A stretch of 64,000 nt of DNA from Candidatus Poribacteria bacterium (GTDB lineage: Bacteria; Poribacteria; WGA-4E; WGA-3G). The DNA is taken from contig JAPOQK010000032.1 in NCBI GenBank assembly GCA_026710795.1, positions 62,001 through 126,000 on the forward strand. The letters are read 5' to 3'. Shown piece by piece: positions 1 through 64,000 of the stretch. A program made the position numbers and the translations under genes. Positions within the stretch are counted from its first letter, which is position 1; the number at the start of each line of letters is the position of its first letter. The notes beneath the pieces are model-generated. The model was not told where the DNA came from and ran no database searches. It was given only the letters and a program-made list of their open reading frames with translations.

Positions 1-2
1 TT

Positions 3-290
3 GACACAACTGCATTCAAAGGTGGAGGAGTCTTAACCATTGAAATTGAAGTCGGTGGGGCAGAACCTGCTGGATCGTTTGATCTCTTTGATGAGGACGA
101 TGAACTTCCCATTGAAGGCATACCAGATGCTCTCGTTTCCGCATGGGGTGTATTACCCTGTCAGACAGATAAAATAACACACGAATTTGATACTGGCAAA
201 GTCTTTAAACTTGGTGCTACCGGTGACTGGTTTAGTGAGAAAGGAAATATTAACGCATTTCAGCTTAAAATATCTGTTGAGGAAAAATAA
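3..290 (+). CDS. C-terminal part of a third selenoprotein paralogue (5' end outside window)
   Basis: An open frame enters from the left edge and ends at TAA 288-290. Its 95 readable codons match the C-terminal domain of the next two genes. Shared features are a DTTAF/DTKAI-like start, a GSFDLFD block, a VWDI-like segment, the motif KLGATGxWFSxKG and a closing ISVEE. It is therefore the last domain of a third tandem copy; the Cys-Sec region would lie upstream of the window and cannot be checked. The next gene begins at the base after its stop codon, and the purine-rich GTTGAGGAAA at its 3' end supplies the ribosome binding site for that gene. Function is unknown; the fold looks like an all-beta sandwich, which is only an inference. 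Confidence 0.8.
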   Translation, partial: DTTAFKGGGVLTIEIEVGGAEPAGSFDLFDEDDELPIEGIPDALVSAWGVLPCQTDKITHEFDTGKVFKLGATGDWFSEKGNINAFQLKISVEEK

Positions 291-1919
291 GTGAATACAC
301 ATTCTAACAAAATCATACTCAACATTTCCCCGAATGATACTATTATAGTGAAGGGTAATATCACACCAATTACACTCACACAAAACGATTTCCATGAGGA
401 ATGGGAAGCATTGGCAAACTTTCGGATTGCGGAACCTGAAAGGGAATATACGACTTCAACTTTCCAATCTTTTCTCACTAATAAATCAATTTCAGTTGGT
501 GATGTCTGGCAGATTGATGAAGAGGGTGTCATGGAGTTACTTCGACAGATTCATCCAAACCCTAACCTGAAAATGTCAATTAATGCAGGAGATTCTTGTG
601 GGTTATGGGCATGTCTGCGGGCTTATAATGACAAGTTGGTAGACATTCAATTTCGCTTACATGCGGAGTTTAAGTTTGATGATGGACGGTTTACACCTTC
701 TCAGTTTACGGGGAAACTAATTATTGACCGAATACAACAAAAAGTTGATTATTTCAAGATGTATGTTCCCGAAGGCACAGTGAACTTTGATGTCGCGTGG
801 AAAAAATATCCCGATAAACCATATAGTGTTATTGATTCTGGTTTTTGTTCTCAATTGGAACTCTCTACTGGGATACCAAATAATCTGGAGGACACAGAAT
901 TCACAGAATTTATTTCCCAAGAGGAAGCACAGAAGAAGCTAATGCGTTGTTTCTATAAGTTTGAAGAAATAAATTGGGTGTCGTTTGAAGAAGCAATAGA
1001 AATGGCGAAAACACAACACAAACCTATCCATGTTATTTCAATTGATGGTCCCCTAAAAGATGAGTCCTGCTGAGGAACAGGAAAAGGTTTGAGGGCAGTT
1101 GCTCTCTCTGATAATAAGATTATTGAATTCCTTAATGAAAACCTTATTAACACTTGGGTTTCAAATGTAGAACTAAAACGAACTGATGTCAATAAAGAAT
1201 ACTTTCCGAAGCGTTACCCTGATGATTCAAAAGGTTATGACACAACACTTCCGTTCACACAAGCAATTATGAAGGGGTGGCATCAACATTCACCTGTAGA
1301 TTGTATGGTCATATCTGCTGACTTTGAGTTATTGGGAAGTCTACCAATCAATGAGTTTAATGATATGAGCAAGTCATATCACAAATTTATTCAGGCTGCA
1401 CTATCAGGACAAAATCCTGGCTTGAATAATAAAGGTAATGCTTCACGTACAACCGATTGGTACGCTTTTTTTAACTCAGGAAAACAGGTTGCGGTGAAAA
1501 AGATACCTGAAAATAAGGTTGCGAGGTTAAATGTTGAACTCAATCCTGAACATTTAAGTCAACATGTTATGAATATATTTCGTACACCTGAACACGGTTG
1601 TCAAGATTACACTATTGTTGACATAGATACAAAAGCGATTGAATATGGTTATATGCTTAACATTGATATTCAAGTAGGGAATGCTGAACCCGCAGGTTCG
1701 TTTGATCTATTTGATGGTGATAGCGAAATACCTACAGAAGGCATCCCTCATGAAGCACTTGCCTCTGTGTGGGATATTCCTCCAGGTAAAACTGGGACAA
1801 TCCGACATCGCTGTGAGAATGGTCAACGTTTTAAATTGGGTGCTACTGGTAACTGGTTCAGTGAAAAAGGGAGTGTCAACGCCTTTTACGCAACAATTAC
1901 TGTAGAGGAGAATCAATAA
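291..1919 (+). CDS. Selenoprotein with Cys-Sec thioredoxin-like domain, copy 2 (TGA 1071-1073 read as Sec)
   Basis: Read straight through, this is one 542-residue frame with an in-frame TGA at codon 261, directly after Cys260 (local motif DESC-U-GTGKGLRA). Residues 1-225 form an N-terminal domain I do not recognise. Residues about 228-375 look like a thioredoxin-7-type fold: a W-x-SFEEAIE helix, a beta-strand (IHVISID), the redox motif, then an SDxKIIEFLNE helix as in Cys thioredoxin-like proteins. Residues about 415-542 are the C-terminal domain also present in the neighbouring copies. A SECIS-like hairpin sits 17 nt after the TGA. The start is GTG at 291, immediately after the previous stop, preceded by GAGG; the N-terminus MNT matches the next copy. 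No signal peptide is seen. A redox role is inferred. The alternative, a pseudogene with a nonsense mutation, is unlikely because the paralogue has the same TGA. Confidence 0.87.
1091..1106 (+). promoter_or_regulatory. SECIS-like hairpin after Sec codon 1071-1073
   Basis: GAGGGC (1091-1096) pairs with GCTCTC (1101-1106), including one G-U pair, around the 4-nt loop AGTT. The stem begins 17 nt after the TGA. Bacterial SECIS elements lie inside the coding region just downstream of UGA and carry a guanine near the start of the apical loop, which is seen here. The stem is kept in the paralogous gene at the same spacing, with paired-base changes. Confidence 0.78.
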
Positions 1920-3506
1920 TTGAATACGCCATCCAAAAGAATCTCACTCAATCTCAATGGTAACGAAACAGTATCTGTGAAAGGTCTCATTGCACCGATC
2001 GAACATACCCTATCCCATTTCCATAAAGAATGGGATGCGTTAGCAAATCTTCGGGTTGTTGAACCGGAGAAGAAATATCCGACATCGGTATTTCAATGTT
2101 TCTTACCAGCAGAATCGGTTTCCGTAGGTGATTGCTGGCAAATTGGAGAAAATGGGGTTTTGGAATTACTTCGTCAACTAAATCCTAATCCAAATTTGGA
2201 TTTGGACATGGACCATGGGGATTCCTATGGTTTGTGGGCATGTCTGCGTGGTTACAACGATAGGTTTGCTGATATTCAGTTTCGTATTCACGCAGATTTC
2301 AAATTGAAAGACGGTTGGTTTACACCATCGCAGTTTAAGGGAAATCTGAGAATCAACAGAATTGAAGAAGAGATTTCTTTATTTCAAATGTATGTCCCCG
2401 ATGGCACAGTGAACTTTGATGTCAATTGGCATGAGGACAAAAACGAGGACTATACTATTACGGATGCGGGTTTTTGTTCCCAAATGGAACTTTGGACAGG
2501 AGTAGAAGATAATACAGAAAGCATTGATCTTACAGAGTCAATAACCCAAGATGAAGCAGAACGTGCGCTCAATTTACGTTTCTACAAATCAGATCTAATC
2601 AACTGGGTTTCACCTTTCCAAGTAGTAGCGTCTGCAGAAGAACAAGGAAAGTTAATCCATGTAATATCAATAGACGGTCCGTTGCGTGATGAGTCTTGCT
2701 GAGGGAGTGGCAAAGGCTTGAGGGCAGGTGTCCTCTCGGATGACAAAGTGATTAAATTCTTGAATGATAAATTCATCAATGTATGGGTTTCCAATGTTGA
2801 ATTAGAACGAACACCCAGAAAAAAAGCATACATGGCAGAAAGGAGAAAGGATTTACCTAATGCGTTTGATAGATCACATCCTTTTGCAAAACCTATTATG
2901 GAGGGTTGGACAGAACATTCACCGGTGGATTGCTTGGTTATTTCTCCAGAATTCGATGTCATGGGTAAACTACAGTTGAATAACTTCTTTGATGACTGTT
3001 ATAAAAGTGGAATTTCAGATGAGGTGGGATATCTGACTTTCCTAAACGCCTCATTAGATGTGAAGTTCCCCGGTTTTAATGAGAATACATCAACTGATCC
3101 TCTGTTGACAGGTGCAAATATTGTTCTTGATAGTGAACATCATGAGGAAAATGTCTTACACATTCTACGTGCACCAAGACACGGAGAGCAAGACTATAAT
3201 GTCATTACAATTGATACCACAGCCTTTGAAAATGGTGGGACACTAACAATTGAGATACAAATGGGGAGTGCCATTTCTGGCGGTTCATTTGATCTATTTG
3301 ATAACGATACAGAATTACCTACAAAAGGCACTCCAACTGAGACAGTCGCATCTGTATGGGATATTCCCTCGGGACAGAAGGGAACAATACACTACCAATT
3401 TGACAAAGGTATTATCTTTAAATTAGGTGCTACTGGCACTTGGTTCAGCGGAAAAGGCAATATCAATGCATTTCATGCGAAAATCTCGGTTGAGGAGAAT
3501 TATTAA
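1920..3506 (+). CDS. Selenoprotein with Cys-Sec thioredoxin-like domain, copy 3 (TGA 2700-2702 read as Sec)
   Basis: A single 528-residue frame carries one in-frame TGA at codon 261, again directly after Cys260 (DESC-U-GSGKGLRA). The domain order matches the preceding copy: an unknown N-terminal domain (1-225), a thioredoxin-like domain (about 228-375, with a conserved HSPVDC segment after the redox helix) and the C-terminal GSFDLFD / KLGATGTWFS domain. Overall similarity to copy 2 is clear but far from identical, so the duplication is old and both copies look maintained. The start is TTG at 1920, directly after the TAA of copy 2, with GAGGAG seven bases upstream; MNT at the N-terminus is shared. 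The zero-length junction suggests translational coupling. No selA, selB, selC or selD gene lies in the window. The biochemical substrate cannot be deduced. Confidence 0.87.
2720..2735 (+). promoter_or_regulatory. SECIS-like hairpin after Sec codon 2700-2702
   Basis: GAGGGC (2720-2725) pairs with GTCCTC (2730-2735), with one G-U pair, closing the loop AGGT. It starts 17 nt after the TGA, exactly as in the upstream paralogue. Relative to that copy the 3' arm differs at two positions, yet both changes keep pairing through G-C/G-U exchange, which is what selection on RNA structure would leave. Confidence 0.78.
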
Positions 3507-3577
3507 TAAATATAACGTGAATTCCATAAAAAAGTCGTAGGAAACCCATCGTTTATATTCATTAGATTAGTAATGTT

Positions 3578-3639
3578 ATTGTAGCACAATCTGTTAGATT
3601 GTGTCCCATTATGCACAAACTAACAGTTTATGCTACAAT
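3578..3639. repeat. Long interrupted palindrome between convergent genes
   Basis: ATTGTAGCA (3578-3586) and CTGTTAG pair with CTAACAG and TGCTACAAT (3631-3639), and an inner TTGTG pairs with CACAA, leaving a 10-nt loop. It sits between the convergent selenoprotein and DUF5916 genes. A degenerate relative (GTAGCACAAACTGTTAG) occurs near 53933, so it is a dispersed palindromic repeat. It may also act as a bidirectional terminator, though no long T tract follows. Confidence 0.7.
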
Positions 3640-3691
3640 TATGGAACTCACGGTAAATATAGGAATAGGTCTATTTAATTTTAGGATTGAA

Positions 3692-5923
3692 TTACGGGTT
3701 CCACCAGAATGTCATTTTTGCGACTACCGTAGAACTCTGCAGGACAGTATTTGTTGTCCTGTCTGTGTCGTATGTTTGATTGAAAACAAAATAGAAATCG
3801 CTACCCGGACGATAGATATAGTTTATCAGGAAATTCGTGGAAACAAGGTCTGTCTCCGTATTCCATTGTGCATAGAGTTTTGCAAAAAGCGTTGTAGAAA
3901 ACGAGTAGTTAAATCTACCTGAGAAAATGTTTGCATCAAAACTATCCTGTGGTAAAGTAACACGATTGAATCGATAGTTCGCGTTTATGCTAATTCGTAC
4001 ACTCGGTTTCAAACCCATATCAACATAATATCTACGGATTTGACCGTTATAGAAATTTCCATACTCAAAACCGGCAGTTGAACTGACAATGCGGACATCA
4101 CTTGAGGATAAACGACCACCGACAGTATTGAATTCATGTTCACCGATAGGTATAAAGATATTCTCCCGAATTTCAAAATCTTCATCAAGTCGTTCATATT
4201 CTCGTTTTACAAACACCATCACGGAATCATCAGTGGAAAATGATGTCCAATGCGTATAGGACAAGTTCCAACGTTCTAATTCATTATCTTGGTTGAGAAC
4301 ATAGTTTGCTTCTGGACCTGACCACATTTCACGAATTCCATATTTTTGTGGTCTTGGTGCCCAACGAAAATCTGTGCGTGCCTGCCGTGTCCCAGCCTGA
4401 CGAACGAATCCCACAGCAGGATCAAAATCTTCATCAATATCTGTATATGAGGTGCTGAAACGTATAGTTTTGTGTCGCAATCTTGTTCCGAAGTACCACG
4501 CATTATTCTTACCTGACATATCAGGGGAGAATGTTCTCGACCACATCCCGCGAACATCAAGTGTATCATTTGGTCGAAATTCAAAGTCAAAGCCTCCAGC
4601 ACGATTGTAATTACCGACTTCGTCTTTGTTAACAGCAATCATACCAAATCGAGTGCCAGCAACACTGTCTTTGGTAATTCGTATCACAGAGAAATTGTTG
4701 TGTCCAATGTCAATCGGTTCATCATCACTGTTTTCACCAATAAAATTGTCTGTAAGGACATTGAGAAATCCTACACCGTAAGAACCTATCTTTCCACTTG
4801 CTTTACCACCAAATATAATAGGTATTGCATTTCCCTCAGCCAATCCAATGCGGCGGCTATAGAACAATAACATTGGTGGAGGTCTACGAAAGCTCTGCCG
4901 TGGGATTCCGAATTCGAACAATCCTGCTCCCTCTAAAAAGAAGGGACGTTTTTCAGGGAAAAAGAGACTGAATCGCGTAAGGTTGACCTGCTCTTCATCT
5001 GCTTCAACCTGCGCAAAGTCTGTGTTATAGGTTATATCAGCAATCAAGTTAGATGTGATACCGTATTTTGCATCAAGACCGAGTTTGAATTGACGTGTAG
5101 TTTCTTGTCCTGTATCATCATCGTTGTTATGTGAAATTCCTGGCAACATATACGGGAGTAATTCTATGTTTCGTGAAGGTGAAATGCCTTTTATACCGAC
5201 AAGTGAACCGAGATTCGTTGTTCTATATTTTGCTAATCCGCCATAAGAGGAAGGCACCGGTGCCCATATAGATTCCTCTTGATTACGCATCAACTCACGA
5301 CCAACGTTTAAGCCCCAATGCATAGGGTCGCTTTTTTTAAATCGGAGTTGGCTGAACGGTATGCTGAGTTCTGTTGTCCAGAAAGTGTCATGTATTTTTG
5401 ATTGACATGCGACCACTGCATCCCAGTCGTCATTGAGGGAATCTCCGTTGTTAGTGATTGCACGATCTTGGATTGCCCCTAAAGCGTTTGCCCGAAAAAA
5501 GAAGCCGCTTCGTTTGTCGTTGTATGTATCTAACAGCACAAAAACATTGTCGTTTTCATGTATGTCCCGTGCGTCTCTACGCATTTCGTTGGCAACAAGT
5601 TTGGAGATATCTACGTCATAACATTTAAAACCCAGATAGATATTGTCATTATCATAGAGAATACGCACCTCCATAGGCTCTGTGCTCTTTTGCCCCTCAT
5701 ACGGTTCAATTTGCACGAACTGGTTTATTGTATCTGCTTTCTGCCAATCCGCTTCATTGAGTTCTCCATCAATTTCAATGGTCTCATAAGTTCGGTATGC
5801 AGCAATTTGGTGTGTAGTGGTCTCGGCACAAACTGATAACGTGCTAAAGGGTATTATAGAAAGTGAAAATAAAAGATATGTGATTCTTTGTAACTTGGGG
5901 TAAGAAAATAGAGCAATTCCCAA
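3692..5923 (-). CDS. CBM9-like / DUF5916 outer-membrane beta-barrel protein
   Basis: The 743-residue product has a signal peptide (about 1-33, ending near SVCAE) and then a carbohydrate-binding family 9-like module (about 45-240: IEIDGELNEADWQKA, followed by the IYLGFKCYD and VFVLLDTYND strands). The rest is a DUF5916-type beta-barrel, recognisable by FSLFFPEKRPFFLEGAGLFEFG near residues 320-345 and a C-terminus ending in alternating aromatic strands. The family is common in Bacteroidetes-like and related Gram-negatives; its substrate is unknown, and binding or import of a glycan-like ligand is an inference. The start is TTG at 5923, chosen because a full AAGGAGGT lies 7 nt upstream. Both are buried in an inverted repeat. 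It is the last gene after three same-strand TonB-dependent receptors. Confidence 0.85.
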   Translation of the reverse strand: MGIALFSYPKLQRITYLLFSLSIIPFSTLSVCAETTTHQIAAYRTYETIEIDGELNEADWQKADTINQFVQIEPYEGQKSTEPMEVRILYDNDNIYLGFKCYDVDISKLVANEMRRDARDIHENDNVFVLLDTYNDKRSGFFFRANALGAIQDRAITNNGDSLNDDWDAVVACQSKIHDTFWTTELSIPFSQLRFKKSDPMHWGLNVGRELMRNQEESIWAPVPSSYGGLAKYRTTNLGSLVGIKGISPSRNIELLPYMLPGISHNNDDDTGQETTRQFKLGLDAKYGITSNLIADITYNTDFAQVEADEEQVNLTRFSLFFPEKRPFFLEGAGLFEFGIPRQSFRRPPPMLLFYSRRIGLAEGNAIPIIFGGKASGKIGSYGVGFLNVLTDNFIGENSDDEPIDIGHNNFSVIRITKDSVAGTRFGMIAVNKDEVGNYNRAGGFDFEFRPNDTLDVRGMWSRTFSPDMSGKNNAWYFGTRLRHKTIRFSTSYTDIDEDFDPAVGFVRQAGTRQARTDFRWAPRPQKYGIREMWSGPEANYVLNQDNELERWNLSYTHWTSFSTDDSVMVFVKREYERLDEDFEIRENIFIPIGEHEFNTVGGRLSSSDVRIVSSTAGFEYGNFYNGQIRRYYVDMGLKPSVRISINANYRFNRVTLPQDSFDANIFSGRFNYSFSTTLFAKLYAQWNTETDLVSTNFLINYIYRPGSDFYFVFNQTYDTDRTTNTVLQSSTVVAKMTFWWNP

Positions 5924-5987
5924 ATATATTACCTCCTTTCAGGTTGAAATCCTAATTTAATTTAGACGCAAAAGGAGGTAATTTGGG
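5919..5987 (-). promoter_or_regulatory. Leader hairpin enclosing the Shine-Dalgarno and start codon of the DUF5916 gene
   Basis: On the minus-strand mRNA an arm at 5987-5970 (CCCAAATTACCTCCTTTT) can pair with 5939-5919, which contains AAAGGAGGTAAT, a four-base bulge (ATAT) and then ATTTGGG with the TTG start. About 17 pairs form around a 30-nt loop. The upstream arm is in effect an anti-Shine-Dalgarno. This is directly visible in the sequence; a role in translational control is inferred. Confidence 0.65.
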
Positions 5988-6013
5988 TTATAGAAAAACA
6001 AACAGACCGAAAA

Positions 6014-8086
6014 TTAGAACTCCAATGTCAATGCGAGGAACGGAACTAAGGGTAATTGTGCAACAGGTACTTCTTTAGTATAATTGGAATTGTAACGCAC
6101 TTGTAATATATTCGTCCGGTTATATGCGTTCCAAAGTTCTAAGGTTAATCCACCTTTCAACCCGAATATCGGTGGGATGGAATAGTGAAAACGTAAATCT
6201 AAACGGTGATATGGTGTTGATCGAGTGATTTCTCCGTAAATTGGTATCCATGTTTTTTTGGCTGTAAACGGATTGGTATAAAGTTCTCTATCTTCCAAAG
6301 TAGCGTATAACACCCCGCTCTTATATTGCCAAGTTGCACCGAATTCAAACGATCCAAGCTTATGATTCAGTCCAACAGACAAAACATTCGGAGTGCCAAA
6401 CATAAACTCTCGTTCTTTATCTCTTAAAGAATCTTTCCGTTTTGAAAGCGTATATGAGTATGCTAACCATCCTCGAAACGCATCACCGATTTCATGTTCT
6501 AAGGACACCTCAATTCCCTTCACTGATCCAGTACGCTGATTCTCATATTGTTTTTCTATAAGGTTGTATGTAATCATATCACTGAGATTTTTGTAATATC
6601 CAGCGACTTCAACCCTTGTTTCTGCAGTAAGGTTTTTTTCTAATGCCAAGACATAATGTGTTGCATGGCTTGGTGAAATATCAGGATTGTCTCTTCCAAG
6701 AGCCAATTGGTAAAAACGTGGATTTTGAACATAATGTCCATACATAAATCGAAGATCTACTGGTAAGAGCGACAACCCAACAGTATTGGGTTGGTCCGGT
6801 CCAATAGTTAAACCGAGTAGTCCGCGTGGTTGGATAGACAAGTTATCAATTAGATTATAATATGCTGCCCGTATTCCTAAAGTGGCGTAAATATCTGTAT
6901 AATGGGCAGAAAATAGGTCTTGTGTTGCTTGTAAATATCCTTCAAAACCATGTATTGTTTGGGAGGTGTCGGTATGTATCTTTTCTCCATCTTGTTTAAG
7001 TCTGAAGTCGAAATCCCAATCACCTTCTTCCAGTGGACGTGCTCCGACACTTATGAGGTTCGATGGTAGGATTGAAAGATCAAAACCGGTTTCAAACAAT
7101 GTCTTTGGAAACTTTACCCAAAACTGGAGATCTCCCCGCAAAGAAAACACACTTTCAGAATCCCTATATAAGTAGCCATCACCATAAGCCAGATTTGAAC
7201 GAGAGAACGACCGCGACAAGGATACAACTGATTTATATATATCTTGTTTCTCCGAATAGAGATGGATACCTTGTGAATCGAAAGGATTTTCTGAACTCAA
7301 TGGACCTTGCAATTCGCTATCAGATACTTCATCAGATGTAAAGTGAAGTTCACCAGCATCGTTCGCTGCAAGAGTGTTGACAACCAATCTATGGGTTTTC
7401 GTTAATTGATATACGAATTTTCCTTGATAACTCCAAAAACTCGGAACTTCAGTCACCAAATCATTCTCAATTTCCAGCAATATCGGTAACAATTCGAACA
7501 GAGGTCCCATATAACTTCTACGACCGAAAACATACCAGTATCCACGATTCCCGATCCTTCCTTCAAAAAACCCTTGAGAATACACTGGATTTAGGTTGAG
7601 TTTTCCACCTACACGTCTATCAGTTCTTGAACGTGAATGTATGTCAATTACCGCTTGTGAATTTGAACCGAACTCGACACCGTACCCGCCGGGATAGACA
7701 TCTATATTATTTATGACCTCCGCATTCATGGTAGAGACGATTCCGTAGAGATGAAAAGGATATCCTAACGGCAACCTATCAAAATAGTAGATGTTGTCTT
7801 CAGGTCCACCACCTCGCACAGAAAGAATGCCGACAAAATCGTTCAGAACCCCAACACTTGGTAGTTTATCCAAAACTCGAAGTGGATCTCCACCTGTACC
7901 AACAGCACTTGAAATCGTTTCACCCATAATGGCGCGTTTCGGTTTCTTTTCTATACGTTCACTTTCGACTACAATGGGTGGTAAGGTTACAACATCTTCA
8001 GATGTTTGTTCCATTACTGTTTCATCATCTTGTCCAAAAGCACAGAATGGTAATATGATAAGAAAAATAAGTATAATATGTTTCAA
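6014..8086 (-). CDS. TonB-dependent receptor, plug plus barrel (no N-terminal regulatory domain)
   Basis: This 690-residue outer-membrane receptor has a signal peptide (about 1-18, ILPFCAFGQ). A plug domain (about 50-160) carries the typical PLRVLDKLPSVGVLNDF, SVRGGGPEDNIYYFDRLPLGYPFH and GGYGVEFGSNSQAVIDI segments. The beta-barrel follows and ends in an aromatic residue (LTLEF). Unlike its two upstream paralogues it lacks the carboxypeptidase-regulatory-like beta-sandwich after the signal peptide. It starts 23 nt after the previous receptor gene, so the two are probably co-transcribed. Such receptors take up ligands too large for porins using TonB energy; no TonB/ExbB/ExbD genes are in the window and the ligand is unknown. 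Confidence 0.88.
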   Translation of the reverse strand: MKHIILIFLIILPFCAFGQDDETVMEQTSEDVVTLPPIVVESERIEKKPKRAIMGETISSAVGTGGDPLRVLDKLPSVGVLNDFVGILSVRGGGPEDNIYYFDRLPLGYPFHLYGIVSTMNAEVINNIDVYPGGYGVEFGSNSQAVIDIHSRSRTDRRVGGKLNLNPVYSQGFFEGRIGNRGYWYVFGRRSYMGPLFELLPILLEIENDLVTEVPSFWSYQGKFVYQLTKTHRLVVNTLAANDAGELHFTSDEVSDSELQGPLSSENPFDSQGIHLYSEKQDIYKSVVSLSRSFSRSNLAYGDGYLYRDSESVFSLRGDLQFWVKFPKTLFETGFDLSILPSNLISVGARPLEEGDWDFDFRLKQDGEKIHTDTSQTIHGFEGYLQATQDLFSAHYTDIYATLGIRAAYYNLIDNLSIQPRGLLGLTIGPDQPNTVGLSLLPVDLRFMYGHYVQNPRFYQLALGRDNPDISPSHATHYVLALEKNLTAETRVEVAGYYKNLSDMITYNLIEKQYENQRTGSVKGIEVSLEHEIGDAFRGWLAYSYTLSKRKDSLRDKEREFMFGTPNVLSVGLNHKLGSFEFGATWQYKSGVLYATLEDRELYTNPFTAKKTWIPIYGEITRSTPYHRLDLRFHYSIPPIFGLKGGLTLELWNAYNRTNILQVRYNSNYTKEVPVAQLPLVPFLALTLEF

Positions 8087-8109
8087 TGATACCTACTTAA
8101 TGAGGATGA

Positions 8110-10377
8110 TTAGAATTTGGCAGTAATCCCTAAATATGGTATAAAGGGGAATTGGTATATATCGGTTTTTTTTGTATAATCCCGATTATAATTATAATCA
8201 AGTAGATTCTTACGGTTATAGGTGTTGAGTAGTTCAACAAAGATTCCAAAATCCCAACTGTTAAATCGGAAGGTTTTACTTACACGTATGTCTAACCTAT
8301 GGTAGGGAGGAAATCTTTCTGAATTGGTTTCACCATATATTGGAATGTAGACAGAATTTTGGATAAATTCGGTGACAGTAATGTCTTCGATGCTTTTACC
8401 TTCAGCAAATCTTGGGTCTACGACAAGTTGAGCATCTACAACGGGAGTATACGGATTACCTGTTCGATATTGCCATTTTGCGCCTACCTCCCATGTAGGT
8501 GTAAGATTATAACTTGCTGCTAAGGTGGCAACATGTGTTTGATCGAAAGAATAATAACGATAAGGTTCACCTAAGCGGTCACGCCTTTTTGATTGTGCAT
8601 AAGCATAAGAAACCCATCCGAAAAATCGCCCCCCGCTACGATGCCGTAGAAATACCTCTGTTCCCTGGGCATAACCAACACCTTGATTAAGATAGATTGA
8701 CGAAATATCAGAAGTCACTAAATTGGCTAAATCCTTATAGTAAGCGGCAATTTTGATTTCCGTATCCTGTGAAAGTTCACGTTTGAGTTCAACGATGTAA
8801 TGACTTGCCTGACTGGATTTCAAATTGGGGTTGCCAACACTTGAAGAGAGTTGTGCGGGAATAGGAGTCTGGTTATATATTCCATAAGAAAACTGAAGTT
8901 CAGATGTATTGGGAAGTACTACCCTAATACTGCCTCTCGGTTGAACAGAGAGTTCATCTACACGGTTGAAATAATCGAATCGGACTCCGTATACAACAGA
9001 CACAAAAGGTAGTAGATCGTACCTATCTTGCAAGTACCCTTCAATACGTTGTCCTCGAACAGTTTCATTTATTGTATTTTTCTCCTCAAACCTGATATCA
9101 AATTCCACTTCTCCTTCATCTGGGATACGTGTAAATGTTCCAGACACCTCACCCGGTTCAACACCAAGGATCAGACCTGTTTCCAACCTATGTTTTTCAT
9201 TTAACTCATACGTAATATCTTCCCTTAAGGTGTAGTTTGGTGCATCAATCTCAAGAGAGATTGTTGGACCGAAATTAACATCAAACAGAAAATTCGATCG
9301 TGTTAAGGATAAATAGGAGGTGAGTCGATCTGTAATAGCGGAACGAAAATGTATCCCTGCTCCCTCAAATCCACTTTCAAAACTGGTATTTCCTCTGAAA
9401 TCTTGATCAACATCTTCGCCATCTAATTTCACTGCAAACTTATCACCCGATGCGAACAGATTAAAAAATAGTTGGTGTTTTTCTGTTAGGTCGTATCCTG
9501 CTTTAATTTGATAATCCCAGAATCTTGGGAACGCTGTAATAGCCCCTGTATCAAAAGATAGTGAACCGATAAATAAATCTATATAACTTCTACGTCCTGC
9601 GGCATACCAAAATCCTTTTTCACCAATTTTCCCTTGAAGTAATCCTTCTGAATATAAAAGATTTAGATTGAGTTTTCCCCTTAGAGTTTCTGGACTGTTG
9701 TTTTGGGAATAGATGTCTATAACCGCTTGTGAGTCAACACCATATTCTGCTCCATATCCACCTGCGTAGACATCAATGCGATCTATGATTTCAGAACTTA
9801 GTGATGAAACGAGTCCACCGAAGTGGTATGGATAACCGACGGGTACACGGTCAAAATAGTATAGGTTATCTTCATCCGACCCACCCCGTATATAGAGTGC
9901 CCCGCTAAAATCATTCGCAACACCGATTCCTGGTATTGCTTGTAGTGCTCGTAGCGCATCTCCTGCTGTGCCGGGAATCCGCGTTATTTCTTGTGATTCA
10001 ATGCTTTTTTTAACGATATTTTTAGGAGTTCGTTTTGTAATAACTTCAATAACCTCAAACTCATAAGCGTTTGTGCTAACGTAAATAGTAGGTGTGAGAA
10101 TTTTATCCGCTACTACAACTACCTCAATTTTTTCTGACAGTTCTGTATTTGGATAGGTAATAGATAGCGTATACTTTCCTTCCGGTATTTCTATAAAGGA
10201 AAATGTGCCATTTTCATCTGTGATTATGTGTTTGTCATTTTCTAATATCTGGACTTTTGCTTCTGCTAATGGTTTATCCGTGTCATTACTAATAACGGTT
10301 CCTTGAATTGTACCTGTTTGTGCATATACAGCAATGGGCAAGATTAATAGAATAAGAATATAAATAAAACTCTTCAT
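8110..10377 (-). CDS. TonB-dependent receptor with carboxypeptidase-regulatory-like domain
   Basis: The 755-residue product has a signal peptide (about 1-19), then a carboxypeptidase D regulatory-like domain (about 20-105: GTIQGTVISNDTDKPLAEAKV, with an ENGTFSFIEIPEGKYTLSI turn). A plug domain (about 115-230) contains YIRGGSDEDNLYYFDRVPVGYP and GGYGAEYGVDSQAVIDIYS. The beta-barrel ends in GITAKF. It is clearly paralogous to both flanking receptors, with near-identical motifs such as GRRSY, QFSYGIY/Y-x-Q-x-P and VAGYYKNL/IAAYYKDL. Ligand unknown; the added N-terminal domain is typical of Bacteroidetes-type glycan or peptide receptors. Confidence 0.88.
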   Translation of the reverse strand: MKSFIYILILLILPIAVYAQTGTIQGTVISNDTDKPLAEAKVQILENDKHIITDENGTFSFIEIPEGKYTLSITYPNTELSEKIEVVVVADKILTPTIYVSTNAYEFEVIEVITKRTPKNIVKKSIESQEITRIPGTAGDALRALQAIPGIGVANDFSGALYIRGGSDEDNLYYFDRVPVGYPYHFGGLVSSLSSEIIDRIDVYAGGYGAEYGVDSQAVIDIYSQNNSPETLRGKLNLNLLYSEGLLQGKIGEKGFWYAAGRRSYIDLFIGSLSFDTGAITAFPRFWDYQIKAGYDLTEKHQLFFNLFASGDKFAVKLDGEDVDQDFRGNTSFESGFEGAGIHFRSAITDRLTSYLSLTRSNFLFDVNFGPTISLEIDAPNYTLREDITYELNEKHRLETGLILGVEPGEVSGTFTRIPDEGEVEFDIRFEEKNTINETVRGQRIEGYLQDRYDLLPFVSVVYGVRFDYFNRVDELSVQPRGSIRVVLPNTSELQFSYGIYNQTPIPAQLSSSVGNPNLKSSQASHYIVELKRELSQDTEIKIAAYYKDLANLVTSDISSIYLNQGVGYAQGTEVFLRHRSGGRFFGWVSYAYAQSKRRDRLGEPYRYYSFDQTHVATLAASYNLTPTWEVGAKWQYRTGNPYTPVVDAQLVVDPRFAEGKSIEDITVTEFIQNSVYIPIYGETNSERFPPYHRLDIRVSKTFRFNSWDFGIFVELLNTYNRKNLLDYNYNRDYTKKTDIYQFPFIPYLGITAKF

Positions 10378-10520
10378 GACCAGGTATTCCTTATCTGTTG
10401 TTATTTTTTCTTCATAAAATTATACAATTTCAGTAGTTTGTTTGTCAAAGAAGTCTGCATTTCATAGGCTATTTAATTTTCGGTCTTCCTATCATATTTT
10501 CACATTTTAATAGAACTTAA

Positions 10521-10634
10521 TGTAGGTAGAGCATAGCGAAACCCAACCTACGATTTACATAAGAGTGGTCGCTTCTACAGAATGTAAGATGACGGATTAC
10601 AACTGTCAAAGTAATTCTAAAATCCACTATAATA
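10521..10634. repeat. Degenerate palindromic repeat plus repeat terminus in the receptor spacer
   Basis: TGTAGGT at 10521 and ACCTACGA near 10546-10553 bracket a degenerate copy of the TCGTAGGTCGGAGCG palindrome seen elsewhere. At 10610-10634 lies AATTCTAAAATCCACTATAAT, the conserved outer terminus of the larger repeat family at 13.7 and 54.1 kb. The rest of the 277-nt spacer shows nothing else recognisable. Confidence 0.5.
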
Positions 10635-10654
10635 AAACTGTTGAATGCTATTTA

Positions 10655-13165
10655 TCAAAATTCCAGCGTTAAGCCAATATAAAAAAATCGCGGGATTTGC
10701 GAAATCTCTTCGGATTCCCACTCTTCAATTTCAATTTCTTGACCTTGCACTGCTATAGTTGCTTCTTTAAATAGGAATTTGACTGTATTTTTTCTATTGT
10801 AGACATTCAGAATATCAATAAAGCCACCTATTCGCATTCCTCGAACATTCCATTTTCGACTTAACCGTATATCCAACTTATGATATGGTGTCAACTCGGT
10901 ACGTAATTCCTCATCAACACTTGCCAGTAGTGGATTCAACCCGCGTGTAACCGGGTCTTGAATAAGAATAAGAGAAGTGATCGGTACTTCTGACGTGCCG
11001 CTTAAATACTGCCACTTCGCTCCAATTTCAAAATTTGGTGAAAAGTTATAGTTTGCAACGATACTTACGATATGTGTGTTATCAAAAAGATAAGTTTGAT
11101 AAGGGACATCAGGTTTTTCTCTGCGTTCTGCATGTGTATATGCATAAGATATCCAACCGAAAAACTTATCAGGAATTCGGTGTCGGAGAAATACCTCTGC
11201 ACCCCCAACATACGCGGCTCCTTGATTGAGATAGCTTGAAATGTCTTCTTCTGTTGCTAATCTCTCTTCCTCAGAAGAAAGTGATTCCATCTCGGTTGGC
11301 GTTTCGATTTCATCTTTTGTTACTAAGTTTTGTTCGTCTTTGTAGTATGTAGCAAACTTGAATTCTGTTTGAGAACTGAGTTCATGTTCGATCTCCATGA
11401 TGTAATGGCGTGCAAGACTGGATTTCAAATCTTTGTTTCCGTTCTCAGTTAACATCTGATAAGGTTTCGGACTCTGTTCATAATTTCCATAAGCAAATCG
11501 AAGGTTTAGATCACTTGGAAGTTTTAGGTTTACACTTGCACGCGGTTGCACAGAGAGTTGATTCGTTAAATCCAGGTAATCTAACCGGGTGCCGAGAGCT
11601 ATTGAAAGGGAAGGTAATGGATCATAGAGTGCTTGTAGATAACCTTCTGCACGGTAAAAATCGTGTCCAAATTCATAGTGAGTCTCTTCAACATTCGTTA
11701 TCTCATACCGTGCATGTTGGGTGTACCTGATTTCACTTACTACGTCACCATTTACAATGGTTTGTCTCGGCGGTACAACATCTATCTCTTCACCTGTGGG
11801 TTCGTACTCATAGAAAATACTGTCTTCAAAACTGTTAGCTGGACTAAATGACAATAGGAAACCAGGTTCAAAGCGAAGGGTGGTGGACAACTTATAGGAG
11901 ACATCTTCGCGTAGTGTATACACAGGAACTTCAACTTTTACGTCATAAGAATTGGTGAGGATTTCTTTAGCAACCAATTTCCCATCTTCCCTTTTAAATA
12001 CACCATCTTCCACCTCATAAGATAGGACAAACGGATCTTCCAGATCAATATTTAGGTAATTGAACGTGCGAGTAAATGAGAAAATAGATGTCAGGTTTTC
12101 TGTAAATTTTGAATGGAGATGGATGCCTTGTCCGCTAAAACCATTTTTAAAATATGCAGTTGTTCTTCCAATGTCTTGGTATATATCGTCCTCCATGTAA
12201 TCTTCTTCTTTAATTTCGAAATGATCTGTCGCAGCAAATGCATTGACAGTGAGACTGTGCTTTTCAGTAAGTGGATACGCAACTTTGAACTGATAATCTG
12301 AAAAATATGGGAATTGTTGTTCTGATCCAGTCTGCCTCTCAGCAATAGGACCGACAATGAGATCAAAGTAACTTCTACGTCCAGATAGCGAGATATACCC
12401 TTTATCGCCTATCCTTCCTTCAAGCAACCCTTCAGAATAGATAATGTTCAGGTTAAACTTTCCATCTAATCGATTTTCAATGCTGTCACGCGTATGTATA
12501 TCAAGCACCGCTTGTGAATCTAAACCAAACTCAGCCCCATATCCACCTGCATAAATATCTATCTTTTCTATTGTTTCTGAACTGATGGTTGATAGGAGAC
12601 CTCCCCAATGAAAAGGATAACCGAGTTGTGTCCTGTCAAGATAATAGAGATTTGATCCAGGATCACTACCCCGAATATAAAGCACCCCAAAATAGTCATT
12701 TGGAATGCCGATACTTGGGAGTGTGGTCAATCCTTTGAGGGCATCATTCATTACTCCTGGGATACGGAGAAGTTCGCTTCCACGGATGTCCTTTCGACTC
12801 ACCGTTGGGGGAATGCGTTCCCCTTCAACGACTATCGTCTCCAGTTCGAAAACATCTCCGATATACATTTTTGCTTGAGTGGTATGTCCTGCAGTCACTT
12901 CAACTGTAGTTGTTGTTAGTGATGGAAAAGAGGGATGTGTAATTGTAAGTGTATATTTTCCTGGAGCAATACCTGTGAACCAAACCTTTCCGTCAGTATC
13001 ACTTTTTTGGTGTTCATCAGTTTCAATGAGGTGGACTTCTGCTCCAGTTAGTGGTGTTCCTGTAATTTGATTATAGACTGTGCCTTCAATTGTTCCTGTT
13101 TGTGCGAAAAGTGTTGTAACTGGTATTGCTAACAAATAGCATATTAGGTATAAGTGTTGTTTCAT
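10655..13165 (-). CDS. TonB-dependent receptor with carboxypeptidase-regulatory-like domain (largest copy)
   Basis: An 836-residue receptor. The ATG at 13165 is chosen because it begins a good signal peptide (MKQHLYLICYLLAIPVTTLFAQ) and has AGGAG upstream. The open frame continues to 13402, but that extension translates intergenic repeat DNA. Domains: carboxypeptidase-regulatory-like module (about 22-105), plug (about 115-235, with YIRGSDPGSNLYYLDRTQLGYP and GGYGAEFGLDSQAVLDI), and a long barrel with acidic insertions (SEEERLATEEDIS). The C-terminus is IGLTLEF followed by TGA TAA. It is the first gene of the receptor block, 277 nt ahead of the next. Confidence 0.87.
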   Translation of the reverse strand: MKQHLYLICYLLAIPVTTLFAQTGTIEGTVYNQITGTPLTGAEVHLIETDEHQKSDTDGKVWFTGIAPGKYTLTITHPSFPSLTTTTVEVTAGHTTQAKMYIGDVFELETIVVEGERIPPTVSRKDIRGSELLRIPGVMNDALKGLTTLPSIGIPNDYFGVLYIRGSDPGSNLYYLDRTQLGYPFHWGGLLSTISSETIEKIDIYAGGYGAEFGLDSQAVLDIHTRDSIENRLDGKFNLNIIYSEGLLEGRIGDKGYISLSGRRSYFDLIVGPIAERQTGSEQQFPYFSDYQFKVAYPLTEKHSLTVNAFAATDHFEIKEEDYMEDDIYQDIGRTTAYFKNGFSGQGIHLHSKFTENLTSIFSFTRTFNYLNIDLEDPFVLSYEVEDGVFKREDGKLVAKEILTNSYDVKVEVPVYTLREDVSYKLSTTLRFEPGFLLSFSPANSFEDSIFYEYEPTGEEIDVVPPRQTIVNGDVVSEIRYTQHARYEITNVEETHYEFGHDFYRAEGYLQALYDPLPSLSIALGTRLDYLDLTNQLSVQPRASVNLKLPSDLNLRFAYGNYEQSPKPYQMLTENGNKDLKSSLARHYIMEIEHELSSQTEFKFATYYKDEQNLVTKDEIETPTEMESLSSEEERLATEEDISSYLNQGAAYVGGAEVFLRHRIPDKFFGWISYAYTHAERREKPDVPYQTYLFDNTHIVSIVANYNFSPNFEIGAKWQYLSGTSEVPITSLILIQDPVTRGLNPLLASVDEELRTELTPYHKLDIRLSRKWNVRGMRIGGFIDILNVYNRKNTVKFLFKEATIAVQGQEIEIEEWESEEISQIPRFFYIGLTLEF

Positions 13166-13259
13166 TTTTACGCAATAACTCCTGTTTATAGTATTACGCA
13201 TTATTAAACGAAATACACTGTATTTTGTTGACTTATTATGAATAATATTTCCTGAACAG

Positions 13260-13293
13260 TTCGTAGGTCGGAGCGAACGTAGCGACCTACGAA
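13260..13293. repeat. 34-bp palindrome, TTCGTAGGTCG type
   Basis: Perfect 11-bp arms TTCGTAGGTCG (13260-13270) and CGACCTACGAA (13283-13293) enclose a 12-nt centre. Related copies occur at 25816, 25861, 53861 and 54021. This looks like a REP-type or small non-autonomous mobile repeat. Confidence 0.8.
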
Positions 13294-13312
13294 GACCTTT
13301 AATTGACAAGTA

Positions 13313-13745
13313 TGGGTAGAAAGAAGCAAAACCTATATCCGTTAATTTAGCACTATATTGTTTATCAGTATGTGCTAAAAAATGTGACGTTTTGCACGTC
13401 ACATACGACGTGAAGAATTCAGTCAGGACAAGGAATGTGACGCGAATTTCGCTTTTTTTTTCGGGCTACTTTTTGCTCTTTTTCTTATCTTGACCTACTT
13501 TCACAATTTGTAAGACATGAAACTTAGAAAACCCATATACAGTCCCTTAGTCACAGAAACCACGCACTACACAATAGGTGAATTTGTGTTTATACTTCAT
13601 TCTAACGTATCTCAACTCGTGTCACAGATATAATTCTACACTCTAAACAAATGTTAATTATATAGTATCTTTTTGTATTTGTCAAATTAAAAAGTGAAAT
13701 GTCTTATTGGATATATATTGGTATTTTATTCGTATATTATAGTGG
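13313..13745. repeat. 430-bp dispersed repeat, copy 1
   Basis: This block aligns with the reverse complement of 54128-54562. Shared landmarks are GTTTATCAGTATGTGCTAAA, the GTGACGCGAATTTCGCTTTT stretch before a T-run, and GGATATATATTGGTATTTT near the other end. Part of it (core 13330-13500) is also found at 25385-25567. Short conserved translations exist in both long copies but no intact gene. Together with the palindromes on either side it accounts for most of the 791-nt gap between 13166 and 13956; no gene is seen there. Confidence 0.75.
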
Positions 13746-13878
13746 ACTTTGGAAATAAAGATACATATATTCAGTAGGAGCGATTTCCGAATCGCGACAA
13801 AGCACACGGATAGTCGGGAATCGGAGTTCCCTCCTACATCTCTATATGTCCTATTAATTCTAAAGTTCACCATAAATA
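13738..13878. repeat. MITE-like element with long imperfect inverted ends
   Basis: The left end TATAGTGGACTTTGGAAAT mirrors the right end ATTCTAAAGTTCACCATA. Inside, GTAGGAGCGATTTCCGA and TCGGAGTTCCCTCCTAC form a second nested palindrome around CGCGACAAAGC. About 95 bp of it reappear directly at 54034-54135. The arrangement (nested inverted repeats, no ORF) fits a miniature inverted-repeat element. Confidence 0.65.
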
Positions 13879-13956
13879 ACCCATACCAATCTTGGATTCA
13901 GCATGCAATAATTTCACAGATGTGCTAAAGTAGATGTAAAGCGAGGACTTACCACA

Positions 13957-14751
13957 ATGAAAAACCGTATACTAATAGGCAGTCTATTACTCCTATCCAT
14001 ACTCAGTGTGATTTTCCAATATCACTACCGTGTTGAAGCCGATTCGCGTGAAGATACACAGACATCAATCACCCTATTCTCTCACGATCTGTTTAATCAA
14101 GTTTTACAAGATCATGTTATAAATGGTATGGTAGACTATGCAAAACTGAAAGCAAATCCAGAGAAATTTGAGAAGTATTTAGACCAATTGACGATAGCAA
14201 AACCAGCTGAAATGGATTTTAACACACAATTTGCTTTTTGGATTAATGCCTATAACGCACTTATAATAAAAGGTGTGATTGACCATTATCCTACAAAGAG
14301 TGTGCGAAAAGTAAAGTTGTTCGGTGGGTTCTTCTCTCGGCTTAAGTTTCAGGTTGCCGGGAAAACCTATACGCTCAATCAAATAGAACACGACATTATC
14401 CGTGCTGAATTTGTTGATCCTCGTGCCCATTTTGCACTCGTATGTGCGTCAAAAAGTTGTCCGCCTTTGGAAAACAGTGTTTATTTACCTGAAACTATAG
14501 AGGAACAATTGGATGCTGTTACGCTCAAGTTTATTACTAATCCCGAGAAGGTCAAATTAGACCGCGGGAAACGACGCGTGTATCTTTCAAAGATATTCAA
14601 GTGGTATAAGAAAGATTTTACGGAAGGTTATGATGGTGTTGCAGATTTTCTTGCAGATTATCTACCTACCGAAGATGCGGATTTTGTGTTATCAAAGGAT
14701 GTAAAGTTTCACTATTTAGACTATGATTGGACACTAAACGACATAAAATGA
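13957..14751 (+). CDS. DUF547 domain protein, membrane-anchored or secreted
   Basis: The 264-residue product has an N-terminal hydrophobic signal or anchor (about 5-23) followed by a DUF547 domain. Family features visible are VNGMVDYAKLK-like spacing, FWINAYNALIIKGVIDHYP (about 92-112), DIIRAEFVDPRAHFALVCASKSCPP (about 147-170) and a late YLSKIFKWYKKDF segment. The conserved Cys-x4-Cys in CASKSCPP is present. The biochemical function of DUF547 is not established. Start ATG with GAGGA upstream; a TGA stop is used. It begins the plus-strand run that continues with a Gfo/Idh oxidoreductase 42 nt later. Confidence 0.85.
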   Translation: MKNRILIGSLLLLSILSVIFQYHYRVEADSREDTQTSITLFSHDLFNQVLQDHVINGMVDYAKLKANPEKFEKYLDQLTIAKPAEMDFNTQFAFWINAYNALIIKGVIDHYPTKSVRKVKLFGGFFSRLKFQVAGKTYTLNQIEHDIIRAEFVDPRAHFALVCASKSCPPLENSVYLPETIEEQLDAVTLKFITNPEKVKLDRGKRRVYLSKIFKWYKKDFTEGYDGVADFLADYLPTEDADFVLSKDVKFHYLDYDWTLNDIK

Positions 14752-14793
14752 AAGGGAATTATTGGCAATTTTAGATGCCGATATTGAAATAAT

Positions 14794-15828
14794 ATGATAA
14801 ATACCGCTGTTATTGGTTATGGTTATGCCGGACGTGCGTTTCACTCCTATCTTGTTGGTTTGGCAGATGGGTTAAATCTATATGCAATTGCAACTCGGAA
14901 TGATGAACGTCGCGAAGCAGCACGCGAAGCATATCCTAACGCACAGATATACAAAACAATTGATGAAGTGATTGCTGATGACAATGTTGATCTCGTTGTC
15001 CTTGCTACTCCGCATGATACACATGCTGAGCTTGGTATCAAAGCAATGGATGGTGGAAAACATCTCGTTTCAGATAAAATCATTGCAATGAACGCAGCAG
15101 AAGCGGATGTAATGATTGAAGCGAGCGAACGCAACGATGTTTTACTCAGTGTGTTTCATAATCGCAGATGGGATTGGGATTATCTTACAGTCAAAAAAGT
15201 CATTGATGATGGTCTGTTAGGAACACCCTACCTATTCCAAGTAGCGATTATGCGATATGGTGCACCAGGTGGTTGGCGTGGCGTAAAAAGTCAAAGTGGT
15301 GGAATTCTTTATGATTGGCCCGCGCACTTCGTTGATCAGGCAATCCAATTTGGACAAGCACCCGTAGAATCTGTCTTTTGCGATATACACTACAACACAA
15401 AATGGGATACTGATATAGGTAATTATGCCAACCTAATTATCAAGTTTGAGGACGATGTACGGTATCAAATTGAGATTAGCAATTTATCTAAAGCAGAAAA
15501 ACCGCGTTGGTATGTTGTAGGTGATGAAGGTGGTCTAATCAAATACGGTTTGGATCCACAAGAAGGACCGATGCGTGATGGAGACATAGATTCTGCTGAA
15601 GAGGATCCTGCAAACTATGCTAAAGTCTGGACAGCTTCTGGTGGAGAAAATCGAGAACTCGTAGTTGAGAGTGTGCGCGGGACATGGAAGTCTTACTACC
15701 AGAATATTGCAGATGTGCTGAACAAAGGTGAGGAATTGGTTGTAAAACCTGAGGAAATGCGCAAAGTTATGCAGGTTTATGATGCAGCAATGAAATCTGC
15801 AGAGACTGGTGAAACCGTCCTGCTATAA
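14794..15828 (+). CDS. Gfo/Idh/MocA-family NAD(P)-dependent oxidoreductase
   Basis: The 344-residue product has an N-terminal Rossmann fold with GYGYAGRA at residues 8-15 and the strand DLVVLATPHDTHAE (about 67-80). The usual EKP motif is replaced by SDK in HLVSDKIIAMN (about 92). The C-terminal alpha/beta domain contains GGILYDWPAHFVDQAI, the family's G-x-x-x-D-x-x-x-H-x-x-D motif. Members oxidise or reduce sugars, inositols or their derivatives; the exact substrate is not readable. Neighbouring PhyH, LamG and TIM-barrel isomerase genes suggest carbohydrate or small-molecule catabolism. Confidence 0.88.
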   Translation: MINTAVIGYGYAGRAFHSYLVGLADGLNLYAIATRNDERREAAREAYPNAQIYKTIDEVIADDNVDLVVLATPHDTHAELGIKAMDGGKHLVSDKIIAMNAAEADVMIEASERNDVLLSVFHNRRWDWDYLTVKKVIDDGLLGTPYLFQVAIMRYGAPGGWRGVKSQSGGILYDWPAHFVDQAIQFGQAPVESVFCDIHYNTKWDTDIGNYANLIIKFEDDVRYQIEISNLSKAEKPRWYVVGDEGGLIKYGLDPQEGPMRDGDIDSAEEDPANYAKVWTASGGENRELVVESVRGTWKSYYQNIADVLNKGEELVVKPEEMRKVMQVYDAAMKSAETGETVLL

Positions 15829-15910
15829 TCAAGTTACAGCGAAATTATGAAATCCAGTTTTATCCAGATATTTGTCAAAATCTTCGTTATTTCATTTAAG
15901 GAGGAGTGTA

Positions 15911-16678
15911 ATGAAACTTTTGCCACAAGAGGTCGAACAATTCGAATGCGAAGGTTATCTCAGTTTAGACCAACGAGTTATTGATGATGACCACCTTACC
16001 GTACTACGTGAACATTACGATGCATTGTTCTCTCAGAAACGTGGAACAACCGGTGAAGGGTTACGCAACCTTGCAGTCGTTGGGGAATCCGAGAGTGATG
16101 AAGATGCTGATCGTGCCGAAGAAATGTTACAGATTATGGAGATGTGGCGTTTTGATGATGAATATCGGAAGTTACTATACCACGAACCACTGTTAGACAT
16201 CGCTGAAAGTTTAATCGGAGCTAATATACAGTTATTTCACGATCAGGCATTATACAAACCCGCATATCACGGTGGTGAAGTGTATTGGCATCAGGACAAC
16301 GCCTATTGGCAATGTGACCCACCTAACCTTGTTAGTATATGGATAGCACTTGATGATGCAGACGAAGAAAACGGTTGCATGAACGTTATTCCAGGTAGTA
16401 ATATAGAAGGATTAGCTGCACATGGACGCGCTAAGTCAGAAAAGGGTGATTTACCAGCGTTATTGCAGGTAGATGCTGATGTAGATCGTGCCGTAGCTGT
16501 TCCAGTTAAGGCAGGAAGTGCAATGGTTCATCACTGCATGACACTCCATCAGACTAATCCAAACCGTTCACCCCGAGACCGCCGGGCAATGGTCATCCAT
16601 TACATGCAGTCCGGTACACGAAATCGCAATGGTGATGTAATGAAAGATAACCTGTTGTTGCGTGGCGAGTTGGTATAG
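15911..16678 (+). CDS. Phytanoyl-CoA dioxygenase (PhyH) family Fe(II)/2-oxoglutarate oxygenase
   Basis: 255 residues from the ATG at 15911, which has AAGGAGG at the right distance; an upstream TTG at 15872 only adds a poorly coding leader. The iron site is intact: HQD at 127-129 (His127, Asp129) and a distal His213 in TLHQTNPN, with Arg225 as the likely 2-oxoglutarate-binding arginine. ENGCMNVIPGS (about 153-163) is the usual strand before the distal site. Substrate unknown. It is one of three PhyH genes in the window and the only one in this catabolic run. Confidence 0.88.
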   Translation: MKLLPQEVEQFECEGYLSLDQRVIDDDHLTVLREHYDALFSQKRGTTGEGLRNLAVVGESESDEDADRAEEMLQIMEMWRFDDEYRKLLYHEPLLDIAESLIGANIQLFHDQALYKPAYHGGEVYWHQDNAYWQCDPPNLVSIWIALDDADEENGCMNVIPGSNIEGLAAHGRAKSEKGDLPALLQVDADVDRAVAVPVKAGSAMVHHCMTLHQTNPNRSPRDRRAMVIHYMQSGTRNRNGDVMKDNLLLRGELV

Positions 16679-16713
16679 TTTATTATTGTAGTATCCGACA
16701 GACGTTCATTATT

Positions 16714-16790
16714 TATAGTAGATTTTAGAATTGCAATTACAGTTTGGTCCGTAGTCGGAGTTCGTTTTACTCACTCCAACCTACGTGTAT
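16714..16790. repeat. Degenerate copies of the dispersed repeat terminus and palindrome
   Basis: TTATAGTAGATTTTAGAATTG at 16714 is the repeat-family terminus, and GTAGTCGGAG ... CTCCAACCTACG (about 16750-16785) is a worn palindrome of the TCGTAGGTCGGAG type. It fills the spacer between the PhyH and ABM genes. Confidence 0.5.
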
Positions 16791-16830
16791 GATGAAAACA
16801 AATACATAAATTGTTGAAAAGGAGAAAGAT

Positions 16831-17151
16831 ATGTTTGTAATTATTGCACCGATTCAGATTAAAGAAGGTCATCGTGAAGAATTCATTGAAGCCATGTTAG
16901 ATGATGCGATCGGTTCTGTTAGAGATGAACCTGGTTGCTTAAGATTTGATGTAATTCAGGATGGTGCTGACGAACACAGAATATGGCTTTACGAGTTATA
17001 TGTAGATGAAGATGCGTTCAAAGCACATCTGGAAACACCACACTTCATCAAGTGGCGGGATACTGTCAAAGATTGGTTTGCAGAGAGCGAATATAAGGGT
17101 GCTGGTGGTGGAAGTTACACCCTTTATCCTCCTGATAAGGAGTGGAAGTAG
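16831..17151 (+). CDS. Antibiotic biosynthesis monooxygenase (ABM) domain protein
   Basis: A 106-residue single-domain protein with the ferredoxin-like ABM pattern: a VIIAPIQIKEGHREEFIEAM first strand and helix, SVRDEPGCLRFDVIQDG, then WLYELYVDEDAFKAHLETPHF. Members are dimeric cofactor-free monooxygenases, quinol oxidases or heme-handling proteins; LsrG- and YgiN-like proteins belong here too, so the substrate is open. Start ATG with AAAGGAG seven to eight bases upstream. It lies between PhyH and LamG genes. Confidence 0.85.
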   Translation: MFVIIAPIQIKEGHREEFIEAMLDDAIGSVRDEPGCLRFDVIQDGADEHRIWLYELYVDEDAFKAHLETPHFIKWRDTVKDWFAESEYKGAGGGSYTLYPPDKEWK

Positions 17152-17215
17152 ATTCATTCTATGTTATCACGGTATTGTCATACTTTTGTTTAACATCTAA
17201 ACATGGAGGGATGAT

Positions 17216-17986
17216 ATGAAACAGTTAGTATCTTTTATTCTATGTATGACATTGATATTCTCGTTTTCACTTGTGAGTGATGCAATTAAGGACGATGCAA
17301 TGGTACTCTATCTATCGTTCGATGAGGGAAATGGGAAGGATGTTGAGGACCTGAGTGGTAAAGGTAATAATGGCACACTTCAAGGTGATGTCAAATGGAT
17401 GCAGAACGGAAGAATCAACTCAGCGGTGTTTTTCAATGAACAGGTTCAGCAAGGAGTTGTTGCAGTCAAAGCCTCAAATTCCCTTGCAATAACTAAGAGC
17501 TTGACGATGGAAGTATGGATATATCCACAAAGTATTGGTGATTATCGCAATGTGCGTGGACAGGCGAATCCACACACCTATTATCTGAGCATACATCAAG
17601 GTAAACCATCAGTATGGATAGGAAGCGGAGGTGCTGGTGGACGGACATGGAACAGTGCTAAGAGCAGTATCACACTCAATAAATGGTCACATGTTGCTGC
17701 TGTTTACGAGTTCAATAAGGAACTTAGGTTTTATATCAACGGAAAACATGATCAGACACATAAACTTGAAGGTGAAATTCCTGTTTCTCAAGCAGATCAC
17801 TGGTTTGGCAATCGCTTAGATGGTGATTGGCCTTACAAAGGGATGCTTGATGAATTTGTCATATATAACCGTGTCCTAACTGAAGCTGAGATCCAACAAG
17901 ATATGAATCAGGTCTTGAGTGTGTCGCCATTAGAAAAGGCTGCAACGACCTGGGGGTTGATCAAAAAAGATAGAAATGTTGACTAA
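17216..17986 (+). CDS. Secreted LamG (concanavalin A-like) domain protein
   Basis: The 256-residue product has a signal peptide (about 1-22) and one LamG/laminin-G-like jelly roll. Typical strands are ALVLYLSFDEGNGK-like, DLSGKGNNGTLQGDVKW (about 43-60), LTMEVWIYPQS, WSHVAAVYE and the closing LDEFVIYNRVLTEAEI. It probably binds carbohydrate or matrix outside the cytoplasm. The short C-terminal tail (LEKAATTWGLIKKD) resembles that of the second LamG protein at 51774. GGAGGG precedes the ATG. Its last 11 bases overlap the next gene. Confidence 0.85.
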   Translation: MKQLVSFILCMTLIFSFSLVSDAIKDDAMVLYLSFDEGNGKDVEDLSGKGNNGTLQGDVKWMQNGRINSAVFFNEQVQQGVVAVKASNSLAITKSLTMEVWIYPQSIGDYRNVRGQANPHTYYLSIHQGKPSVWIGSGGAGGRTWNSAKSSITLNKWSHVAAVYEFNKELRFYINGKHDQTHKLEGEIPVSQADHWFGNRLDGDWPYKGMLDEFVIYNRVLTEAEIQQDMNQVLSVSPLEKAATTWGLIKKDRNVD

Positions 17987-18689
17987 ACTGACTCCCAATT
18001 TGTTTACTTGGTCAGAAATTCACGGTGCAGCGCGGAGTCAAGCATATAACTGGAACAGTTTTTTCGTGTACCACGAGAGCAACAGTATCCGAGCATTAAT
18101 TGATCCGCTCCCACTCTCAGAAAGTGAGATTCAATGGCTTGAAAAACTTGGCGGTCCAACGCATATAATACTAACTTGTACCTATCATGAAAGGTGTTTG
18201 AAAAAATACAAACATAAATGGGGATGTGAGGTGTTGCTTCATGAAAATCAGGTGCAAGAAGTTGAATTTGCATTTGATAATACGTTTGCAGACAGAGATG
18301 TGCTTTGGGATTTCATTGAAGTCGTGCGTGTACCGGATGTCCGCCATGTTGAGGAGGTTAGTTTCTACTTAAGATCTCACGGGGGAGAATTCATCTTTGG
18401 TGATCTGCTCAGTGGTGGCAGAAAAGACAAGGGCATTCCAGATGGAAAGGTCGGAATTAACGCGCCTGAATATTTGGTAAATCTTGACAAAGCACGTTTA
18501 TCCCTCAGAATGTTGCTACAGTTTGAGTTTGATCTTATGTGTTTCGGTCATGGATCGCCGGTTGTTCACGGTGCTAAGGATGTTTTGAAACACTTTATTG
18601 AATGTGATGCCACATGGAAAAAGTTGTCTCGAAAACGTGAAGAAGGCTTTCGTGCTAACCCAGCACTTAGGAAGCTGCACTGTACCTAA
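17976..18689 (+). CDS. Metallo-beta-lactamase-fold protein with degenerate metal site
   Basis: The 237-residue product is shaped like an MBL hydrolase: SFFVYHESNSIRALIDPLPLS (strands 1-2), the segment THIILTCTYHERCLKKY where the HxHxDH motif normally sits, GEFIFGDLLSGG (about 132-143; the Asp ligand region) and a late FGHGSPV with the last histidine. The HxHxDH motif is reduced to a single histidine (His71), so catalysis by two zinc ions is doubtful. ATG at 17976 overlaps the end of the LamG gene, suggesting translational coupling. Function unknown. Confidence 0.7.
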   Translation: MLTKLTPNLFTWSEIHGAARSQAYNWNSFFVYHESNSIRALIDPLPLSESEIQWLEKLGGPTHIILTCTYHERCLKKYKHKWGCEVLLHENQVQEVEFAFDNTFADRDVLWDFIEVVRVPDVRHVEEVSFYLRSHGGEFIFGDLLSGGRKDKGIPDGKVGINAPEYLVNLDKARLSLRMLLQFEFDLMCFGHGSPVVHGAKDVLKHFIECDATWKKLSRKREEGFRANPALRKLHCT

Positions 18690-18743
18690 CAAACGAATGC
18701 TGTCTAATTCTAACGATGGTAACCTTAAGGAAATGAAAAAGGT

Positions 18744-19442
18744 ATGTTTCATGTTAGATTAGCACAGCAAGATGATGCAGAAGCAATCCACCGAATATTA
18801 CAGGAGACGTGGGGAGAATCTCTTCTTTTTGATGTGTTCGTGGATCACATTTCAGCGCCTGAACACCAAGTCTTTGTTGCAGAAGAGGCTGGCGAAGTGT
18901 CAGGTTTTCTTTCCGCTTTTCTGGTGTCCAGTACGCCCCTTCGTTGGGAAATAGATCTAATTATCGTTCGCTCTGCAAGTCAGGGGAAGGGTATTGGGAC
19001 CTCTCTTATTGAGGAAGCATTAACCTACGGGTCAAATTTGGGAGCATATTGTGCCAAGGCATCAATCCGAGTCGATAACCATGCAAGCCAACGGGCATTT
19101 TGTAAGGCTGGTTTTACAACGGATGCTCAAGAGTATAGTCTTTTCCTTTGGGATCCATTGGTTTGCAAGTCCGCGACCAATGTGCCAGAGACTGTCCATT
19201 TTATATCTGTTAATACATTATTCTATCGTGGATTATGGATTGAAGGATTTTTTGAGTCTCAGTTATCCTTAAAGGAACAACATAATGTGATTTGGGCAGC
19301 ACGAAGTTGTATTTCTCATGAGAGTCGGTTAGACACAGGTATGTTTATCCCAAACAGTCATAAACAAACTATTGCGCCTGATTTATTAGCCTCCGCCGCT
19401 GATCACGGTCAATACCATCACTGGTATTACACATTCAAGTAG
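18744..19442 (+). CDS. GNAT-family N-acetyltransferase with extra C-terminal segment
   Basis: A 232-residue product. Residues 1-135 form a GNAT fold with the acetyl-CoA-binding SASQGKGIGTSLIEEAL (Q-x-x-G-x-G, about 76-92) and the CAKASIRVDNHASQRAFCKAGF segment typical of motif B. The last about 95 residues (VHFISVNTLFYRGLWIEGFF ...) are not part of the minimal fold and are not recognised. Acceptor substrate unknown. Confidence 0.8.
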   Translation: MFHVRLAQQDDAEAIHRILQETWGESLLFDVFVDHISAPEHQVFVAEEAGEVSGFLSAFLVSSTPLRWEIDLIIVRSASQGKGIGTSLIEEALTYGSNLGAYCAKASIRVDNHASQRAFCKAGFTTDAQEYSLFLWDPLVCKSATNVPETVHFISVNTLFYRGLWIEGFFESQLSLKEQHNVIWAARSCISHESRLDTGMFIPNSHKQTIAPDLLASAADHGQYHHWYYTFK

Positions 19443-19540
19443 CGGAATAATTAGCTGCTTCATCCTTATCAAAAACTAATCACACTATGACGAATACAAC
19501 CATGAAGACTCTGAACAATTTATATTAAGGAGACATATCT

Positions 19541-20338
19541 ATGAACAAATTAAGATTTGCATGTCATTTAATCCAGTTTGGTGGTGAGCAAGGTGATAAT
19601 CCAGAAAAAGTGTTACGTGAAGTGGCTGATGCTGGTTGGGAAGGTGCAGAAAGTGTGCCTTTTGAAGGGGCAGATGGACTTGTTGAAATTGCAACGCTTG
19701 CACGGAGTTTAGGACTTCATATCGTCAATGCAGGCGGTCCCGGTCTTGACAGAATCAGGTATAATATCACACTCGGTAATAATGCATCAGAAGTTCCAGC
19801 ACTACGACGTGGTGAATGGGGTGGTGCAAATCCAAGCGATGAAGATATAGAAAAAGCTGCCCGAACCCTTGATGATGTACTTGCATTCTGTGACGCACAC
19901 CAAATTAAAGGTTTCCACCACGCACATCTCGGCACATTGATAGAGACGGTTGAAGATGCAGAAAGACTCTTGTCAGTGGCACCGAGTCTATGGTTGCTTT
20001 TTGATACAGGACACATGCTTGCTGCAGGGAGCGATCCGATGCGTGTATTTGATAGTGAATTGCTTCGTAATCGGATTGGACATGTGCATCTCAAAGACTG
20101 TCATGCCGACGACCCAGAAACTTGGGATTATAGAAAACAACGTTTTGGAGAGAAGGCACGTTTTGCAGAACTCGGTGCTGGTAATCTTGGTTTAGATGTG
20201 AAAGCAGTCCTTGAAGGACTTGAATCAGTCGGTTATGATGGATGGGTGTCAGTAGAACTCGACCGTCCATATCCACCGAAACCTGCTGCTGAAGCTGCAG
20301 TAGCAAATCGCGAATATTTGCGTAGTTTAGGGTATTAA
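19541..20338 (+). CDS. Sugar phosphate isomerase/epimerase (xylose isomerase-like TIM barrel)
   Basis: The 265-residue TIM barrel belongs to the AP endonuclease 2 / xylose isomerase-like family. The metal-site strands are visible as GFHHAHLGTLIE (about 125-136), LWLLFDTGHMLAAGSD (about 150-165), IGHVHLKDC (about 180) and GWVSVELD near the C-terminus (Glu, Asp, His ligands). Start ATG with AAGGAGAC upstream. Such enzymes interconvert keto and aldo sugars or inosose intermediates; the substrate cannot be fixed. A second member is at 44435. Confidence 0.85.
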   Translation: MNKLRFACHLIQFGGEQGDNPEKVLREVADAGWEGAESVPFEGADGLVEIATLARSLGLHIVNAGGPGLDRIRYNITLGNNASEVPALRRGEWGGANPSDEDIEKAARTLDDVLAFCDAHQIKGFHHAHLGTLIETVEDAERLLSVAPSLWLLFDTGHMLAAGSDPMRVFDSELLRNRIGHVHLKDCHADDPETWDYRKQRFGEKARFAELGAGNLGLDVKAVLEGLESVGYDGWVSVELDRPYPPKPAAEAAVANREYLRSLGY

Positions 20339-20416
20339 CGGAGACTTGATCATCCTTACCGAGGACATCCACTTTAATCATTTACATTTGGAATTTTGAT
20401 GGTAAGGAATTAACAA

Positions 20417-21385
20417 ATGACAAGCAGAAATAACGGAGTGAAAGAAACCATGCCAACCCAACTTATGAAGAAACATAGATACTCTATATTAATAACCATT
20501 TTAATGATATTCTGTATATCATTTGGATTAACACAAGACCTACCTTCACAAGTACCGGATGTGAAACATGTTGTAATCATTGGGTGTGATGGAATGAGTC
20601 CTTCCGGTATCCAGAAAGCGAATACCCCGAATTTGGATTCGCTCATGAAAAAGGGGGCATATACCATGTACGCTCGTGCTGTAATGCCAACATCAAGCAG
20701 TCCAAATTGGGCTTCCCTGATTATGGCAGCAGGACCCGAACAACATGGTATCACCTCTAACAGTTGGAAACCCGATAACCATGCACTCGCTCCTATAGCA
20801 GTAGGACCAGAAGGTATTTTCCCTACAATCTTCGGTGTCCTACGTAAACAGCAACCAACTTCCGTAATTGCCTGCTTTCACGATTGGGGTGGTATTGGAA
20901 TATTATTAGAAAGAAAAGCCTTTGATGTCATTGAGGATACGGAAGGTCCTATCAACACCACCGAACATGCAATCGAATATTTCAAGGAGAAAAAACCTAC
21001 ACTTACTTTCATTCACCTTGACCACATAGATCATGCTGGACATCAACATGGTTATGTTTCACCAGAATATAATAAATCCATAGAAGAAGCTGATCGACTT
21101 ATCGGTGAGACTATTCAAGGACTCATAGCTGCAGAAATGCTGGATCAAACAATACTTATTATCACCTCTGATCATGGAGGTGTAGGAAAAGGTCATGGCG
21201 GAGCGTCAATGGCAGAGGTCGAGATTCCTTGGATTATATCTGGTCCGGGAATTGTTCACGCAAAAGAACTGAAATCTTTTGTGAATATCTACGATACTGC
21301 TGCGACAGTTGCCCATATCTTTGATTTGTCCACACCTGACTGCTGGATCGGAAAGCCAGTGTTGGAAGCATTTAGTTCTCAGTAA
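20417..21385 (+). CDS. Secreted type I phosphodiesterase / nucleotide pyrophosphatase (alkaline phosphatase superfamily)
   Basis: 322 residues from ATG 20417 (AAGGA upstream); an ATG at 20450 is a possible alternative. An N-terminal hydrophobic stretch (about 22-40) is a signal peptide or anchor. The metal and nucleophile motifs are present: VVIIGCDGM (Asp58), PTSSSPNWAS (a serine at the nucleophile position), FIHLDHIDHAGHQHG and ITSDHGGVGKGHGG. These bind two zinc ions and hydrolyse phosphodiester or pyrophosphate bonds. The most likely site is the periplasm. It is the last gene of the plus-strand run and faces gamma-glutamyltranspeptidase. Confidence 0.87.
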   Translation: MTSRNNGVKETMPTQLMKKHRYSILITILMIFCISFGLTQDLPSQVPDVKHVVIIGCDGMSPSGIQKANTPNLDSLMKKGAYTMYARAVMPTSSSPNWASLIMAAGPEQHGITSNSWKPDNHALAPIAVGPEGIFPTIFGVLRKQQPTSVIACFHDWGGIGILLERKAFDVIEDTEGPINTTEHAIEYFKEKKPTLTFIHLDHIDHAGHQHGYVSPEYNKSIEEADRLIGETIQGLIAAEMLDQTILIITSDHGGVGKGHGGASMAEVEIPWIISGPGIVHAKELKSFVNIYDTAATVAHIFDLSTPDCWIGKPVLEAFSSQ

Positions 21386-21430
21386 CCCTTGTGTCTGTTA
21401 AATCACCGATTACCTTAAATATAATAACTT

Positions 21431-21452
21431 CTTACGTAAGATTATTACTTTA
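21431..21452. other. Hairpin between convergent genes
   Basis: A palindrome centred on TCTTACGTAAGA, with AT-rich flanks that extend the stem, lies in the 94-nt gap between the phosphodiesterase and gamma-glutamyltranspeptidase genes. It could terminate transcription from either side, but the stem is AT-rich and no clear T tract follows. Confidence 0.3.
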
Positions 21453-21479
21453 CAATATTTTTCAGATTAATAGTAAAGT

Positions 21480-23096
21480 TTATGAAAGTCCAGCAGCATG
21501 TCTTCGTGTGGCTGGGTCACCAGCAGCATAAAATGTTCCACTATCCTGATCGACGTATATCATAACAGGTACTGCAATAGGATTTGAATGTGCATTTACC
21601 TTATGTCCACGTGAAGCAAGATCTTCTCTGACTTTTTCACTCACACTATCATTTATGGTTAATGAACCTGCTTGTTTAAATGTCTGTTCTCGATTTGGAT
21701 TGGGGTCAAAAGAATCTTGATGATGTGCGGTAGCAAAACGTGGTGTAGTGACTGCCTCTTCTGGACTTAAATCAAATTCAATAAAGTTAAGAAGTAAGTT
21801 CATCGTTGTTTGGTCCTGCAAATCCCCTCCTGCGACACTGATTGCTAATACAGGAGCACCATCCTTCAGAACAAGAGTAGGTGTAAGTGTGATTCTTGGA
21901 CGTTTCCCCGGTTGGATACAATTTGGATGTCCTTGGGTTGTATTGAGACTACGTAAACGATTACCATAACTGACACCCGTTGAACCACCCAGATTCTCTT
22001 CAAAGTAAACATTTGCACTCGGTGTTGCAGAAACTACATTGCCCCATCTATCTGCAACGACACACGTTGTCGTTCCACCGATACCGGGACGAAAAACACC
22101 ACCTGATTTCAGTGGTTTCATATTATCTACATCACCCGGCATTGCTTGAAGAGACGCTTTTGCCATATCAATTAACGGTCTACGTATTTCAGTATATTCA
22201 TCGGAGAGCAAGGTTGTCATAGGAACATCAACAAAATCAGGATCAGCATAATACTCATCTCTGTCAGCCATTGCCAACTTAATTGCTTCAATTACTGTGT
22301 GTACATAGTCTGCAGAGAAATGTCCCATATCACTAAGGTTGAACCCATCTAATAAACGTAGGGCTTGAAGCAGGTAGGGACCTTGTGTCCACGTACCACA
22401 CTTGCACACTGTGTATCCACGATACTCCACTGTTACAGGATCTTCAATAAGCGTGACATGAGCAGCAAGGTCATTCTTACGAAGAAACCCTCCGTTTTGT
22501 ATGTAGAACTGTTCTAATTCATCTGAAATATCACTTTCAGCACCGTTACGTCCATAAAACCGATCGCTTGCGGCTTGCACTTTTTGTTCTCGTGTTCCAG
22601 TAGTTTTCTGTTCCTCATCAACCATTCTACGCAGTGTGATTGCCAGATTTGAATGCCACTCGGCATCACCGTGATCAAGTATTTCAAGAGTTGGATTGAC
22701 AATTTCTTCAAACGATTTCGTTCCGTACACCTTTAAGGTTGTCGTACATAGGTCAACAACCGATGGAACTGGTGCCATCTTAATATCTCCGTTAGGTATA
22801 CCGTTTTCCATATACCAATCTATAGCTTTTTGAGATAAAGGAGCACGTCCCTGCCCAGAGAGAGATTTTACCTCTTTCTTTTTTGCATCATAAATGAGGA
22901 GCGGGACCTCCCCACCAATGGAACATTCACCATGGTCGGTTACATTGAGAGCAAGAATGGTTGCTGCGGCTGCATCAGCAGCATTTCCACCTGATTCCAA
23001 TATTTCAATCCCTGCTGCGACTGCTTTAGCACCACCGGCAGCAACAACCCCTGTTTTACTTTCAGCTTTCCAGTTCATATTTTGTGTGTTTGCCAT
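21480..23096 (-). CDS. ggt: Gamma-glutamyltranspeptidase family protein
   Basis: The 538-residue Ntn-hydrolase precursor begins with GVVAAGGAKAVAAGIEILESGGNAADAAAAT (about 16-46), the usual N-terminus of the large subunit. The self-cleavage site and nucleophile is Thr342 in GIGGTTTCVVADRWGNVVSATPS, followed by the small-subunit motif RPRITLTPTLVLKDG. It hydrolyses or transfers gamma-glutamyl groups, for instance from glutathione. There is no recognisable signal peptide at this start, although many family members are periplasmic, so it may be cytoplasmic or act on another substrate. It lies 30 nt downstream of the membrane protein on the same strand. Confidence 0.88.
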   Translation of the reverse strand: MANTQNMNWKAESKTGVVAAGGAKAVAAGIEILESGGNAADAAAATILALNVTDHGECSIGGEVPLLIYDAKKKEVKSLSGQGRAPLSQKAIDWYMENGIPNGDIKMAPVPSVVDLCTTTLKVYGTKSFEEIVNPTLEILDHGDAEWHSNLAITLRRMVDEEQKTTGTREQKVQAASDRFYGRNGAESDISDELEQFYIQNGGFLRKNDLAAHVTLIEDPVTVEYRGYTVCKCGTWTQGPYLLQALRLLDGFNLSDMGHFSADYVHTVIEAIKLAMADRDEYYADPDFVDVPMTTLLSDEYTEIRRPLIDMAKASLQAMPGDVDNMKPLKSGGVFRPGIGGTTTCVVADRWGNVVSATPSANVYFEENLGGSTGVSYGNRLRSLNTTQGHPNCIQPGKRPRITLTPTLVLKDGAPVLAISVAGGDLQDQTTMNLLLNFIEFDLSPEEAVTTPRFATAHHQDSFDPNPNREQTFKQAGSLTINDSVSEKVREDLASRGHKVNAHSNPIAVPVMIYVDQDSGTFYAAGDPATRRHAAGLS

Positions 23097-23126
23097 ACCT
23101 TTTCCTATATAAATTTTGAAGATTAA

Positions 23127-25220
23127 TCATTTCTCAGTTTCTTCACGGAGATTATTGAGTATGTTGTCATCAATAGATTTAATGGTAAATCCACTCCATA
23201 CCCACATACGATTTCTACCTTTACCACTCTTATAAATTACTTGAGTCAGTTGTTCATCAATCACATTGATAATATAACGCTCTTCAATTCCCTTACTTCC
23301 CACAGGGATGTATAATTCCTTGATTCTCCTCTCGCCATTTGCTAATAGGTTTACTTCTAAAGGATTAGATTCACTACCACCAAAATAGCAAATTACCTCA
23401 TACGTTCCATTCGGTAGTGTGACCCGAAAAACTGCATCTTCCTTACCCATAATACTGTCATCATACAACTGTTGTTCTTGTGAATCACCTTTATAACCAC
23501 TTTTGACTGACTTTGTCAACCAACCGTATTTTCCATCAGTGTAGTTTGTATCAGTATGTACTGGAATATATCCAGGAATGGTCTGTGCTCCATTGGGTTG
23601 CATGTCAAATGCATAAACGGCTTCATCTTTTACTGTCACTGGATCTTGTATGATACGTTTTTGCTTATATAAACGATTGTATTCATTAGAATCAATGAGA
23701 TCATACTCCTCCTCAAGTCCTTCAACATCATCATATTCTGTCCTCCATACAATGATGTAATCTGATGGTAATTCCTTCTGCTTATACCGTAAAGGAAAAT
23801 GATCTGTATTTGCTTCGTAGTTGTTTAGATATGCAATTCCCATCTCAACTATCAATAAACATTCAATATGTCCAAAAGGTTCAACATATTTCGGTACATA
23901 TCCAAGCGAATCTGACATGCCACCCCATTCTCCCGGAAAACTTGAAAGTATAGTGTGCTTTTCATTAATACCTTCTAAAGAGAGTGCATTGGTGATGTCA
24001 TGATTCAACTTCGTATATGTGTGTACATTGTAACCAATATGCAATAAAGACAGTAAAATGATAACACCTGTCATGATGTAGTTGATATACCGGTGTAGAT
24101 TCATAGAGAAAAAAGGCAGTAAGATGAGGAATATGTAAATATGAAATCGATCATTGATCCAACCCCCACTATAACCAGACCAAGGCGACATGAAATACAG
24201 TGCTGTAACAAGGGCTGTTAATATCAAGAAACCATCAGTTATAGTTATAATACCGATCCAATGACGTAAACCTGATGATTCAGATTGATTTCGATATTTC
24301 CCCATCCTGTTGATTACTGTAATTATAATTGATATAGCGAATGCAATCAGTAATATTTGTCCTATTAACACATGTTCATCCCGAAATGAAACCAATGATT
24401 TCATTGAGAGGAAGTAGTTAATCAACCATTCAAAACCCCGATGGTCACCCTCACTTCCATGTGTATGAACAAGGTAAATGTAATAAGTGAAAAGTATACA
24501 ATATGCGGGTAGAAGGACTAAGGCGAAAAGTAATGATGGTTTTAGTTTAATCCCAAATTCCTTCAATCTTTGCATAAGTGTATGTGTCATTTTCGGTCCG
24601 CTAAATGTCTTCTGAAGGTAATTATATAGAGATGAGAATAGTAAAAGGACGGTAAGTGATATGAGAAGTAGTGCATAAGAATGGTAGTGTGTGAAATAAG
24701 TTGCAATCAGGAATATATATATCACACTGATGCGCTTCCAATTTATATTGTCCTTGACTTTCCACCAGTATCCTAATGTAAAGAAGTAAAGTGACATACT
24801 CAGAACAAAGTTATAAAATCCCATGTGCAGTAAATAGTTATAAGCAAAAATAAAACCAACAAAACCGAATAAAATATTATTTTTCTGTACATTGTTGAGA
24901 AAATAGAAAAGAGATAAGGGCAGGAGACCAATGCAAAGTGAAAGAACAATCTTTTCACATACAATCGGTGGGAAAATATACATTAACGAGGCTAATAAGA
25001 CATGCGATGTCCAGTTAGGAAACAGTGTCTTATTCAATTCATATACTTCACGCAATCGGTAGTTTTCATGTTTATGATATTCTTTCAGAATATATGCGTT
25101 ATAGATATGACTTGCACCATCCTGAGTGGGAAAATATCTAATGCCCCATACTGGAAATAAATGTATCACAAGTAAAACACAGACTGTGAAATATGCTAAA
25201 GTTTTTCTATCAACCTTCAT
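23127..25220 (-). CDS. Multi-pass membrane protein, GT-C glycosyltransferase-like, with C-terminal carbohydrate-binding-like domain
   Basis: A 697-residue protein. Residues 1-420 contain about ten hydrophobic helices with the layout of GT-C (PMT/ArnT-like) transferases: a first helix, then a loop with YFPTQDGASHIYNAY holding an acidic residue (DGASH), then paired helices. Residues about 420-530 form a soluble region, and 530-690 resemble a malectin or CBM35-like galactose-binding sandwich (DGKYGWL, VFRVTLPNGTYEVICYFGG, WVWSGFTIK). A lipid-linked sugar transfer role is inferred from architecture only. The start ATG has AGAGGATAA upstream. Confidence 0.65.
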   Translation of the reverse strand: MKVDRKTLAYFTVCVLLVIHLFPVWGIRYFPTQDGASHIYNAYILKEYHKHENYRLREVYELNKTLFPNWTSHVLLASLMYIFPPIVCEKIVLSLCIGLLPLSLFYFLNNVQKNNILFGFVGFIFAYNYLLHMGFYNFVLSMSLYFFTLGYWWKVKDNINWKRISVIYIFLIATYFTHYHSYALLLISLTVLLLFSSLYNYLQKTFSGPKMTHTLMQRLKEFGIKLKPSLLFALVLLPAYCILFTYYIYLVHTHGSEGDHRGFEWLINYFLSMKSLVSFRDEHVLIGQILLIAFAISIIITVINRMGKYRNQSESSGLRHWIGIITITDGFLILTALVTALYFMSPWSGYSGGWINDRFHIYIFLILLPFFSMNLHRYINYIMTGVIILLSLLHIGYNVHTYTKLNHDITNALSLEGINEKHTILSSFPGEWGGMSDSLGYVPKYVEPFGHIECLLIVEMGIAYLNNYEANTDHFPLRYKQKELPSDYIIVWRTEYDDVEGLEEEYDLIDSNEYNRLYKQKRIIQDPVTVKDEAVYAFDMQPNGAQTIPGYIPVHTDTNYTDGKYGWLTKSVKSGYKGDSQEQQLYDDSIMGKEDAVFRVTLPNGTYEVICYFGGSESNPLEVNLLANGERRIKELYIPVGSKGIEERYIINVIDEQLTQVIYKSGKGRNRMWVWSGFTIKSIDDNILNNLREETEK

Positions 25221-25384
25221 ATTATTTATCCTCTTATAACCTATATATGCAATTCATACCTGAATAATCTTTATTCTAATAGAATTTGTAATATGAATCA
25301 ACATGCAAGACAGATATTGCAGGGTTATTTAGTTTTCGGTTTTTTCGGATATATTTTTGACAATTCAATTATAATCTCTTGTTG

Positions 25385-25567
25385 GTCGGGTAGAGAGAAG
25401 CGAAACCTATGTCTGTTAATCTACCGTTACATTGTTTATCAGTATGTGCTAAAAAGTGTGACCTTTTGCACGTCACCTGTGACTTAAAGAATTCAGTCAG
25501 GATAAGGAATGTGACGCGAATTTCGCTTTTTTTATTTGCTCCTTTTTGGTCTTTTTCTTCTCTTGAC
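25385..25567. repeat. Dispersed repeat, copy 2 (core only)
   Basis: The segment carries the same landmarks as 13330-13500: ACATTGTTTATCAGTATGTG, GCTAAAAAGTGTGAC, GTCAGGATAAGGAATGTGAC and GCGAATTTCGCTTTTTTT. The flanks differ from the long copies. An open frame runs through it on the minus strand (25369-25989) but is built from repeat DNA. Confidence 0.7.
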
Positions 25568-25815
25568 TTACCTTGGGTTTCTGATCGTGTCATCATTTTT
25601 GCGAAGGATTTGACGGCGAATTGTTTGTGTATGTCATTGAATTTCATCGGAATATTCCTCCATATAAGGTTACCGTATGGTAACTTTTTTTGACATAACG
25701 GTAACTTTTGGTAGAATTGGTCTAATGTTAGTTTCCATCTGGGTTTTCGGGTTGTTTTCATCGGTTTTTTCTGGTTGAAAAAAAAATAATTTTGGTAACC
25801 TTTTTTGGATATTTG

Positions 25816-25893
25816 TCGGAGGTCGCTTTGCTCGCTCCGACCTACGAAGAGATAAAGATGTCGGAGGTCGCTTTGCTCGCTCCGACCTACGAA
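25816..25893. repeat. Two identical 33-bp palindromic repeats separated by 12 bp
   Basis: 25816-25848 and 25861-25893 are the same 33-bp sequence beginning TCGGAGGTCGCTTTGCTCGC and ending CCGACCTACGAA; the spacer is GAGATAAAGATG. Each unit is an interrupted palindrome. The same unit occurs inverted at 53861-53893, and shorter relatives are at 13260 and 54021. Confidence 0.85.
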
Positions 25894-26050
25894 TACGGTT
25901 ATGTTGGATTTGTTGTTTTGTTTTTTCATAGTGGTAGTATTATAACACGGGGTTGGGTGGGTTGGAAGGGGAAGGTGGGGTCGGAACAATATGTTTCATG
26001 TATGTTTCATGTATGTTTCGGTTTTTTAGATTATTTTTTTGTTTTTAGTT

Positions 26051-26183
26051 GTCAGAATTGCGTGATTTTCTGAATCGCTGAAGGCGCAGAGGACGCAGAA
26101 GGAAGAGGGGAATGTCAGAATTGCGGTATTGTCTGAATCGCTGAAGGCACAGAGGACGCAGAATACACTGAAGGAAGAGGGAA
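26051..26183. repeat. Tandem repeat of a 60-70 bp unit (TGAAGGCACAGAGGACGCAGAA type)
   Basis: Two units, 26051-26112 and 26114-26183, each start with GTCAGAATTGCG and contain CTGAATCGCTGAAGGC, CAGAGGACGCAGAA and GGAAGAGGG. A third diverged unit begins at 26291. A CAGGATTTTCAGGATTTCAG stutter follows at 26193. The 1406-nt gap 25221-26626 consists of such repeats; I see no gene in it. Confidence 0.75.
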
Positions 26184-26232
26184 TGTCTGAACCAGGATTT
26201 TCAGGATTTCAGGATTTACAAATCAACGGTAT

Positions 26233-26251
26233 GAATGCCATTTAGGCATTC
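26233..26251. other. Perfect 7-bp hairpin
   Basis: GAATGCC (26233-26239), loop ATTTA, GGCATTC (26245-26251). It lies in the repeat-rich gap and no function is evident. Confidence 0.5.
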
Positions 26252-26290
26252 CCCGGGATAAGAGGGATTTTTGTGTTGTAAGTGTATATT

Positions 26291-26404
26291 GTCTGGATCA
26301 CAGATGGCACAGAGGACGATGAATACACTGAAGGAAGAAGGGATTGTCGTAATAGCCTCTTTTCAGCGTTCTTCAGTGTTCTCTACGCCTTCTGTGATCC
26401 AGAC
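26291..26404. repeat. Inverted repeat with 14-bp perfect ends
   Basis: GTCTGGATCACAGA (26291-26304) is the exact reverse complement of TCTGTGATCCAGAC (26391-26404). Inside, ACACTGAAG near 26335 is mirrored by CTTCAGTGT near 26371. The left arm is part of the third copy of the tandem unit, so the structure may arise from two opposed repeat units. Confidence 0.65.
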
Positions 26405-26568
26405 ACCTCTTTTCTGTGTGCTTCTGTTTCATTATATGCACCCTTTTTCACCTAAAAAAAGGTAGGGCATCTATCTTTTCAGGAGGAGACGTAATACCCG
26501 CTTCGGCAGGTTGTACCTGATGATAGAAGAATCACATGCCTCAAAGCTTGGGAGTATGTCAACTCAGT

Positions 26569-26598
26569 TTGTAATTAATTCTATGTATGTGGTATAAT
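26569..26598 (+). promoter_or_regulatory. Promoter for the ThuA-like gene
   Basis: TTGTAA (26569-26574), an 18-bp spacer and TATAAT (26593-26598) with TGG ahead of the -10, an extended -10 element. The gene starts 28 bases after the -10 and has AGGAGG upstream. Confidence 0.6.
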
Positions 26599-26626
26599 GC
26601 TATAATAATATTTTAGGAGGATAAAA

Positions 26627-27256
26627 ATGGCAAAAATTAATACACTTGTTTTTGCAGGTGGGGCAATTCATAACTGGAAAGGTTGCAGCGAGGAAATTGT
26701 GAAATCTCTCTCACAACGAGATGAGTTTGAATTAACCATAGTTGAGGACGATCTTGACGCATTGGTATCACCCAAATTAGATCCATACGATCTAATCGTA
26801 TTTTACTATACTGTTGGTGAAATTTCTGATGCACAGAAGAACGGTTTGTTAAACCATGTAGCATCAGGAAAAGGGTATGTTGGAATACATTCAGCTGCAG
26901 ATTCTTTTCGGGGATGTCCAGAATATCGCTCAATGGTCGGTGGATACTTTACTACACATCCACGTTATCGTGATTATCAGGTCAGTATAGTGGATAATGA
27001 GCATGAAATCACCACTGGTCTGGACGAATTCGTCGTAAAGGATGAGCAGTATATTCTTGATTATGATCCACGTAATCATGTGCTTGCTTCAGCATTGTGG
27101 AAAGGAGCAGCTATGCCGGTTGCATGGACAAAGAATTGGGGTGAAGGTAAAGTTTTTTATCTTGCACTTGGTCATGATCCTGCTGCTTGCCAACATGAAA
27201 TGTTCAGTACACTGCTGCAACGTGGTGCACTTTGGGCAGGAACAAATGGTGAGTAA
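26627..27256 (+). CDS. ThuA-like (trehalose utilisation / class I glutamine amidotransferase-like) protein
   Basis: The 209-residue product has the ThuA pattern: VFAGGAIHNWKGCSEEIVKSL at the N-terminus, YDLIVFYYTVGEISDAQKNGLLNHVASGKGYVGIHSAADSFR (about 55-95), YRSMVGGYFTTHPRY (about 101-115) and MPVAWTKNWGEGKVFYLALGHD (about 165-187). The fold is like glutamine amidotransferases, but a catalytic Cys-His-Glu triad is not evident and the molecular role is unproven. Strong SD (TTAGGAGG). It precedes recX by about 110 nt. Confidence 0.85.
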   Translation: MAKINTLVFAGGAIHNWKGCSEEIVKSLSQRDEFELTIVEDDLDALVSPKLDPYDLIVFYYTVGEISDAQKNGLLNHVASGKGYVGIHSAADSFRGCPEYRSMVGGYFTTHPRYRDYQVSIVDNEHEITTGLDEFVVKDEQYILDYDPRNHVLASALWKGAAMPVAWTKNWGEGKVFYLALGHDPAACQHEMFSTLLQRGALWAGTNGE

Positions 27257-27257
27257 T

Positions 27258-27288
27258 ATATCTTATTTTACAATATAGAATAAGATAT
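27258..27288. other. AT-rich hairpin after the ThuA-like gene
   Basis: ATATCTTATT (27258-27267) pairs with AATAAGATAT (27279-27288) around an 11-nt loop, starting just past the gene's stop region. A weak terminator is possible; no T tract follows. Confidence 0.35.
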
Positions 27289-27365
27289 TGAGACATTAGA
27301 TTCATAAGTTGTATGTTCAATGGGTGGATTTGTATATCTGCCCATTTGTTTTGGAACTTAGACCG

Positions 27366-27998
27366 ATGAAACAGAAAATCACCGATATACAGCAACTATC
27401 AGAAAATCACCTACATCGTAAGATATATTTAGATGACGAACCTTTTGTTGTGATTCCTTCAGAACTAATCGATAAATTGGGGCTGCGAGTCGGATTGGAA
27501 ATAAGAGCAGAAGTAATCGAAAAACTAATTACTGCAGACGAAGCGATGCGTGCGAAAAAGTATGCACTTGATTTACTTAGTAATGACATTTTTAGTAAAT
27601 CACAGATGACAAAGCAACTTGAACGTGAAGGTTTCAGAGAAGAGAATATTGACATTATCATAACGGAATTAATCGTTGCTGGTCATATCCGTGACCGACA
27701 GTATGCAGAGAAATGGGTTCAACGAAGACTAAAGTCAAATCCTCGTGGCAGGAAATTGTTAAGACAGGAACTGGTTGATAAAGGTGTTGATAAGGAAACA
27801 GCCGAACAGGTTCTCTCTGAAGTAAAAACTGAAGTAGAGGAAAAGTTGGCACATCAAATTGCGAAAAAACGTGCGAAAATGTATACAAAGTTACCAAATG
27901 ACACAGCAAAGAGACGGTTGCACGGGTTTTTGGCACGACGTGGGTTTGATTCGGATATTATTATGAGTGTAATTGACCAAGTATTAAAAGGTCAATAA
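27366..27998 (+). CDS. recX: RecX-family regulatory protein
   Basis: 210 residues from ATG 27366 (MKQKITDIQ); the frame is open upstream to 27309 but that part looks non-coding. The RecX three-helix repeats are visible: AKKYALDLLSNDIFSKSQMTKQLEREGF (about 60-88), IVAGHIRDRQYAEKWVQRRLKSNPRGRKLLRQELVDKGV (about 101-140) and AKMYTKLPNDTAKRRLHGFLARRGFDSDII (about 172-202). RecX modulates RecA filaments. The N-terminal 40 residues (HRKIYLDDEPFVVIPSELIDKLGL) are the usual extension. alaS follows, a neighbourhood seen in many bacteria; recA itself is not in the window. Confidence 0.85.
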   Translation: MKQKITDIQQLSENHLHRKIYLDDEPFVVIPSELIDKLGLRVGLEIRAEVIEKLITADEAMRAKKYALDLLSNDIFSKSQMTKQLEREGFREENIDIIITELIVAGHIRDRQYAEKWVQRRLKSNPRGRKLLRQELVDKGVDKETAEQVLSEVKTEVEEKLAHQIAKKRAKMYTKLPNDTAKRRLHGFLARRGFDSDIIMSVIDQVLKGQ

Positions 27999-28021
27999 CC
28001 CATGTCAAAATCTCTTTTATC

Positions 28022-28051
28022 TTGACTTCTTTAGTATAATTAAACTATAAT
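28022..28051 (+). promoter_or_regulatory. Promoter for alaS
   Basis: TTGACT (28022-28027), an 18-bp spacer and TATAAT (28046-28051), 25 bases ahead of the alaS start codon. This implies alaS has its own start site in addition to any read-through from recX. Confidence 0.65.
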
Positions 28052-28076
28052 TAGGTTCAGGAGAACAGGTCAAATT

Positions 28077-30737
28077 ATGACATCAGATGAAATCAGATCA
28101 AGTTTTTTAGAATATTTCCGATCTAAAGGACACACAGTCGTTCCAAGTGCTTCGCTGATTCCTGCGGACGATCCTACGTTGCTATTTACAAACGCTGGAA
28201 TGAACCAATTCAAGGATGTTTTTTTAGGTATTGGACAGCGTGAATATTCGCGGGCAGTAGATACTCAGAAGTGTCTCAGAGTCAGTGGTAAGCACAATGA
28301 CCTTGAAGAGGTAGGACATTCTCCAAGTCATCACACATTCTTTGAGATGTTGGGTAACTGGTCATTCGGTGATTATTATAAACAGGAAGCGATCGCCTTT
28401 GCGTGGGAATTGGTTACGGAGTTATGGAAAATACCCCAAGAACTGCTCTGGGCAACGGTGTACACTGAAGATGATGATGCTGAAAAAATTTGGCTTCAAG
28501 AGACAGATATACCACTTTCGCGCATTAGACGTTGTGATAAGGACAATTTTTGGGAAATGGGTGAGACAGGACCCTGCGGACCGTGTAGCGAATTATTCAT
28601 TGATTTAGGGGTTGAATCATTCCCAGAGACAGAAAACGATCCTGATGCAGGACCGAACACAAGTGAAAGATTCCTTGAGTTTTGGAATCTTGTATTTATT
28701 CAATATAATCGTGATCAAAGTGGCACTCTTGAAACTCTACCTGCTACACACGTTGACACTGGTATGGGATTTGAAAGAATTGCCTCAATATTACAAGGTG
28801 TTGATTCAAATTACAAGACAGACCTGTTTATTCCTCTACTGGATACCATATCAGAAATAACTGACACACCCTACAATCATGATGACAGCGGTCTTCCACA
28901 CAGAGTAATTGCTGACCATATACGTTGCTTAACCTTTGCTATCGGTGATGGTGTGATGCCGTCTAATGATGGACGCGGATATGTAATCCGACGGATATTA
29001 CGACGGGCGGTTCTATATGGTAAGAAATTGGAGATGAATGAACCTTTCATTTACGAACTTGTTGATAAAGTCATTGATTTGCTTGGTAATGTATTTCCTG
29101 ATGTGCTGCCTCGTAAGGAATTCATCACACGCACTATTAAGGCAGAAGAGAATCGTTTTCATCAGACACTTGCTCGTGGATTAGATATACTTGAACAGTC
29201 AATTGATTCGCTTCAAACAGAAGATAAAACCGAACTTGATGGAGAACGTGCATTTGAGTTATACGATACATTCGGATTTCCACTTGACCTGACACAACTA
29301 CTCACACGTGAACGTGGATTCACTGTTGATGAAACCGGTTTTGAAGACAACATGGCTAAACAACGTGCCCGTGGAAGGGCAGCGTGGCAAGCAACAGGGA
29401 GTGGATCAGAAGATGATGAAATCGCGCTTTACGCTGATGTATTAAAAGAGACGGGCAGTACAAAATTTATTGGATATACAGAGCATACTGCTGATGCAGA
29501 AATCGTTGCTTTGATATCTGGATCAGAATCTGTTGCAATGGCAAAACAGGATGATGAAGTATCTGTTCTGCTCGATTATACACCGTTTTATGGTGAATCA
29601 GGAGGACAGGTCGGGGATATTGGTGTACTTGAAAGTGCTGATGCAAAACTTGTTGTGCAAGATACAATAAAACCATCACCTGACCTATATGTCCATAAAT
29701 GTAAGGTATTGGAAGGAGAGATTACTCCTTTTACCACAGTCAAAGCACAAATAGATATTGAACGGAGAGAGGCAATTGCTGTCAGTCATACTGCTACCCA
29801 TATTCTGCACAGTGGATTACGGAATATACTTGGAGAACATGTTGCTCAAGCAGGTTCACTCGTTGAGGATGGACGACTAAGGTTTGATTTTAATCATTTT
29901 GAGGGTGTTTCATCAGAACAACTTCGAGACATTGAGATTTTTATCAATGAGAAAATACGTAGTAATAACACACTTGAGATAGACGAAATGCCGTTGGAAC
30001 AAGCAAAAGAAAAAGGTGCTTTAGCCTTTTTCGGTGACAAGTATGGGGACATTGTACGTGTGGTACAAGCAGGAGATTATAGTATAGAGTTATGCGGTGG
30101 GACACATGTTGAAGCTACAGGTGAGTTAGGTTATGTTAAGTTAATGAGTGAGAGCAGTATTGCTGCAGGTGTTAGGCGTATAGAAGCACTCACTGGTGGT
30201 TCTGCAGCAAAGACAATTCAGGAAGATGATTCACTTCTATCTGATGTAGCAACTTTACTAAAAACACCAAAAACCGGACTGCATGACAGAATTGAACTAT
30301 TACTCCATGAACAACGCGTACTAGAACAAGAAGTACGTATATTGAAAAGCCAGAACGCACTTTCCAATATTGGTGCGTTAGTTGATGATGCATCTGATGT
30401 AAATGGTGTGAAGGTTGTTGCCAAAATTATAGAAAAAACCGATAGAGACGGTCTACGACAAATGGTGGATGCCCTCAAAACTCGTCTTGAGTCCGGAGTT
30501 GTTGCACTTGCTTCGGTTACAGGAGATGATGCTGCTTTTATAGTGGGTGTTACCACTGATCTTGTAAGCAATCGCGGTTTGAATGCTGGCAAACTCATAC
30601 AAGAGATAACGAAAATTGCAGATGGACGCGGTGGTGGTCGTCCAGAATTGGCACAGGGTGGATGCAAAAATATTAATAAAGTTGAATCTGCTATTGCGAC
30701 AACCACAAAAATCATTGAGAAACAACTTCAGAAATAA
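28077..30737 (+). CDS. alaS: Alanine--tRNA ligase
   Basis: The 886-residue product has full family length. The class II catalytic domain begins with IRSSFLEYFRSKGHTVVPSASLIP and TLLFTNAGMNQFKDVFLG; the GTGMGFERI-like motif appears as HVDTGMGFERIAS. The editing domain carries HTATHILHSGLR (zinc-binding HxxxH) and CGGTHVEATGELG. The C-Ala domain ends with DGRGGGRPELAQGG (about 856-869). It charges tRNA-Ala and edits Ser and Gly. ATG start after a weak purine-rich leader with CAGGAGAAC. Confidence 0.97.
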   Translation: MTSDEIRSSFLEYFRSKGHTVVPSASLIPADDPTLLFTNAGMNQFKDVFLGIGQREYSRAVDTQKCLRVSGKHNDLEEVGHSPSHHTFFEMLGNWSFGDYYKQEAIAFAWELVTELWKIPQELLWATVYTEDDDAEKIWLQETDIPLSRIRRCDKDNFWEMGETGPCGPCSELFIDLGVESFPETENDPDAGPNTSERFLEFWNLVFIQYNRDQSGTLETLPATHVDTGMGFERIASILQGVDSNYKTDLFIPLLDTISEITDTPYNHDDSGLPHRVIADHIRCLTFAIGDGVMPSNDGRGYVIRRILRRAVLYGKKLEMNEPFIYELVDKVIDLLGNVFPDVLPRKEFITRTIKAEENRFHQTLARGLDILEQSIDSLQTEDKTELDGERAFELYDTFGFPLDLTQLLTRERGFTVDETGFEDNMAKQRARGRAAWQATGSGSEDDEIALYADVLKETGSTKFIGYTEHTADAEIVALISGSESVAMAKQDDEVSVLLDYTPFYGESGGQVGDIGVLESADAKLVVQDTIKPSPDLYVHKCKVLEGEITPFTTVKAQIDIERREAIAVSHTATHILHSGLRNILGEHVAQAGSLVEDGRLRFDFNHFEGVSSEQLRDIEIFINEKIRSNNTLEIDEMPLEQAKEKGALAFFGDKYGDIVRVVQAGDYSIELCGGTHVEATGELGYVKLMSESSIAAGVRRIEALTGGSAAKTIQEDDSLLSDVATLLKTPKTGLHDRIELLLHEQRVLEQEVRILKSQNALSNIGALVDDASDVNGVKVVAKIIEKTDRDGLRQMVDALKTRLESGVVALASVTGDDAAFIVGVTTDLVSNRGLNAGKLIQEITKIADGRGGGRPELAQGGCKNINKVESAIATTTKIIEKQLQK

Positions 30738-30819
30738 GACATAACGCAGTTTGTCAACTGAAGCATTTCCTATAACGAAAACATATTTACATTAATTTTT
30801 TAGGAGAGGATGTATACGC

Positions 30820-31440
30820 ATGGATTCAAATTTACTTCTTACTATTTTTTGGCAATGTAGTCTTGGGATCGCCTTACTCGCTTTAGCGGCTCTTTTTATT
30901 TATCTATGTGCAACACTTGGTAGTTTGAGGAATTCTCTAAATAGTATTCAGAACACCCTTAATTCAACGGAAAACCTTGTCAATCAGGAAGTGGGAATAC
31001 TCATATCAGATGTTAGTCAGACTGTAAAGGAAATCAATAAAGAACTTCCACAGCTACTTCAAAATATCAATGGAGTGACTGCGTCAATACAACAAATAAG
31101 TGAAGATGAGATACAACCAACTTTACATAATGTGCAAGAGATGACCGAAAAACTGAGTCAAAGTATACAGGAACTTGAATCGCTGGTTCAAGTGGTCTCG
31201 ACTTTCTCCGGACAAACAATAGAACAAGCCGAATATTTTCGGAATAAGGTCGCAGTATCCCTTGCAGATATTATTGGAATGTGGCATGGATTAAAGGCAG
31301 GTTGGGATAAACTTTATAAAACAAACAATTCAAAAGAAGAGTCTGAACCTACTTCTGTAAACGATAATCCTGAAACATCCGTTCCAAATATGGATACTGA
31401 ACCAGAGGCAACAACTGAAGAAACAGCATCCGTATCCTAA
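30820..31440 (+). CDS. DUF948-like membrane-anchored coiled-coil protein
   Basis: 206 residues: a short N-terminus, one transmembrane helix (about 14-32, LGIALLALAALFIYLCATLG), then a long heptad-rich segment (about 35-135) with many Asn/Gln/Ser, and an acidic tail (EESEPTSVNDNPETS). This layout matches DUF948 proteins, often encoded beside YtxH-type proteins as here. Role unknown; envelope or general-stress association is only suggested by the pairing. AGGAGAGG lies 10 nt before the ATG. Confidence 0.7.
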   Translation: MDSNLLLTIFWQCSLGIALLALAALFIYLCATLGSLRNSLNSIQNTLNSTENLVNQEVGILISDVSQTVKEINKELPQLLQNINGVTASIQQISEDEIQPTLHNVQEMTEKLSQSIQELESLVQVVSTFSGQTIEQAEYFRNKVAVSLADIIGMWHGLKAGWDKLYKTNNSKEESEPTSVNDNPETSVPNMDTEPEATTEETASVS

Positions 31441-31648
31441 AAAGTATTGAATCAACTTTTTACTCTCACATTACTTTTATGTAATATGATACAAGTTTTT
31501 ATTGAATAATAGATTAAATATCAAAACTTAATTGAAAAGAAATAACAGATATAAACGTATATATCCATAAGGGTGATTGATTTCATTCAAATAGTGATGA
31601 ATTCCAAATTGTATAATCCCTTAATTTATAGACAGAAAGGATAAACAC

Positions 31649-32059
31649 ATGAGTAACGATGGACGCAACAATGGCTTGACAATGATATTTGCTTTCTTCA
31701 CAGGTTTATTGACGGGAGCAGTGCTAAGTCTGCTTTACGCACCAGCACCGGGTAAAGAAACCCGTCAAAAAATCAAGGATACATCTATTCAAGCAAAAGA
31801 TAAGACAATGGAACTTGCTCAACAGGCAAGTGAAACCGCGAGAGAAAATGTACAACAGATCGTTGACCAAGGAAAAGAAAGCGTACAAGGACTTGTTGAT
31901 GTTGGTAAGGAACGTGTTAAAGACGCATCAAATCAGGTAAAATCGGCTGTGGAGACAGGGAAAAAAGTTTCCTCCGAAGTACGAAATAAGATTTCAGAGA
32001 CAATTCCTGGTCTCGCTAACGATAAGAAATCTGGTAAAAAGGAAACTGAAGAAGCGTAA
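31649..32059 (+). CDS. YtxH domain protein
   Basis: The 136-residue product has the YtxH signature: one transmembrane helix (about 10-32) ending in LLYAPAPGKETRQKIKD, followed by a Lys/Glu/Gln-rich amphipathic segment with repeated QAKDKTxELAQQASE / VGKERVKDASNQVKSAVETGKK units reminiscent of LEA or apolipoprotein helices. Likely membrane-associated and stress-related, as in Bacillus YtxH; the function is not defined. The spacer before it (31441-31648) shows nothing recognisable. Confidence 0.8.
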   Translation: MSNDGRNNGLTMIFAFFTGLLTGAVLSLLYAPAPGKETRQKIKDTSIQAKDKTMELAQQASETARENVQQIVDQGKESVQGLVDVGKERVKDASNQVKSAVETGKKVSSEVRNKISETIPGLANDKKSGKKETEEA

Positions 32060-32164
32060 TTATACTACGCATAAATAAGTTGAATAATCTTTTTCCTTGT
32101 TTCTAATCTAACTAACTGATGTATATGATTCTTGTTACATCCGTTTGGATTAATTTTAACGTAT

Positions 32165-32917
32165 ATGGAAGTTGAAAAGTTAACAACTCTCCTTGAGAAG
32201 GTCAAAAGTGGAGAGGTTGAGGTGAGTGAAGCACTTCAATCTCTCCGTACCCTTCCTTTTGAAGACCTCGGTTTTTCCAAAATAGATCACCACCGGCAGC
32301 TTCGAACCGGTTTTCCTGAAGTCATCTTTTGTGAAGGAAAAACTGATTCCCAAGTAGCAAAAATTAGTGAACGTATACTTAATGTTGGACAACCGCTTTT
32401 GGCTACGCGTGCTACACCACAGATGTATGAAGCAGTAAAAGCAATTCACCCGGAAGCTCGATATAACGAACTTGGACGCACAATTTCAGTTTTGCATTCT
32501 GAAAAAGAAGGTAAGGAAGGGGTTCTTGTTGTTTCTGCTGGTACTTCCGATTTACCTGTTGCAGAAGAAGCCGCAGAAACTGCTTATATGATGGGAAACC
32601 CACCTGAACGTCTTTACGATGTTGGTGTAGCAGGATTACATAGGTTAATTGGCAATCACGAGAAACTTTTGAATGCACGGGTCATTATTGTAGTTGCTGG
32701 GATGGAAGGTGCATTACCAAGTGTTGTTGGTGGCTTGGTAGATATCCCGGTGATTGCTGTGCCAACAAGTGTAGGGTATGGTGCGAGTTTTGGTGGACTT
32801 GCTGCTCTACTTGGAATGCTAAACAGTTGTGCATCAGGCGTAACTGTTGTAAATATAGATAACGGTTTCGGAGCAGGATATAGTGCTGCGCTTATCAATC
32901 GCTTGTCAGACGGCTAA
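32165..32917 (+). CDS. larB: LarB, nickel-pincer nucleotide biosynthesis carboxylase/hydrolase
   Basis: 250 residues from ATG 32165 (MEVEKLTTLLEKVKSGEVEV); the frame is open to 32132 but the family starts here. The C-terminal half is a PurE/AIR-carboxylase-like domain: VLVVSAGTSDLPVAEEAAETA (about 116-136), VIIVVAGMEGALPSVVGGLV (about 175-194) and VPTSVGYGASFGGLAALLGMLNSCA (about 201-225). LarB carboxylates and hydrolyses nicotinic acid adenine dinucleotide in the first step of the nickel-pincer cofactor used by lactate racemase-like enzymes. A LarA homologue follows; LarC and LarE are not in the window. Confidence 0.93.
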   Translation: MEVEKLTTLLEKVKSGEVEVSEALQSLRTLPFEDLGFSKIDHHRQLRTGFPEVIFCEGKTDSQVAKISERILNVGQPLLATRATPQMYEAVKAIHPEARYNELGRTISVLHSEKEGKEGVLVVSAGTSDLPVAEEAAETAYMMGNPPERLYDVGVAGLHRLIGNHEKLLNARVIIVVAGMEGALPSVVGGLVDIPVIAVPTSVGYGASFGGLAALLGMLNSCASGVTVVNIDNGFGAGYSAALINRLSDG

Positions 32918-33022
32918 CTGTATAATTTTGATTCTTCTGATTTAATCCTCTATTTAGTCTCTCCCCAAAGATGTCCAACCCTTTTCAAAACAGAACATAA
33001 TCCACAGACCTATTCAAAATGC

Positions 33023-33052
33023 TTGCACAATGTCCTCAAATTGTGCTAAAAT
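33023..33052 (+). promoter_or_regulatory. Promoter with overlapping inverted repeat ahead of the LarA-like gene
   Basis: TTGCAC (33023-33028), an 18-bp spacer and TAAAAT (33047-33052) preceded by TGC (extended -10). Within it GCACAAT (33025-33031 region) and ATTGTGC (33040-33046 region) form a 7-bp inverted repeat with an 8-nt centre spanning the spacer, placed as a repressor operator would be. Promoter and symmetry are visible; regulation is inferred. Confidence 0.55.
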
Positions 33053-33106
33053 AGAGTTGAAATTTATCTACTATAAGCAAAAGTACAATACAGGCTTTTT
33101 GAGTTA

Positions 33107-34657
33107 ATGAAATACTTTACATACTTTGGAAACCATCTCATCAATGCGAAATTACCCAATAATTCTGAGGTATATTTCGCAAAACCACCGATTCCTGGAA
33201 TTAAGCGTTCTGCGTTAAGGGAACACACGAGAAATGCTTTTGAAAATCCCCTTGATATGCCTCCACTTAGGGAGCTTGTTGATGGTAATTCAAAGGTGTT
33301 AATACTCTTTGACGATAACTGTCAACCGTTTCCTGCGACAAAAAAACCCGATATGCGACAGATCATGATAGAAACACTACTTGAGATGTTGTACGAGTAT
33401 GGTGTTGAAAAAAAGAAGATTGAACTGGTATGTGCAGTCGCACTACACCGAAAGATGAAGGAACATGAACTCGAATATATGTTAGGAAAAGACATCATGA
33501 AAGAGTTCTATCCTCATCAATTGCGAAACTTTGATGCAGAGGATGCTGATCAGATCGTTGAAGTAGGGAAAACAGAGCATGATGAAATCGTTGAAACGGA
33601 TAAAGCTGCCCTTGAGGTAGATCTGATTATTTATGTAGATATGATACAGATCCCTCTAAATGGTGGACATAAATCTGTTGCAGTGGGTCTTGGAACATAT
33701 AATTCAATTGCACCGCATCATTCTCCGCACATGACATCTGAAAGTCCCCATGTGATGCAACCTGAAGGTTCACACATGCATGCTTGTATTGAGCGGATGA
33801 GTCGACTTATTCAGAAGGAAACACCAATTTTAGTCATTGAAGCTGCGATGAACGGTGCTATATATCCATTTCATCTCCGTTATGTTGGAAAAGCGAATAA
33901 GGACTGTAATTTTGCAGAGCGAATAATTAAGACTTTTACCCCTGCCAGTTTATCTCTACTACCTGAATCTGTCAGGTATAAGATACTCAAAAGTGTAAGG
34001 ACAGACTATGAACCGATGGCAGTAAACGCTGGAGACATTGATTCCGTTCATGCAAAGACACTTTCATTGATGAAAGATCAGTTGGCAATTGATATTCCAC
34101 GACAGTATAGTACTTTAGTCTTTGGTTTGCCCGATATGAGTCCCTATGCTGTTGATGCCAGAATCAATCCTGTTTTAGTCGTGAGTGATATCTTAGGTTA
34201 TGTATTTAATTGGTTTTACAACAAACCTTTAATTAAGGAGAACGGTGTTGTCATTATTATGAACCCGACCTATGAGATCTTTCATGAGGAGTATCACGTT
34301 GCATATAAGATGTTTTATGATGAAGTGCTTGCTGATACGTCTGAACCGTTTGAGATGCAACAGAAATATCAAGAAAAGTATGCAAAGGATGAGCATTTAA
34401 TTGATTGTTATCGTAACAAATTTGCCCATCACGGTTTTCATCCTTTTACAGTGTGGTATTGGGCTACTTATCCGTTGAAATATCTATCAAAGGTAATTTT
34501 GGTTGGACCTAAGGAACCGCGCGTGGCACATCGGTTAGGTGTTGAATGGGCAAAGGACTTAGACGATGCCCTTACTATGGCACGCGAAATATCTGGTGAC
34601 GATGACGTTGTAGCATTAACAATGCCTCCATTTTTCTATGCAAATGTTGGGGAGTAA
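33107..34657 (+). CDS. LarA-family nickel-pincer-dependent racemase/epimerase homologue
   Basis: The 516-residue product is longer than typical LarA (about 425). The N-terminal domain has VLILFDDNCQPFP where LarA has the D-x-T-R-x-x-P motif, so by eye the substrate-binding Arg is replaced by Gln. The histidine motif ALHRKMKEHELE is present. LNGGHKSVAVGLGTYNSIAPHH contains the GGxK lysine that carries the pincer cofactor, followed by histidines, but the His usually about ten residues before that Lys is not seen. LarA homologues act on diverse 2-hydroxy acids, so the substrate may differ from lactate. larB directly upstream supports cofactor dependence. Confidence 0.85.
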   Translation: MKYFTYFGNHLINAKLPNNSEVYFAKPPIPGIKRSALREHTRNAFENPLDMPPLRELVDGNSKVLILFDDNCQPFPATKKPDMRQIMIETLLEMLYEYGVEKKKIELVCAVALHRKMKEHELEYMLGKDIMKEFYPHQLRNFDAEDADQIVEVGKTEHDEIVETDKAALEVDLIIYVDMIQIPLNGGHKSVAVGLGTYNSIAPHHSPHMTSESPHVMQPEGSHMHACIERMSRLIQKETPILVIEAAMNGAIYPFHLRYVGKANKDCNFAERIIKTFTPASLSLLPESVRYKILKSVRTDYEPMAVNAGDIDSVHAKTLSLMKDQLAIDIPRQYSTLVFGLPDMSPYAVDARINPVLVVSDILGYVFNWFYNKPLIKENGVVIIMNPTYEIFHEEYHVAYKMFYDEVLADTSEPFEMQQKYQEKYAKDEHLIDCYRNKFAHHGFHPFTVWYWATYPLKYLSKVILVGPKEPRVAHRLGVEWAKDLDDALTMAREISGDDDVVALTMPPFFYANVGE

Positions 34658-34707
34658 TAGACCACACTAATTATTTATCAAGTTTAGAAAGTTGAAATAA
34701 AAAAGCT

Positions 34708-36282
34708 ATGATACAGAATAAAAAAATACCAACCCCTGAAGAAATACAGGAGGAATTTCAAGAATTCTTCCGTAAGAAATACGGCGATGGTGTCAGTGTT
34801 AGTTTAGGTTATGTAGGTGGACAACAAGGTTCATCTGAACAGACAGCAGAAGCAACACCAGAACCGCAGAATACATTTGACCTGAAGTTTGACCTGAAAC
34901 CGAAAGAGATTAAGAATTACTTGGATCGTTATGTAATCAAACAAGATGATGCTAAGAAAGCTCTTGCAATAGCCGTATGTGATCACTATAACCATGTCAG
35001 AGAATGCCATGAAAATCCTGAGGCTGCAGATACGGATTATTCTAAACAGAATATAGTCATGCTTGGACCGACAGGTGTAGGAAAGACGTACCTAATTAGG
35101 CATATAGCAAAGTTAATCGGTGTTCCCTTTGTCAAAGCCGATGCCACACGATTTAGCGAAACTGGTTACGTCGGTGCAAATGTAGACGATCTTATTCGTG
35201 AACTTGTTTCACAAGCAGAAGACAATCTTGAATTAGCACAGTACGGAATTATCTACCTTGATGAAGCAGACAAGATTTCGACACCACCGAATATCATTGG
35301 ACGCGATGTAAGTGGACGTGGTGTGCAGATTGGACTTCTCAAATTGATGGAGGAGACTGAGGTAGACCTAAGGGGTGGCAATGATGTTGCATCACAGATG
35401 CGTGCTGCTATGGAGTTCCAAAAGAGTGGAAAGGTAGAAAAAGAGGTAATTAATACAAGACATATTCTTTTTATTATCAGTGGTGCGTTCACTGGTATGG
35501 AAAAGATCGTAAAGAAGCGTATGCATCAAGGTCGAATTGGTTTCAGCGCAGAAGTCACGAGTCAAAAAGATGGTGCAGTACAGTATCTTTCGCATGTAAC
35601 CCCAAGAGATTTTATTGACTTTGGCTTTGAACCTGAATTTATTGGTAGGCTTCCTGTGCATGTTGTATGTAATGAATTGGTGGTTGATGACCTTTATTAT
35701 ATATTGAAACACTCAGAAGGTTCAATTATCCGTCAATATGTAAATGCATTTAATGCCTACGGAATAAAGGTCTTATTTGCAGACTGCGGATTACGTAGAA
35801 TTGCTGAAAAAGCAATAGAACAGAAAACAGGAGCACGTGCGTTGATGACTGTCTGTGAGAAGGTATTACGTAATTATAAGTTTGAGCTCCCATCTATGGG
35901 TGTTGAAGAATTTGTTGTCACAGCAGACGTTGTCGATGACCCTGATACTGAATTACAGCGGATTATAGATGATGGGGATTACAATCGAAATACGGTATTG
36001 CGGGAGCAAGTTCGTAGGTATGAAGCACAATACTCTACTGATTATAGCTTAGAAATAAGTTTTGATGAAGAAGCAACTGATGCAATCTGCGAAAGATCAT
36101 TGGAAAAATCCCTATCAATCCAACAGTTTTGTGATGAAATACTCTCAAGTTATCAGCATGGGTTAAATCTTATCAAGCAGAATACTGGTCAGTCATCATT
36201 TACATTACCAAGGGAAGTAGTGGATAATCCTGATCCTGTTCTTGAAGAGTGGATTCGCGAGTCATACAATACAAAAAGTTAA
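34708..36282 (+). CDS. ClpX-like AAA+ protein unfoldase without the N-terminal zinc domain
   Basis: The 524-residue product has Walker A GPTGVGKT (120-127), pore loop GYVG (153-156), Walker B IIYLDEAD (181-188) and the IGF tripeptide (277-279) that docks ClpX on ClpP. The ClpX C4 zinc finger is replaced by a 60-residue leader, and the C-terminus is extended by about 100 residues (CDEILSSYQHGLNLIKQ ... ILEEWIRESY-like). It is therefore a divergent ClpX paralogue, presumably acting with ClpP on a particular client set; clpP is not in the window. It sits 50 nt after the LarA homologue and 28 nt before the Cld-family gene. Confidence 0.87.
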   Translation: MIQNKKIPTPEEIQEEFQEFFRKKYGDGVSVSLGYVGGQQGSSEQTAEATPEPQNTFDLKFDLKPKEIKNYLDRYVIKQDDAKKALAIAVCDHYNHVRECHENPEAADTDYSKQNIVMLGPTGVGKTYLIRHIAKLIGVPFVKADATRFSETGYVGANVDDLIRELVSQAEDNLELAQYGIIYLDEADKISTPPNIIGRDVSGRGVQIGLLKLMEETEVDLRGGNDVASQMRAAMEFQKSGKVEKEVINTRHILFIISGAFTGMEKIVKKRMHQGRIGFSAEVTSQKDGAVQYLSHVTPRDFIDFGFEPEFIGRLPVHVVCNELVVDDLYYILKHSEGSIIRQYVNAFNAYGIKVLFADCGLRRIAEKAIEQKTGARALMTVCEKVLRNYKFELPSMGVEEFVVTADVVDDPDTELQRIIDDGDYNRNTVLREQVRRYEAQYSTDYSLEISFDEEATDAICERSLEKSLSIQQFCDEILSSYQHGLNLIKQNTGQSSFTLPREVVDNPDPVLEEWIRESYNTKS

Positions 36283-36310
36283 AGGAATATAATTTCGGAA
36301 TAATCACTTT

Positions 36311-37045
36311 ATGCATACTGATAGAGATAGACCATTACAATCAGAACTTTTGGATATACGTGAAACTGGGATGCCAATTGATGGAGAACCGCAATATAGT
36401 GATCGCAGATTGTACTTACAACTCCATGTTTTTGAAGGATGTCACGACAACAGAATAATTATTGAAAAGCTTGAAAAAGGTAATTTAAACGCTGTTCTGT
36501 ATGACGATTTGAACCATCCAACCGGTATCGGTGTGCTTTTCATAGCAGAAGACCCAGGAACTTTATTGACAGAATCACATTCATTGCTTGTTGAAACACA
36601 AGTTGATTCTGGACTTACATATCGTCCAGAAATGACTATGATTGGACGAACTTATTCAAGCGGTAGAGAACCAGACTTAGAAGAATGGCTTATCAGCAAA
36701 CCTCGTAATAATGTTCTCAACCCCGAATATCCGTGGGCAATTTGGTATCCGCTGCGACGGAAGCCTGATTTTTATCAGCTTGAACTGTGGGAACGGGGAC
36801 GAATTCTTGGAGAACATGCAATGCTTGGACGGAGTTATGCTTCAGGTGGATATGCAAGTGACATTAGGTTAGCATGCTTCGGTTTAGATACAAACGACAA
36901 TGAATTTGTTATCGGCTTAGTAGGTGCCGATTTATATCCTTTATCCCGTCTTATACAGGATATGCGTAAAACTGAACAAACGACTAAATATATTGAGTCC
37001 CTTGGTCCATTCTTCGTTGGAAAAGTAAGGAAACAGTTTGGATAG
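36311..37045 (+). CDS. Chlorite dismutase / HemQ-family protein
   Basis: A 244-residue protein with two ferredoxin-like halves. The C-terminal half carries family-like segments: NPEYPWAIWYPLRRKPDFYQL (about 138-158), ILGEHAMLGRSYASGGYASDIRLACFGLDTNDNEFVIGLVG (about 165-205, including the conserved E-H-x3-G-R) and IQDMRKTEQTTKYIESLGPFFVGK (about 217-240). The family includes chlorite-splitting enzymes and the coproheme decarboxylase HemQ; which activity applies cannot be told. No strong SD precedes ATG 36311. It may belong with the surrounding operon (gaps of 28 and 33 nt). Confidence 0.75.
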   Translation: MHTDRDRPLQSELLDIRETGMPIDGEPQYSDRRLYLQLHVFEGCHDNRIIIEKLEKGNLNAVLYDDLNHPTGIGVLFIAEDPGTLLTESHSLLVETQVDSGLTYRPEMTMIGRTYSSGREPDLEEWLISKPRNNVLNPEYPWAIWYPLRRKPDFYQLELWERGRILGEHAMLGRSYASGGYASDIRLACFGLDTNDNEFVIGLVGADLYPLSRLIQDMRKTEQTTKYIESLGPFFVGKVRKQFG

Positions 37046-37078
37046 GTTGGCATATTTCTGTGAATACCAAGTAAAGCA

Positions 37079-37804
37079 ATGAGAAACATATTTGCTGTTT
37101 GCACCAAAGAATTATATACATATTTTGTATCACCGATAGCTTATTTTGTGTGTTTTGTCTTTTCGGCATTATTAGGGTACCTTTTTTTTATTTATTTAAT
37201 CACCGCATCCAGAAATAATGGCTATAGCGTGGGTGTCATGCAGACAGCCTTCGTTAGCATGGCAACAATTCTGCTCTTTTTTACCCCTGTGTTAACAATG
37301 AAACTATTTGCAGAAGAACGTAAATCTGGCACGATTGAATTACTTCTAACATCCCCAATTACTGACGGACAAGTTGTTCTTGGTAAGTACTTTGCAAGTT
37401 TGACACTCGTCATACTTATGCTCGCTCTAACTCTACTCTTCCCTTTTCTCACGCAACGTTTTGGGCAATTAGATGGTGGTTTGATACTGAGTGGTTATCT
37501 CGGTCTTATCTTGTTGAGTTCCTGCTTTTTGTCATTTGGTTTATTGATGTCTTCGTTGAGCAAAAACCAAATAGTTGCAGCATTGACAAGTTTTGGATTT
37601 TTTTTGGTATTATGGATTATTGGTGCAGCCTCAAATCAAGATGAAACTATTGGAAAATTCTTAAAATATCTCTCTTTTAGTGAACATTACAGCGATTTTT
37701 CTCGTGGCATAATGTCCTTTAAAGACATAGTATACTACATCAGTTTTACATGTGTCTGTTTATTTGCAACTTTCAAGTCCATTGAATCTGCAAAATGGAG
37801 ATAG
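37079..37804 (+). CDS. ABC-2 type transporter permease, GldF-like
   Basis: A 241-residue protein with six predicted membrane helices and the conserved MKLFAEERKSGTIELLLTSPITDGQVVLGKYFA segment (about 79-111) of GldF/NosY-type permeases, where E-E-R-x-x-G-T-x-E-L-L marks the family. It pairs with the GldG-like gene 3 nt downstream. The ATPase partner is not found in this window. Confidence 0.87.
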   Translation: MRNIFAVCTKELYTYFVSPIAYFVCFVFSALLGYLFFIYLITASRNNGYSVGVMQTAFVSMATILLFFTPVLTMKLFAEERKSGTIELLLTSPITDGQVVLGKYFASLTLVILMLALTLLFPFLTQRFGQLDGGLILSGYLGLILLSSCFLSFGLLMSSLSKNQIVAALTSFGFFLVLWIIGAASNQDETIGKFLKYLSFSEHYSDFSRGIMSFKDIVYYISFTCVCLFATFKSIESAKWR

Positions 37805-37807
37805 GTA

Positions 37808-39409
37808 ATGACCGAGAAAAATGTAGTTGGACCACTCTTTGGGTTTCTCAGTCTAATATTATGTTTTGTTTCTATTGTATGTCTATTCCTTAAGACATGG
37901 ATTGCTTTTTGGATTTTTGTTGTTCTTTTTACGGTTACACTTGTAGTTTTCATTATCTTTCGATACAAAGAATTTATTAACTTTTTTGTCAGTCGACAAT
38001 TACGTTATGGTACTAATGTCACTTTGAGTATCTTTGGTGTATTGGGAATAGCAATCTTTATCAATATTATTGTAGCTCAAAGATTTGATCTCAAAGCAGA
38101 TTTAACAGAACTACGTGAGAATTCACTCTCCGAACCGACACAGAAGATTCTTAAAACATTGGATAAGAAAGTTAATGTCATCGCATTTTTTAGCGATCCG
38201 ACAACATCAAGGGCGAACAGCGCAATTGATAAGTTAAGATTGTATGAACGTGAATCTGACTTTATTTCTGTCTCAATAAAAAATCCATATATAGAAACAC
38301 AACTTGTTGATACAAAACTGATAGATGAAACTATTGTATTCAAAACTGAAGAAAAAGAGGAAAGTGTAACAATTGTCAGTGAACAGAAATTCACAAGTGC
38401 AATTCTTAAGCTTTTACAAAACAGAACGAAGAAAATTTTTTTTCTTGAAGGTCATGGCGAAAGTGAGATAGATGATTTCAATAATTCTGGATTAAGTTGG
38501 TTAAAAACTGCATTAGAAAATCAGAATTACGAACCAAACCCTTTCTCTTTCCTGACTGAAAAAGATATTCCCAATGATTGTGAACTACTTGTTATTGCTG
38601 GACCAACAAACCCTTTACCTCAAAAAGAGATTGGACTTATAGATAAATATCTTGCTAAGAATGGAAAACTGTTGGTACTTTTCAATCCATCTAAAAATGC
38701 AGAGGATGTGAATGATAGTCTTGTTCAACTCATGAAAAAATGGGGTATTTCTGTGGGTAATGATCTCGTCTATGACATGGTAGTACGTGATGCTAACCTG
38801 GGACCAAGTGCTCCTGCTCCAAATTTTGAGTTCCATGATATAACACGTCCTTTAGCAAATAATCAACTTGCTTTTCCTAACTCACGTTCTGTAACACCGA
38901 TAAATAACCGAAAACCTAAACTTATTGTTAAATCTCTTGCAAAGACAGCAAGTCCTATTACAGTCAGTTGGGGAGAGACAGGTCGTAAGACTGATGGTAA
39001 GTTCAGTAGTGATGGTTATACCCCAGATGAAGATACTCCAGCACCTGTTTCCATAGCTACGGCTGTAGAAGAGTTAATAAATTCAGAGATTGAGACTAAT
39101 TCTGAAAGCAATAACACAAGAATTGTAGTTTTTGGAAGTACCCAGTTTGCTATGAACTACTTTTTTGGTGACCCAAATCTTGTTCTCACAGCAAATCATG
39201 TTCTCATAATAAATACAATCAATTGGCTTACTGAAGATGGAGATTTGATCGCAATCACTGAACCTGATAAAAGCAAACAGGTCTTACGAAGAATGACTGT
39301 TCAAGAAGCCAATCTGATTCAGATTATATCTCTATTTCTCATTCCTATAACTGTGTTTATTGCAGGAATAGTTGTCTGGTGGCAACGTCGTGTAGGAGGT
39401 AAGGTTTGA
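37808..39409 (+). CDS. GldG-like auxiliary protein of an ABC transport system
   Basis: A 533-residue protein: two N-terminal hydrophobic helices (about 10-30, 33-50), a third (about 72-92) before the periplasmic domain, a large soluble region with RFDLKADLTELRENSLSEPTQKILKTLDKKVNVIAFF (about 96-132, the GldG/IFT52-like start) and KIFFLEGHGESEIDDF (about 210-225), then a C-terminal transmembrane helix (about 505-525) and a basic end. It ends in TGA overlapping the next start. Member of the GldG/DUF4350-type family; role likely structural in an envelope transport complex. Confidence 0.85.
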   Translation: MTEKNVVGPLFGFLSLILCFVSIVCLFLKTWIAFWIFVVLFTVTLVVFIIFRYKEFINFFVSRQLRYGTNVTLSIFGVLGIAIFINIIVAQRFDLKADLTELRENSLSEPTQKILKTLDKKVNVIAFFSDPTTSRANSAIDKLRLYERESDFISVSIKNPYIETQLVDTKLIDETIVFKTEEKEESVTIVSEQKFTSAILKLLQNRTKKIFFLEGHGESEIDDFNNSGLSWLKTALENQNYEPNPFSFLTEKDIPNDCELLVIAGPTNPLPQKEIGLIDKYLAKNGKLLVLFNPSKNAEDVNDSLVQLMKKWGISVGNDLVYDMVVRDANLGPSAPAPNFEFHDITRPLANNQLAFPNSRSVTPINNRKPKLIVKSLAKTASPITVSWGETGRKTDGKFSSDGYTPDEDTPAPVSIATAVEELINSEIETNSESNNTRIVVFGSTQFAMNYFFGDPNLVLTANHVLIINTINWLTEDGDLIAITEPDKSKQVLRRMTVQEANLIQIISLFLIPITVFIAGIVVWWQRRVGGKV

Positions 39410-41223
39410 ATTTCCGATCTACACTTTTCATCATTCTCGTTCTTGTAGGTATTGCTGTAACTTACTTTCTGTTATTGCCTAAACCAGCGGATGAAAAAGG
39501 AACACATGACAAACCCAGAATCTTCCAAGTCTATGACTTACCCCGCGATGACATCAACAAAGTCCGTTTGTCGTATAATGATAATGCATACCAGACTCTT
39601 ACCGTTGAGAATATTAATGATAAGGTGTGGATGATAACAACTCCCATTAAAGCACACGCTGACATTAAGAAAGTCAACGAAATGTTAGACGATTTTCTAA
39701 ATAAACGTGTAAGACAGACCTTTGAAGTATCTGAGTACGGACAATATGGTTTAGAAAATCCCACAATTACTGTGGAATTGTGGAAAGACATCAATAGTTC
39801 ACCGAATACCTTTTTTATTGGAAATAAAGGGATTAATTTTTCAGTATATACCAAAGAGAAATCGGAATCCGATATTTTTATTATTGAATCCAGCGCGCTT
39901 GATGATTTAACAAAATCTCCATCCGATATACGCGATAAATCGCTCATAAAGTTTGATCCTGAAACTATCTCAGAAATACAGTATCTGAAACCGGAGGAGT
40001 TTACTTGTGAAAAAGATGGCTTCAATTGGAAAATTACACATCCGATTTCTACAGATGCTGATACTGAAGATATAAATACAATGCTTACACAATTACATTC
40101 CATTCAGGTATCTACATTCGAATTAGATGGACAAGAGGTTACTTCTGCCTTAGATAAATATGGTTTAAAGACACCACGTATCCAATTGACTATGACAGAT
40201 GGAAGCAATACTTATGGACTTGACATTGGTTCTCCAATTGCAACAAATTCGGAACTTCAGAGCACTAAAAAGGGAAACGTCTATGTAAAATCAATACATC
40301 AGGGTGGAATATATACCGTGACCGAAGACATTGTCACTCTTCTCAATAAAACTATATTTGATTTACGTGATAAACGTTTGCTTGATTTTCAACGTAAAGA
40401 TGTCATAAAATTTGAGATACAATACGAAACTCACAACATAATCGGGATAAAGTTGCAGGATACCTCCTGGGAACTACAACTGGATAATAAACTTAGTGCC
40501 GATCCACAAGCAGTAAGTGACCTATTATTCGGTATGGACTCCTTAGAAGCTGTTGCCTATGAAAATGAACCGTCTGATAATCTTAGACTATATGAATTAG
40601 AAACACCGAAAACAAAAGTAATTTTAACATTACGTGGTGACGAATCACCTATCATACTGGACATCGGTAAATATGCAAATGACAACACGGTTTATGTCAA
40701 AGCAAACAATTCTGACAGAATAGCCAAAGTAAAACGTGACCTTATTGATAAGATAAACAGAGGGGTTTCTTGGCTTCGTGATAAGGATTTATTCAAATTT
40801 AGTATTGATGATCCAACTCGGGTTACTGTACAATACAGAGAAGAATCAGATAGCAATGCTAATGTTCAATATACAAGTCAACGACTGGGTACGAATTGGA
40901 GGTTGACACATCCGGTTAAAGAAAATGCAAAAAATGCTGAAATTAACGCGCTTCTATATGAACTGATTGATTTGAAAGTAGAACAATTTGTTAGTAGTAA
41001 CAAAACTACCACCGATTCAACTACAGGATTTAATTCACCACAAATACAAATTACAATAAAATTACGAAGTCAGAAAACATATACATTGCAAATCGGTGAA
41101 TTAGATGAATCTGGAAAATACTTTGCGAGACTTCTCAATCAACCTGAACATATTTTTCTACTTAATGATAAATTGATACCGAAGTTGAAAACGAAACTTG
41201 AGTGGCTTCGTACGCCTGAATAA
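39406..41223 (+). CDS. DUF4340 repeat protein, membrane-anchored
   Basis: 605 residues from TTG 39406, which overlaps the previous TGA by 2 bases and has AGGAGGT upstream; translation is clearly coupled. One N-terminal helix (about 5-24) anchors it. About 140-residue modules follow, each closing with an LRDK-type motif: IRDKSLIKF (175), LRDKRLLDF (319), LRDKDLFKF (456) and a final LRTPE (600). Each module also has a YGLxxPxxxVxLW-like strand. DUF4340 is regularly encoded after GldF/GldG-like genes, as here. Function unknown. Confidence 0.85.
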   Translation: MNFRSTLFIILVLVGIAVTYFLLLPKPADEKGTHDKPRIFQVYDLPRDDINKVRLSYNDNAYQTLTVENINDKVWMITTPIKAHADIKKVNEMLDDFLNKRVRQTFEVSEYGQYGLENPTITVELWKDINSSPNTFFIGNKGINFSVYTKEKSESDIFIIESSALDDLTKSPSDIRDKSLIKFDPETISEIQYLKPEEFTCEKDGFNWKITHPISTDADTEDINTMLTQLHSIQVSTFELDGQEVTSALDKYGLKTPRIQLTMTDGSNTYGLDIGSPIATNSELQSTKKGNVYVKSIHQGGIYTVTEDIVTLLNKTIFDLRDKRLLDFQRKDVIKFEIQYETHNIIGIKLQDTSWELQLDNKLSADPQAVSDLLFGMDSLEAVAYENEPSDNLRLYELETPKTKVILTLRGDESPIILDIGKYANDNTVYVKANNSDRIAKVKRDLIDKINRGVSWLRDKDLFKFSIDDPTRVTVQYREESDSNANVQYTSQRLGTNWRLTHPVKENAKNAEINALLYELIDLKVEQFVSSNKTTTDSTTGFNSPQIQITIKLRSQKTYTLQIGELDESGKYFARLLNQPEHIFLLNDKLIPKLKTKLEWLRTPE

Positions 41224-41341
41224 CAGTAATTCACACCTATTATCACAACAAGCCAACAATTTCGCTGTAAGTAGGATAAGTGAAACAACGTAGCTGGATT
41301 GTAATATCTTTCTGTATGTTTAAGGGTTTATATCGAATGTT

Positions 41342-42559
41342 ATGAACACATCTATTATTATTATTCTTACGACATACGTTCTCTTCATTCTTGAGGTGTT
41401 GCTGATTAGTCAATCATTTTTCTATACACGTCGAGAACGTAAAACAGAAAGACCATCTTACACACCAACAGTTGCTATAATTGCGCCACATTATGGTTGG
41501 GATGATGCAACTGCTGAACATACTGAGAGTCTGTTTCAACAAGATTATGATGGTGATTTTCGGATATACTTTGTAACTCATGATAATGATGGTACAGGGC
41601 ATGATGTCTCATATCCACATTTACAGCAACTTGTGAAAGATGTTCCACATGCTGATGTTTTTTTAGCACCAAATATTATAGATAATAACCTTCCGCGTTC
41701 TCAAAAGGTGCAAAACCTTATTACCGTGATTGAAAAATTACCTCAAGACATTGAGGTAATAGCATTTGTTGATGCAGATGTTTCAATACAAAAGGATTGG
41801 CTAAAACTGCTTGTATCTCCACTTCAGGATCAGTCAATAGGGGCAACAGTTGGGGGTAGATTCTATTTTCCGCAGACATGGAACTTTCCATCACTTGTTG
41901 AAGCAACATGGGTCAACTTTCAGATGGCATTGCAGGGAGATCACTGGCTAACGATGGTGTGGGGTGGATCTAATGCCTTTAGACGTGAATTTCTTGAAAA
42001 AGGACAGATCCTACAACGTTGGGAACAAGCGACTGTTGAAGATTTAAACACTACCCGTGCTGTCAGAGATGTTAAAAGAAAAATACATTTCGTTCCTGAC
42101 TGTGTAGCTGTTACGCGTACGTCAAACAGAACATGGAGGCAGATATTCGAGTTCACCAATAGGCAGATGATAATGACATGTCACATGGGATTGTGGGCAC
42201 AGTGGTTCGGTAGCTTAATACTATTCTTGCCAAAAGCGTTTTTGGTTATTGGATCAATTCCATTTGCTATTCTATCTATTGGAACACAAACGGGACTCCT
42301 TCCGGTAGTATTAATACCTATCTTTGAAGTGCTGGGTTTCCGATTGTGTTGCAGAAATCTACCACTATGGTTACGAGAAATGCCAAAAGTGCAAGACACA
42401 CTACGTATAAGTAAATATGCAGCTCCGTTTTCTATATTCCTTGCAGGTATCAATGCATTTTATGCAATGTTTCAACGAAAGATTGTCTGGGGTGGTGTCC
42501 GTTATGAAATACTATCTGCAACCACATGCAAGGTTTTAGGACGCGTTAAGGATAAATAG
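41342..42559 (+). CDS. Membrane-associated family 2 glycosyltransferase (ceramide glucosyltransferase-like)
   Basis: A 405-residue protein: N-terminal helix (about 4-22), a GT-A domain with VAIIAPHYGWDD (about 42-53), the metal-binding DADV in VIAFVDADVSIQKDWL (about 140-155), AFRREFLEKG acceptor region and a VEDLNTTRAV segment in place of ED-x-x-L, then C-terminal helices (about 285-335 and 355-380). The Q-x-x-R-W motif is only approximated by NRQM. Resembles HpnI or ceramide glucosyltransferase-type enzymes that glycosylate lipids; acceptor unknown. Confidence 0.82.
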   Translation: MNTSIIIILTTYVLFILEVLLISQSFFYTRRERKTERPSYTPTVAIIAPHYGWDDATAEHTESLFQQDYDGDFRIYFVTHDNDGTGHDVSYPHLQQLVKDVPHADVFLAPNIIDNNLPRSQKVQNLITVIEKLPQDIEVIAFVDADVSIQKDWLKLLVSPLQDQSIGATVGGRFYFPQTWNFPSLVEATWVNFQMALQGDHWLTMVWGGSNAFRREFLEKGQILQRWEQATVEDLNTTRAVRDVKRKIHFVPDCVAVTRTSNRTWRQIFEFTNRQMIMTCHMGLWAQWFGSLILFLPKAFLVIGSIPFAILSIGTQTGLLPVVLIPIFEVLGFRLCCRNLPLWLREMPKVQDTLRISKYAAPFSIFLAGINAFYAMFQRKIVWGGVRYEILSATTCKVLGRVKDK

Positions 42560-42668
42560 TAGGGAATTGATTGGAAGAATCATATTTTGTTGCGAGAATG
42601 GAACTAAAGATCTTGCAAATTCTATTAAAAATGTGATAGCATAAAGTAAGATAAAAGAGGAGTTGAAA

Positions 42669-43082
42669 ATGGGTGTTGAAAAAGTAACGAAGACAGACAA
42701 GGAATGGAAAGAACAACTCTCATCTGAGGAATATAAAATTACCCGTAAGAAGGGAACAGAACGCGCTTTTACAGGTAAATACCACGATTGTAAGGATCAA
42801 GGCACCTATAATTGTATTTGTTGTGGGAGTCCCCTTTTTACCTCTGAAACTAAATTTAATTCAGGTACTGGTTGGCCAAGTTTTTGGGAACCAGTTTCAC
42901 AAGAAAGTGTAGAGACGAAGAAAGATTTTAGCATCTTTTTTATGCCGCGCACAGAAGTTGTGTGTAGTCGTTGTGATGCACATCTTGGACATGTATTTGA
43001 CGATGGACCAGAACCGACAGGTAAACGTTATTGTCTAAATTCCGCTGCACTCACTCTGGTAAAAGACGATGAAGGATCTTAA
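42669..43082 (+). CDS. msrB: Peptide methionine (R)-S-oxide reductase MsrB
   Basis: 137 residues from ATG 42669, with GAGGAG seven bases upstream (a TTG six bases earlier is less likely). Zinc cysteines are Cys49/Cys52 (YNCICCG) and Cys99/Cys102 (VCSRCDAHLGHVFDDGP); the catalytic Cys122 lies in RYCLNSAALTL, and GTGWPSFW is intact. It reduces methionine-R-sulfoxide. The catalytic residue is Cys, not Sec, although the window carries other selenoprotein genes. Confidence 0.96.
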   Translation: MGVEKVTKTDKEWKEQLSSEEYKITRKKGTERAFTGKYHDCKDQGTYNCICCGSPLFTSETKFNSGTGWPSFWEPVSQESVETKKDFSIFFMPRTEVVCSRCDAHLGHVFDDGPEPTGKRYCLNSAALTLVKDDEGS

Positions 43083-43167
43083 ATAATTATTAAAATTAGT
43101 ATATTGAAATATTACATCATATATCTAAAATATTGAGTAAGCGAATGGATGAAGTAAAGGAGTATTA

Positions 43168-44388
43168 ATGGCACTCAGAAGTCGAATATCGTCGCGGTTC
43201 CTTGTTAATCAACTGGCAACTGCTATAACACAAGACTGGAAGACATCTCGTAAATTCATGCGTTACCAACTTGCAAAGGAGACCTTTAACATGCGGCACC
43301 CATTTGGGGCAAAACATGGTAAAGGTGACGATATTCAGTTGGTAAGTCTACGAATTACTGATATGTGTAATTTGCGTTGTCATTCCTGTGGACAATGGGG
43401 TGATAACGGGTATCTCGTTGGTAAATCACTCAAAGAACTAAAACAACGTGAAGTCCCTGTAGAAGTATACAAAGACCTTGTTGACCAAATAGTAGATGCA
43501 GGTTGGTCTCCTGTATGGTACATTTGGGGTGGTGAACCGATGCTATATCCCGGTATCATTGAGTTGATGCACTACATTAAAGAAAAAGGGATGCCAATAT
43601 CACTTGTCAGTAATGCTACAAACATTGCAAGACGTGCTGAGGATATATTAGAAACATGCAAGATTGTATACCTTAGCGTTGATGGACCGAATGAAGAAAT
43701 CCACAACACTCAACGTCCCGGTGTAACGGAAAACTACGATAACTTTACGGATGTTAAGGCAGCGTTGGAAACACTCCATGCTGAAAAAGAACGGCGTAAT
43801 CTGACCTTTCCATACATTATCCCACTCAGCTGCGTTACGATGTATAACATTGATGTTGTGGTAGATTTATATAAATTCACAAGTCAATATGCTGATGCAC
43901 AAATCTTTTACTTGACTTGGTGGATAGATTCAGAATCTGCCCAAGAACACACAGAGGACTTTGAACGCCGCTTTGGGTACAAACCACAAACGCATTATGG
44001 ATGGATTGGTACATGGCACGACTTTGATCACGGTGTAATTCTTGATCGTTTTGAGGAGATGGAAAATCTATCACATCAACAGAAAAGGTGTCCTCCTGTG
44101 ATGATGCCATCATTAAACTCAAAAGGTGAAATCCAAACCTACTATACCAACCACCAAGAAACATTCGGTTACAACCAATGTGTCAGTATTTTTATGACGC
44201 TTGAAATTGACAGCAACGGAGATGTTAGTCTTTGCCGAGACTATCATGATTATATTATTGGTAATATCAAAGAGGACAAGGTGGTTGATATGTGGAATAA
44301 TCAGAAAGCGATGAAATTCCGCCAATCAATCAGCACAGATGGTCCTATGCCTGTATGTCGTCGCTGTTGTGGACTAATGGGATATTAA
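43168..44388 (+). CDS. Radical SAM protein with SPASM-like C-terminal domain
   Basis: A 406-residue protein. The [4Fe-4S] motif is C67-x3-C71-x2-C74 in DMCNLRCHSCGQW; WGGEPMLYPGI is the usual next motif. The C-terminal region has CVSIFMTLEIDSNGDVSLCRDYHDYIIGNI followed by CRRCCG, a SPASM-type auxiliary cluster region. Members modify peptides or cofactors; no precursor peptide is evident nearby, so the substrate is unknown. AAGGAG precedes the ATG. Confidence 0.88.
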   Translation: MALRSRISSRFLVNQLATAITQDWKTSRKFMRYQLAKETFNMRHPFGAKHGKGDDIQLVSLRITDMCNLRCHSCGQWGDNGYLVGKSLKELKQREVPVEVYKDLVDQIVDAGWSPVWYIWGGEPMLYPGIIELMHYIKEKGMPISLVSNATNIARRAEDILETCKIVYLSVDGPNEEIHNTQRPGVTENYDNFTDVKAALETLHAEKERRNLTFPYIIPLSCVTMYNIDVVVDLYKFTSQYADAQIFYLTWWIDSESAQEHTEDFERRFGYKPQTHYGWIGTWHDFDHGVILDRFEEMENLSHQQKRCPPVMMPSLNSKGEIQTYYTNHQETFGYNQCVSIFMTLEIDSNGDVSLCRDYHDYIIGNIKEDKVVDMWNNQKAMKFRQSISTDGPMPVCRRCCGLMGY

Positions 44389-44434
44389 TAGTATTAAGGT
44401 GAGATTTCTCTCACACAATTGATAAAGGAAAAAT

Positions 44435-45298
44435 ATGAAAATAGGTTTACGAATTCCCGGTACAGCACGACAAATGCCATTTGCAGATTTCTGTAAATGG
44501 TGTGCAGATAACGGGTTTGAAGCAATTGATATTGGAGAAGTAACTCCCGAAGTAGTAAAAACAGCACGTGATGCAGGATTGGAAATTGGGTCAGCAGATT
44601 TACCGGGTACCCGCGAGCTGCTAAGTGCCAAAAAATCAACACAGAAATCCGGAGCACAAAAGGCAAAAGCAGCAATTGAAGCAGCAGCAGATAACGATGT
44701 CCACATCATGTTCTGCGTCTTTGTTCCTGAAGATGCAAGTCTCGGACGTGCGAAAAACTTTGATATTTGGAAGGAAACCGTTCCTCCTATAGCAGAATTC
44801 GCTGAATCTAAAGGGGTGACAATTGCCATCGAGGGATGGCCTGGTGGTGCACCATCGTATCCTGCCTTGGGTTGTACCCCGGAAATGTGGCGTGCAATGT
44901 TCGCTGAATGTCCATCGTCTGGATTAGGTCTGAACTACGATCCTTCACACCTTGTCAGGATTGGTATTGACCCTATTCGCGCGCTCTATGAATTTGCATC
45001 GTATGTTAAACATGTTCATGGGAAAGATACTGCCTTTGATGAGGAAGCACTTTACCTACACGGAAATTTGGGACCAAGTTTTCACGGACCACGTGGTTTC
45101 GGAGAAGATTGGTGGCGATATACAATTCCTGGTGATGGTGTAGTGGATTGGCTCAGAGTAGTACAGATTCTTGAAGATGCTGAATTTGACGGAATTGTTA
45201 GCGTTGAGTTGGAAGACTACCGTTATTGGCGTACTTGGGAAGCGGAGTCGGATGGATTAATCCGTTCTCACGAGTTTCTTTCCTGCTTTGTAAGGTAA
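44435..45298 (+). CDS. Sugar phosphate isomerase/epimerase (xylose isomerase-like TIM barrel)
   Basis: A 287-residue TIM barrel. Metal-site strands: GVTIAIEGWPGG (about 128-139, Glu), GLGLNYDPSHLVRIG (about 165-179, Asp and His), KHVHGKDTAFD (about 191-201) and GIVSVELEDYRYW near the end (Glu). It is a paralogue of the gene at 19541 and equally without a readable substrate. AAAGGAAAA lies before the ATG; the radical SAM gene ends 46 nt upstream. Confidence 0.85.
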   Translation: MKIGLRIPGTARQMPFADFCKWCADNGFEAIDIGEVTPEVVKTARDAGLEIGSADLPGTRELLSAKKSTQKSGAQKAKAAIEAAADNDVHIMFCVFVPEDASLGRAKNFDIWKETVPPIAEFAESKGVTIAIEGWPGGAPSYPALGCTPEMWRAMFAECPSSGLGLNYDPSHLVRIGIDPIRALYEFASYVKHVHGKDTAFDEEALYLHGNLGPSFHGPRGFGEDWWRYTIPGDGVVDWLRVVQILEDAEFDGIVSVELEDYRYWRTWEAESDGLIRSHEFLSCFVR

Positions 45299-45343
45299 AT
45301 TTACAATAGAATTAAATTAAGACTTTCACAGCAGTAATTACCA

Positions 45344-45670
45344 ATGTTAAAGCAGAATCAGATTAAAGAGAGTTCAAATGGACTTTCGGGACTCGAAAAA
45401 CCAGAAACATCAAAAACTAATAATGTATCTGCAACTTTATCTCTTGTTCCTATCATTGAAAACCTAATTGAAGCAATTGGTGAGAGCCAAGTTCATCTTT
45501 ATACGTCACTAACGGAACGGGAATACCAAAAACTTGTGTAGATATTAGATAACCTTATTGATGTAGTTGGTGAAGATGAAAAACATATTTTAGCTACAGT
45601 GATGGAACACATCGGAATCCATATTGAGAATTATGAGAATGAATACGTTCCAGAACTAATGGAGATATAG
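45344..45670 (+). pseudogene. Small antitoxin-like gene interrupted by an amber codon
   Basis: A 65-codon frame from ATG 45344 ends at TAG 45539-45541, but the same frame continues sense for 42 more codons to TAG 45668-45670. The second part (ILDNLIDVVGEDEKH, then LATVMEHIGIHIENYENEYVPEL) has the helix-rich, acidic look of HigA-type antitoxin C-termini. The first part contains a similar partial copy (IENLIEAIGESQVHLYTSL). A single change such as GAG to TAG would explain the break. It lies 33 nt before a DNA methylase. A toxin partner is not seen. Confidence 0.55.
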
Positions 45671-45703
45671 GTGTAAAATAATTATTGAATAAAACAAAGA
45701 TGA

Positions 45704-46837
45704 ATGCATAAATGTATGGTAGAAACACTTCCATGTCTTGAAATTCCTTCCACAGAAGGCATAAAGTACGCTGGATCCAAACTTAAACTTATCCCTCAAA
45801 TACTTGAACTCGCCAAAAAAGTAGATGCTAAGACAATCTTAGACGGTTTTGCAGGCACAACACGCGTATCACAAGCATTCGCAAAACTTGGTTATTCTGT
45901 TGTTTGCAATGACATTGCCCACTGGTCAGAAGCCTTAGGAACTTGCTACCTACTCAATACAAAACAGCATAGTGAACATCAACCACTTATTGATCACCTA
46001 AATAGTGTGCCGCCAATTGATGGGTGGTTCACAGAACATTATGGTGGACATGCGAATGACGGATGTGCAGTCCAAGTAGATGGATTAAAGAAACCTTGGC
46101 AATTGCATAACACACGCAAGTTGGATGGAATACGGCAGGAGATTGAACATCTGAATCTTGATAAGGTTGATAGAGCAGTAACACTCACAAGTCTGATGCT
46201 CGCACTGGATAGAGTTGATAGCACACTTGGTCATTTTTCAGCATATCTAAAGGACTGGTCACCACGGTCATATAAAGAACTTGTCCTTGAAGTGCCAAAG
46301 GTATTTAGGTCTGAAGGTAACCATCAGGTATGCAGATCGGACATATTTGACTTAGTTCCAAATGTCTCTGTTGACCTTGCATACTTTGATCCACCTTACG
46401 GTTCAAACAATGAAAAAATGCCACCATCTCGCGTGAGATATGCGGCATATTATCATCTCTGGAAAAGTGTTATTCTTTATGACAAACCAGAACTTTTTGG
46501 AAAAGCAAAACGGAGAAAAGATACCTCTGATAAACTCTCTGCATCTGTTTTTGAGGAGTTCCGACGCAACACTCATGGTCGTTTTATGGCTGTTGAAGCG
46601 ATAAAAAAGTTAATTAAAATGACCCAAGCACGTTGGATACTTTTGTCGTATAGTTCTGGTGGTCGTGCGACTGCCGAAGAACTAAATGATGTAATGCACT
46701 CCAACGGCAAACTGCTTGCAGTGGTTGAGATGAATTACAAACGGAACGTTATGGCAGGTATGAAATGGACAGATGAATGGGTGGATGCGGCGCAGAAACC
46801 TAACAGAGAATTCCTTTTCTTACTTGAGAAGAATTAA
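45704..46837 (+). CDS. D12-class DNA adenine N6-methyltransferase
   Basis: The 377-residue product has KYAGSKLKLIPQIL (about 21-34) and motif I ILDGFAGTTRVSQAF (about 45-59) for S-adenosylmethionine binding, and the catalytic DPPY at 229-232 in YFDPPYGSNN. This order (FxGxG before DPPY) is the alpha/D12 type. Start ATG 45704; a second ATG at 45716 is possible. No restriction endonuclease is adjacent, so it may be an orphan methylase or a phage- or plasmid-derived defence gene. Its 3' end overlaps that of the convergent kinase gene by 4 bases. Confidence 0.9.
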   Translation: MHKCMVETLPCLEIPSTEGIKYAGSKLKLIPQILELAKKVDAKTILDGFAGTTRVSQAFAKLGYSVVCNDIAHWSEALGTCYLLNTKQHSEHQPLIDHLNSVPPIDGWFTEHYGGHANDGCAVQVDGLKKPWQLHNTRKLDGIRQEIEHLNLDKVDRAVTLTSLMLALDRVDSTLGHFSAYLKDWSPRSYKELVLEVPKVFRSEGNHQVCRSDIFDLVPNVSVDLAYFDPPYGSNNEKMPPSRVRYAAYYHLWKSVILYDKPELFGKAKRRKDTSDKLSASVFEEFRRNTHGRFMAVEAIKKLIKMTQARWILLSYSSGGRATAEELNDVMHSNGKLLAVVEMNYKRNVMAGMKWTDEWVDAAQKPNREFLFLLEKN

Positions 46838-47877
46838 CGGCTTATTCGCACGCTTCCTGCTTGCATTGCTTTTTCTGCTTCCGCTGCCGTAGCCCAATTG
46901 AAGTCACCAGGGAAGGTGTGTGCTAAGGCAGAATATCCTCCTGCAAAATCTACCGCATCTTGTGGTGATTTTCCATTGAGTAGGCTATAGATTAACCCTG
47001 ATGAAAAACTATCACCTCCACCAACTCTATCAACTAATTCTAAATCTTCATAGATACGGGATAAATAGAATTCATCTCCATCGTATAGAAGCGTCCGCCA
47101 GTCGTTTAACCATCCTGTTTTAGCATCACGCAACGTTGTGCCTATCATTTCAATGTTAGGAAATGCCTTTTTCACACGTTGTGCAACCTCTTTGTAGCTA
47201 TCAGGTTCAAGTTTACTATACGATTCGGTTGTTCCTTCTGCAGCAAAACCGAGTGATTTTTCAAAATCCTCTTCGTTGCCTATAAGAACTGATATATGTT
47301 CCATCATCGGTGTGTTCGCAGCTTGTGCTTCTTCAGCATTCCATAACTTTGATCTGAAGTTAAGGTCGTAACTTGTCTTTACCCCAGCAGCACGAGCAGC
47401 CTGCAGTGCTTCAGCAGAGACAGCTGCAGCAGATTCAGACAATGCTGGTGTAATACCACTCAGATGAAACCAACGAGCATTGCTAAAAATTGATGTCCAA
47501 TCGATTTCACCGGGTTGTACCTTGGAAATCGCTGAATGTCCTCGATCATAGGTAACGCTACTTGCTCGTGGTCCCGCACCCATTTCAAGATGATAAAATC
47601 CGTTTCGCTCAAAGCCGACACCGTCAAAGTCTACCCAAACGATGTTGGACATATCAACCCCAAGCTCCTGTCCTTTATTACGGATATAACGACCAGACCA
47701 ATTATCGACAAGTCGTGAAACCCATGCAGTTCTTAAGCCAAGTTGTGCAGCGTTGACAGCGACATTCATCTCTGCACCACCCGCTGTAATTGACAAAGAT
47801 GAGACCTGTTCAAGTCGCATAAATTCAGGTGCAGTGAGACGAATCATCGCTTCTCCAAATGTAACCAAATCATACAT
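46834..47877 (-). CDS. PfkB-family sugar kinase, 2-keto-3-deoxygluconate kinase-like
   Basis: A 347-residue ribokinase-fold protein. N-terminus LVTFGEAMIRLTAPEF is typical of KdgK; GGAEMNVAVNAAQLG (about 33-47) is the substrate region. The anion-hole and catalytic motif is DRVGGGDSFSSGL (283-295) with Asp289 as the likely base. KdgK phosphorylates 2-keto-3-deoxygluconate in uronate and modified Entner-Doudoroff pathways; other PfkB sugars are possible. It lies 3 nt after the small zinc-ribbon gene and shares its promoter. Confidence 0.85.
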   Translation of the reverse strand: MYDLVTFGEAMIRLTAPEFMRLEQVSSLSITAGGAEMNVAVNAAQLGLRTAWVSRLVDNWSGRYIRNKGQELGVDMSNIVWVDFDGVGFERNGFYHLEMGAGPRASSVTYDRGHSAISKVQPGEIDWTSIFSNARWFHLSGITPALSESAAAVSAEALQAARAAGVKTSYDLNFRSKLWNAEEAQAANTPMMEHISVLIGNEEDFEKSLGFAAEGTTESYSKLEPDSYKEVAQRVKKAFPNIEMIGTTLRDAKTGWLNDWRTLLYDGDEFYLSRIYEDLELVDRVGGGDSFSSGLIYSLLNGKSPQDAVDFAGGYSALAHTFPGDFNWATAAEAEKAMQAGSVRISR

Positions 47878-47880
47878 ATC

Positions 47881-48141
47881 TTATTCTCCTGTCTTTACTC
47901 CATAATTATTAAATTCATTGTATAAGCCTTCAATACATTCTCTACAGAAACAGTATATCTTGCCGTAAGTTCCCACCTCTTTTTCAAGCATTTGGTTGAT
48001 TGGAAAATCTCTCTGACAGAATGCACACATCTCCATAGGTTCGGTATTTTGCTCTTCACTGTCTGACTTGTCTCGTGTCATAATATGTAAAATTACAAAT
48101 ACAATAATTGGAACAATGAATACACAAATGACAAAAAACAT
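47881..48141 (-). CDS. Small membrane-anchored zinc-ribbon-like protein
   Basis: An 86-residue product with one N-terminal transmembrane helix (about 3-20) and a cytoplasmic part carrying C-x2-C (CAFCQ) and C-x-C-x2-C (CFCREC) cysteines about 25 residues apart, suggesting a metal-binding knuckle. Not assigned to a family. It is the first gene of a two-gene unit with the KdgK-like kinase and has a good promoter 42 bases upstream. Confidence 0.65.
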   Translation of the reverse strand: MFFVICVFIVPIIVFVILHIMTRDKSDSEEQNTEPMEMCAFCQRDFPINQMLEKEVGTYGKIYCFCRECIEGLYNEFNNYGVKTGE

Positions 48142-48182
48142 TATTAACTTCCTATTGAAGACTTACCATATCAGATTGTGTT

Positions 48183-48211
48183 ACTATAACGGAAAAGGTA
48201 TATATTGTCAA
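48183..48211 (-). promoter_or_regulatory. Near-consensus promoter for the zinc-ribbon/kinase unit
   Basis: On the minus strand TTGACA (48211-48206), a 17-bp spacer and TATAGT (48188-48183). It reads away from the malate synthase promoter 90 bp to the right. Confidence 0.7.
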
Positions 48212-48298
48212 TGGTAAATGGTTGTTTCGGTATGCACAATTCGATCAATATATTATGGTGGCACTTTTAAACAACCCAGCTATGAACTCATTGATAAT

Positions 48299-48327
48299 TT
48301 GACACAATACGAAACTATTGATATATT
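48299..48327 (+). promoter_or_regulatory. Near-consensus promoter for malate synthase G
   Basis: TTGACA (48299-48304), a 17-bp spacer and TATATT (48322-48327), about 87 bases ahead of the start codon. The leader contains GGAG (TTTGGAGAAA) before the ATG. Confidence 0.7.
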
Positions 48328-48413
48328 ATATGAAACGTTTTTGAAGGGTTATTTAACTAAAATACTACCTTGTAACACTTGAACAATATACCATATACTT
48401 TGGAGAAAAAAGC

Positions 48414-50600
48414 ATGGAAAACCGAATTGATATCGGTAATCTCAAAATAGATAAGGGTTTGTATACATTGGTGAAAGATGAAATTGCACCAGGAACTGGA
48501 ATTGACGCAGATAAGTTCTGGTATGCATTTGGTGAAATTATAAGAGAGTTTGCTCCCGAGAACAATTTGCTATTAGAAAAACGGGATACCATGCAGGAAC
48601 AGATTGACACTTGGTATCTTGAACACAGAGGTGAACCGATTGACCATGATGCTTACTCTGCATTTCTTAGCGAGATAGGTTATCTCGTGCCAGAAGGGGA
48701 TAATTTTATTGTTGCTACCGAAGATGTTGATCTTGAGATTGCGCTGATTGCCGGTCCGCAGTTAGTTGTTCCAGTAGATAATGCACGCTATGCATTAAAT
48801 GCTACAAATGCAAGATGGGGAAGCCTATATGATGCTCTGTACGGTACTAATGTAATTGATGAAACAGATGGAGCAACTCGTGATCATACATATAATCCAA
48901 TAAGGGGTGCTAAAGTAATTTCTTATACAGAGAAGTTCTTAGATGAAGTGATAACCCTTGAATCGGGAAGTTATTCTGACATCACACAATTCTTACTTAA
49001 GACCATTGACGGTAACATGCAACTTCGTGCAAAACTTAGCAATGAAGAAGAAGTTGGTTTAGAAGATCCAAGCAAATTTTTGGGGTTTACACAAGATGGT
49101 GATAATCTGTCTACAGTATTATTTCAAAACCATGGATTGCACATTGTAATACAGATTGATAGGGAACATCCTGTCGGTAAAGAACATCCTGCTGGTGTGG
49201 TAGATGTCATCCTTGAGTCGGCAATCACAACTATACAAGATTGTGAAGATTCCGTTGCTGCTGTTGATGCGGAGGATAAAGTACGTGTCTACAGCAATTG
49301 GAATGGAATCATGAAAGGGACGTTAGAAACGACGTTCGAAAAAAATGGTAAGATGATTACCCGTCGATTGTCACCGGATAAAACTTACACATCACCAGAC
49401 GGTAAAACTTTTACACTATCTGGACGTAGTCTTCTCCTGAATCGGAACGTTGGACTCCACATGTATACTGATGCAGTTCTAACTGCGGATGGAGACGAAA
49501 TTCCAGAAGGAATTTTAGATGCAATGGTTACCACCCTTGCTGCTATGCATGATTTACTGGGTAACAATAAATATGGTAATAGCAAAACAGGTAGTGTTTA
49601 TATAGTTAAACCGAAATTTCACGGTCCAGAAGAAGTTGATATGACTGTCCGGTTGTTTGAAAAGATTGAGAATGCATTAGGTCTAAAGGCAAATACTATC
49701 AAGATAGGTATTATGGATGAAGAACGACGTACCACCGTTAATCTAAAGGAAGTTCTCCGTATAGTATCACAACGTCTTGTATTCATTAATACAGGTTTTT
49801 TGGATAGAACTGGTGATGAAATACATACCAGTATGGTAGCTGGACCGATGATTCCAAAAATGGACATTCGCAACGAACCTTGGATGCGTGCCTATGAAGA
49901 TTGGAACGTTGATATTGGTATTGAGACTGGGTTACCGGGAATAACACAAATTGGTAAAGGGATGTGGACAAAACCTGATGAAATGGCTGAGATGCTTGAG
50001 ACAAAAGTGAATCATCCTATGGCTGGTGCGACAACAGCGTGGGTCCCATCTCCTACAGCCGCTACATTACATGCAATACACTATCATCGTGTGAATGTAT
50101 CCACTTGGATACAGGAACTTGCTTTGAGGGAGCGTGCAAGTCTAAGAGATCTCTTGACTCCACCATTGCTAAGTGACCACAAGTTATCTGATGATGAAAT
50201 CCAACGTGAGATTGACAACAACGCACAAGGAATCCTTGGTTATGTTGTGCGATGGGTTGACCAAGGTATCGGTTGTTCAAAAATACCAGATATAAATAAC
50301 GTTGGATTGATGGAAGACCGTGCGACATTACGTATTTCCAGTCAACATATTGCTAATTGGTTCCATCATGGGATTGTTTCGAAAGAACAGGTTACAGAGA
50401 CATTTGAGCGAATGGCAAAAATCGTTGACGAACAGAATGCGGATGATCCGAATTACAAAAATATGTCTCCAAATTATGACCAGAGTATCGCTTTTCAAGC
50501 TGCCTTAGATTTAGTGTTTAAGGGATGTGAATTGCCAAATGGTTATACAGAGTTTGTTCTACATCCACGCAGACGCGAGGTTAAGACAAGAAATGAATAA
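48414..50600 (+). CDS. glcB: Malate synthase G
   Basis: The 728-residue product has full family length. Recognisable blocks include [20 protein letters not shown] (about 127-146), [25 protein letters not shown]-type segment (about 384-408, PKMHGP region), [18 protein letters not shown] (about 430-447) and [22 protein letters not shown] (about 541-562). It condenses glyoxylate with acetyl-CoA to malate. Isocitrate lyase is not adjacent, so glyoxylate may come from other routes such as glycolate. A strong promoter and GGAG precede it. Confidence 0.95.
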
Positions 50601-50629
50601 AGCAGGTATAATTCAAAGACATCCAATCA

Positions 50630-51484
50630 TTATGACTGAAGTCTGTAAAATTTGATGGCATTGTCATGAAATAGTTTAGTCAATTCTTCAGAAGAACAGC
50701 CAGAAACCGCTTCCTGCAATGTACTCACCCAACGCGTGTAATCCGATGCAAGCGTAGAGACTGGCCAATCACTACCATATATCACACGGTCAAATCCGAA
50801 ACAATCAATTACATGGTCAATATATGGCTTTAGGTTAGACGGTGTCCAATATTCATGATCTGCCTCAGTAACCAAACCGGATATTTTGCAATATACGTTT
50901 GTATGTTTAGCAAGTGTGCGTAGTTCCTTCTTCCACGGTTCAAATAACTGATTTTTAATGTCCGGCTTACCAATATGGTCCAAAATGAATTGGATATTTG
51001 GACACTGTTCTACAAGTTCTATGGTGTTAGCAAGTTGGGGATGAAAGATACATAAATCAAAACTCAATCCATAACGAGCAAGTGTTTTGACCCCTTTTAC
51101 AAAGTTTGATTGAATACAGAAATCTATGCTTTCTCCTTGGATGAGTCTCCGTATACCCTTTACAAGTGCATTCTCAGCCAGTTTTTCCACAAAAGGTTCG
51201 ACCTGTTCTCCTTCTTCAATTGGCACCCACGCAACTATACCCCTTATGCGTGGTTCAACTGCAGCAAGTGATGTTACCCAAGTCGTTTCTTTCAATCCAT
51301 CATCTGGATGTGTGTCGCACTGGACGAATACAATGGATTCAATATTAAGATCTTCATACGCAGCAACATAATCAGTTAGTAGATACGGTTTGTTTAGCGC
51401 AGGAACCTGTGTTAGCCATGGGTATCTCAGTTCTTTTGGGTGCCACAGATGAACATGTGTATCAACAATTGGGAGTTTATCCAT
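50630..51484 (-). CDS. Amidohydrolase 2 family lactonase-like enzyme
   Basis: 284 residues from ATG 51484, selected for GGAGG five bases upstream (the open frame begins 12 bases earlier). Metal and catalytic motifs of the amidohydrolase_2 family are present: IVDTHVHLWHP (His10, His12), QFILDHIGKPD (about 159) and RVIYGSDWPVS (Asp near 236). Best match in kind is the L-fuconolactonase / rhamnonolactonase group. It faces malate synthase and fits sugar-acid catabolism along with the KdgK-like kinase. Confidence 0.85.
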   Translation of the reverse strand: MDKLPIVDTHVHLWHPKELRYPWLTQVPALNKPYLLTDYVAAYEDLNIESIVFVQCDTHPDDGLKETTWVTSLAAVEPRIRGIVAWVPIEEGEQVEPFVEKLAENALVKGIRRLIQGESIDFCIQSNFVKGVKTLARYGLSFDLCIFHPQLANTIELVEQCPNIQFILDHIGKPDIKNQLFEPWKKELRTLAKHTNVYCKISGLVTEADHEYWTPSNLKPYIDHVIDCFGFDRVIYGSDWPVSTLASDYTRWVSTLQEAVSGCSSEELTKLFHDNAIKFYRLQS

Positions 51485-51604
51485 TGTTACCTCCAATTTG
51501 GAAAGAATGTCTACATGGTAGTGTATCTAATGAATATTGTCAATGATTAATGACTTTCAATTTTTTCTCTAACATAGAAGAGTTATCTACATCAATTAAA
51601 TACA

Positions 51605-51633
51605 TTGACAGTAAAGTCTAAAACAGATATAAT
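51605..51633 (+). promoter_or_regulatory. Consensus promoter for the second LamG gene
   Basis: TTGACA (51605-51610), exactly 17 bp, TATAAT (51628-51633): a perfect sigma-70-type promoter, with about 135 nt of leader before the ATG at 51774. The rest of the 51485-51773 spacer shows nothing else. Confidence 0.8.
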
Positions 51634-51773
51634 CATACCAAGACATATTCACTTCCAATTAGAGTTACATTCCTTCCCAGAATGTTACACATTGGACCCA
51701 AAAACAATTATATTTTCAATACCTATATTTGTTCGGTTTTTGAGAAACTACTCTATATTTAAGGAGACTAACA

Positions 51774-52568
51774 ATGTCAAAAAATATATATTCATTCCTT
51801 TCCTTCGCTATATGTTTGCTGCTTCTTACTACCCCATCAGGTTTTGCCCAGTTTCCTGAAGACGGTGTAGTGGGATATTGGCCATTTGATGGTGGAACTA
51901 TAAATGGCGGTAATGTAAAGGATGTATTAGGCAATAACGATGGCAAACTTGATGGTAATCCAAAATCAGTAAATGGAAAAGTCGACAAAGCACTTGAATT
52001 CGATGGGCAAAATTTCGTGCATATACCAGGTTCCAATACCTTAGATTTCAATGGTGCTGAAGCCATCACCGTCGCTGCCTGGATTAATGCAGACAGTGAT
52101 AGTCCTGTGATAGGGGTCGTTGCTGGTTGTTGCGGAACGATTGTTGCCCAACGGGACGTAAATGGATGGGCATTAAGGTTTGATGGCAGAAACGGAGGAA
52201 GTGAATTAGAATTTATTACAATGCCTGGTTGGCAGGGAGATGGAGGATTTGGAATCCCAGTGTTCCCAAAAGGAGAATGGCATCACATCGTTGGCATCGT
52301 TGATGGAAATAAGAAATATATCTATGCCGACGGTAAATTGGCAAAGGAGGAGAATTACAACGGTCCTATGCAGACAGGTGGAACCGAACATGAAATTGGG
52401 AAGGCAACCGATGGTGGTTTTGTCGGATTAATTGATGAAGTGGTCATTTATAATAGAGCACTATCAGAGAAAGAAGTAGAAATGCTCTATAAAGCAGAAG
52501 GTCTTCCTGTTGAGGCACGTGGTAAACTTACCACACGTTGGGCACAGATGAAGTCGTCATTTCAATAG
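51774..52568 (+). CDS. Secreted LamG (concanavalin A-like) domain protein
   Basis: The 264-residue product has a signal peptide (about 1-24, ending GFAQ) and one LamG domain: VVGYWPFDGGTI (about 30-41), VLGNNDGKLDGNPKSV, ITVAAWINADSD (about 100-111), WHHIVGIVDGNKKYIYADGKL and the closing LIDEVVIYNRALSEKEVEML. A Cys-Cys pair (AGCCGT) in the middle may form a disulfide. The C-terminal tail RGKLTTRWAQMK resembles that of the LamG protein at 17216. AAGGAGAC precedes the ATG. Likely expressed strongly, given its consensus promoter. Confidence 0.87.
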   Translation: MSKNIYSFLSFAICLLLLTTPSGFAQFPEDGVVGYWPFDGGTINGGNVKDVLGNNDGKLDGNPKSVNGKVDKALEFDGQNFVHIPGSNTLDFNGAEAITVAAWINADSDSPVIGVVAGCCGTIVAQRDVNGWALRFDGRNGGSELEFITMPGWQGDGGFGIPVFPKGEWHHIVGIVDGNKKYIYADGKLAKEENYNGPMQTGGTEHEIGKATDGGFVGLIDEVVIYNRALSEKEVEMLYKAEGLPVEARGKLTTRWAQMKSSFQ

Positions 52569-52605
52569 TTTTAACCGATCCATTCAACTGATAATAGACT
52601 GTTTT

Positions 52606-52641
52606 ATAGCATGGGAACAGTAAGTTTCCATGCTATATTTT
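52606..52641 (+). terminator. Rho-independent-like terminator after the LamG gene
   Basis: ATAGCATGGGAA (52606-52617) pairs with TTTCCATGCTAT (52625-52636), with one G-U, around a 7-nt loop, followed by ATTTT. It lies between the convergent LamG and PhyH genes and terminates the plus-strand gene; the U tract is short. Confidence 0.6.
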
Positions 52642-52651
52642 GTGATGCATA

Positions 52652-53515
52652 TCACTTGTTATACCCATAGTTGCGATGCTGTATTCTTAGATCGAAATTG
52701 TCATCTGGTTGCCACGTTGGCATATCAGTTGGTACTTCGTAGTCAAAATGTTCCGAATCTGAAGAATATGGATTAGATCGACGTTCGTGGAGTGCGCGTT
52801 GATACATTTTGCAACGTTGTGTTAGAAACTCAGATTGCCACCATTTGTAATGCGCGTTCCATCTCGGAGTTCTTTGATCGAAATAAATAACTCTGCGAAG
52901 TGTGTCACTGGTGTTTATCTTACTACCGTGTAAAACTTTGGTATGATGTAGCAGAATATCACCAGGTTCTACTTCTGCTGGTACGGCATCTGGTCGATCA
53001 AAATTCGCTACTCCTTTATCAATTTCCTCCTGTGCTTCTTCAATTCCCCATAGATGACTTTTCGGAATAACCCAAACACATCCATTATCAACAGTAGAAT
53101 TATCAATATAAATGTCTACGTTAAATATCGGATGATTTTCACGGATGGCATTACCGTCTCTGTGCCATCGGACAGAAGAACCTTGTTTTGGTAATTTGAA
53201 AACGAGGGATTCATAGCACGGAATAAAATCTGGTCCAATAATCCTGTGAAGTAAATCCCCTATAAACGGATGTCCGAGCAACCTTAGTGAAAATTCGTTT
53301 GGATGGGAATGAAGGTATGTCAGATAGTAAGGGATACCCTCAGGACCACGCATGCACCATTCATCTGCTGGTCCACCATCCAAAATCTCATCAATAAGTC
53401 TTTGACTTTCACGTTGTACAACAGCAAGTTCATCTGGTTGGATAACCTGTTTTAGAATCAGATATCCGTTGTCTTTGAAGAATTGAATTTCGTCGTCGGT
53501 TATTTTGCGCATCAT
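52652..53515 (-). CDS. Phytanoyl-CoA dioxygenase (PhyH) family Fe(II)/2-oxoglutarate oxygenase
   Basis: A 287-residue oxygenase with an intact iron site: His118 and Asp120 in RWHRDGN, distal His196 in VLHGSKINTS, and Arg207/208 for 2-oxoglutarate. It opens with DEIQFFKDNGYLILKQVIQPDEL, the usual PhyH N-terminus, and has DNGCVWVIPKSH (about 143-154). Two consecutive ATGs are possible starts; AAGG lies upstream. Substrate unknown. Single gene, convergent with LamG. Confidence 0.88.
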   Translation of the reverse strand: MMRKITDDEIQFFKDNGYLILKQVIQPDELAVVQRESQRLIDEILDGGPADEWCMRGPEGIPYYLTYLHSHPNEFSLRLLGHPFIGDLLHRIIGPDFIPCYESLVFKLPKQGSSVRWHRDGNAIRENHPIFNVDIYIDNSTVDNGCVWVIPKSHLWGIEEAQEEIDKGVANFDRPDAVPAEVEPGDILLHHTKVLHGSKINTSDTLRRVIYFDQRTPRWNAHYKWWQSEFLTQRCKMYQRALHERRSNPYSSDSEHFDYEVPTDMPTWQPDDNFDLRIQHRNYGYNK

Positions 53516-53860
53516 TTATTTGCCTTGTTAAATCAGGTTGAAATGTAAGAAGTTATGTGTGAAACATCTAATTTGCAATTTAATTATGTGATTCTATTCT
53601 TGTCCATGTTAAGGTAAATGTCACATGTAATACAAGGGCATTGTAAATATACGTATTATACATAACATGAGAGATACATTCTAATTGAAAGATATTTGCT
53701 TTATTATACATGAGATATATTGTTGAGTCAAATTGCTCGTAAATTTTCAGGGTTATTTAGTTTTAAGAATTCTTTGTTATTGAAGTTTACTTAAAGTTAG
53801 GACTTTGACTTGGAATGGATAGATGTTTAATGGATTCACCCTTTATTGTCTGAACCAGTC

Positions 53861-53893
53861 TTCGTAGGTCGGAGCGAGCGAAGCGACCTCCGA
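53861..53893. repeat. 33-bp palindromic repeat, inverted relative to the 25.8-kb copies
   Basis: The unit beginning TTCGTAGGTCGGAGCGAGCG and ending GCGACCTCCGA is the reverse complement of the 25816 and 25861 units, with one difference. The surrounding gap 53516-54772 (1257 nt) has no gene I can support; its left part (53516-53860) is plain AT-rich DNA with an AGGGTTATTTAGTTTT motif at 53751 that also occurs at 25319. Confidence 0.8.
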
Positions 53894-54020
53894 CAGAATA
53901 TTATACCATTTCCAACATATAATGTCTCTTTTTGTAGCACAAACTGTTAGTTGTGTCCTACAGCACTACTATCCTAACAACCGAAAATGAGACTATTATT
54001 AACGGAGGAAAACAACACGA

Positions 54021-54135
54021 TTCGTAGGTCGGAGCGAAGCGATCTCCGAATCGCGACAAAACCCACTGATAGTCGGGAATCGGAGTTCCTTCCTACAACT
54101 CAAAATGTCCTGTTAATTCTAAAGTTCACTATAAT
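54021..54135. repeat. Palindrome fused to the MITE-like element, copy 2
   Basis: TTCGTAGGTCGGAGCGAAGCGATCTCCGAA (54021-54050 in two halves) runs straight into the segment from CCGAATCGCGAC through TCGGGAATCGGAG to TTAATTCTAAAGTTCAC (ending about 54129), which matches 13785-13872. The two repeat families share a boundary here. Confidence 0.7.
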
Positions 54136-54562
54136 ATACGAATAAAATACCAATATATATCCAATAAAACATTTCACTTTTTAATTTGACACACACAAAA
54201 AGATACTATATAATTAACGTATGTTTAGAATATAGGATTATATCTGTGGCACGAGTTGAGATACGTTAGAAGGAGGTATAAACACAAATTTACCAAGTGT
54301 GTAGTGCCTAGTTTCTGTGTCTAAAAGAATGTATATAGGTTTTCTAAATTTCACAGTTTCATATCTTACAAATTGTGAAGGTAGGTCAAGATAGGAAAAA
54401 GACCAAAAAGGAGCAAAAAAAAAAAGCGAAATTCGCGTCACATTCCTTATCCTGACTGGATGCAAAACGTCACAGTGACGTGCAAAAGGTCACAATTTTT
54501 AGCACATACTGATAAACAATGTTAGGGTAAATTAACAAATATAAGTTCGCTTCTTTCTGCAC
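54128..54562. repeat. 430-bp dispersed repeat, copy 3 (inverted relative to copy 1)
   Basis: The reverse complement of this block aligns with 13313-13745 over its whole length, from GTATATTATAGTG at one end to GAAAGAAGC at the other. Both long copies keep a short open segment translating as FRKPIY/LRKPIY ... SNVSQLVPQI/SNVSQLVSQI and ending at the same TAA, so it may descend from a coding element. Confidence 0.75.
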
Positions 54563-54684
54563 GGTCTATAAGAGATTAAATTGAATTGTGAAGAATATAT
54601 CCGACCTATGATATAAGCCATTGATAACACTCATCTACAGAATATTCTTAAAACTAAATAACCTTGCCTTCTGTCAATGTTATG

Positions 54685-54713
54685 TTGAACTTTATATTAT
54701 TTTACTTTATAAT
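54685..54713 (+). promoter_or_regulatory. Promoter for the kinase-nucleotidyltransferase fusion gene
   Basis: TTGAAC (54685-54690), a 17-bp spacer and TATAAT (54708-54713), 59 bases ahead of the ATG. Confidence 0.65.
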
Positions 54714-54772
54714 AGAATAGTATAATTTAGTATTTCTTTTGTAAACTATATCTCACTATATAAGGATCTATA

Positions 54773-56692
54773 ATGAAGTTATTTGTACCAGGACGTATCT
54801 GTCTATTTGGGGAACACAGTGATTGGGCAGGTGGACATCGACGAACCAATGCTGAGCTTGAAAAGGGATATACCATAATCACAAGCACGAACCAAGGTGT
54901 TTACGCAGAAGTACAGCCGCATCCTACAAGTCTAATTCTAAAAACAACTCTAAGTGATGGAACACGTCACGGTCCATATACCTTACCGATGGAGCCAGTG
55001 GCACTGCTTGAAGAGGCAGAAAAAGGAAGTTTTTTCAGTTATGCAGCTGGTGTCGCCTATCAGATTCTCACGAATTATCGCGTACAAGGATTGGAAATTG
55101 ATAACTATCTGACAGATTTACCGGTTAAGAAAGGTTTATCCTCAAGTGCAGCTATTTGTGTTTTGGTGGCTCGAGCATTTAACCGAATATACGATTTGAA
55201 AATGACGACGCGCGGGGAAATGGAATGTGCATATCAAGGTGAGATCAAAACACCTTCCCGGTGTGGTAGGATGGATCAAGGCTGTGCCTATCAACACCCT
55301 ATTCTTATGAGTTTTGATGGCGATAACATTGATGTGCGAGAATTCAGTGTGCCGTCAAACCTATATATGGTAATTGTAGATTTAGGTGTTGGGAAAGATA
55401 CACGTCTAATACTAAAGCAATTACACCATTGTTATCCATTTGCAGAAAATGATCTCCAAAAAAATGTTCAGCACTTTCTTGGTCATTTGAGTAAAGAGAT
55501 TACACAATCTGCCCATCAGGCTTTACGACAGGGAGATGCAGAAGCCGTTGGTAAGTTGATGACACAGGCTCAACAAGAATTCGACAAACATCTTATACCT
55601 GCCTGTCCAACGCAATTGACTGCTCCTATTCTTCATAAAGTGTTAAAATATGAACCGATTCAACCTTATATATGGGGAGGCAAAGGCGTCGGTTCACAGG
55701 GTGATGGATCTGCGCAATTTATCGTAAAAGACGAGGATAGTCAACGTAGAGTTATTGAGATAATTGAACGTGATTTACAGATGTCCTGTTTAAAGCTTGT
55801 AATTGAGGAAAGCAGACACGTACGAAAAGCTGTTATCCCTGCAGCTGGTTTTGGGACAAGACTGTTTCCTGCATCTAAAGCAATGAAGAAGGAACTGTTC
55901 CCTGTAATTGATCGAAATGGACGCGCAAAACCAGCAATCATGGCTATTGTTGAAGAAGCTGTGAATGCAGGTATCGAGGAAGTGTGTCTTATAGTTCAAA
56001 GTAGAGATATTGAACTTTTTGAATCATATTTTAAGACTCCCCCACGCATCGAACATTATAATAAACTTAGTAAAGAAAATAAAGTATATTGCGATTACTT
56101 GATCGAATTAGGAAGTAAGATTTCCTTTGTTACACAGGATGTACAGGAAGGATTTGGACATGCAGTCTATTGTGCGCGGAATTGGGTGGACAATGAACCA
56201 TTCCTATTGATGTTAGGGGATCATCTATACAGTTCTGATGAACCGTACTCTTGTGCACAACAAGTTTTGGATGCGTACGAGAGAGTTGGACATAGTGTGG
56301 TTGGATTAAAAAAGACGCCTATAGAGGAACTTTCAAACTTTGGTTGTGTTACGGGAGTATGGACAGAAGAAGCATCTATGATATCCGTAACAGAATTCTA
56401 TGAGAAACCTGATCCTGAATATGCAAGAGAATACCTACATGTTGATGGTATGGATATAGACAGTTTCCTTACTGTATTCGGTATCTATGTAATTGAACCG
56501 CAGATTTTTGAGTTTCTTGAGCAGAATATTGAACACAACTTCCGTGAACGTGGTGAATTTCAACTCACTTCATGTTTAGATGAATTGAGAAAGGCGGACG
56601 GTTTCTCTGGATATGTGGTAAAGGGACATCGTTATGATATTGGACTTCCTGAGGAATATAGAGAAACTGTAATTAACTTTAGAAATGCATAA
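54773..56692 (+). CDS. Bifunctional GHMP sugar kinase / UTP-glucose-1-phosphate uridylyltransferase-like fusion
   Basis: A 639-residue fusion. Residues 1-343 are a GHMP kinase: PGRICLFGEHSDWAGG (6-21), ATP loop PVKKGLSSSAA (117-127), CGRMDQG (164-170, with the catalytic Asp) and GGKGVGSQGDGSAQF (302-316). Residues about 350-639 are a GalU-type nucleotidyltransferase starting RKAVIPAAGFGTRLFPASKA (351-370) with FLLMLGDHLY further on and FQLTSCLDEL near the end. The kinase would make a sugar 1-phosphate and the second domain a UDP- or NDP-sugar from it. The order is the reverse of bacterial FKP (GDP-fucose) enzymes. Sugar identity is unknown; it is probably monosaccharide salvage for glycan synthesis. 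Confidence 0.87.
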   Translation: MKLFVPGRICLFGEHSDWAGGHRRTNAELEKGYTIITSTNQGVYAEVQPHPTSLILKTTLSDGTRHGPYTLPMEPVALLEEAEKGSFFSYAAGVAYQILTNYRVQGLEIDNYLTDLPVKKGLSSSAAICVLVARAFNRIYDLKMTTRGEMECAYQGEIKTPSRCGRMDQGCAYQHPILMSFDGDNIDVREFSVPSNLYMVIVDLGVGKDTRLILKQLHHCYPFAENDLQKNVQHFLGHLSKEITQSAHQALRQGDAEAVGKLMTQAQQEFDKHLIPACPTQLTAPILHKVLKYEPIQPYIWGGKGVGSQGDGSAQFIVKDEDSQRRVIEIIERDLQMSCLKLVIEESRHVRKAVIPAAGFGTRLFPASKAMKKELFPVIDRNGRAKPAIMAIVEEAVNAGIEEVCLIVQSRDIELFESYFKTPPRIEHYNKLSKENKVYCDYLIELGSKISFVTQDVQEGFGHAVYCARNWVDNEPFLLMLGDHLYSSDEPYSCAQQVLDAYERVGHSVVGLKKTPIEELSNFGCVTGVWTEEASMISVTEFYEKPDPEYAREYLHVDGMDIDSFLTVFGIYVIEPQIFEFLEQNIEHNFRERGEFQLTSCLDELRKADGFSGYVVKGHRYDIGLPEEYRETVINFRNA

Positions 56693-56705
56693 TTTAGTTA
56701 TATAA

Positions 56706-59700
56706 CTATTCCGATTTTTCTATATATTTGACAACAACTATTGTCAGGTCATCATATTGTTCTTCATCCTGAACAAAAGCTTGCACATCATCAACAATGT
56801 GTTGAATGACTTGTTCTGCACTAAGATCTTCTGGTATTTGAGAAACCAATTCTGTTAGACGCTCTGTTCCGTACATATCATGGTTAGCATTCAGAGCCTC
56901 AATCAAACCGTCAGAATGGAAGATAAGAACATCACCTTCTCTTAAATCCAAAGAGACAGATTCATATTGTACGTTTTGCATACTGCCAAGAGGTAGATCG
57001 CTATTTTCAATTTCTATGATATCCGTACCTCTTTTGAGAATTGGATAGGGTTGTCCGCCGTTTGCGTAGTCAACTTTCTTCTCTGCCTCATATAAAACCG
57101 CCAGGTTTAGAGCGATAAAACTGGGACCATACATCCGTGGTGATAATCCTGCATTTAGGTCTGTCAAGATAACATCTGCATCAGATTTAAATCGAGCAAC
57201 TTCATGCAACATACCATTTGTAAGTACAGCATTCATTGCACCACGAATACCTTTACCTGCAGCATCAGCAACTGCAATTGCAGTTTGTCCGCTTGAAACT
57301 GTTAAATAGTCGAAGAAATCTCCACCAACTTGCGTCGCAGGAATAGACATACCTGCAATATCAAACATTTGCATATTGGGTGGTTCAGTCGGTAATAAAG
57401 CCGTCTGAATATTCTGTGCTTCATTCAATTCAGCACGGATTCGCAACATCTCTGCTTCTTCTTTCTCCTGCATTTCGAGACGTAATTGCGCGGTATGTCT
57501 ACGGTTCACAATTAGCCTAAATAGCAAAGAACCGACCGCAGCAACAAATATTATCGTAGGAAGAAATTTACGCCATCGACTCCAAATAGGCTGGTCTATA
57601 GTAAAATGCAGAACAGCAGGTTGTAGTGTATAGGGCCATCCTTCGCGAAATGCTTTAATCAAAAAGGTATATTTGCCTGATTTCAGTCCTTCAAAACGTA
57701 TTTCTGGAAACGTCTTAACTGAACCAACTTCCTCTTGCGTATAAGATTGTGTAGAAACACCTTTCATCGGGTCTAATGTATATTGTTTTATATCAGATGT
57801 AACAGTTTGCCATGTGTAATTGTCAATTCCGATCAATCTAAATTTATATTCTAAATCGTCTCTGAGAGGGTTAATCCCTTGAAAATAAATACTAAGTTGT
57901 TTCAATCGTGCCGGTAATAATTCCTCTATCCTTGTGAAAGTCCGTTTACCCATTTCTGCCAAAAATGGTTCTGTGAATGATTTACCAGCATCAATGGATA
58001 CAATTCGACAAAAAGGAAGTGCACCTAATCTTGCACGATACTGTGTGGCACCACCTTCTGTGCCAAACCATATATCTTTCTCAGCGGAGGCATGAATACT
58101 TGATACATTGTTGTGAATGAGACCATCTTTTGTAGTGAGAGATTGAAATGAGTTACCATCGTAACTCACTACACCACCACCCCAAGTAGCAAACCATACG
58201 TTACCCCAATGGTCTTCATGTACATCTCTTATATCATCTACAAGGAACCCATCGGTTATTGAGTATTTGATGACTTCTTCACCAGTATATTGAACTGCCC
58301 CTTGAGATGTTGCTAACCAAAGACTACCGTTCTGAGATGTAATTGCTGCTTTAATATTGTCAAGTTCAATAGATACAGCATTAATTAATTCTGTGCCATC
58401 GTATGTTTTTATACCATCTTGAAAAACAAAGGTCATCCTTTCTGATGATTGTTGATTGGAACTTGGGGTTTGTACTGTATGTAGCGGAAATCCACTCGCT
58501 GCACCCGGAATTTCTGTTAGAGTATTTCCACTGTCAGGATCTTCCCAATACATTAACTGTCCACTAATGGAATTATAATACCATTTAATTGTCTTAAAAT
58601 CAGAATCACCCAATATTGGAACAACCGAACGAAGCGGTAACGTCTCTGTATGAATATTTCCTCCTACACTGTTTCCATTAATACGTATATTGGAGTAACG
58701 TTTAACCTCTCCTTTATCTAAAAAACTCCATAATCTGTTTGTGTTGTCTATGTATAGATTAGAAACTGCAGCCGATGGAGATGGTAATGAAACGGTAGAA
58801 CCAAGACTGTAGAAGCGTAAATCACCTTCAGGTGAAAGAGTATACAATCCATTACTTCTCGGTAAAATAATCCACCCACCCAATATTATCCAGGGATTAG
58901 ATTTCGATGAAACATAAGGAACAGTATCATGATGTATTGGTTCCCCTCCTGGACCGATTTTTGCACTAACCTGAACTGTGATTTTATCAAATGTATCATT
59001 TCTGTAACTGAATAATCTGTAAAGTGTATATGCATCTTCATGTTGAATTGGTTTATCCAGAAACCAAATACTTCTATCAACTTCAAAAATCTTGTTGATT
59101 TCTGTACGGTGATCTGAGCTTTGGATATCACGATTTTCACTTTGTTCCTCATTGGTATCTGTTAATGAATAATGAACAAGTATATCATCATTTTCAGTGT
59201 ATTTTGCTATACCACCAGGAATACTAAACCAGAGTGTCCCAGTGCTATCAGAGTCAATCATTCTTACACTATTGCTACCCAATCTTTCTCGTGTTGTGTG
59301 ATTTACAATTACTGGTTGTGGTTCAAATGATGTTACACCGTTATCGTGTCCAAACCAGATTTTTCCATCTAATGATTCAAAAATGGTTAGAATATTATCA
59401 CTCCCCAGTCCATCGTCAACTCCATACACTCTTGGCACCAAATCTGGTGTATCTGTAATAGGCGAATCTAATTCAAATATATTACCGTTCTCCTGTTCAA
59501 ATATCTTGCTATCGTATACATGTGTACCCGTTTCACTTGCGAACCAAAGTTTCTTCCATGCATCTTCAATTTCAAAATATCCTTGTAAGTAATTATCTTG
59601 AACTGTTCCGGATCTCAAATTTTTCATTCGTTGAAGTTTATTACCATTCCACCACCATATTTGTTTATTATCACTGTACCAAATTCTCCCATCTATATCA

Positions 59701-60545
59701 TTTCTTACCGAAACATTGTCTTTTCTATTTAAATTATCAGAAGGGGTGGAACTGCCTTGCGGGACGAAACCCGTAGCATTTTCTAACACATTATGAAATT
59801 GAGTGCCATCGTAGCGGAGTAGGAGTGAATGTCCTCCAAACCAAAGATTATCCATTGAGTCTTGTATTATAATCTGCACGGACCGATCTTTTGGGAGGTT
59901 TGGAAGGTTATCTTTACGCTGTAGGTTGCTGACTTGCCACACATTCGTGTCGCTTAAAAAACTCATAATTAGTGCACCTTGAGCATCACTTCCACCGATC
60001 CAATATGTTCCATCACGACTTTGAAAAATAACATTTACTTTTGCAACAGACGCACTACTAATGGGTAGTGAGTAGGGTTGTGGATCTTCTTGACTGTTTA
60101 TAGATACATGTTTTGTTAGAATGTTATTTCCTCCAATCCATATATCTCCAAAGTTATCTACAGCCAGACATGTGCCGCGGTTTTCATTGTCAAAAGATTC
60201 ACCGTTAAATCTCTTAATAACACCTGTTCCTTCTGCTGGGTGTTTACTTAAAAACCAAATATGTCCCCACTTATCTTCAACAATTGTTGTGGTTCTTCCA
60301 CGAAGTCCGACAGTGTCACCGGTATAGGGTGTAAAAGTGTTTCCATCAAAACGACTTACTCCTCCCCTATCTGAACCAAACCAAAGTACACCCCTACTAT
60401 CTTGAAAGATGACTGGTACGACAGGTCCAACAAGACCGTCTGCAACGGTATAACTTTTCATCTGTTGAAATGCATCAGAGGATTGAACCAGCACAAGACA
60501 GAAAACTATGAGTATGATATAAAGAAACTTACTAATTCTATACAC
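56706..60545 (-). CDS. Sensor phosphatase: two-component-type propeller repeats, Y_Y_Y domain and SpoIIE-type PP2C
   Basis: A 1279-residue protein. Signal peptide or first anchor (about 7-24), then many regulator-propeller repeats (GVLWFGSDRGGVSRFDGNTFTPY, GHIWFLSKH, GKIWFGHDNGVTSF, GNVWFATWGGGVVSYDG), a Y_Y_Y-like beta domain (about 890-985), one transmembrane helix (about 990-1012), a coiled linker (about 1015-1050) and a PP2C/SpoIIE phosphatase (about 1055-1279). The phosphatase has the metal motifs VGGDFFDY, VADAAGKG, FHSDGLIEA and YDDLTIVVV. It should sense a periplasmic ligand and dephosphorylate a cytoplasmic anti-sigma antagonist-like protein. Hybrid proteins of this family more often end in histidine kinase domains. 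It starts 14 nt after dapL. Confidence 0.88.
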   Translation of the reverse strand: MYRISKFLYIILIVFCLVLVQSSDAFQQMKSYTVADGLVGPVVPVIFQDSRGVLWFGSDRGGVSRFDGNTFTPYTGDTVGLRGRTTTIVEDKWGHIWFLSKHPAEGTGVIKRFNGESFDNENRGTCLAVDNFGDIWIGGNNILTKHVSINSQEDPQPYSLPISSASVAKVNVIFQSRDGTYWIGGSDAQGALIMSFLSDTNVWQVSNLQRKDNLPNLPKDRSVQIIIQDSMDNLWFGGHSLLLRYDGTQFHNVLENATGFVPQGSSTPSDNLNRKDNVSVRNDIDGRIWYSDNKQIWWWNGNKLQRMKNLRSGTVQDNYLQGYFEIEDAWKKLWFASETGTHVYDSKIFEQENGNIFELDSPITDTPDLVPRVYGVDDGLGSDNILTIFESLDGKIWFGHDNGVTSFEPQPVIVNHTTRERLGSNSVRMIDSDSTGTLWFSIPGGIAKYTENDDILVHYSLTDTNEEQSENRDIQSSDHRTEINKIFEVDRSIWFLDKPIQHEDAYTLYRLFSYRNDTFDKITVQVSAKIGPGGEPIHHDTVPYVSSKSNPWIILGGWIILPRSNGLYTLSPEGDLRFYSLGSTVSLPSPSAAVSNLYIDNTNRLWSFLDKGEVKRYSNIRINGNSVGGNIHTETLPLRSVVPILGDSDFKTIKWYYNSISGQLMYWEDPDSGNTLTEIPGAASGFPLHTVQTPSSNQQSSERMTFVFQDGIKTYDGTELINAVSIELDNIKAAITSQNGSLWLATSQGAVQYTGEEVIKYSITDGFLVDDIRDVHEDHWGNVWFATWGGGVVSYDGNSFQSLTTKDGLIHNNVSSIHASAEKDIWFGTEGGATQYRARLGALPFCRIVSIDAGKSFTEPFLAEMGKRTFTRIEELLPARLKQLSIYFQGINPLRDDLEYKFRLIGIDNYTWQTVTSDIKQYTLDPMKGVSTQSYTQEEVGSVKTFPEIRFEGLKSGKYTFLIKAFREGWPYTLQPAVLHFTIDQPIWSRWRKFLPTIIFVAAVGSLLFRLIVNRRHTAQLRLEMQEKEEAEMLRIRAELNEAQNIQTALLPTEPPNMQMFDIAGMSIPATQVGGDFFDYLTVSSGQTAIAVADAAGKGIRGAMNAVLTNGMLHEVARFKSDADVILTDLNAGLSPRMYGPSFIALNLAVLYEAEKKVDYANGGQPYPILKRGTDIIEIENSDLPLGSMQNVQYESVSLDLREGDVLIFHSDGLIEALNANHDMYGTERLTELVSQIPEDLSAEQVIQHIVDDVQAFVQDEEQYDDLTIVVVKYIEKSE

Positions 60546-60559
60546 AAGATGACATCCTA

Positions 60560-61738
60560 TTACTTAGTAGAAAATGCTCGAATACGTGAAATCGCTTCTT
60601 CAATTATTTGATCTGGATATGTAAGAGATATCCTATAGTAACCCTCACTCCATTGACCATATCCTAATCCCGGGGTAACAACAACACCAGCATTCTCAAG
60701 AAGGGCAGTTGCAAATTCACGACTTGAACCGTTGTATTGTTCTGGTACTGGTGCCCAGATATACATAGTTGCTTTCGGCTTATCAATATCCCAGCCGCTT
60801 TCAGTTAATGCATCAACAACCATATCCCTACGTTTTTGATATATTGTGTTCAATTTCGGTGTGACTTCATCAGCGATAGACAGTGCTTTTGCACCAGAAA
60901 ATTGTAATGCTCGTAACGAACCGTTGTCAATATTATCTTTTACTTTTTTCACTGCTTCAACAGCAGTTGCGTTTCCAACCACAAAACCCAATCTCCAACC
61001 TGTCATATTGAATGCCTTACTCAAAGAGAAGAATTCAACTGCTACTTCATCTGCTCCATCTACTTGAAGGATACTTGGTGAAGTATAACCATCATAAGTG
61101 TTTTCACTATATGCATTGTCGTGTGCAATAAGTATGTTGTTCTCTCTTCCAAACTCAACTGCACGTTCAAAAAAGTCAAGATCTGCTGTCGCTGTCGTTG
61201 GATTATTGGGATAATTAATCCATAGTACTTTAGCGAGACGTTTTACTTCATCAGGAATTGCTTCAAAATCTATGAGGAAATTGTTTTCTCTTAATAGTGG
61301 TGCATAATATGTTGTTGCACTCGCAAATACATGTCCAATATTATAGGTAGGATAACCTGGACTTGCAGCAATCCCAATATCCCCAGGATTAAGAATACCC
61401 ATTGCCATTTTGACAATTGCATCTTTGCTACCGAGGGTTGTTACAATCTGATCGCTTGACAATGATACACCAAAACGGTGTTGATAAAATTTAGCTACTG
61501 CCTCTGGAAACTCTGAAACAGGACTATCGCAACCATACCGATGTCTATCCGCGTCATCGGTATTTCTTATAGTGTTACACAATGTTTCTACAACTGGATC
61601 GGGTGTAGGATAATCTGGATCTCCGATCCCAAGGCTAATGACATCAACACCACGTTCTTTGGCTGCTGTCATTTTTTGACGTAGATCAACAAATAGGTAG
61701 GGGGGTAGTTTCTGTAAACGCTCTGCAAGTGTTATCAA
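60560..61738 (-). CDS. dapL: LL-diaminopimelate aminotransferase (DapL-like)
   Basis: A 392-residue class I aminotransferase. It opens with the DapL-like ERLQKLPPYLF ... GVDVISLGIGDPDYPTPD; WINYPNNPTTATA (about 173-185) binds the substrate carboxylate and cofactor ring, and SLSKAFNMTGWR contains the PLP lysine Lys241. DapL converts tetrahydrodipicolinate to LL-diaminopimelate in one step for lysine and peptidoglycan synthesis. It lies in a tight operon between a PhyH gene (25 nt) and the sensor phosphatase (14 nt). Other class I aminotransferases remain possible. Confidence 0.85.
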   Translation of the reverse strand: MITLAERLQKLPPYLFVDLRQKMTAAKERGVDVISLGIGDPDYPTPDPVVETLCNTIRNTDDADRHRYGCDSPVSEFPEAVAKFYQHRFGVSLSSDQIVTTLGSKDAIVKMAMGILNPGDIGIAASPGYPTYNIGHVFASATTYYAPLLRENNFLIDFEAIPDEVKRLAKVLWINYPNNPTTATADLDFFERAVEFGRENNILIAHDNAYSENTYDGYTSPSILQVDGADEVAVEFFSLSKAFNMTGWRLGFVVGNATAVEAVKKVKDNIDNGSLRALQFSGAKALSIADEVTPKLNTIYQKRRDMVVDALTESGWDIDKPKATMYIWAPVPEQYNGSSREFATALLENAGVVVTPGLGYGQWSEGYYRISLTYPDQIIEEAISRIRAFSTK

Positions 61739-61763
61739 AATAGTGTATTCTCCTAAATTAATG

Positions 61764-62507
61764 TTATTTTAGATGAAGAATTGCCTGTTGTGTCTCATTG
61801 AGTTGATTCATTACATTCGGACTGAAATGAAGTCCCTGACCACCCCAATCTGGCATATAACCTACACTGTAGCAGTAATAAAGTGTCCTACGGGGTCTTC
61901 CTGAGACATTGACAACAGAACCGTGTGTAAGTGCTTCAGTGAAAATAATGGCATCTCCTGCCTTAGCTGGAATGGGTGAAAGTACAGGATTTTCATCAGG
62001 ATGATTTCCCCATGGTTTAGGAAAATTGCTTTTATGCGCGCCTGGGATAACCGCAAAACAACCATCTTCAACGTCACAATCCAACATTGGGAATACGGCT
62101 TTTGTCAAAGTAGACACCATCTCTCCATTCCTACAGTGATATTGACACTTTGGAATAATTGGTGTTCCATGCATGTGCAAGCCTGTATAACCACCACCCC
62201 AACGATATATTGTGTATGTATGATTTAGTCGATAGGGACCTCCGGTTACACCTGCGACAACATCCAGTACCTCCGAAATGTCAATGAGTGCACTGAAGAC
62301 ACTGTTAGCTTCCAAAATATTTGAGATATAGAGTTCCTTGTCAGTCCGTTCTGTACCAAGGCATAATGGGGAAGGGTAATCAGCAGTATCCATCTGTTCA
62401 TACTGATCAAGTACAGTATTACAAGATTGAATCAATGACTGCGGGATAACATCCTTTAGAACGATATATCCCTGCAAATCAAATAGATATTTTTGTTCTT
62501 CGGTCAT
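61764..62507 (-). CDS. PhyH-family oxygenase-like protein with altered iron-site motif
   Basis: A 247-residue protein with the PhyH layout (LFDLQGYIVLKDVIPQSLI at the start, CFAVIPGAHKSNFP about 150-163, a distal His195 in ALTHGS and Arg206/207). The HxD facial-triad motif reads H111-M-H113-G in GYTGLHMHGTP, so the Asp ligand is replaced by His. Loss of the carboxylate is seen in Fe/2OG halogenases and in some non-catalytic relatives; which applies is unknown. It is encoded 11 nt after the propeller protein and 25 nt before dapL. Confidence 0.8.
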   Translation of the reverse strand: MTEEQKYLFDLQGYIVLKDVIPQSLIQSCNTVLDQYEQMDTADYPSPLCLGTERTDKELYISNILEANSVFSALIDISEVLDVVAGVTGGPYRLNHTYTIYRWGGGYTGLHMHGTPIIPKCQYHCRNGEMVSTLTKAVFPMLDCDVEDGCFAVIPGAHKSNFPKPWGNHPDENPVLSPIPAKAGDAIIFTEALTHGSVVNVSGRPRRTLYYCYSVGYMPDWGGQGLHFSPNVMNQLNETQQAILHLK

Positions 62508-62518
62508 AAATCATATCC

Positions 62519-64000
62519 TTATTCGTTCCATATCACCTCATATTTTAGAATTGTACCGCCTTGTCCAGAAATTAAACCTGTTTCCGGACTACTCATGTGG
62601 ATTGCAGTGAGATCTGTTTTTGTATGTGTCCTCTGAGGTCTCCAATTATTTCCACCATCAGTTGTATGTAAAACGAGACCTTCTTTTCCAACAATCCATC
62701 CTTCATCTTTAGATATAAAAAAGACATCGTAAAGAAAGTTTAATGTATTGCTCTCTTGTCGAGTCCATGTTTTCCCACCATTATCGGTATGAAAAACTAA
62801 CCCGTCTACACCAACAACCCAACCTAATTGTGAATTTATAAAATAGACCGCATTTAACCATATATTTTGGCTTAAACCTTCTTGCTTAAGATGTTGGGTT
62901 AGCGTGGACAGTTGCCATCTATTTCCTCCATCAACAGTATACAAAAGTGTACCAAATAATCCAACAACCCATCCATTTTTCTTTGACGTAAAATGTATAT
63001 CAAACAGATTAACCTTTACACCGCTTTTTTGTTGATTCCATGTTTTACCACCATCTGTTGTGTGAACAATCTCTCCTGCACTACCGACACACCAACCGGT
63101 TTTATCATCAATAAAGTACACCGCAAGCAAATCTTGTGTAGTATTTGATTTTTGTGGCAACCAAACTGCACCCCCGTTTGTTGTGTGCAGTATAACACCT
63201 GCTTCAGCGACTGCCCAACCTTTCTGTGATGTGACAAAATGTGTTCCACCGAAGCATTCAGCAGTACGGCTATCCTGTGGATTCCAATTCATTCCCCCAT
63301 CGAGTGTATGCATTACTGTACCTCGGTCTCCGACAACAAACCCTTTATCTTTTGAGGTGATACATATATCAAAAAGTAGATGTGTTGGACTTGATTGTGC
63401 CTCCCAAGTGATACCACCGTTACGGGTATGCAAAATGGTACCGTTTTCACCAACTGCCCAACCAATTTTATTAGTTACAAAGTCTACACCTAATAAAACT
63501 GCGTCAGCACTATTGTGAAAACGTGGTCCACCGCGTTGATGTTTCCATACGCTGATGCCATCTGGTTTCAGTCCGGTTGTGGTATGAAGAATAACACCTA
63601 AATCTCCGACAATCCAACCATGATGATTATCTGTGAAATCTATATCATAAAGTGTAAATGTATGTAAAGGTTCATTACCAAGATATTCGGGTTGTCCATA
63701 TTCCTCTTTGTGTCGTTGGTTACTGTCATCAGTAACAAATTTCCATGTGTTTCCACCATCATTTGTAACATATAAACTTCGTTTATCACCAACAACCCAT
63801 CCAGACATTTTATCTACGAAATGTATACCAAACAACGAAGAACTTGTTGTAAACTGCTTCTGCCAAGTTTGTCCACCGTCATTCGTATTGTAAATATATC
63901 CTGAATTTACACTATCTTCATGTGTACTATTAGTAATTATCCATCCATTGTCATTATCAATAAAGGAGACATCTTTTAATGATTGTTTATCAAATACACT
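62519..64000 (-). CDS. Ycf48-like / BNR-repeat beta-propeller protein (5' end outside window)
   Basis: The frame stays open from the right edge of the window to TAA at 62519, giving at least 493 residues; a TTG at 63835 is internal, because the preceding 55 codons encode another repeat. About eleven units of the pattern G-W-x-V-G-x-x-G-x-I-x-H-T-x-D-G-G-x-x-W occur every 45-50 residues, as in Ycf48-like and BNR/Asp-box propellers. The last units are GFVVGDRGTVMHTLDGGMNW, GWCVGSAGEIVHTTDGG and GWIVGKEGLVLHTTDGG. Probably secreted or periplasmic and involved in protein or glycan binding; first gene visible of the operon continuing to 56706. Confidence 0.87.
   Translation of the reverse strand, partial: SVFDKQSLKDVSFIDNDNGWIITNSTHEDSVNSGYIYNTNDGGQTWQKQFTTSSSLFGIHFVDKMSGWVVGDKRSLYVTNDGGNTWKFVTDDSNQRHKEEYGQPEYLGNEPLHTFTLYDIDFTDNHHGWIVGDLGVILHTTTGLKPDGISVWKHQRGGPRFHNSADAVLLGVDFVTNKIGWAVGENGTILHTRNGGITWEAQSSPTHLLFDICITSKDKGFVVGDRGTVMHTLDGGMNWNPQDSRTAECFGGTHFVTSQKGWAVAEAGVILHTTNGGAVWLPQKSNTTQDLLAVYFIDDKTGWCVGSAGEIVHTTDGGKTWNQQKSGVKVNLFDIHFTSKKNGWVVGLFGTLLYTVDGGNRWQLSTLTQHLKQEGLSQNIWLNAVYFINSQLGWVVGVDGLVFHTDNGGKTWTRQESNTLNFLYDVFFISKDEGWIVGKEGLVLHTTDGGNNWRPQRTHTKTDLTAIHMSSPETGLISGQGGTILKYEVIWNE

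Follow-up and report, generated by a model that had tools for sequence, protein, structure and literature searches.

Tandem UGA-containing genes in Candidatus Poribacteria probably encode selenoproteins related to the animal selenoprotein N core

We asked what is encoded at the edge of a 64,000-nt stretch of Candidatus Poribacteria DNA (the window), where two adjacent genes, array genes 4 and 5, each contain exactly one in-frame TGA, at codon 261 and directly after Cys260, in the motif SCU-G-[TS]-G-K-G-L-R. The direct sequence bore out this observation of the first-pass annotation, and also its third paralogue cut by the window edge, which is the 3′ end of array gene 3, a gene whose Sec codon lies upstream, outside the window (Table 1). 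The tandem triplicate described at that time is correct for what the window holds; with the flanking sequence included, the source contig carries five tandem genes, and a sixth family copy of the same genome was found on a separate contig (C70).

Table 1 Features of the array. Coordinates refer to the window unless prefixed L009, which denotes the source-contig locus including flanking sequence.
Feature	Coordinates	Strand	Description and basis
Array gene 1	L009:5198-6736		
Array gene 2	L009:6738-8258		
Array gene 3	L009:8260-10290		
Array gene 3, 3′ end in window	1..290	+	Second copy of C-terminal beta domain, stop TAA
Array gene 4	291..1919 = L009:10291-11919	+	Selenoprotein-N-like, 542 aa with predicted Sec261, start GTG, stop TAA
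Array gene 5 (last)	1920..3506 = L009:11920-13506	+	Selenoprotein-N-like, 528 aa with predicted Sec261, start TTG, stop TAA
In-frame TGA, gene 4	1071..1073	+	Predicted Sec261, after Cys260; direct sequence
In-frame TGA, gene 5	2700..2702	+	Predicted Sec261, after Cys260; direct sequence
SECIS-like stem-loop, gene 4	1091..1106	+	6 bp, loop AGUU
SECIS-like stem-loop, gene 5	2720..2735	+	6 bp, loop AGGU; single-sequence minimum-energy fold favours other pairing
Thioredoxin-like domain, gene 4	891..1445	+	Alignment; model and Foldseek done on gene 5
C-terminal beta-sandwich domain, gene 4	1533..1916	+	Start approximate; alignment, model of gene 5
N-terminal beta domain, gene 5	2232..2501	+	Residues 105-194; selenoprotein N match upstream of thioredoxin-like domain; model, profile match
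Thioredoxin-like domain, gene 5	2517..3074	+	Residues 200-385; model, Foldseek, selenoprotein N match
C-terminal beta-sandwich domain, gene 5	3117..3500	+	Residues 400-527; model

TGA codons flanked on each side by at least ~70 open codons occurred four times in the whole window, two of them being the Sec codons of genes 4 and 5, which excluded chance as the source of the latter. The third such TGA was apparently a plain stop between two adjacent genes in the same frame, and the fourth lay on the minus strand at 42181. Family matches were present in 64 of the 84 Poribacteria genomes examined, with up to 15 per genome, in line with the clustered, expanded family envisaged from the window. An in-frame TGA was found in 401 of the 408 matches in these 64 genomes; unlike this count, the placement at the Sec site was checked letter by letter in the fetched loci only, where 63 of 64 aligned sequences had the TGA. 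The expectation of homologues with either Cys or Sec at position 261 held for Sec, which nearly all matches carried, but not for Cys: the seven exceptions were five Gly copies, one Ser copy and one broken copy in which Cys was read exactly where the sequence departed from the family, and no intact Cys form occurred among the 408 matches in this phylum. Members shared the motif [SA]CU[GA][STND]G[KR], and some had frames of only 360–400 codons. A narrow scan of named genomes, for which a single protein supplied six short peptide patterns, returned two loci, both from Candidatus Poribacteria, and relatives were absent from the plasmids and viral contigs searched.

The reading of codon 261 as Sec, already made in the first-pass annotation together with a proposal to look for selA, selB, selC and selD in the host, is supported by the presence of all four in the same genome, by a likely SECIS element and by purifying selection after the TGA. 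Scores were 73.9 bits for selC (tRNA-Sec), 611.9 bits for SelA, 361.3 bits for SelB and 354.4 bits for SelD, which contained a TGA of its own. Under stricter filters tRNA-Sec was not found in 7 of the 64 family-bearing genomes, all 7 being multi-contig drafts. A stem-loop was located at fixed spacing 18–33 nt past the TGA, its loop starting 23 nt downstream of the UGA, and 95.1% of its cells across 64 aligned sequences were paired. Both-sided changes numbered 11 compared to 1.9 in shuffles (0 of 500 shuffles reached this value), and three of five covariation measures exceeded all 500 shuffles, while the remaining two were not clearly above them (54/500 and 407/500). RNAalifold favoured another pairing, one involving the UGA itself; single-sequence folding recovered the stem in three of the five genes of the array, with no z-score beyond −1.3; and in six deep-branch rows two or three pairs, out of six, were broken. 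Stem and loop were also kept in three Gly copies and the Ser copy, so their conservation may in part reflect coding constraint. On the aligned sequences, the stem downstream of the UGA is a candidate, and likely, bacterial SECIS.

The first-pass annotation had presented the family as apparently undescribed and its N-terminal domain as unknown, and this part was not supported. A working copy of a human selenoprotein N fragment, not a database record but in agreement with five of five published residue positions, scored 157.3 bits (E = 3.2e-47) against the family profile in a match that spans two domains and places Sec on Sec, and none of 1000 shuffled controls was reported at E up to 10. In blastp the best E against 79 family cores was 5.7e-43. 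By the profile match, the N-terminal and thioredoxin-like domains are homologous to human selenoprotein N. Animal selenoprotein N (SELENON/SEPN1) likewise has its Cys-Sec, as SCUG in the human protein, in a thioredoxin-like domain, according to the available passages of PMC8967691, PMC7474598 and PMC12839072 (the human motif in PMC12839072 and PMC8967691). The two groups further share R/K at Sec+4, Asn at Sec+21 and the N-terminal beta domain. Unlike the animal protein, the window proteins showed no EF-hand (Pfam at E 1, two window proteins) and, read by eye, no transmembrane anchor or leader, one clade of the family having a signal peptide instead. The bacterial proteins add a C-terminal beta-sandwich, sometimes two, with no counterpart in the match; they have an in-frame stem-loop where animal selenoprotein N has a 3′UTR SECIS, and their number per genome is unlike that of the animal gene. 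The C-terminal domain and the multiplication are distinctive of the bacterial family.

The thioredoxin-like segment around the Cys-Sec pair and the repeated C-terminal domain, both proposed at first reading, were recovered by modelling with Foldseek and as two copies of the domain in array gene 3, respectively. The model of the central domain of gene 5 (pLDDT 84.8) had as its top Foldseek hit the DsbH domain 7tkv (E = 4.5e-5), followed by 2lst (thioredoxin, 6.9e-4), 2ju5 (DsbH, 2.2e-3) and 2dlx (UAS, 2.9e-3), at modest TM-scores of 0.37–0.47 of the query. Of 40 members, 10 gave a weak match to Pfam DsbH (PF03190), none better than E = 0.0057, which does not amount to clear membership and agrees with a thioredoxin-like fold. 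The predicted structure thus supported a location of the Cys-Sec pair in such a fold. Neither of the two window proteins matched Pfam at E 1, BFVD gave nothing at E 0.001, and single proteins and profiles found nothing worth naming in NCBIfam and no useful match among PDB sequences (one at E 0.68). An NCBIfam hit to IcmX (E = 0.004) was noise, its 16.3 bits lying far below the cut-off of 500. Whole-protein Foldseek gave weak hits, the best being lectin-like and collagen-binding beta-sandwich domains, which were not taken to indicate a function.

In our judgement the array genes very probably encode Sec-containing proteins homologous to the animal selenoprotein N core and multiplied in Candidatus Poribacteria. 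A new selenoprotein family unrelated to selenoprotein N, with SCUG reached by convergence within the thioredoxin superfamily, would fit the lack of useful matches in Pfam, NCBIfam and PDB sequences and the unmatched C-terminal domain, but redox-motif convergence does not explain a collinear match of two domains that includes the N-terminal beta domain, and the agreement of the fragment with five published positions also argues against it; we consider it improbable. Alternatively the UGA could be a true stop, the genes having been split or having decayed, or being controlled by termination, with a downstream half that is not made. Some support for this comes from the ATG-started frames past the TGA and from a few matches elsewhere that are fragments, one with a second stop. 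However, the sequence beyond the TGA is under purifying selection, with dN/dS of ~0.12–0.23 after the TGA in four pairs, similar to the 0.13–0.19 before it, and the TGA is kept in nearly all matches, making a stop very improbable.

The position of the TGA within long conserved frames would also be expected if UGA stood for an ordinary amino acid, by reassignment or by readthrough. This we find barely credible: each window gene has a single TGA, placed after Cys, the full Sec machinery is present, the stem-loop follows at fixed spacing, and two of the array genes have TGA as their stop, indicating that UGA is not generally reassigned. A further alternative, compatible with the identity of the proteins, concerns their chemistry: on a selenoprotein-N-like fold the Cys-Sec pair could bind metal or reduce peroxide, the beta domains doing the work. 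Persistence of the five Gly copies and the Ser copy, which indicates that proteins without Sec can retain the scaffold, and gene neighbours that offer no redox partner speak for it, whereas the invariant Cys260 and nearly invariant Sec in both alignments, and fold neighbours that are thiol-disulfide proteins, speak against it, leaving this the less likely option, with a real chance nonetheless. Cys-Sec chemistry of the disulfide reductase type is the reading that we favour, with fair confidence.

For a selenoprotein of the selenoprotein N type, the UGA at codon 261 would be decoded as Sec by the bacterium's own SelA, SelB, tRNA-Sec and SelD, with the downstream stem-loop, present in the sequence, presumably directing insertion. 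The model places the Cys-Sec pair between the first strand and the next helix of the thioredoxin/UAS/DsbH-type domain. Fold and motif suggest that the pair would most likely cycle between selenenylsulfide and selenolate-thiol, most likely to reduce or isomerise disulfides in substrates, while the N-terminal beta domain and the one or two C-terminal beta-sandwiches probably choose partners. In the tree each array paralogue grouped with copies of other genomes, gene 4 with a copy from locus L048, indicating that the paralogues are old and the array is a kept specialisation rather than a fresh duplication. Signal peptides were read by eye in all seven rows of one clade (support 98), none being seen in the window proteins, so that the same chemistry seems, from the predicted leaders, to be used in two compartments. 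Upstream of the array lie leuC/leuD-like genes, and the neighbours of the exported copies include propeller proteins and ECF sigma factors; at these loci the neighbours included no redox partner and gave no pointer to substrate or function.

UAS, DsbH (DUF255) and anterior-gradient domains have the fold of the central domain in common with the family, judging by Foldseek and the weak Pfam DsbH match. Their motifs are CxxC or similar, and they are not known to have either an adjacent Cys-Sec pair or an N-terminal beta domain of the present kind. The Sec motif of mammalian thioredoxin reductase stands at the C-terminus of a flavoprotein with another fold. It too is a vicinal Cys-Sec-Gly, as noted at first reading, and its GCUG is compared with SCUG in the available text of PMC12839072. 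Among prokaryotic proteins, KCU-star, SaoC, SaoL, MbdU, HgcA and CopZ form 2 also have Cys directly next to Sec (‘CU’ in Table 1 of PMC13188914, as far as available) and contain other named domains than the family described here; the 119-entry table of this 2026 inventory, in its accessible form, has no selenoprotein-N-like entry.

A search of the available papers returned nothing joining Poribacteria with selenoprotein N or selenoproteins. A 2010 review by Shchedrina and colleagues is said to mention selenoprotein-N-like proteins in bacteria. In the papers covered, the bacterial branch looks unreported, as do its C-terminal domain and its multiplication. Selenoprotein N was formerly described as animal-specific (PMC2375036, available passages), and the accessible parts of PMC4807772, PMC9312934 and PMC3316567 do not deal with a bacterial form. 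According to the text available of PMC12013277, Cys homologues seem to exist for all known selenoproteins; the ~400 Sec matches without an intact Cys form in this phylum fit poorly with that statement and suggest a blind spot in current prediction.

The human protein is tied to inherited myopathies and was without a solved structure in 2020 (PMC7474598, in the passages available); a sequence search of the PDB found none. Apparent relatives of this poorly understood muscle-disease protein occur in much of the phylum Poribacteria, and the bacterial family, whose natural variants number in the hundreds and include some short frames, would be more tractable for work on structure and activity. Poribacteria are symbionts of sponges. 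It is conceivable, if doubtful, that the animal and poribacterial proteins share a direct history, perhaps through transfer of the gene between an early animal and bacteria of this kind, with an effectively Sec-only bacterial branch missed by searches for Cys/Sec pairs. SelA and SelB were reported to co-occur in most sponge-symbiont bins and to be missing in most related references (PMC5649159, in its available text, where the word ‘selenoprotein’ is absent). The present family would offer clients for the Sec machinery.

The in-frame TGA codons at the start of the window belong to a larger gene array (L009), which extends upstream of the window on a 158-kb contig (C27, with the window as its bases 62001-126000) of a 4.7-Mb draft genome and consists of five co-directional genes with at most 1 base from a stop to the next start. 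The Cys-TGA pair was found in all five genes within the motif [SA]CU[GA][ST]G[KR]xLR, and a sixth host copy was located apart from the array on contig C70. Array genes 1 and 2 terminate in TGA, indicating that this triplet serves as both a Sec and a stop codon in one array. Two further minus-strand TGAs were noted in the window. The one at ~23127 (window 21483-25220) separates two long same-frame genes with the next ATG nearby and looks like an ordinary stop between neighbouring genes; the other, at ~42181, is flanked by open stretches of 92 and 79 codons, lies opposite a long plus-strand gene (41342-42556) and is probably due to chance.

Array genes of the selenoprotein-N-like family within the window
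Gene	Window position	Strand	Description
Third array gene	ends at 290		two C-terminal domains
Fourth array gene	291-1919	+	whole; single in-frame TGA at codon 261, after Cys260
Fifth array gene	1920-3506	+	whole; single in-frame TGA at codon 261, after Cys260

Sequence searches of Pfam, NCBIfam and PDB with the family returned nearly nothing, and selenoprotein N was considered as a relative because of the SCUG-type motif. The comparison employed a reconstructed human selenoprotein N fragment in place of a database copy. This fragment was correct at 5 of 5 positions checked against published accounts: R466 and R291 (PMC8967691), G315, deduced from c.943 (PMC12839072), and two glycosylated residues, Asn449 and Asn497 (PMC7474598), both placed in a Sec428 numbering that we inferred. 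A 20-member family profile scored 157.3 bits against the reconstructed sequence (E 3.2e-47, set of 1001), the match falling into two collinear segments (profile positions 105-194 and 199-306) with Sec aligned to Sec; the 1000 shuffles in the same search gave no hit within the E 10 reporting limit. Blastp of the reconstructed sequence against 79 family cores showed ~27-35% identity in the main rows and a best E of 5.7e-43 among the matches listed. By eye, the closest likeness to the human motif was WG[APC]LD[DN]ESCUA[ND]GK in seven rows that form a deep clade (L042, L043, L058, L059, L071, L073 and L074), although the blastp scores did not single this clade out. All 20 aligned members share Cys108 of the fifth gene (window 2241-2243, within LWACLR), but the reconstructed selenoprotein N has Leu there; this Cys is possibly an extra redox partner.

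The host tRNA-Sec and SelB genes adjoin each other 2.7-2.8 kb beyond the window end, and SelA and SelD were also found in the host genome. The selD gene (L078, C43:17522-18448) contains its own in-frame TGA, and the selenophosphate synthetase thus seems to be a selenoprotein itself. At a cut-off of E 1e-7, tRNA-Sec was detected in 74 of the 84 genomes of the phylum and in 57 of the 64 family-bearing ones; the seven family-bearing genomes with no match at this cut-off (G029, G032, G035, G048, G059, G060 and G077) are all multi-contig drafts. Two or three tRNA-Sec matches each, some at or below the cut-off, were observed in the distant genomes G002, G003, G004, G006, G007, G008 and G011.

Two near relatives found among named genomes were Candidatus Poribacteria, which makes the host very probably a member of this phylum. 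Searching the 84 genomes of the phylum with 131 residues around the Sec codon identified 408 family matches in 64 genomes (1 to 15 per genome), which do not equate exactly to genes, one G060 gene apparently being counted as two rows and some rows being short. The 20 genomes lacking a match all lie outside the host's family. A repeat search in three sets jointly covering the 64 genomes (139, 135 and 134 matches) revealed an internal TGA in 401 of the 408 matches, its position at the codon aligned with Sec261 being read only in the fetched loci; one G033 row has an extra TAG. The seven matches without TGA comprised five Gly copies, one Ser copy and one broken copy, and no intact Cys form was present among the 408 matches in these 64 genomes. 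The Gly copies (L087, L088, L089, L090 and L091 in G060, G054, G055, G074 and G078) carry GGA or GGC, read EACG[GA]SGK with the preceding Cys kept, and possibly represent a non-redox branch; GGA is a single base change away from TGA. The Ser copy (L094, the gene of L032) carries TCA, and the broken copy (L092) carries Cys (TGT) with family likeness lost immediately after it.

The alignment around the codon contained 64 sequences (44 of 63 distinct ones and 20 of 26 further rows) after six unrelated chance rows were dropped. It showed a 6-bp stem (columns 51-56/61-66) at a fixed spacing after the TGA, with a loop of mostly AGGU or AGUU. Paired stem cells (95.1% vs 91.5 shuffled), both-sided changes (11 vs 1.9) and covariation (0.211 vs 0.128) each reached values attained by 0 of 500 shuffles. 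Two other measures, the count of stem pairs showing changes on both sides (2; 54/500) and that of further pair types (5; 407/500), did not stand out clearly from the shuffles. All six slid versions of the stem paired less, in 46-78% of cells. RNAalifold favoured an alternative pairing that takes in the UGA, single-sequence folding produced the stem in three of the five own genes, with the other two, including the fifth gene, folding differently, and fold z-scores over these five genes ranged from -1.30 to +0.92. Both stem and loop are retained in the Ser copy and in three of the Gly copies; in the other two Gly copies the stem is retained but the loop differs. Taken together, a SECIS element downstream of the TGA is likely. 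In four pairs analyzed by the Nei-Gojobori method with our own script, dN/dS was 0.13-0.19 ahead of the TGA and ~0.12-0.23 past it, the latter indicating that the part encoded after the TGA is under selection at the protein level.

In our reading of its secondary structure, the whole-protein model (pLDDT 79.1, pTM 0.68) has a thioredoxin-like domain between an N-terminal beta domain and a C-terminal beta-sandwich. When modelled alone (pLDDT 84.8), the middle domain had DsbH-type, thioredoxin, UAS and anterior-gradient proteins as its top PDB structure matches. Three of these matches reached E 0.001 or better, TM-scores were modest, and the predicted position of the Cys-Sec pair is between the first strand and the following helix. 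Array members of G013 and G014 (frames of 360-403 codons) are without the C-terminal domain. This domain was also observed standing alone, with no redox domain, at L064, L066, L069 and L072 (frames of 130-291 aa, one with an internal stop). Beyond the Sec codon, machinery, fold model and homology to the reconstructed selenoprotein N fragment presented here, our best guess is a reductase or isomerase that would work through a Cys260-Sec261 selenenylsulfide and be aimed by its beta domains, a proposal in which we infer the chemistry, substrates and beta-domain role.

An older mention of a bacterial selenoprotein N reportedly exists, and we therefore claim no priority for the bacterial form. Selenoprotein N was called animal-specific in 2007 (PMC2375036), and the available part of a 2026 inventory of 119 prokaryotic families contains no selenoprotein-N-like entry and no mention of Poribacteria that we found (PMC13188914). 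The largest bacterial selenoproteomes named there have 57 and 63 genes, so the copy number of the family is no record. Prediction tools built on a requirement for Cys homologues may lose a family of this kind, as the deep-Sep authors state for their own filter (PMC12013277); this may explain its absence from the inventory.

In a tree of 79 cores built by a quick method, the six own copies each clustered with copies of other genomes and not together, suggesting that the paralogues are old. A putative signal peptide was recognized by eye at the start of all seven rows of the clade containing the C70 copy (support 98) and in L055 outside it; the window genes have no leader. Genes resembling LeuC and LeuD (named by eye, with an Aconitase_C match for one) are located upstream of the host array, and LeuD also precedes the G045 and G070 arrays, with one additional gene intervening in G070. 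Copies with the putative signal peptide, including the putatively exported ones at L086 (contig C70) and L080, adjoin propeller proteins (WD40 at these two loci) and ECF sigma factors. One neighbour at L086, 997 aa long, matches both sigma-70 and WD40.
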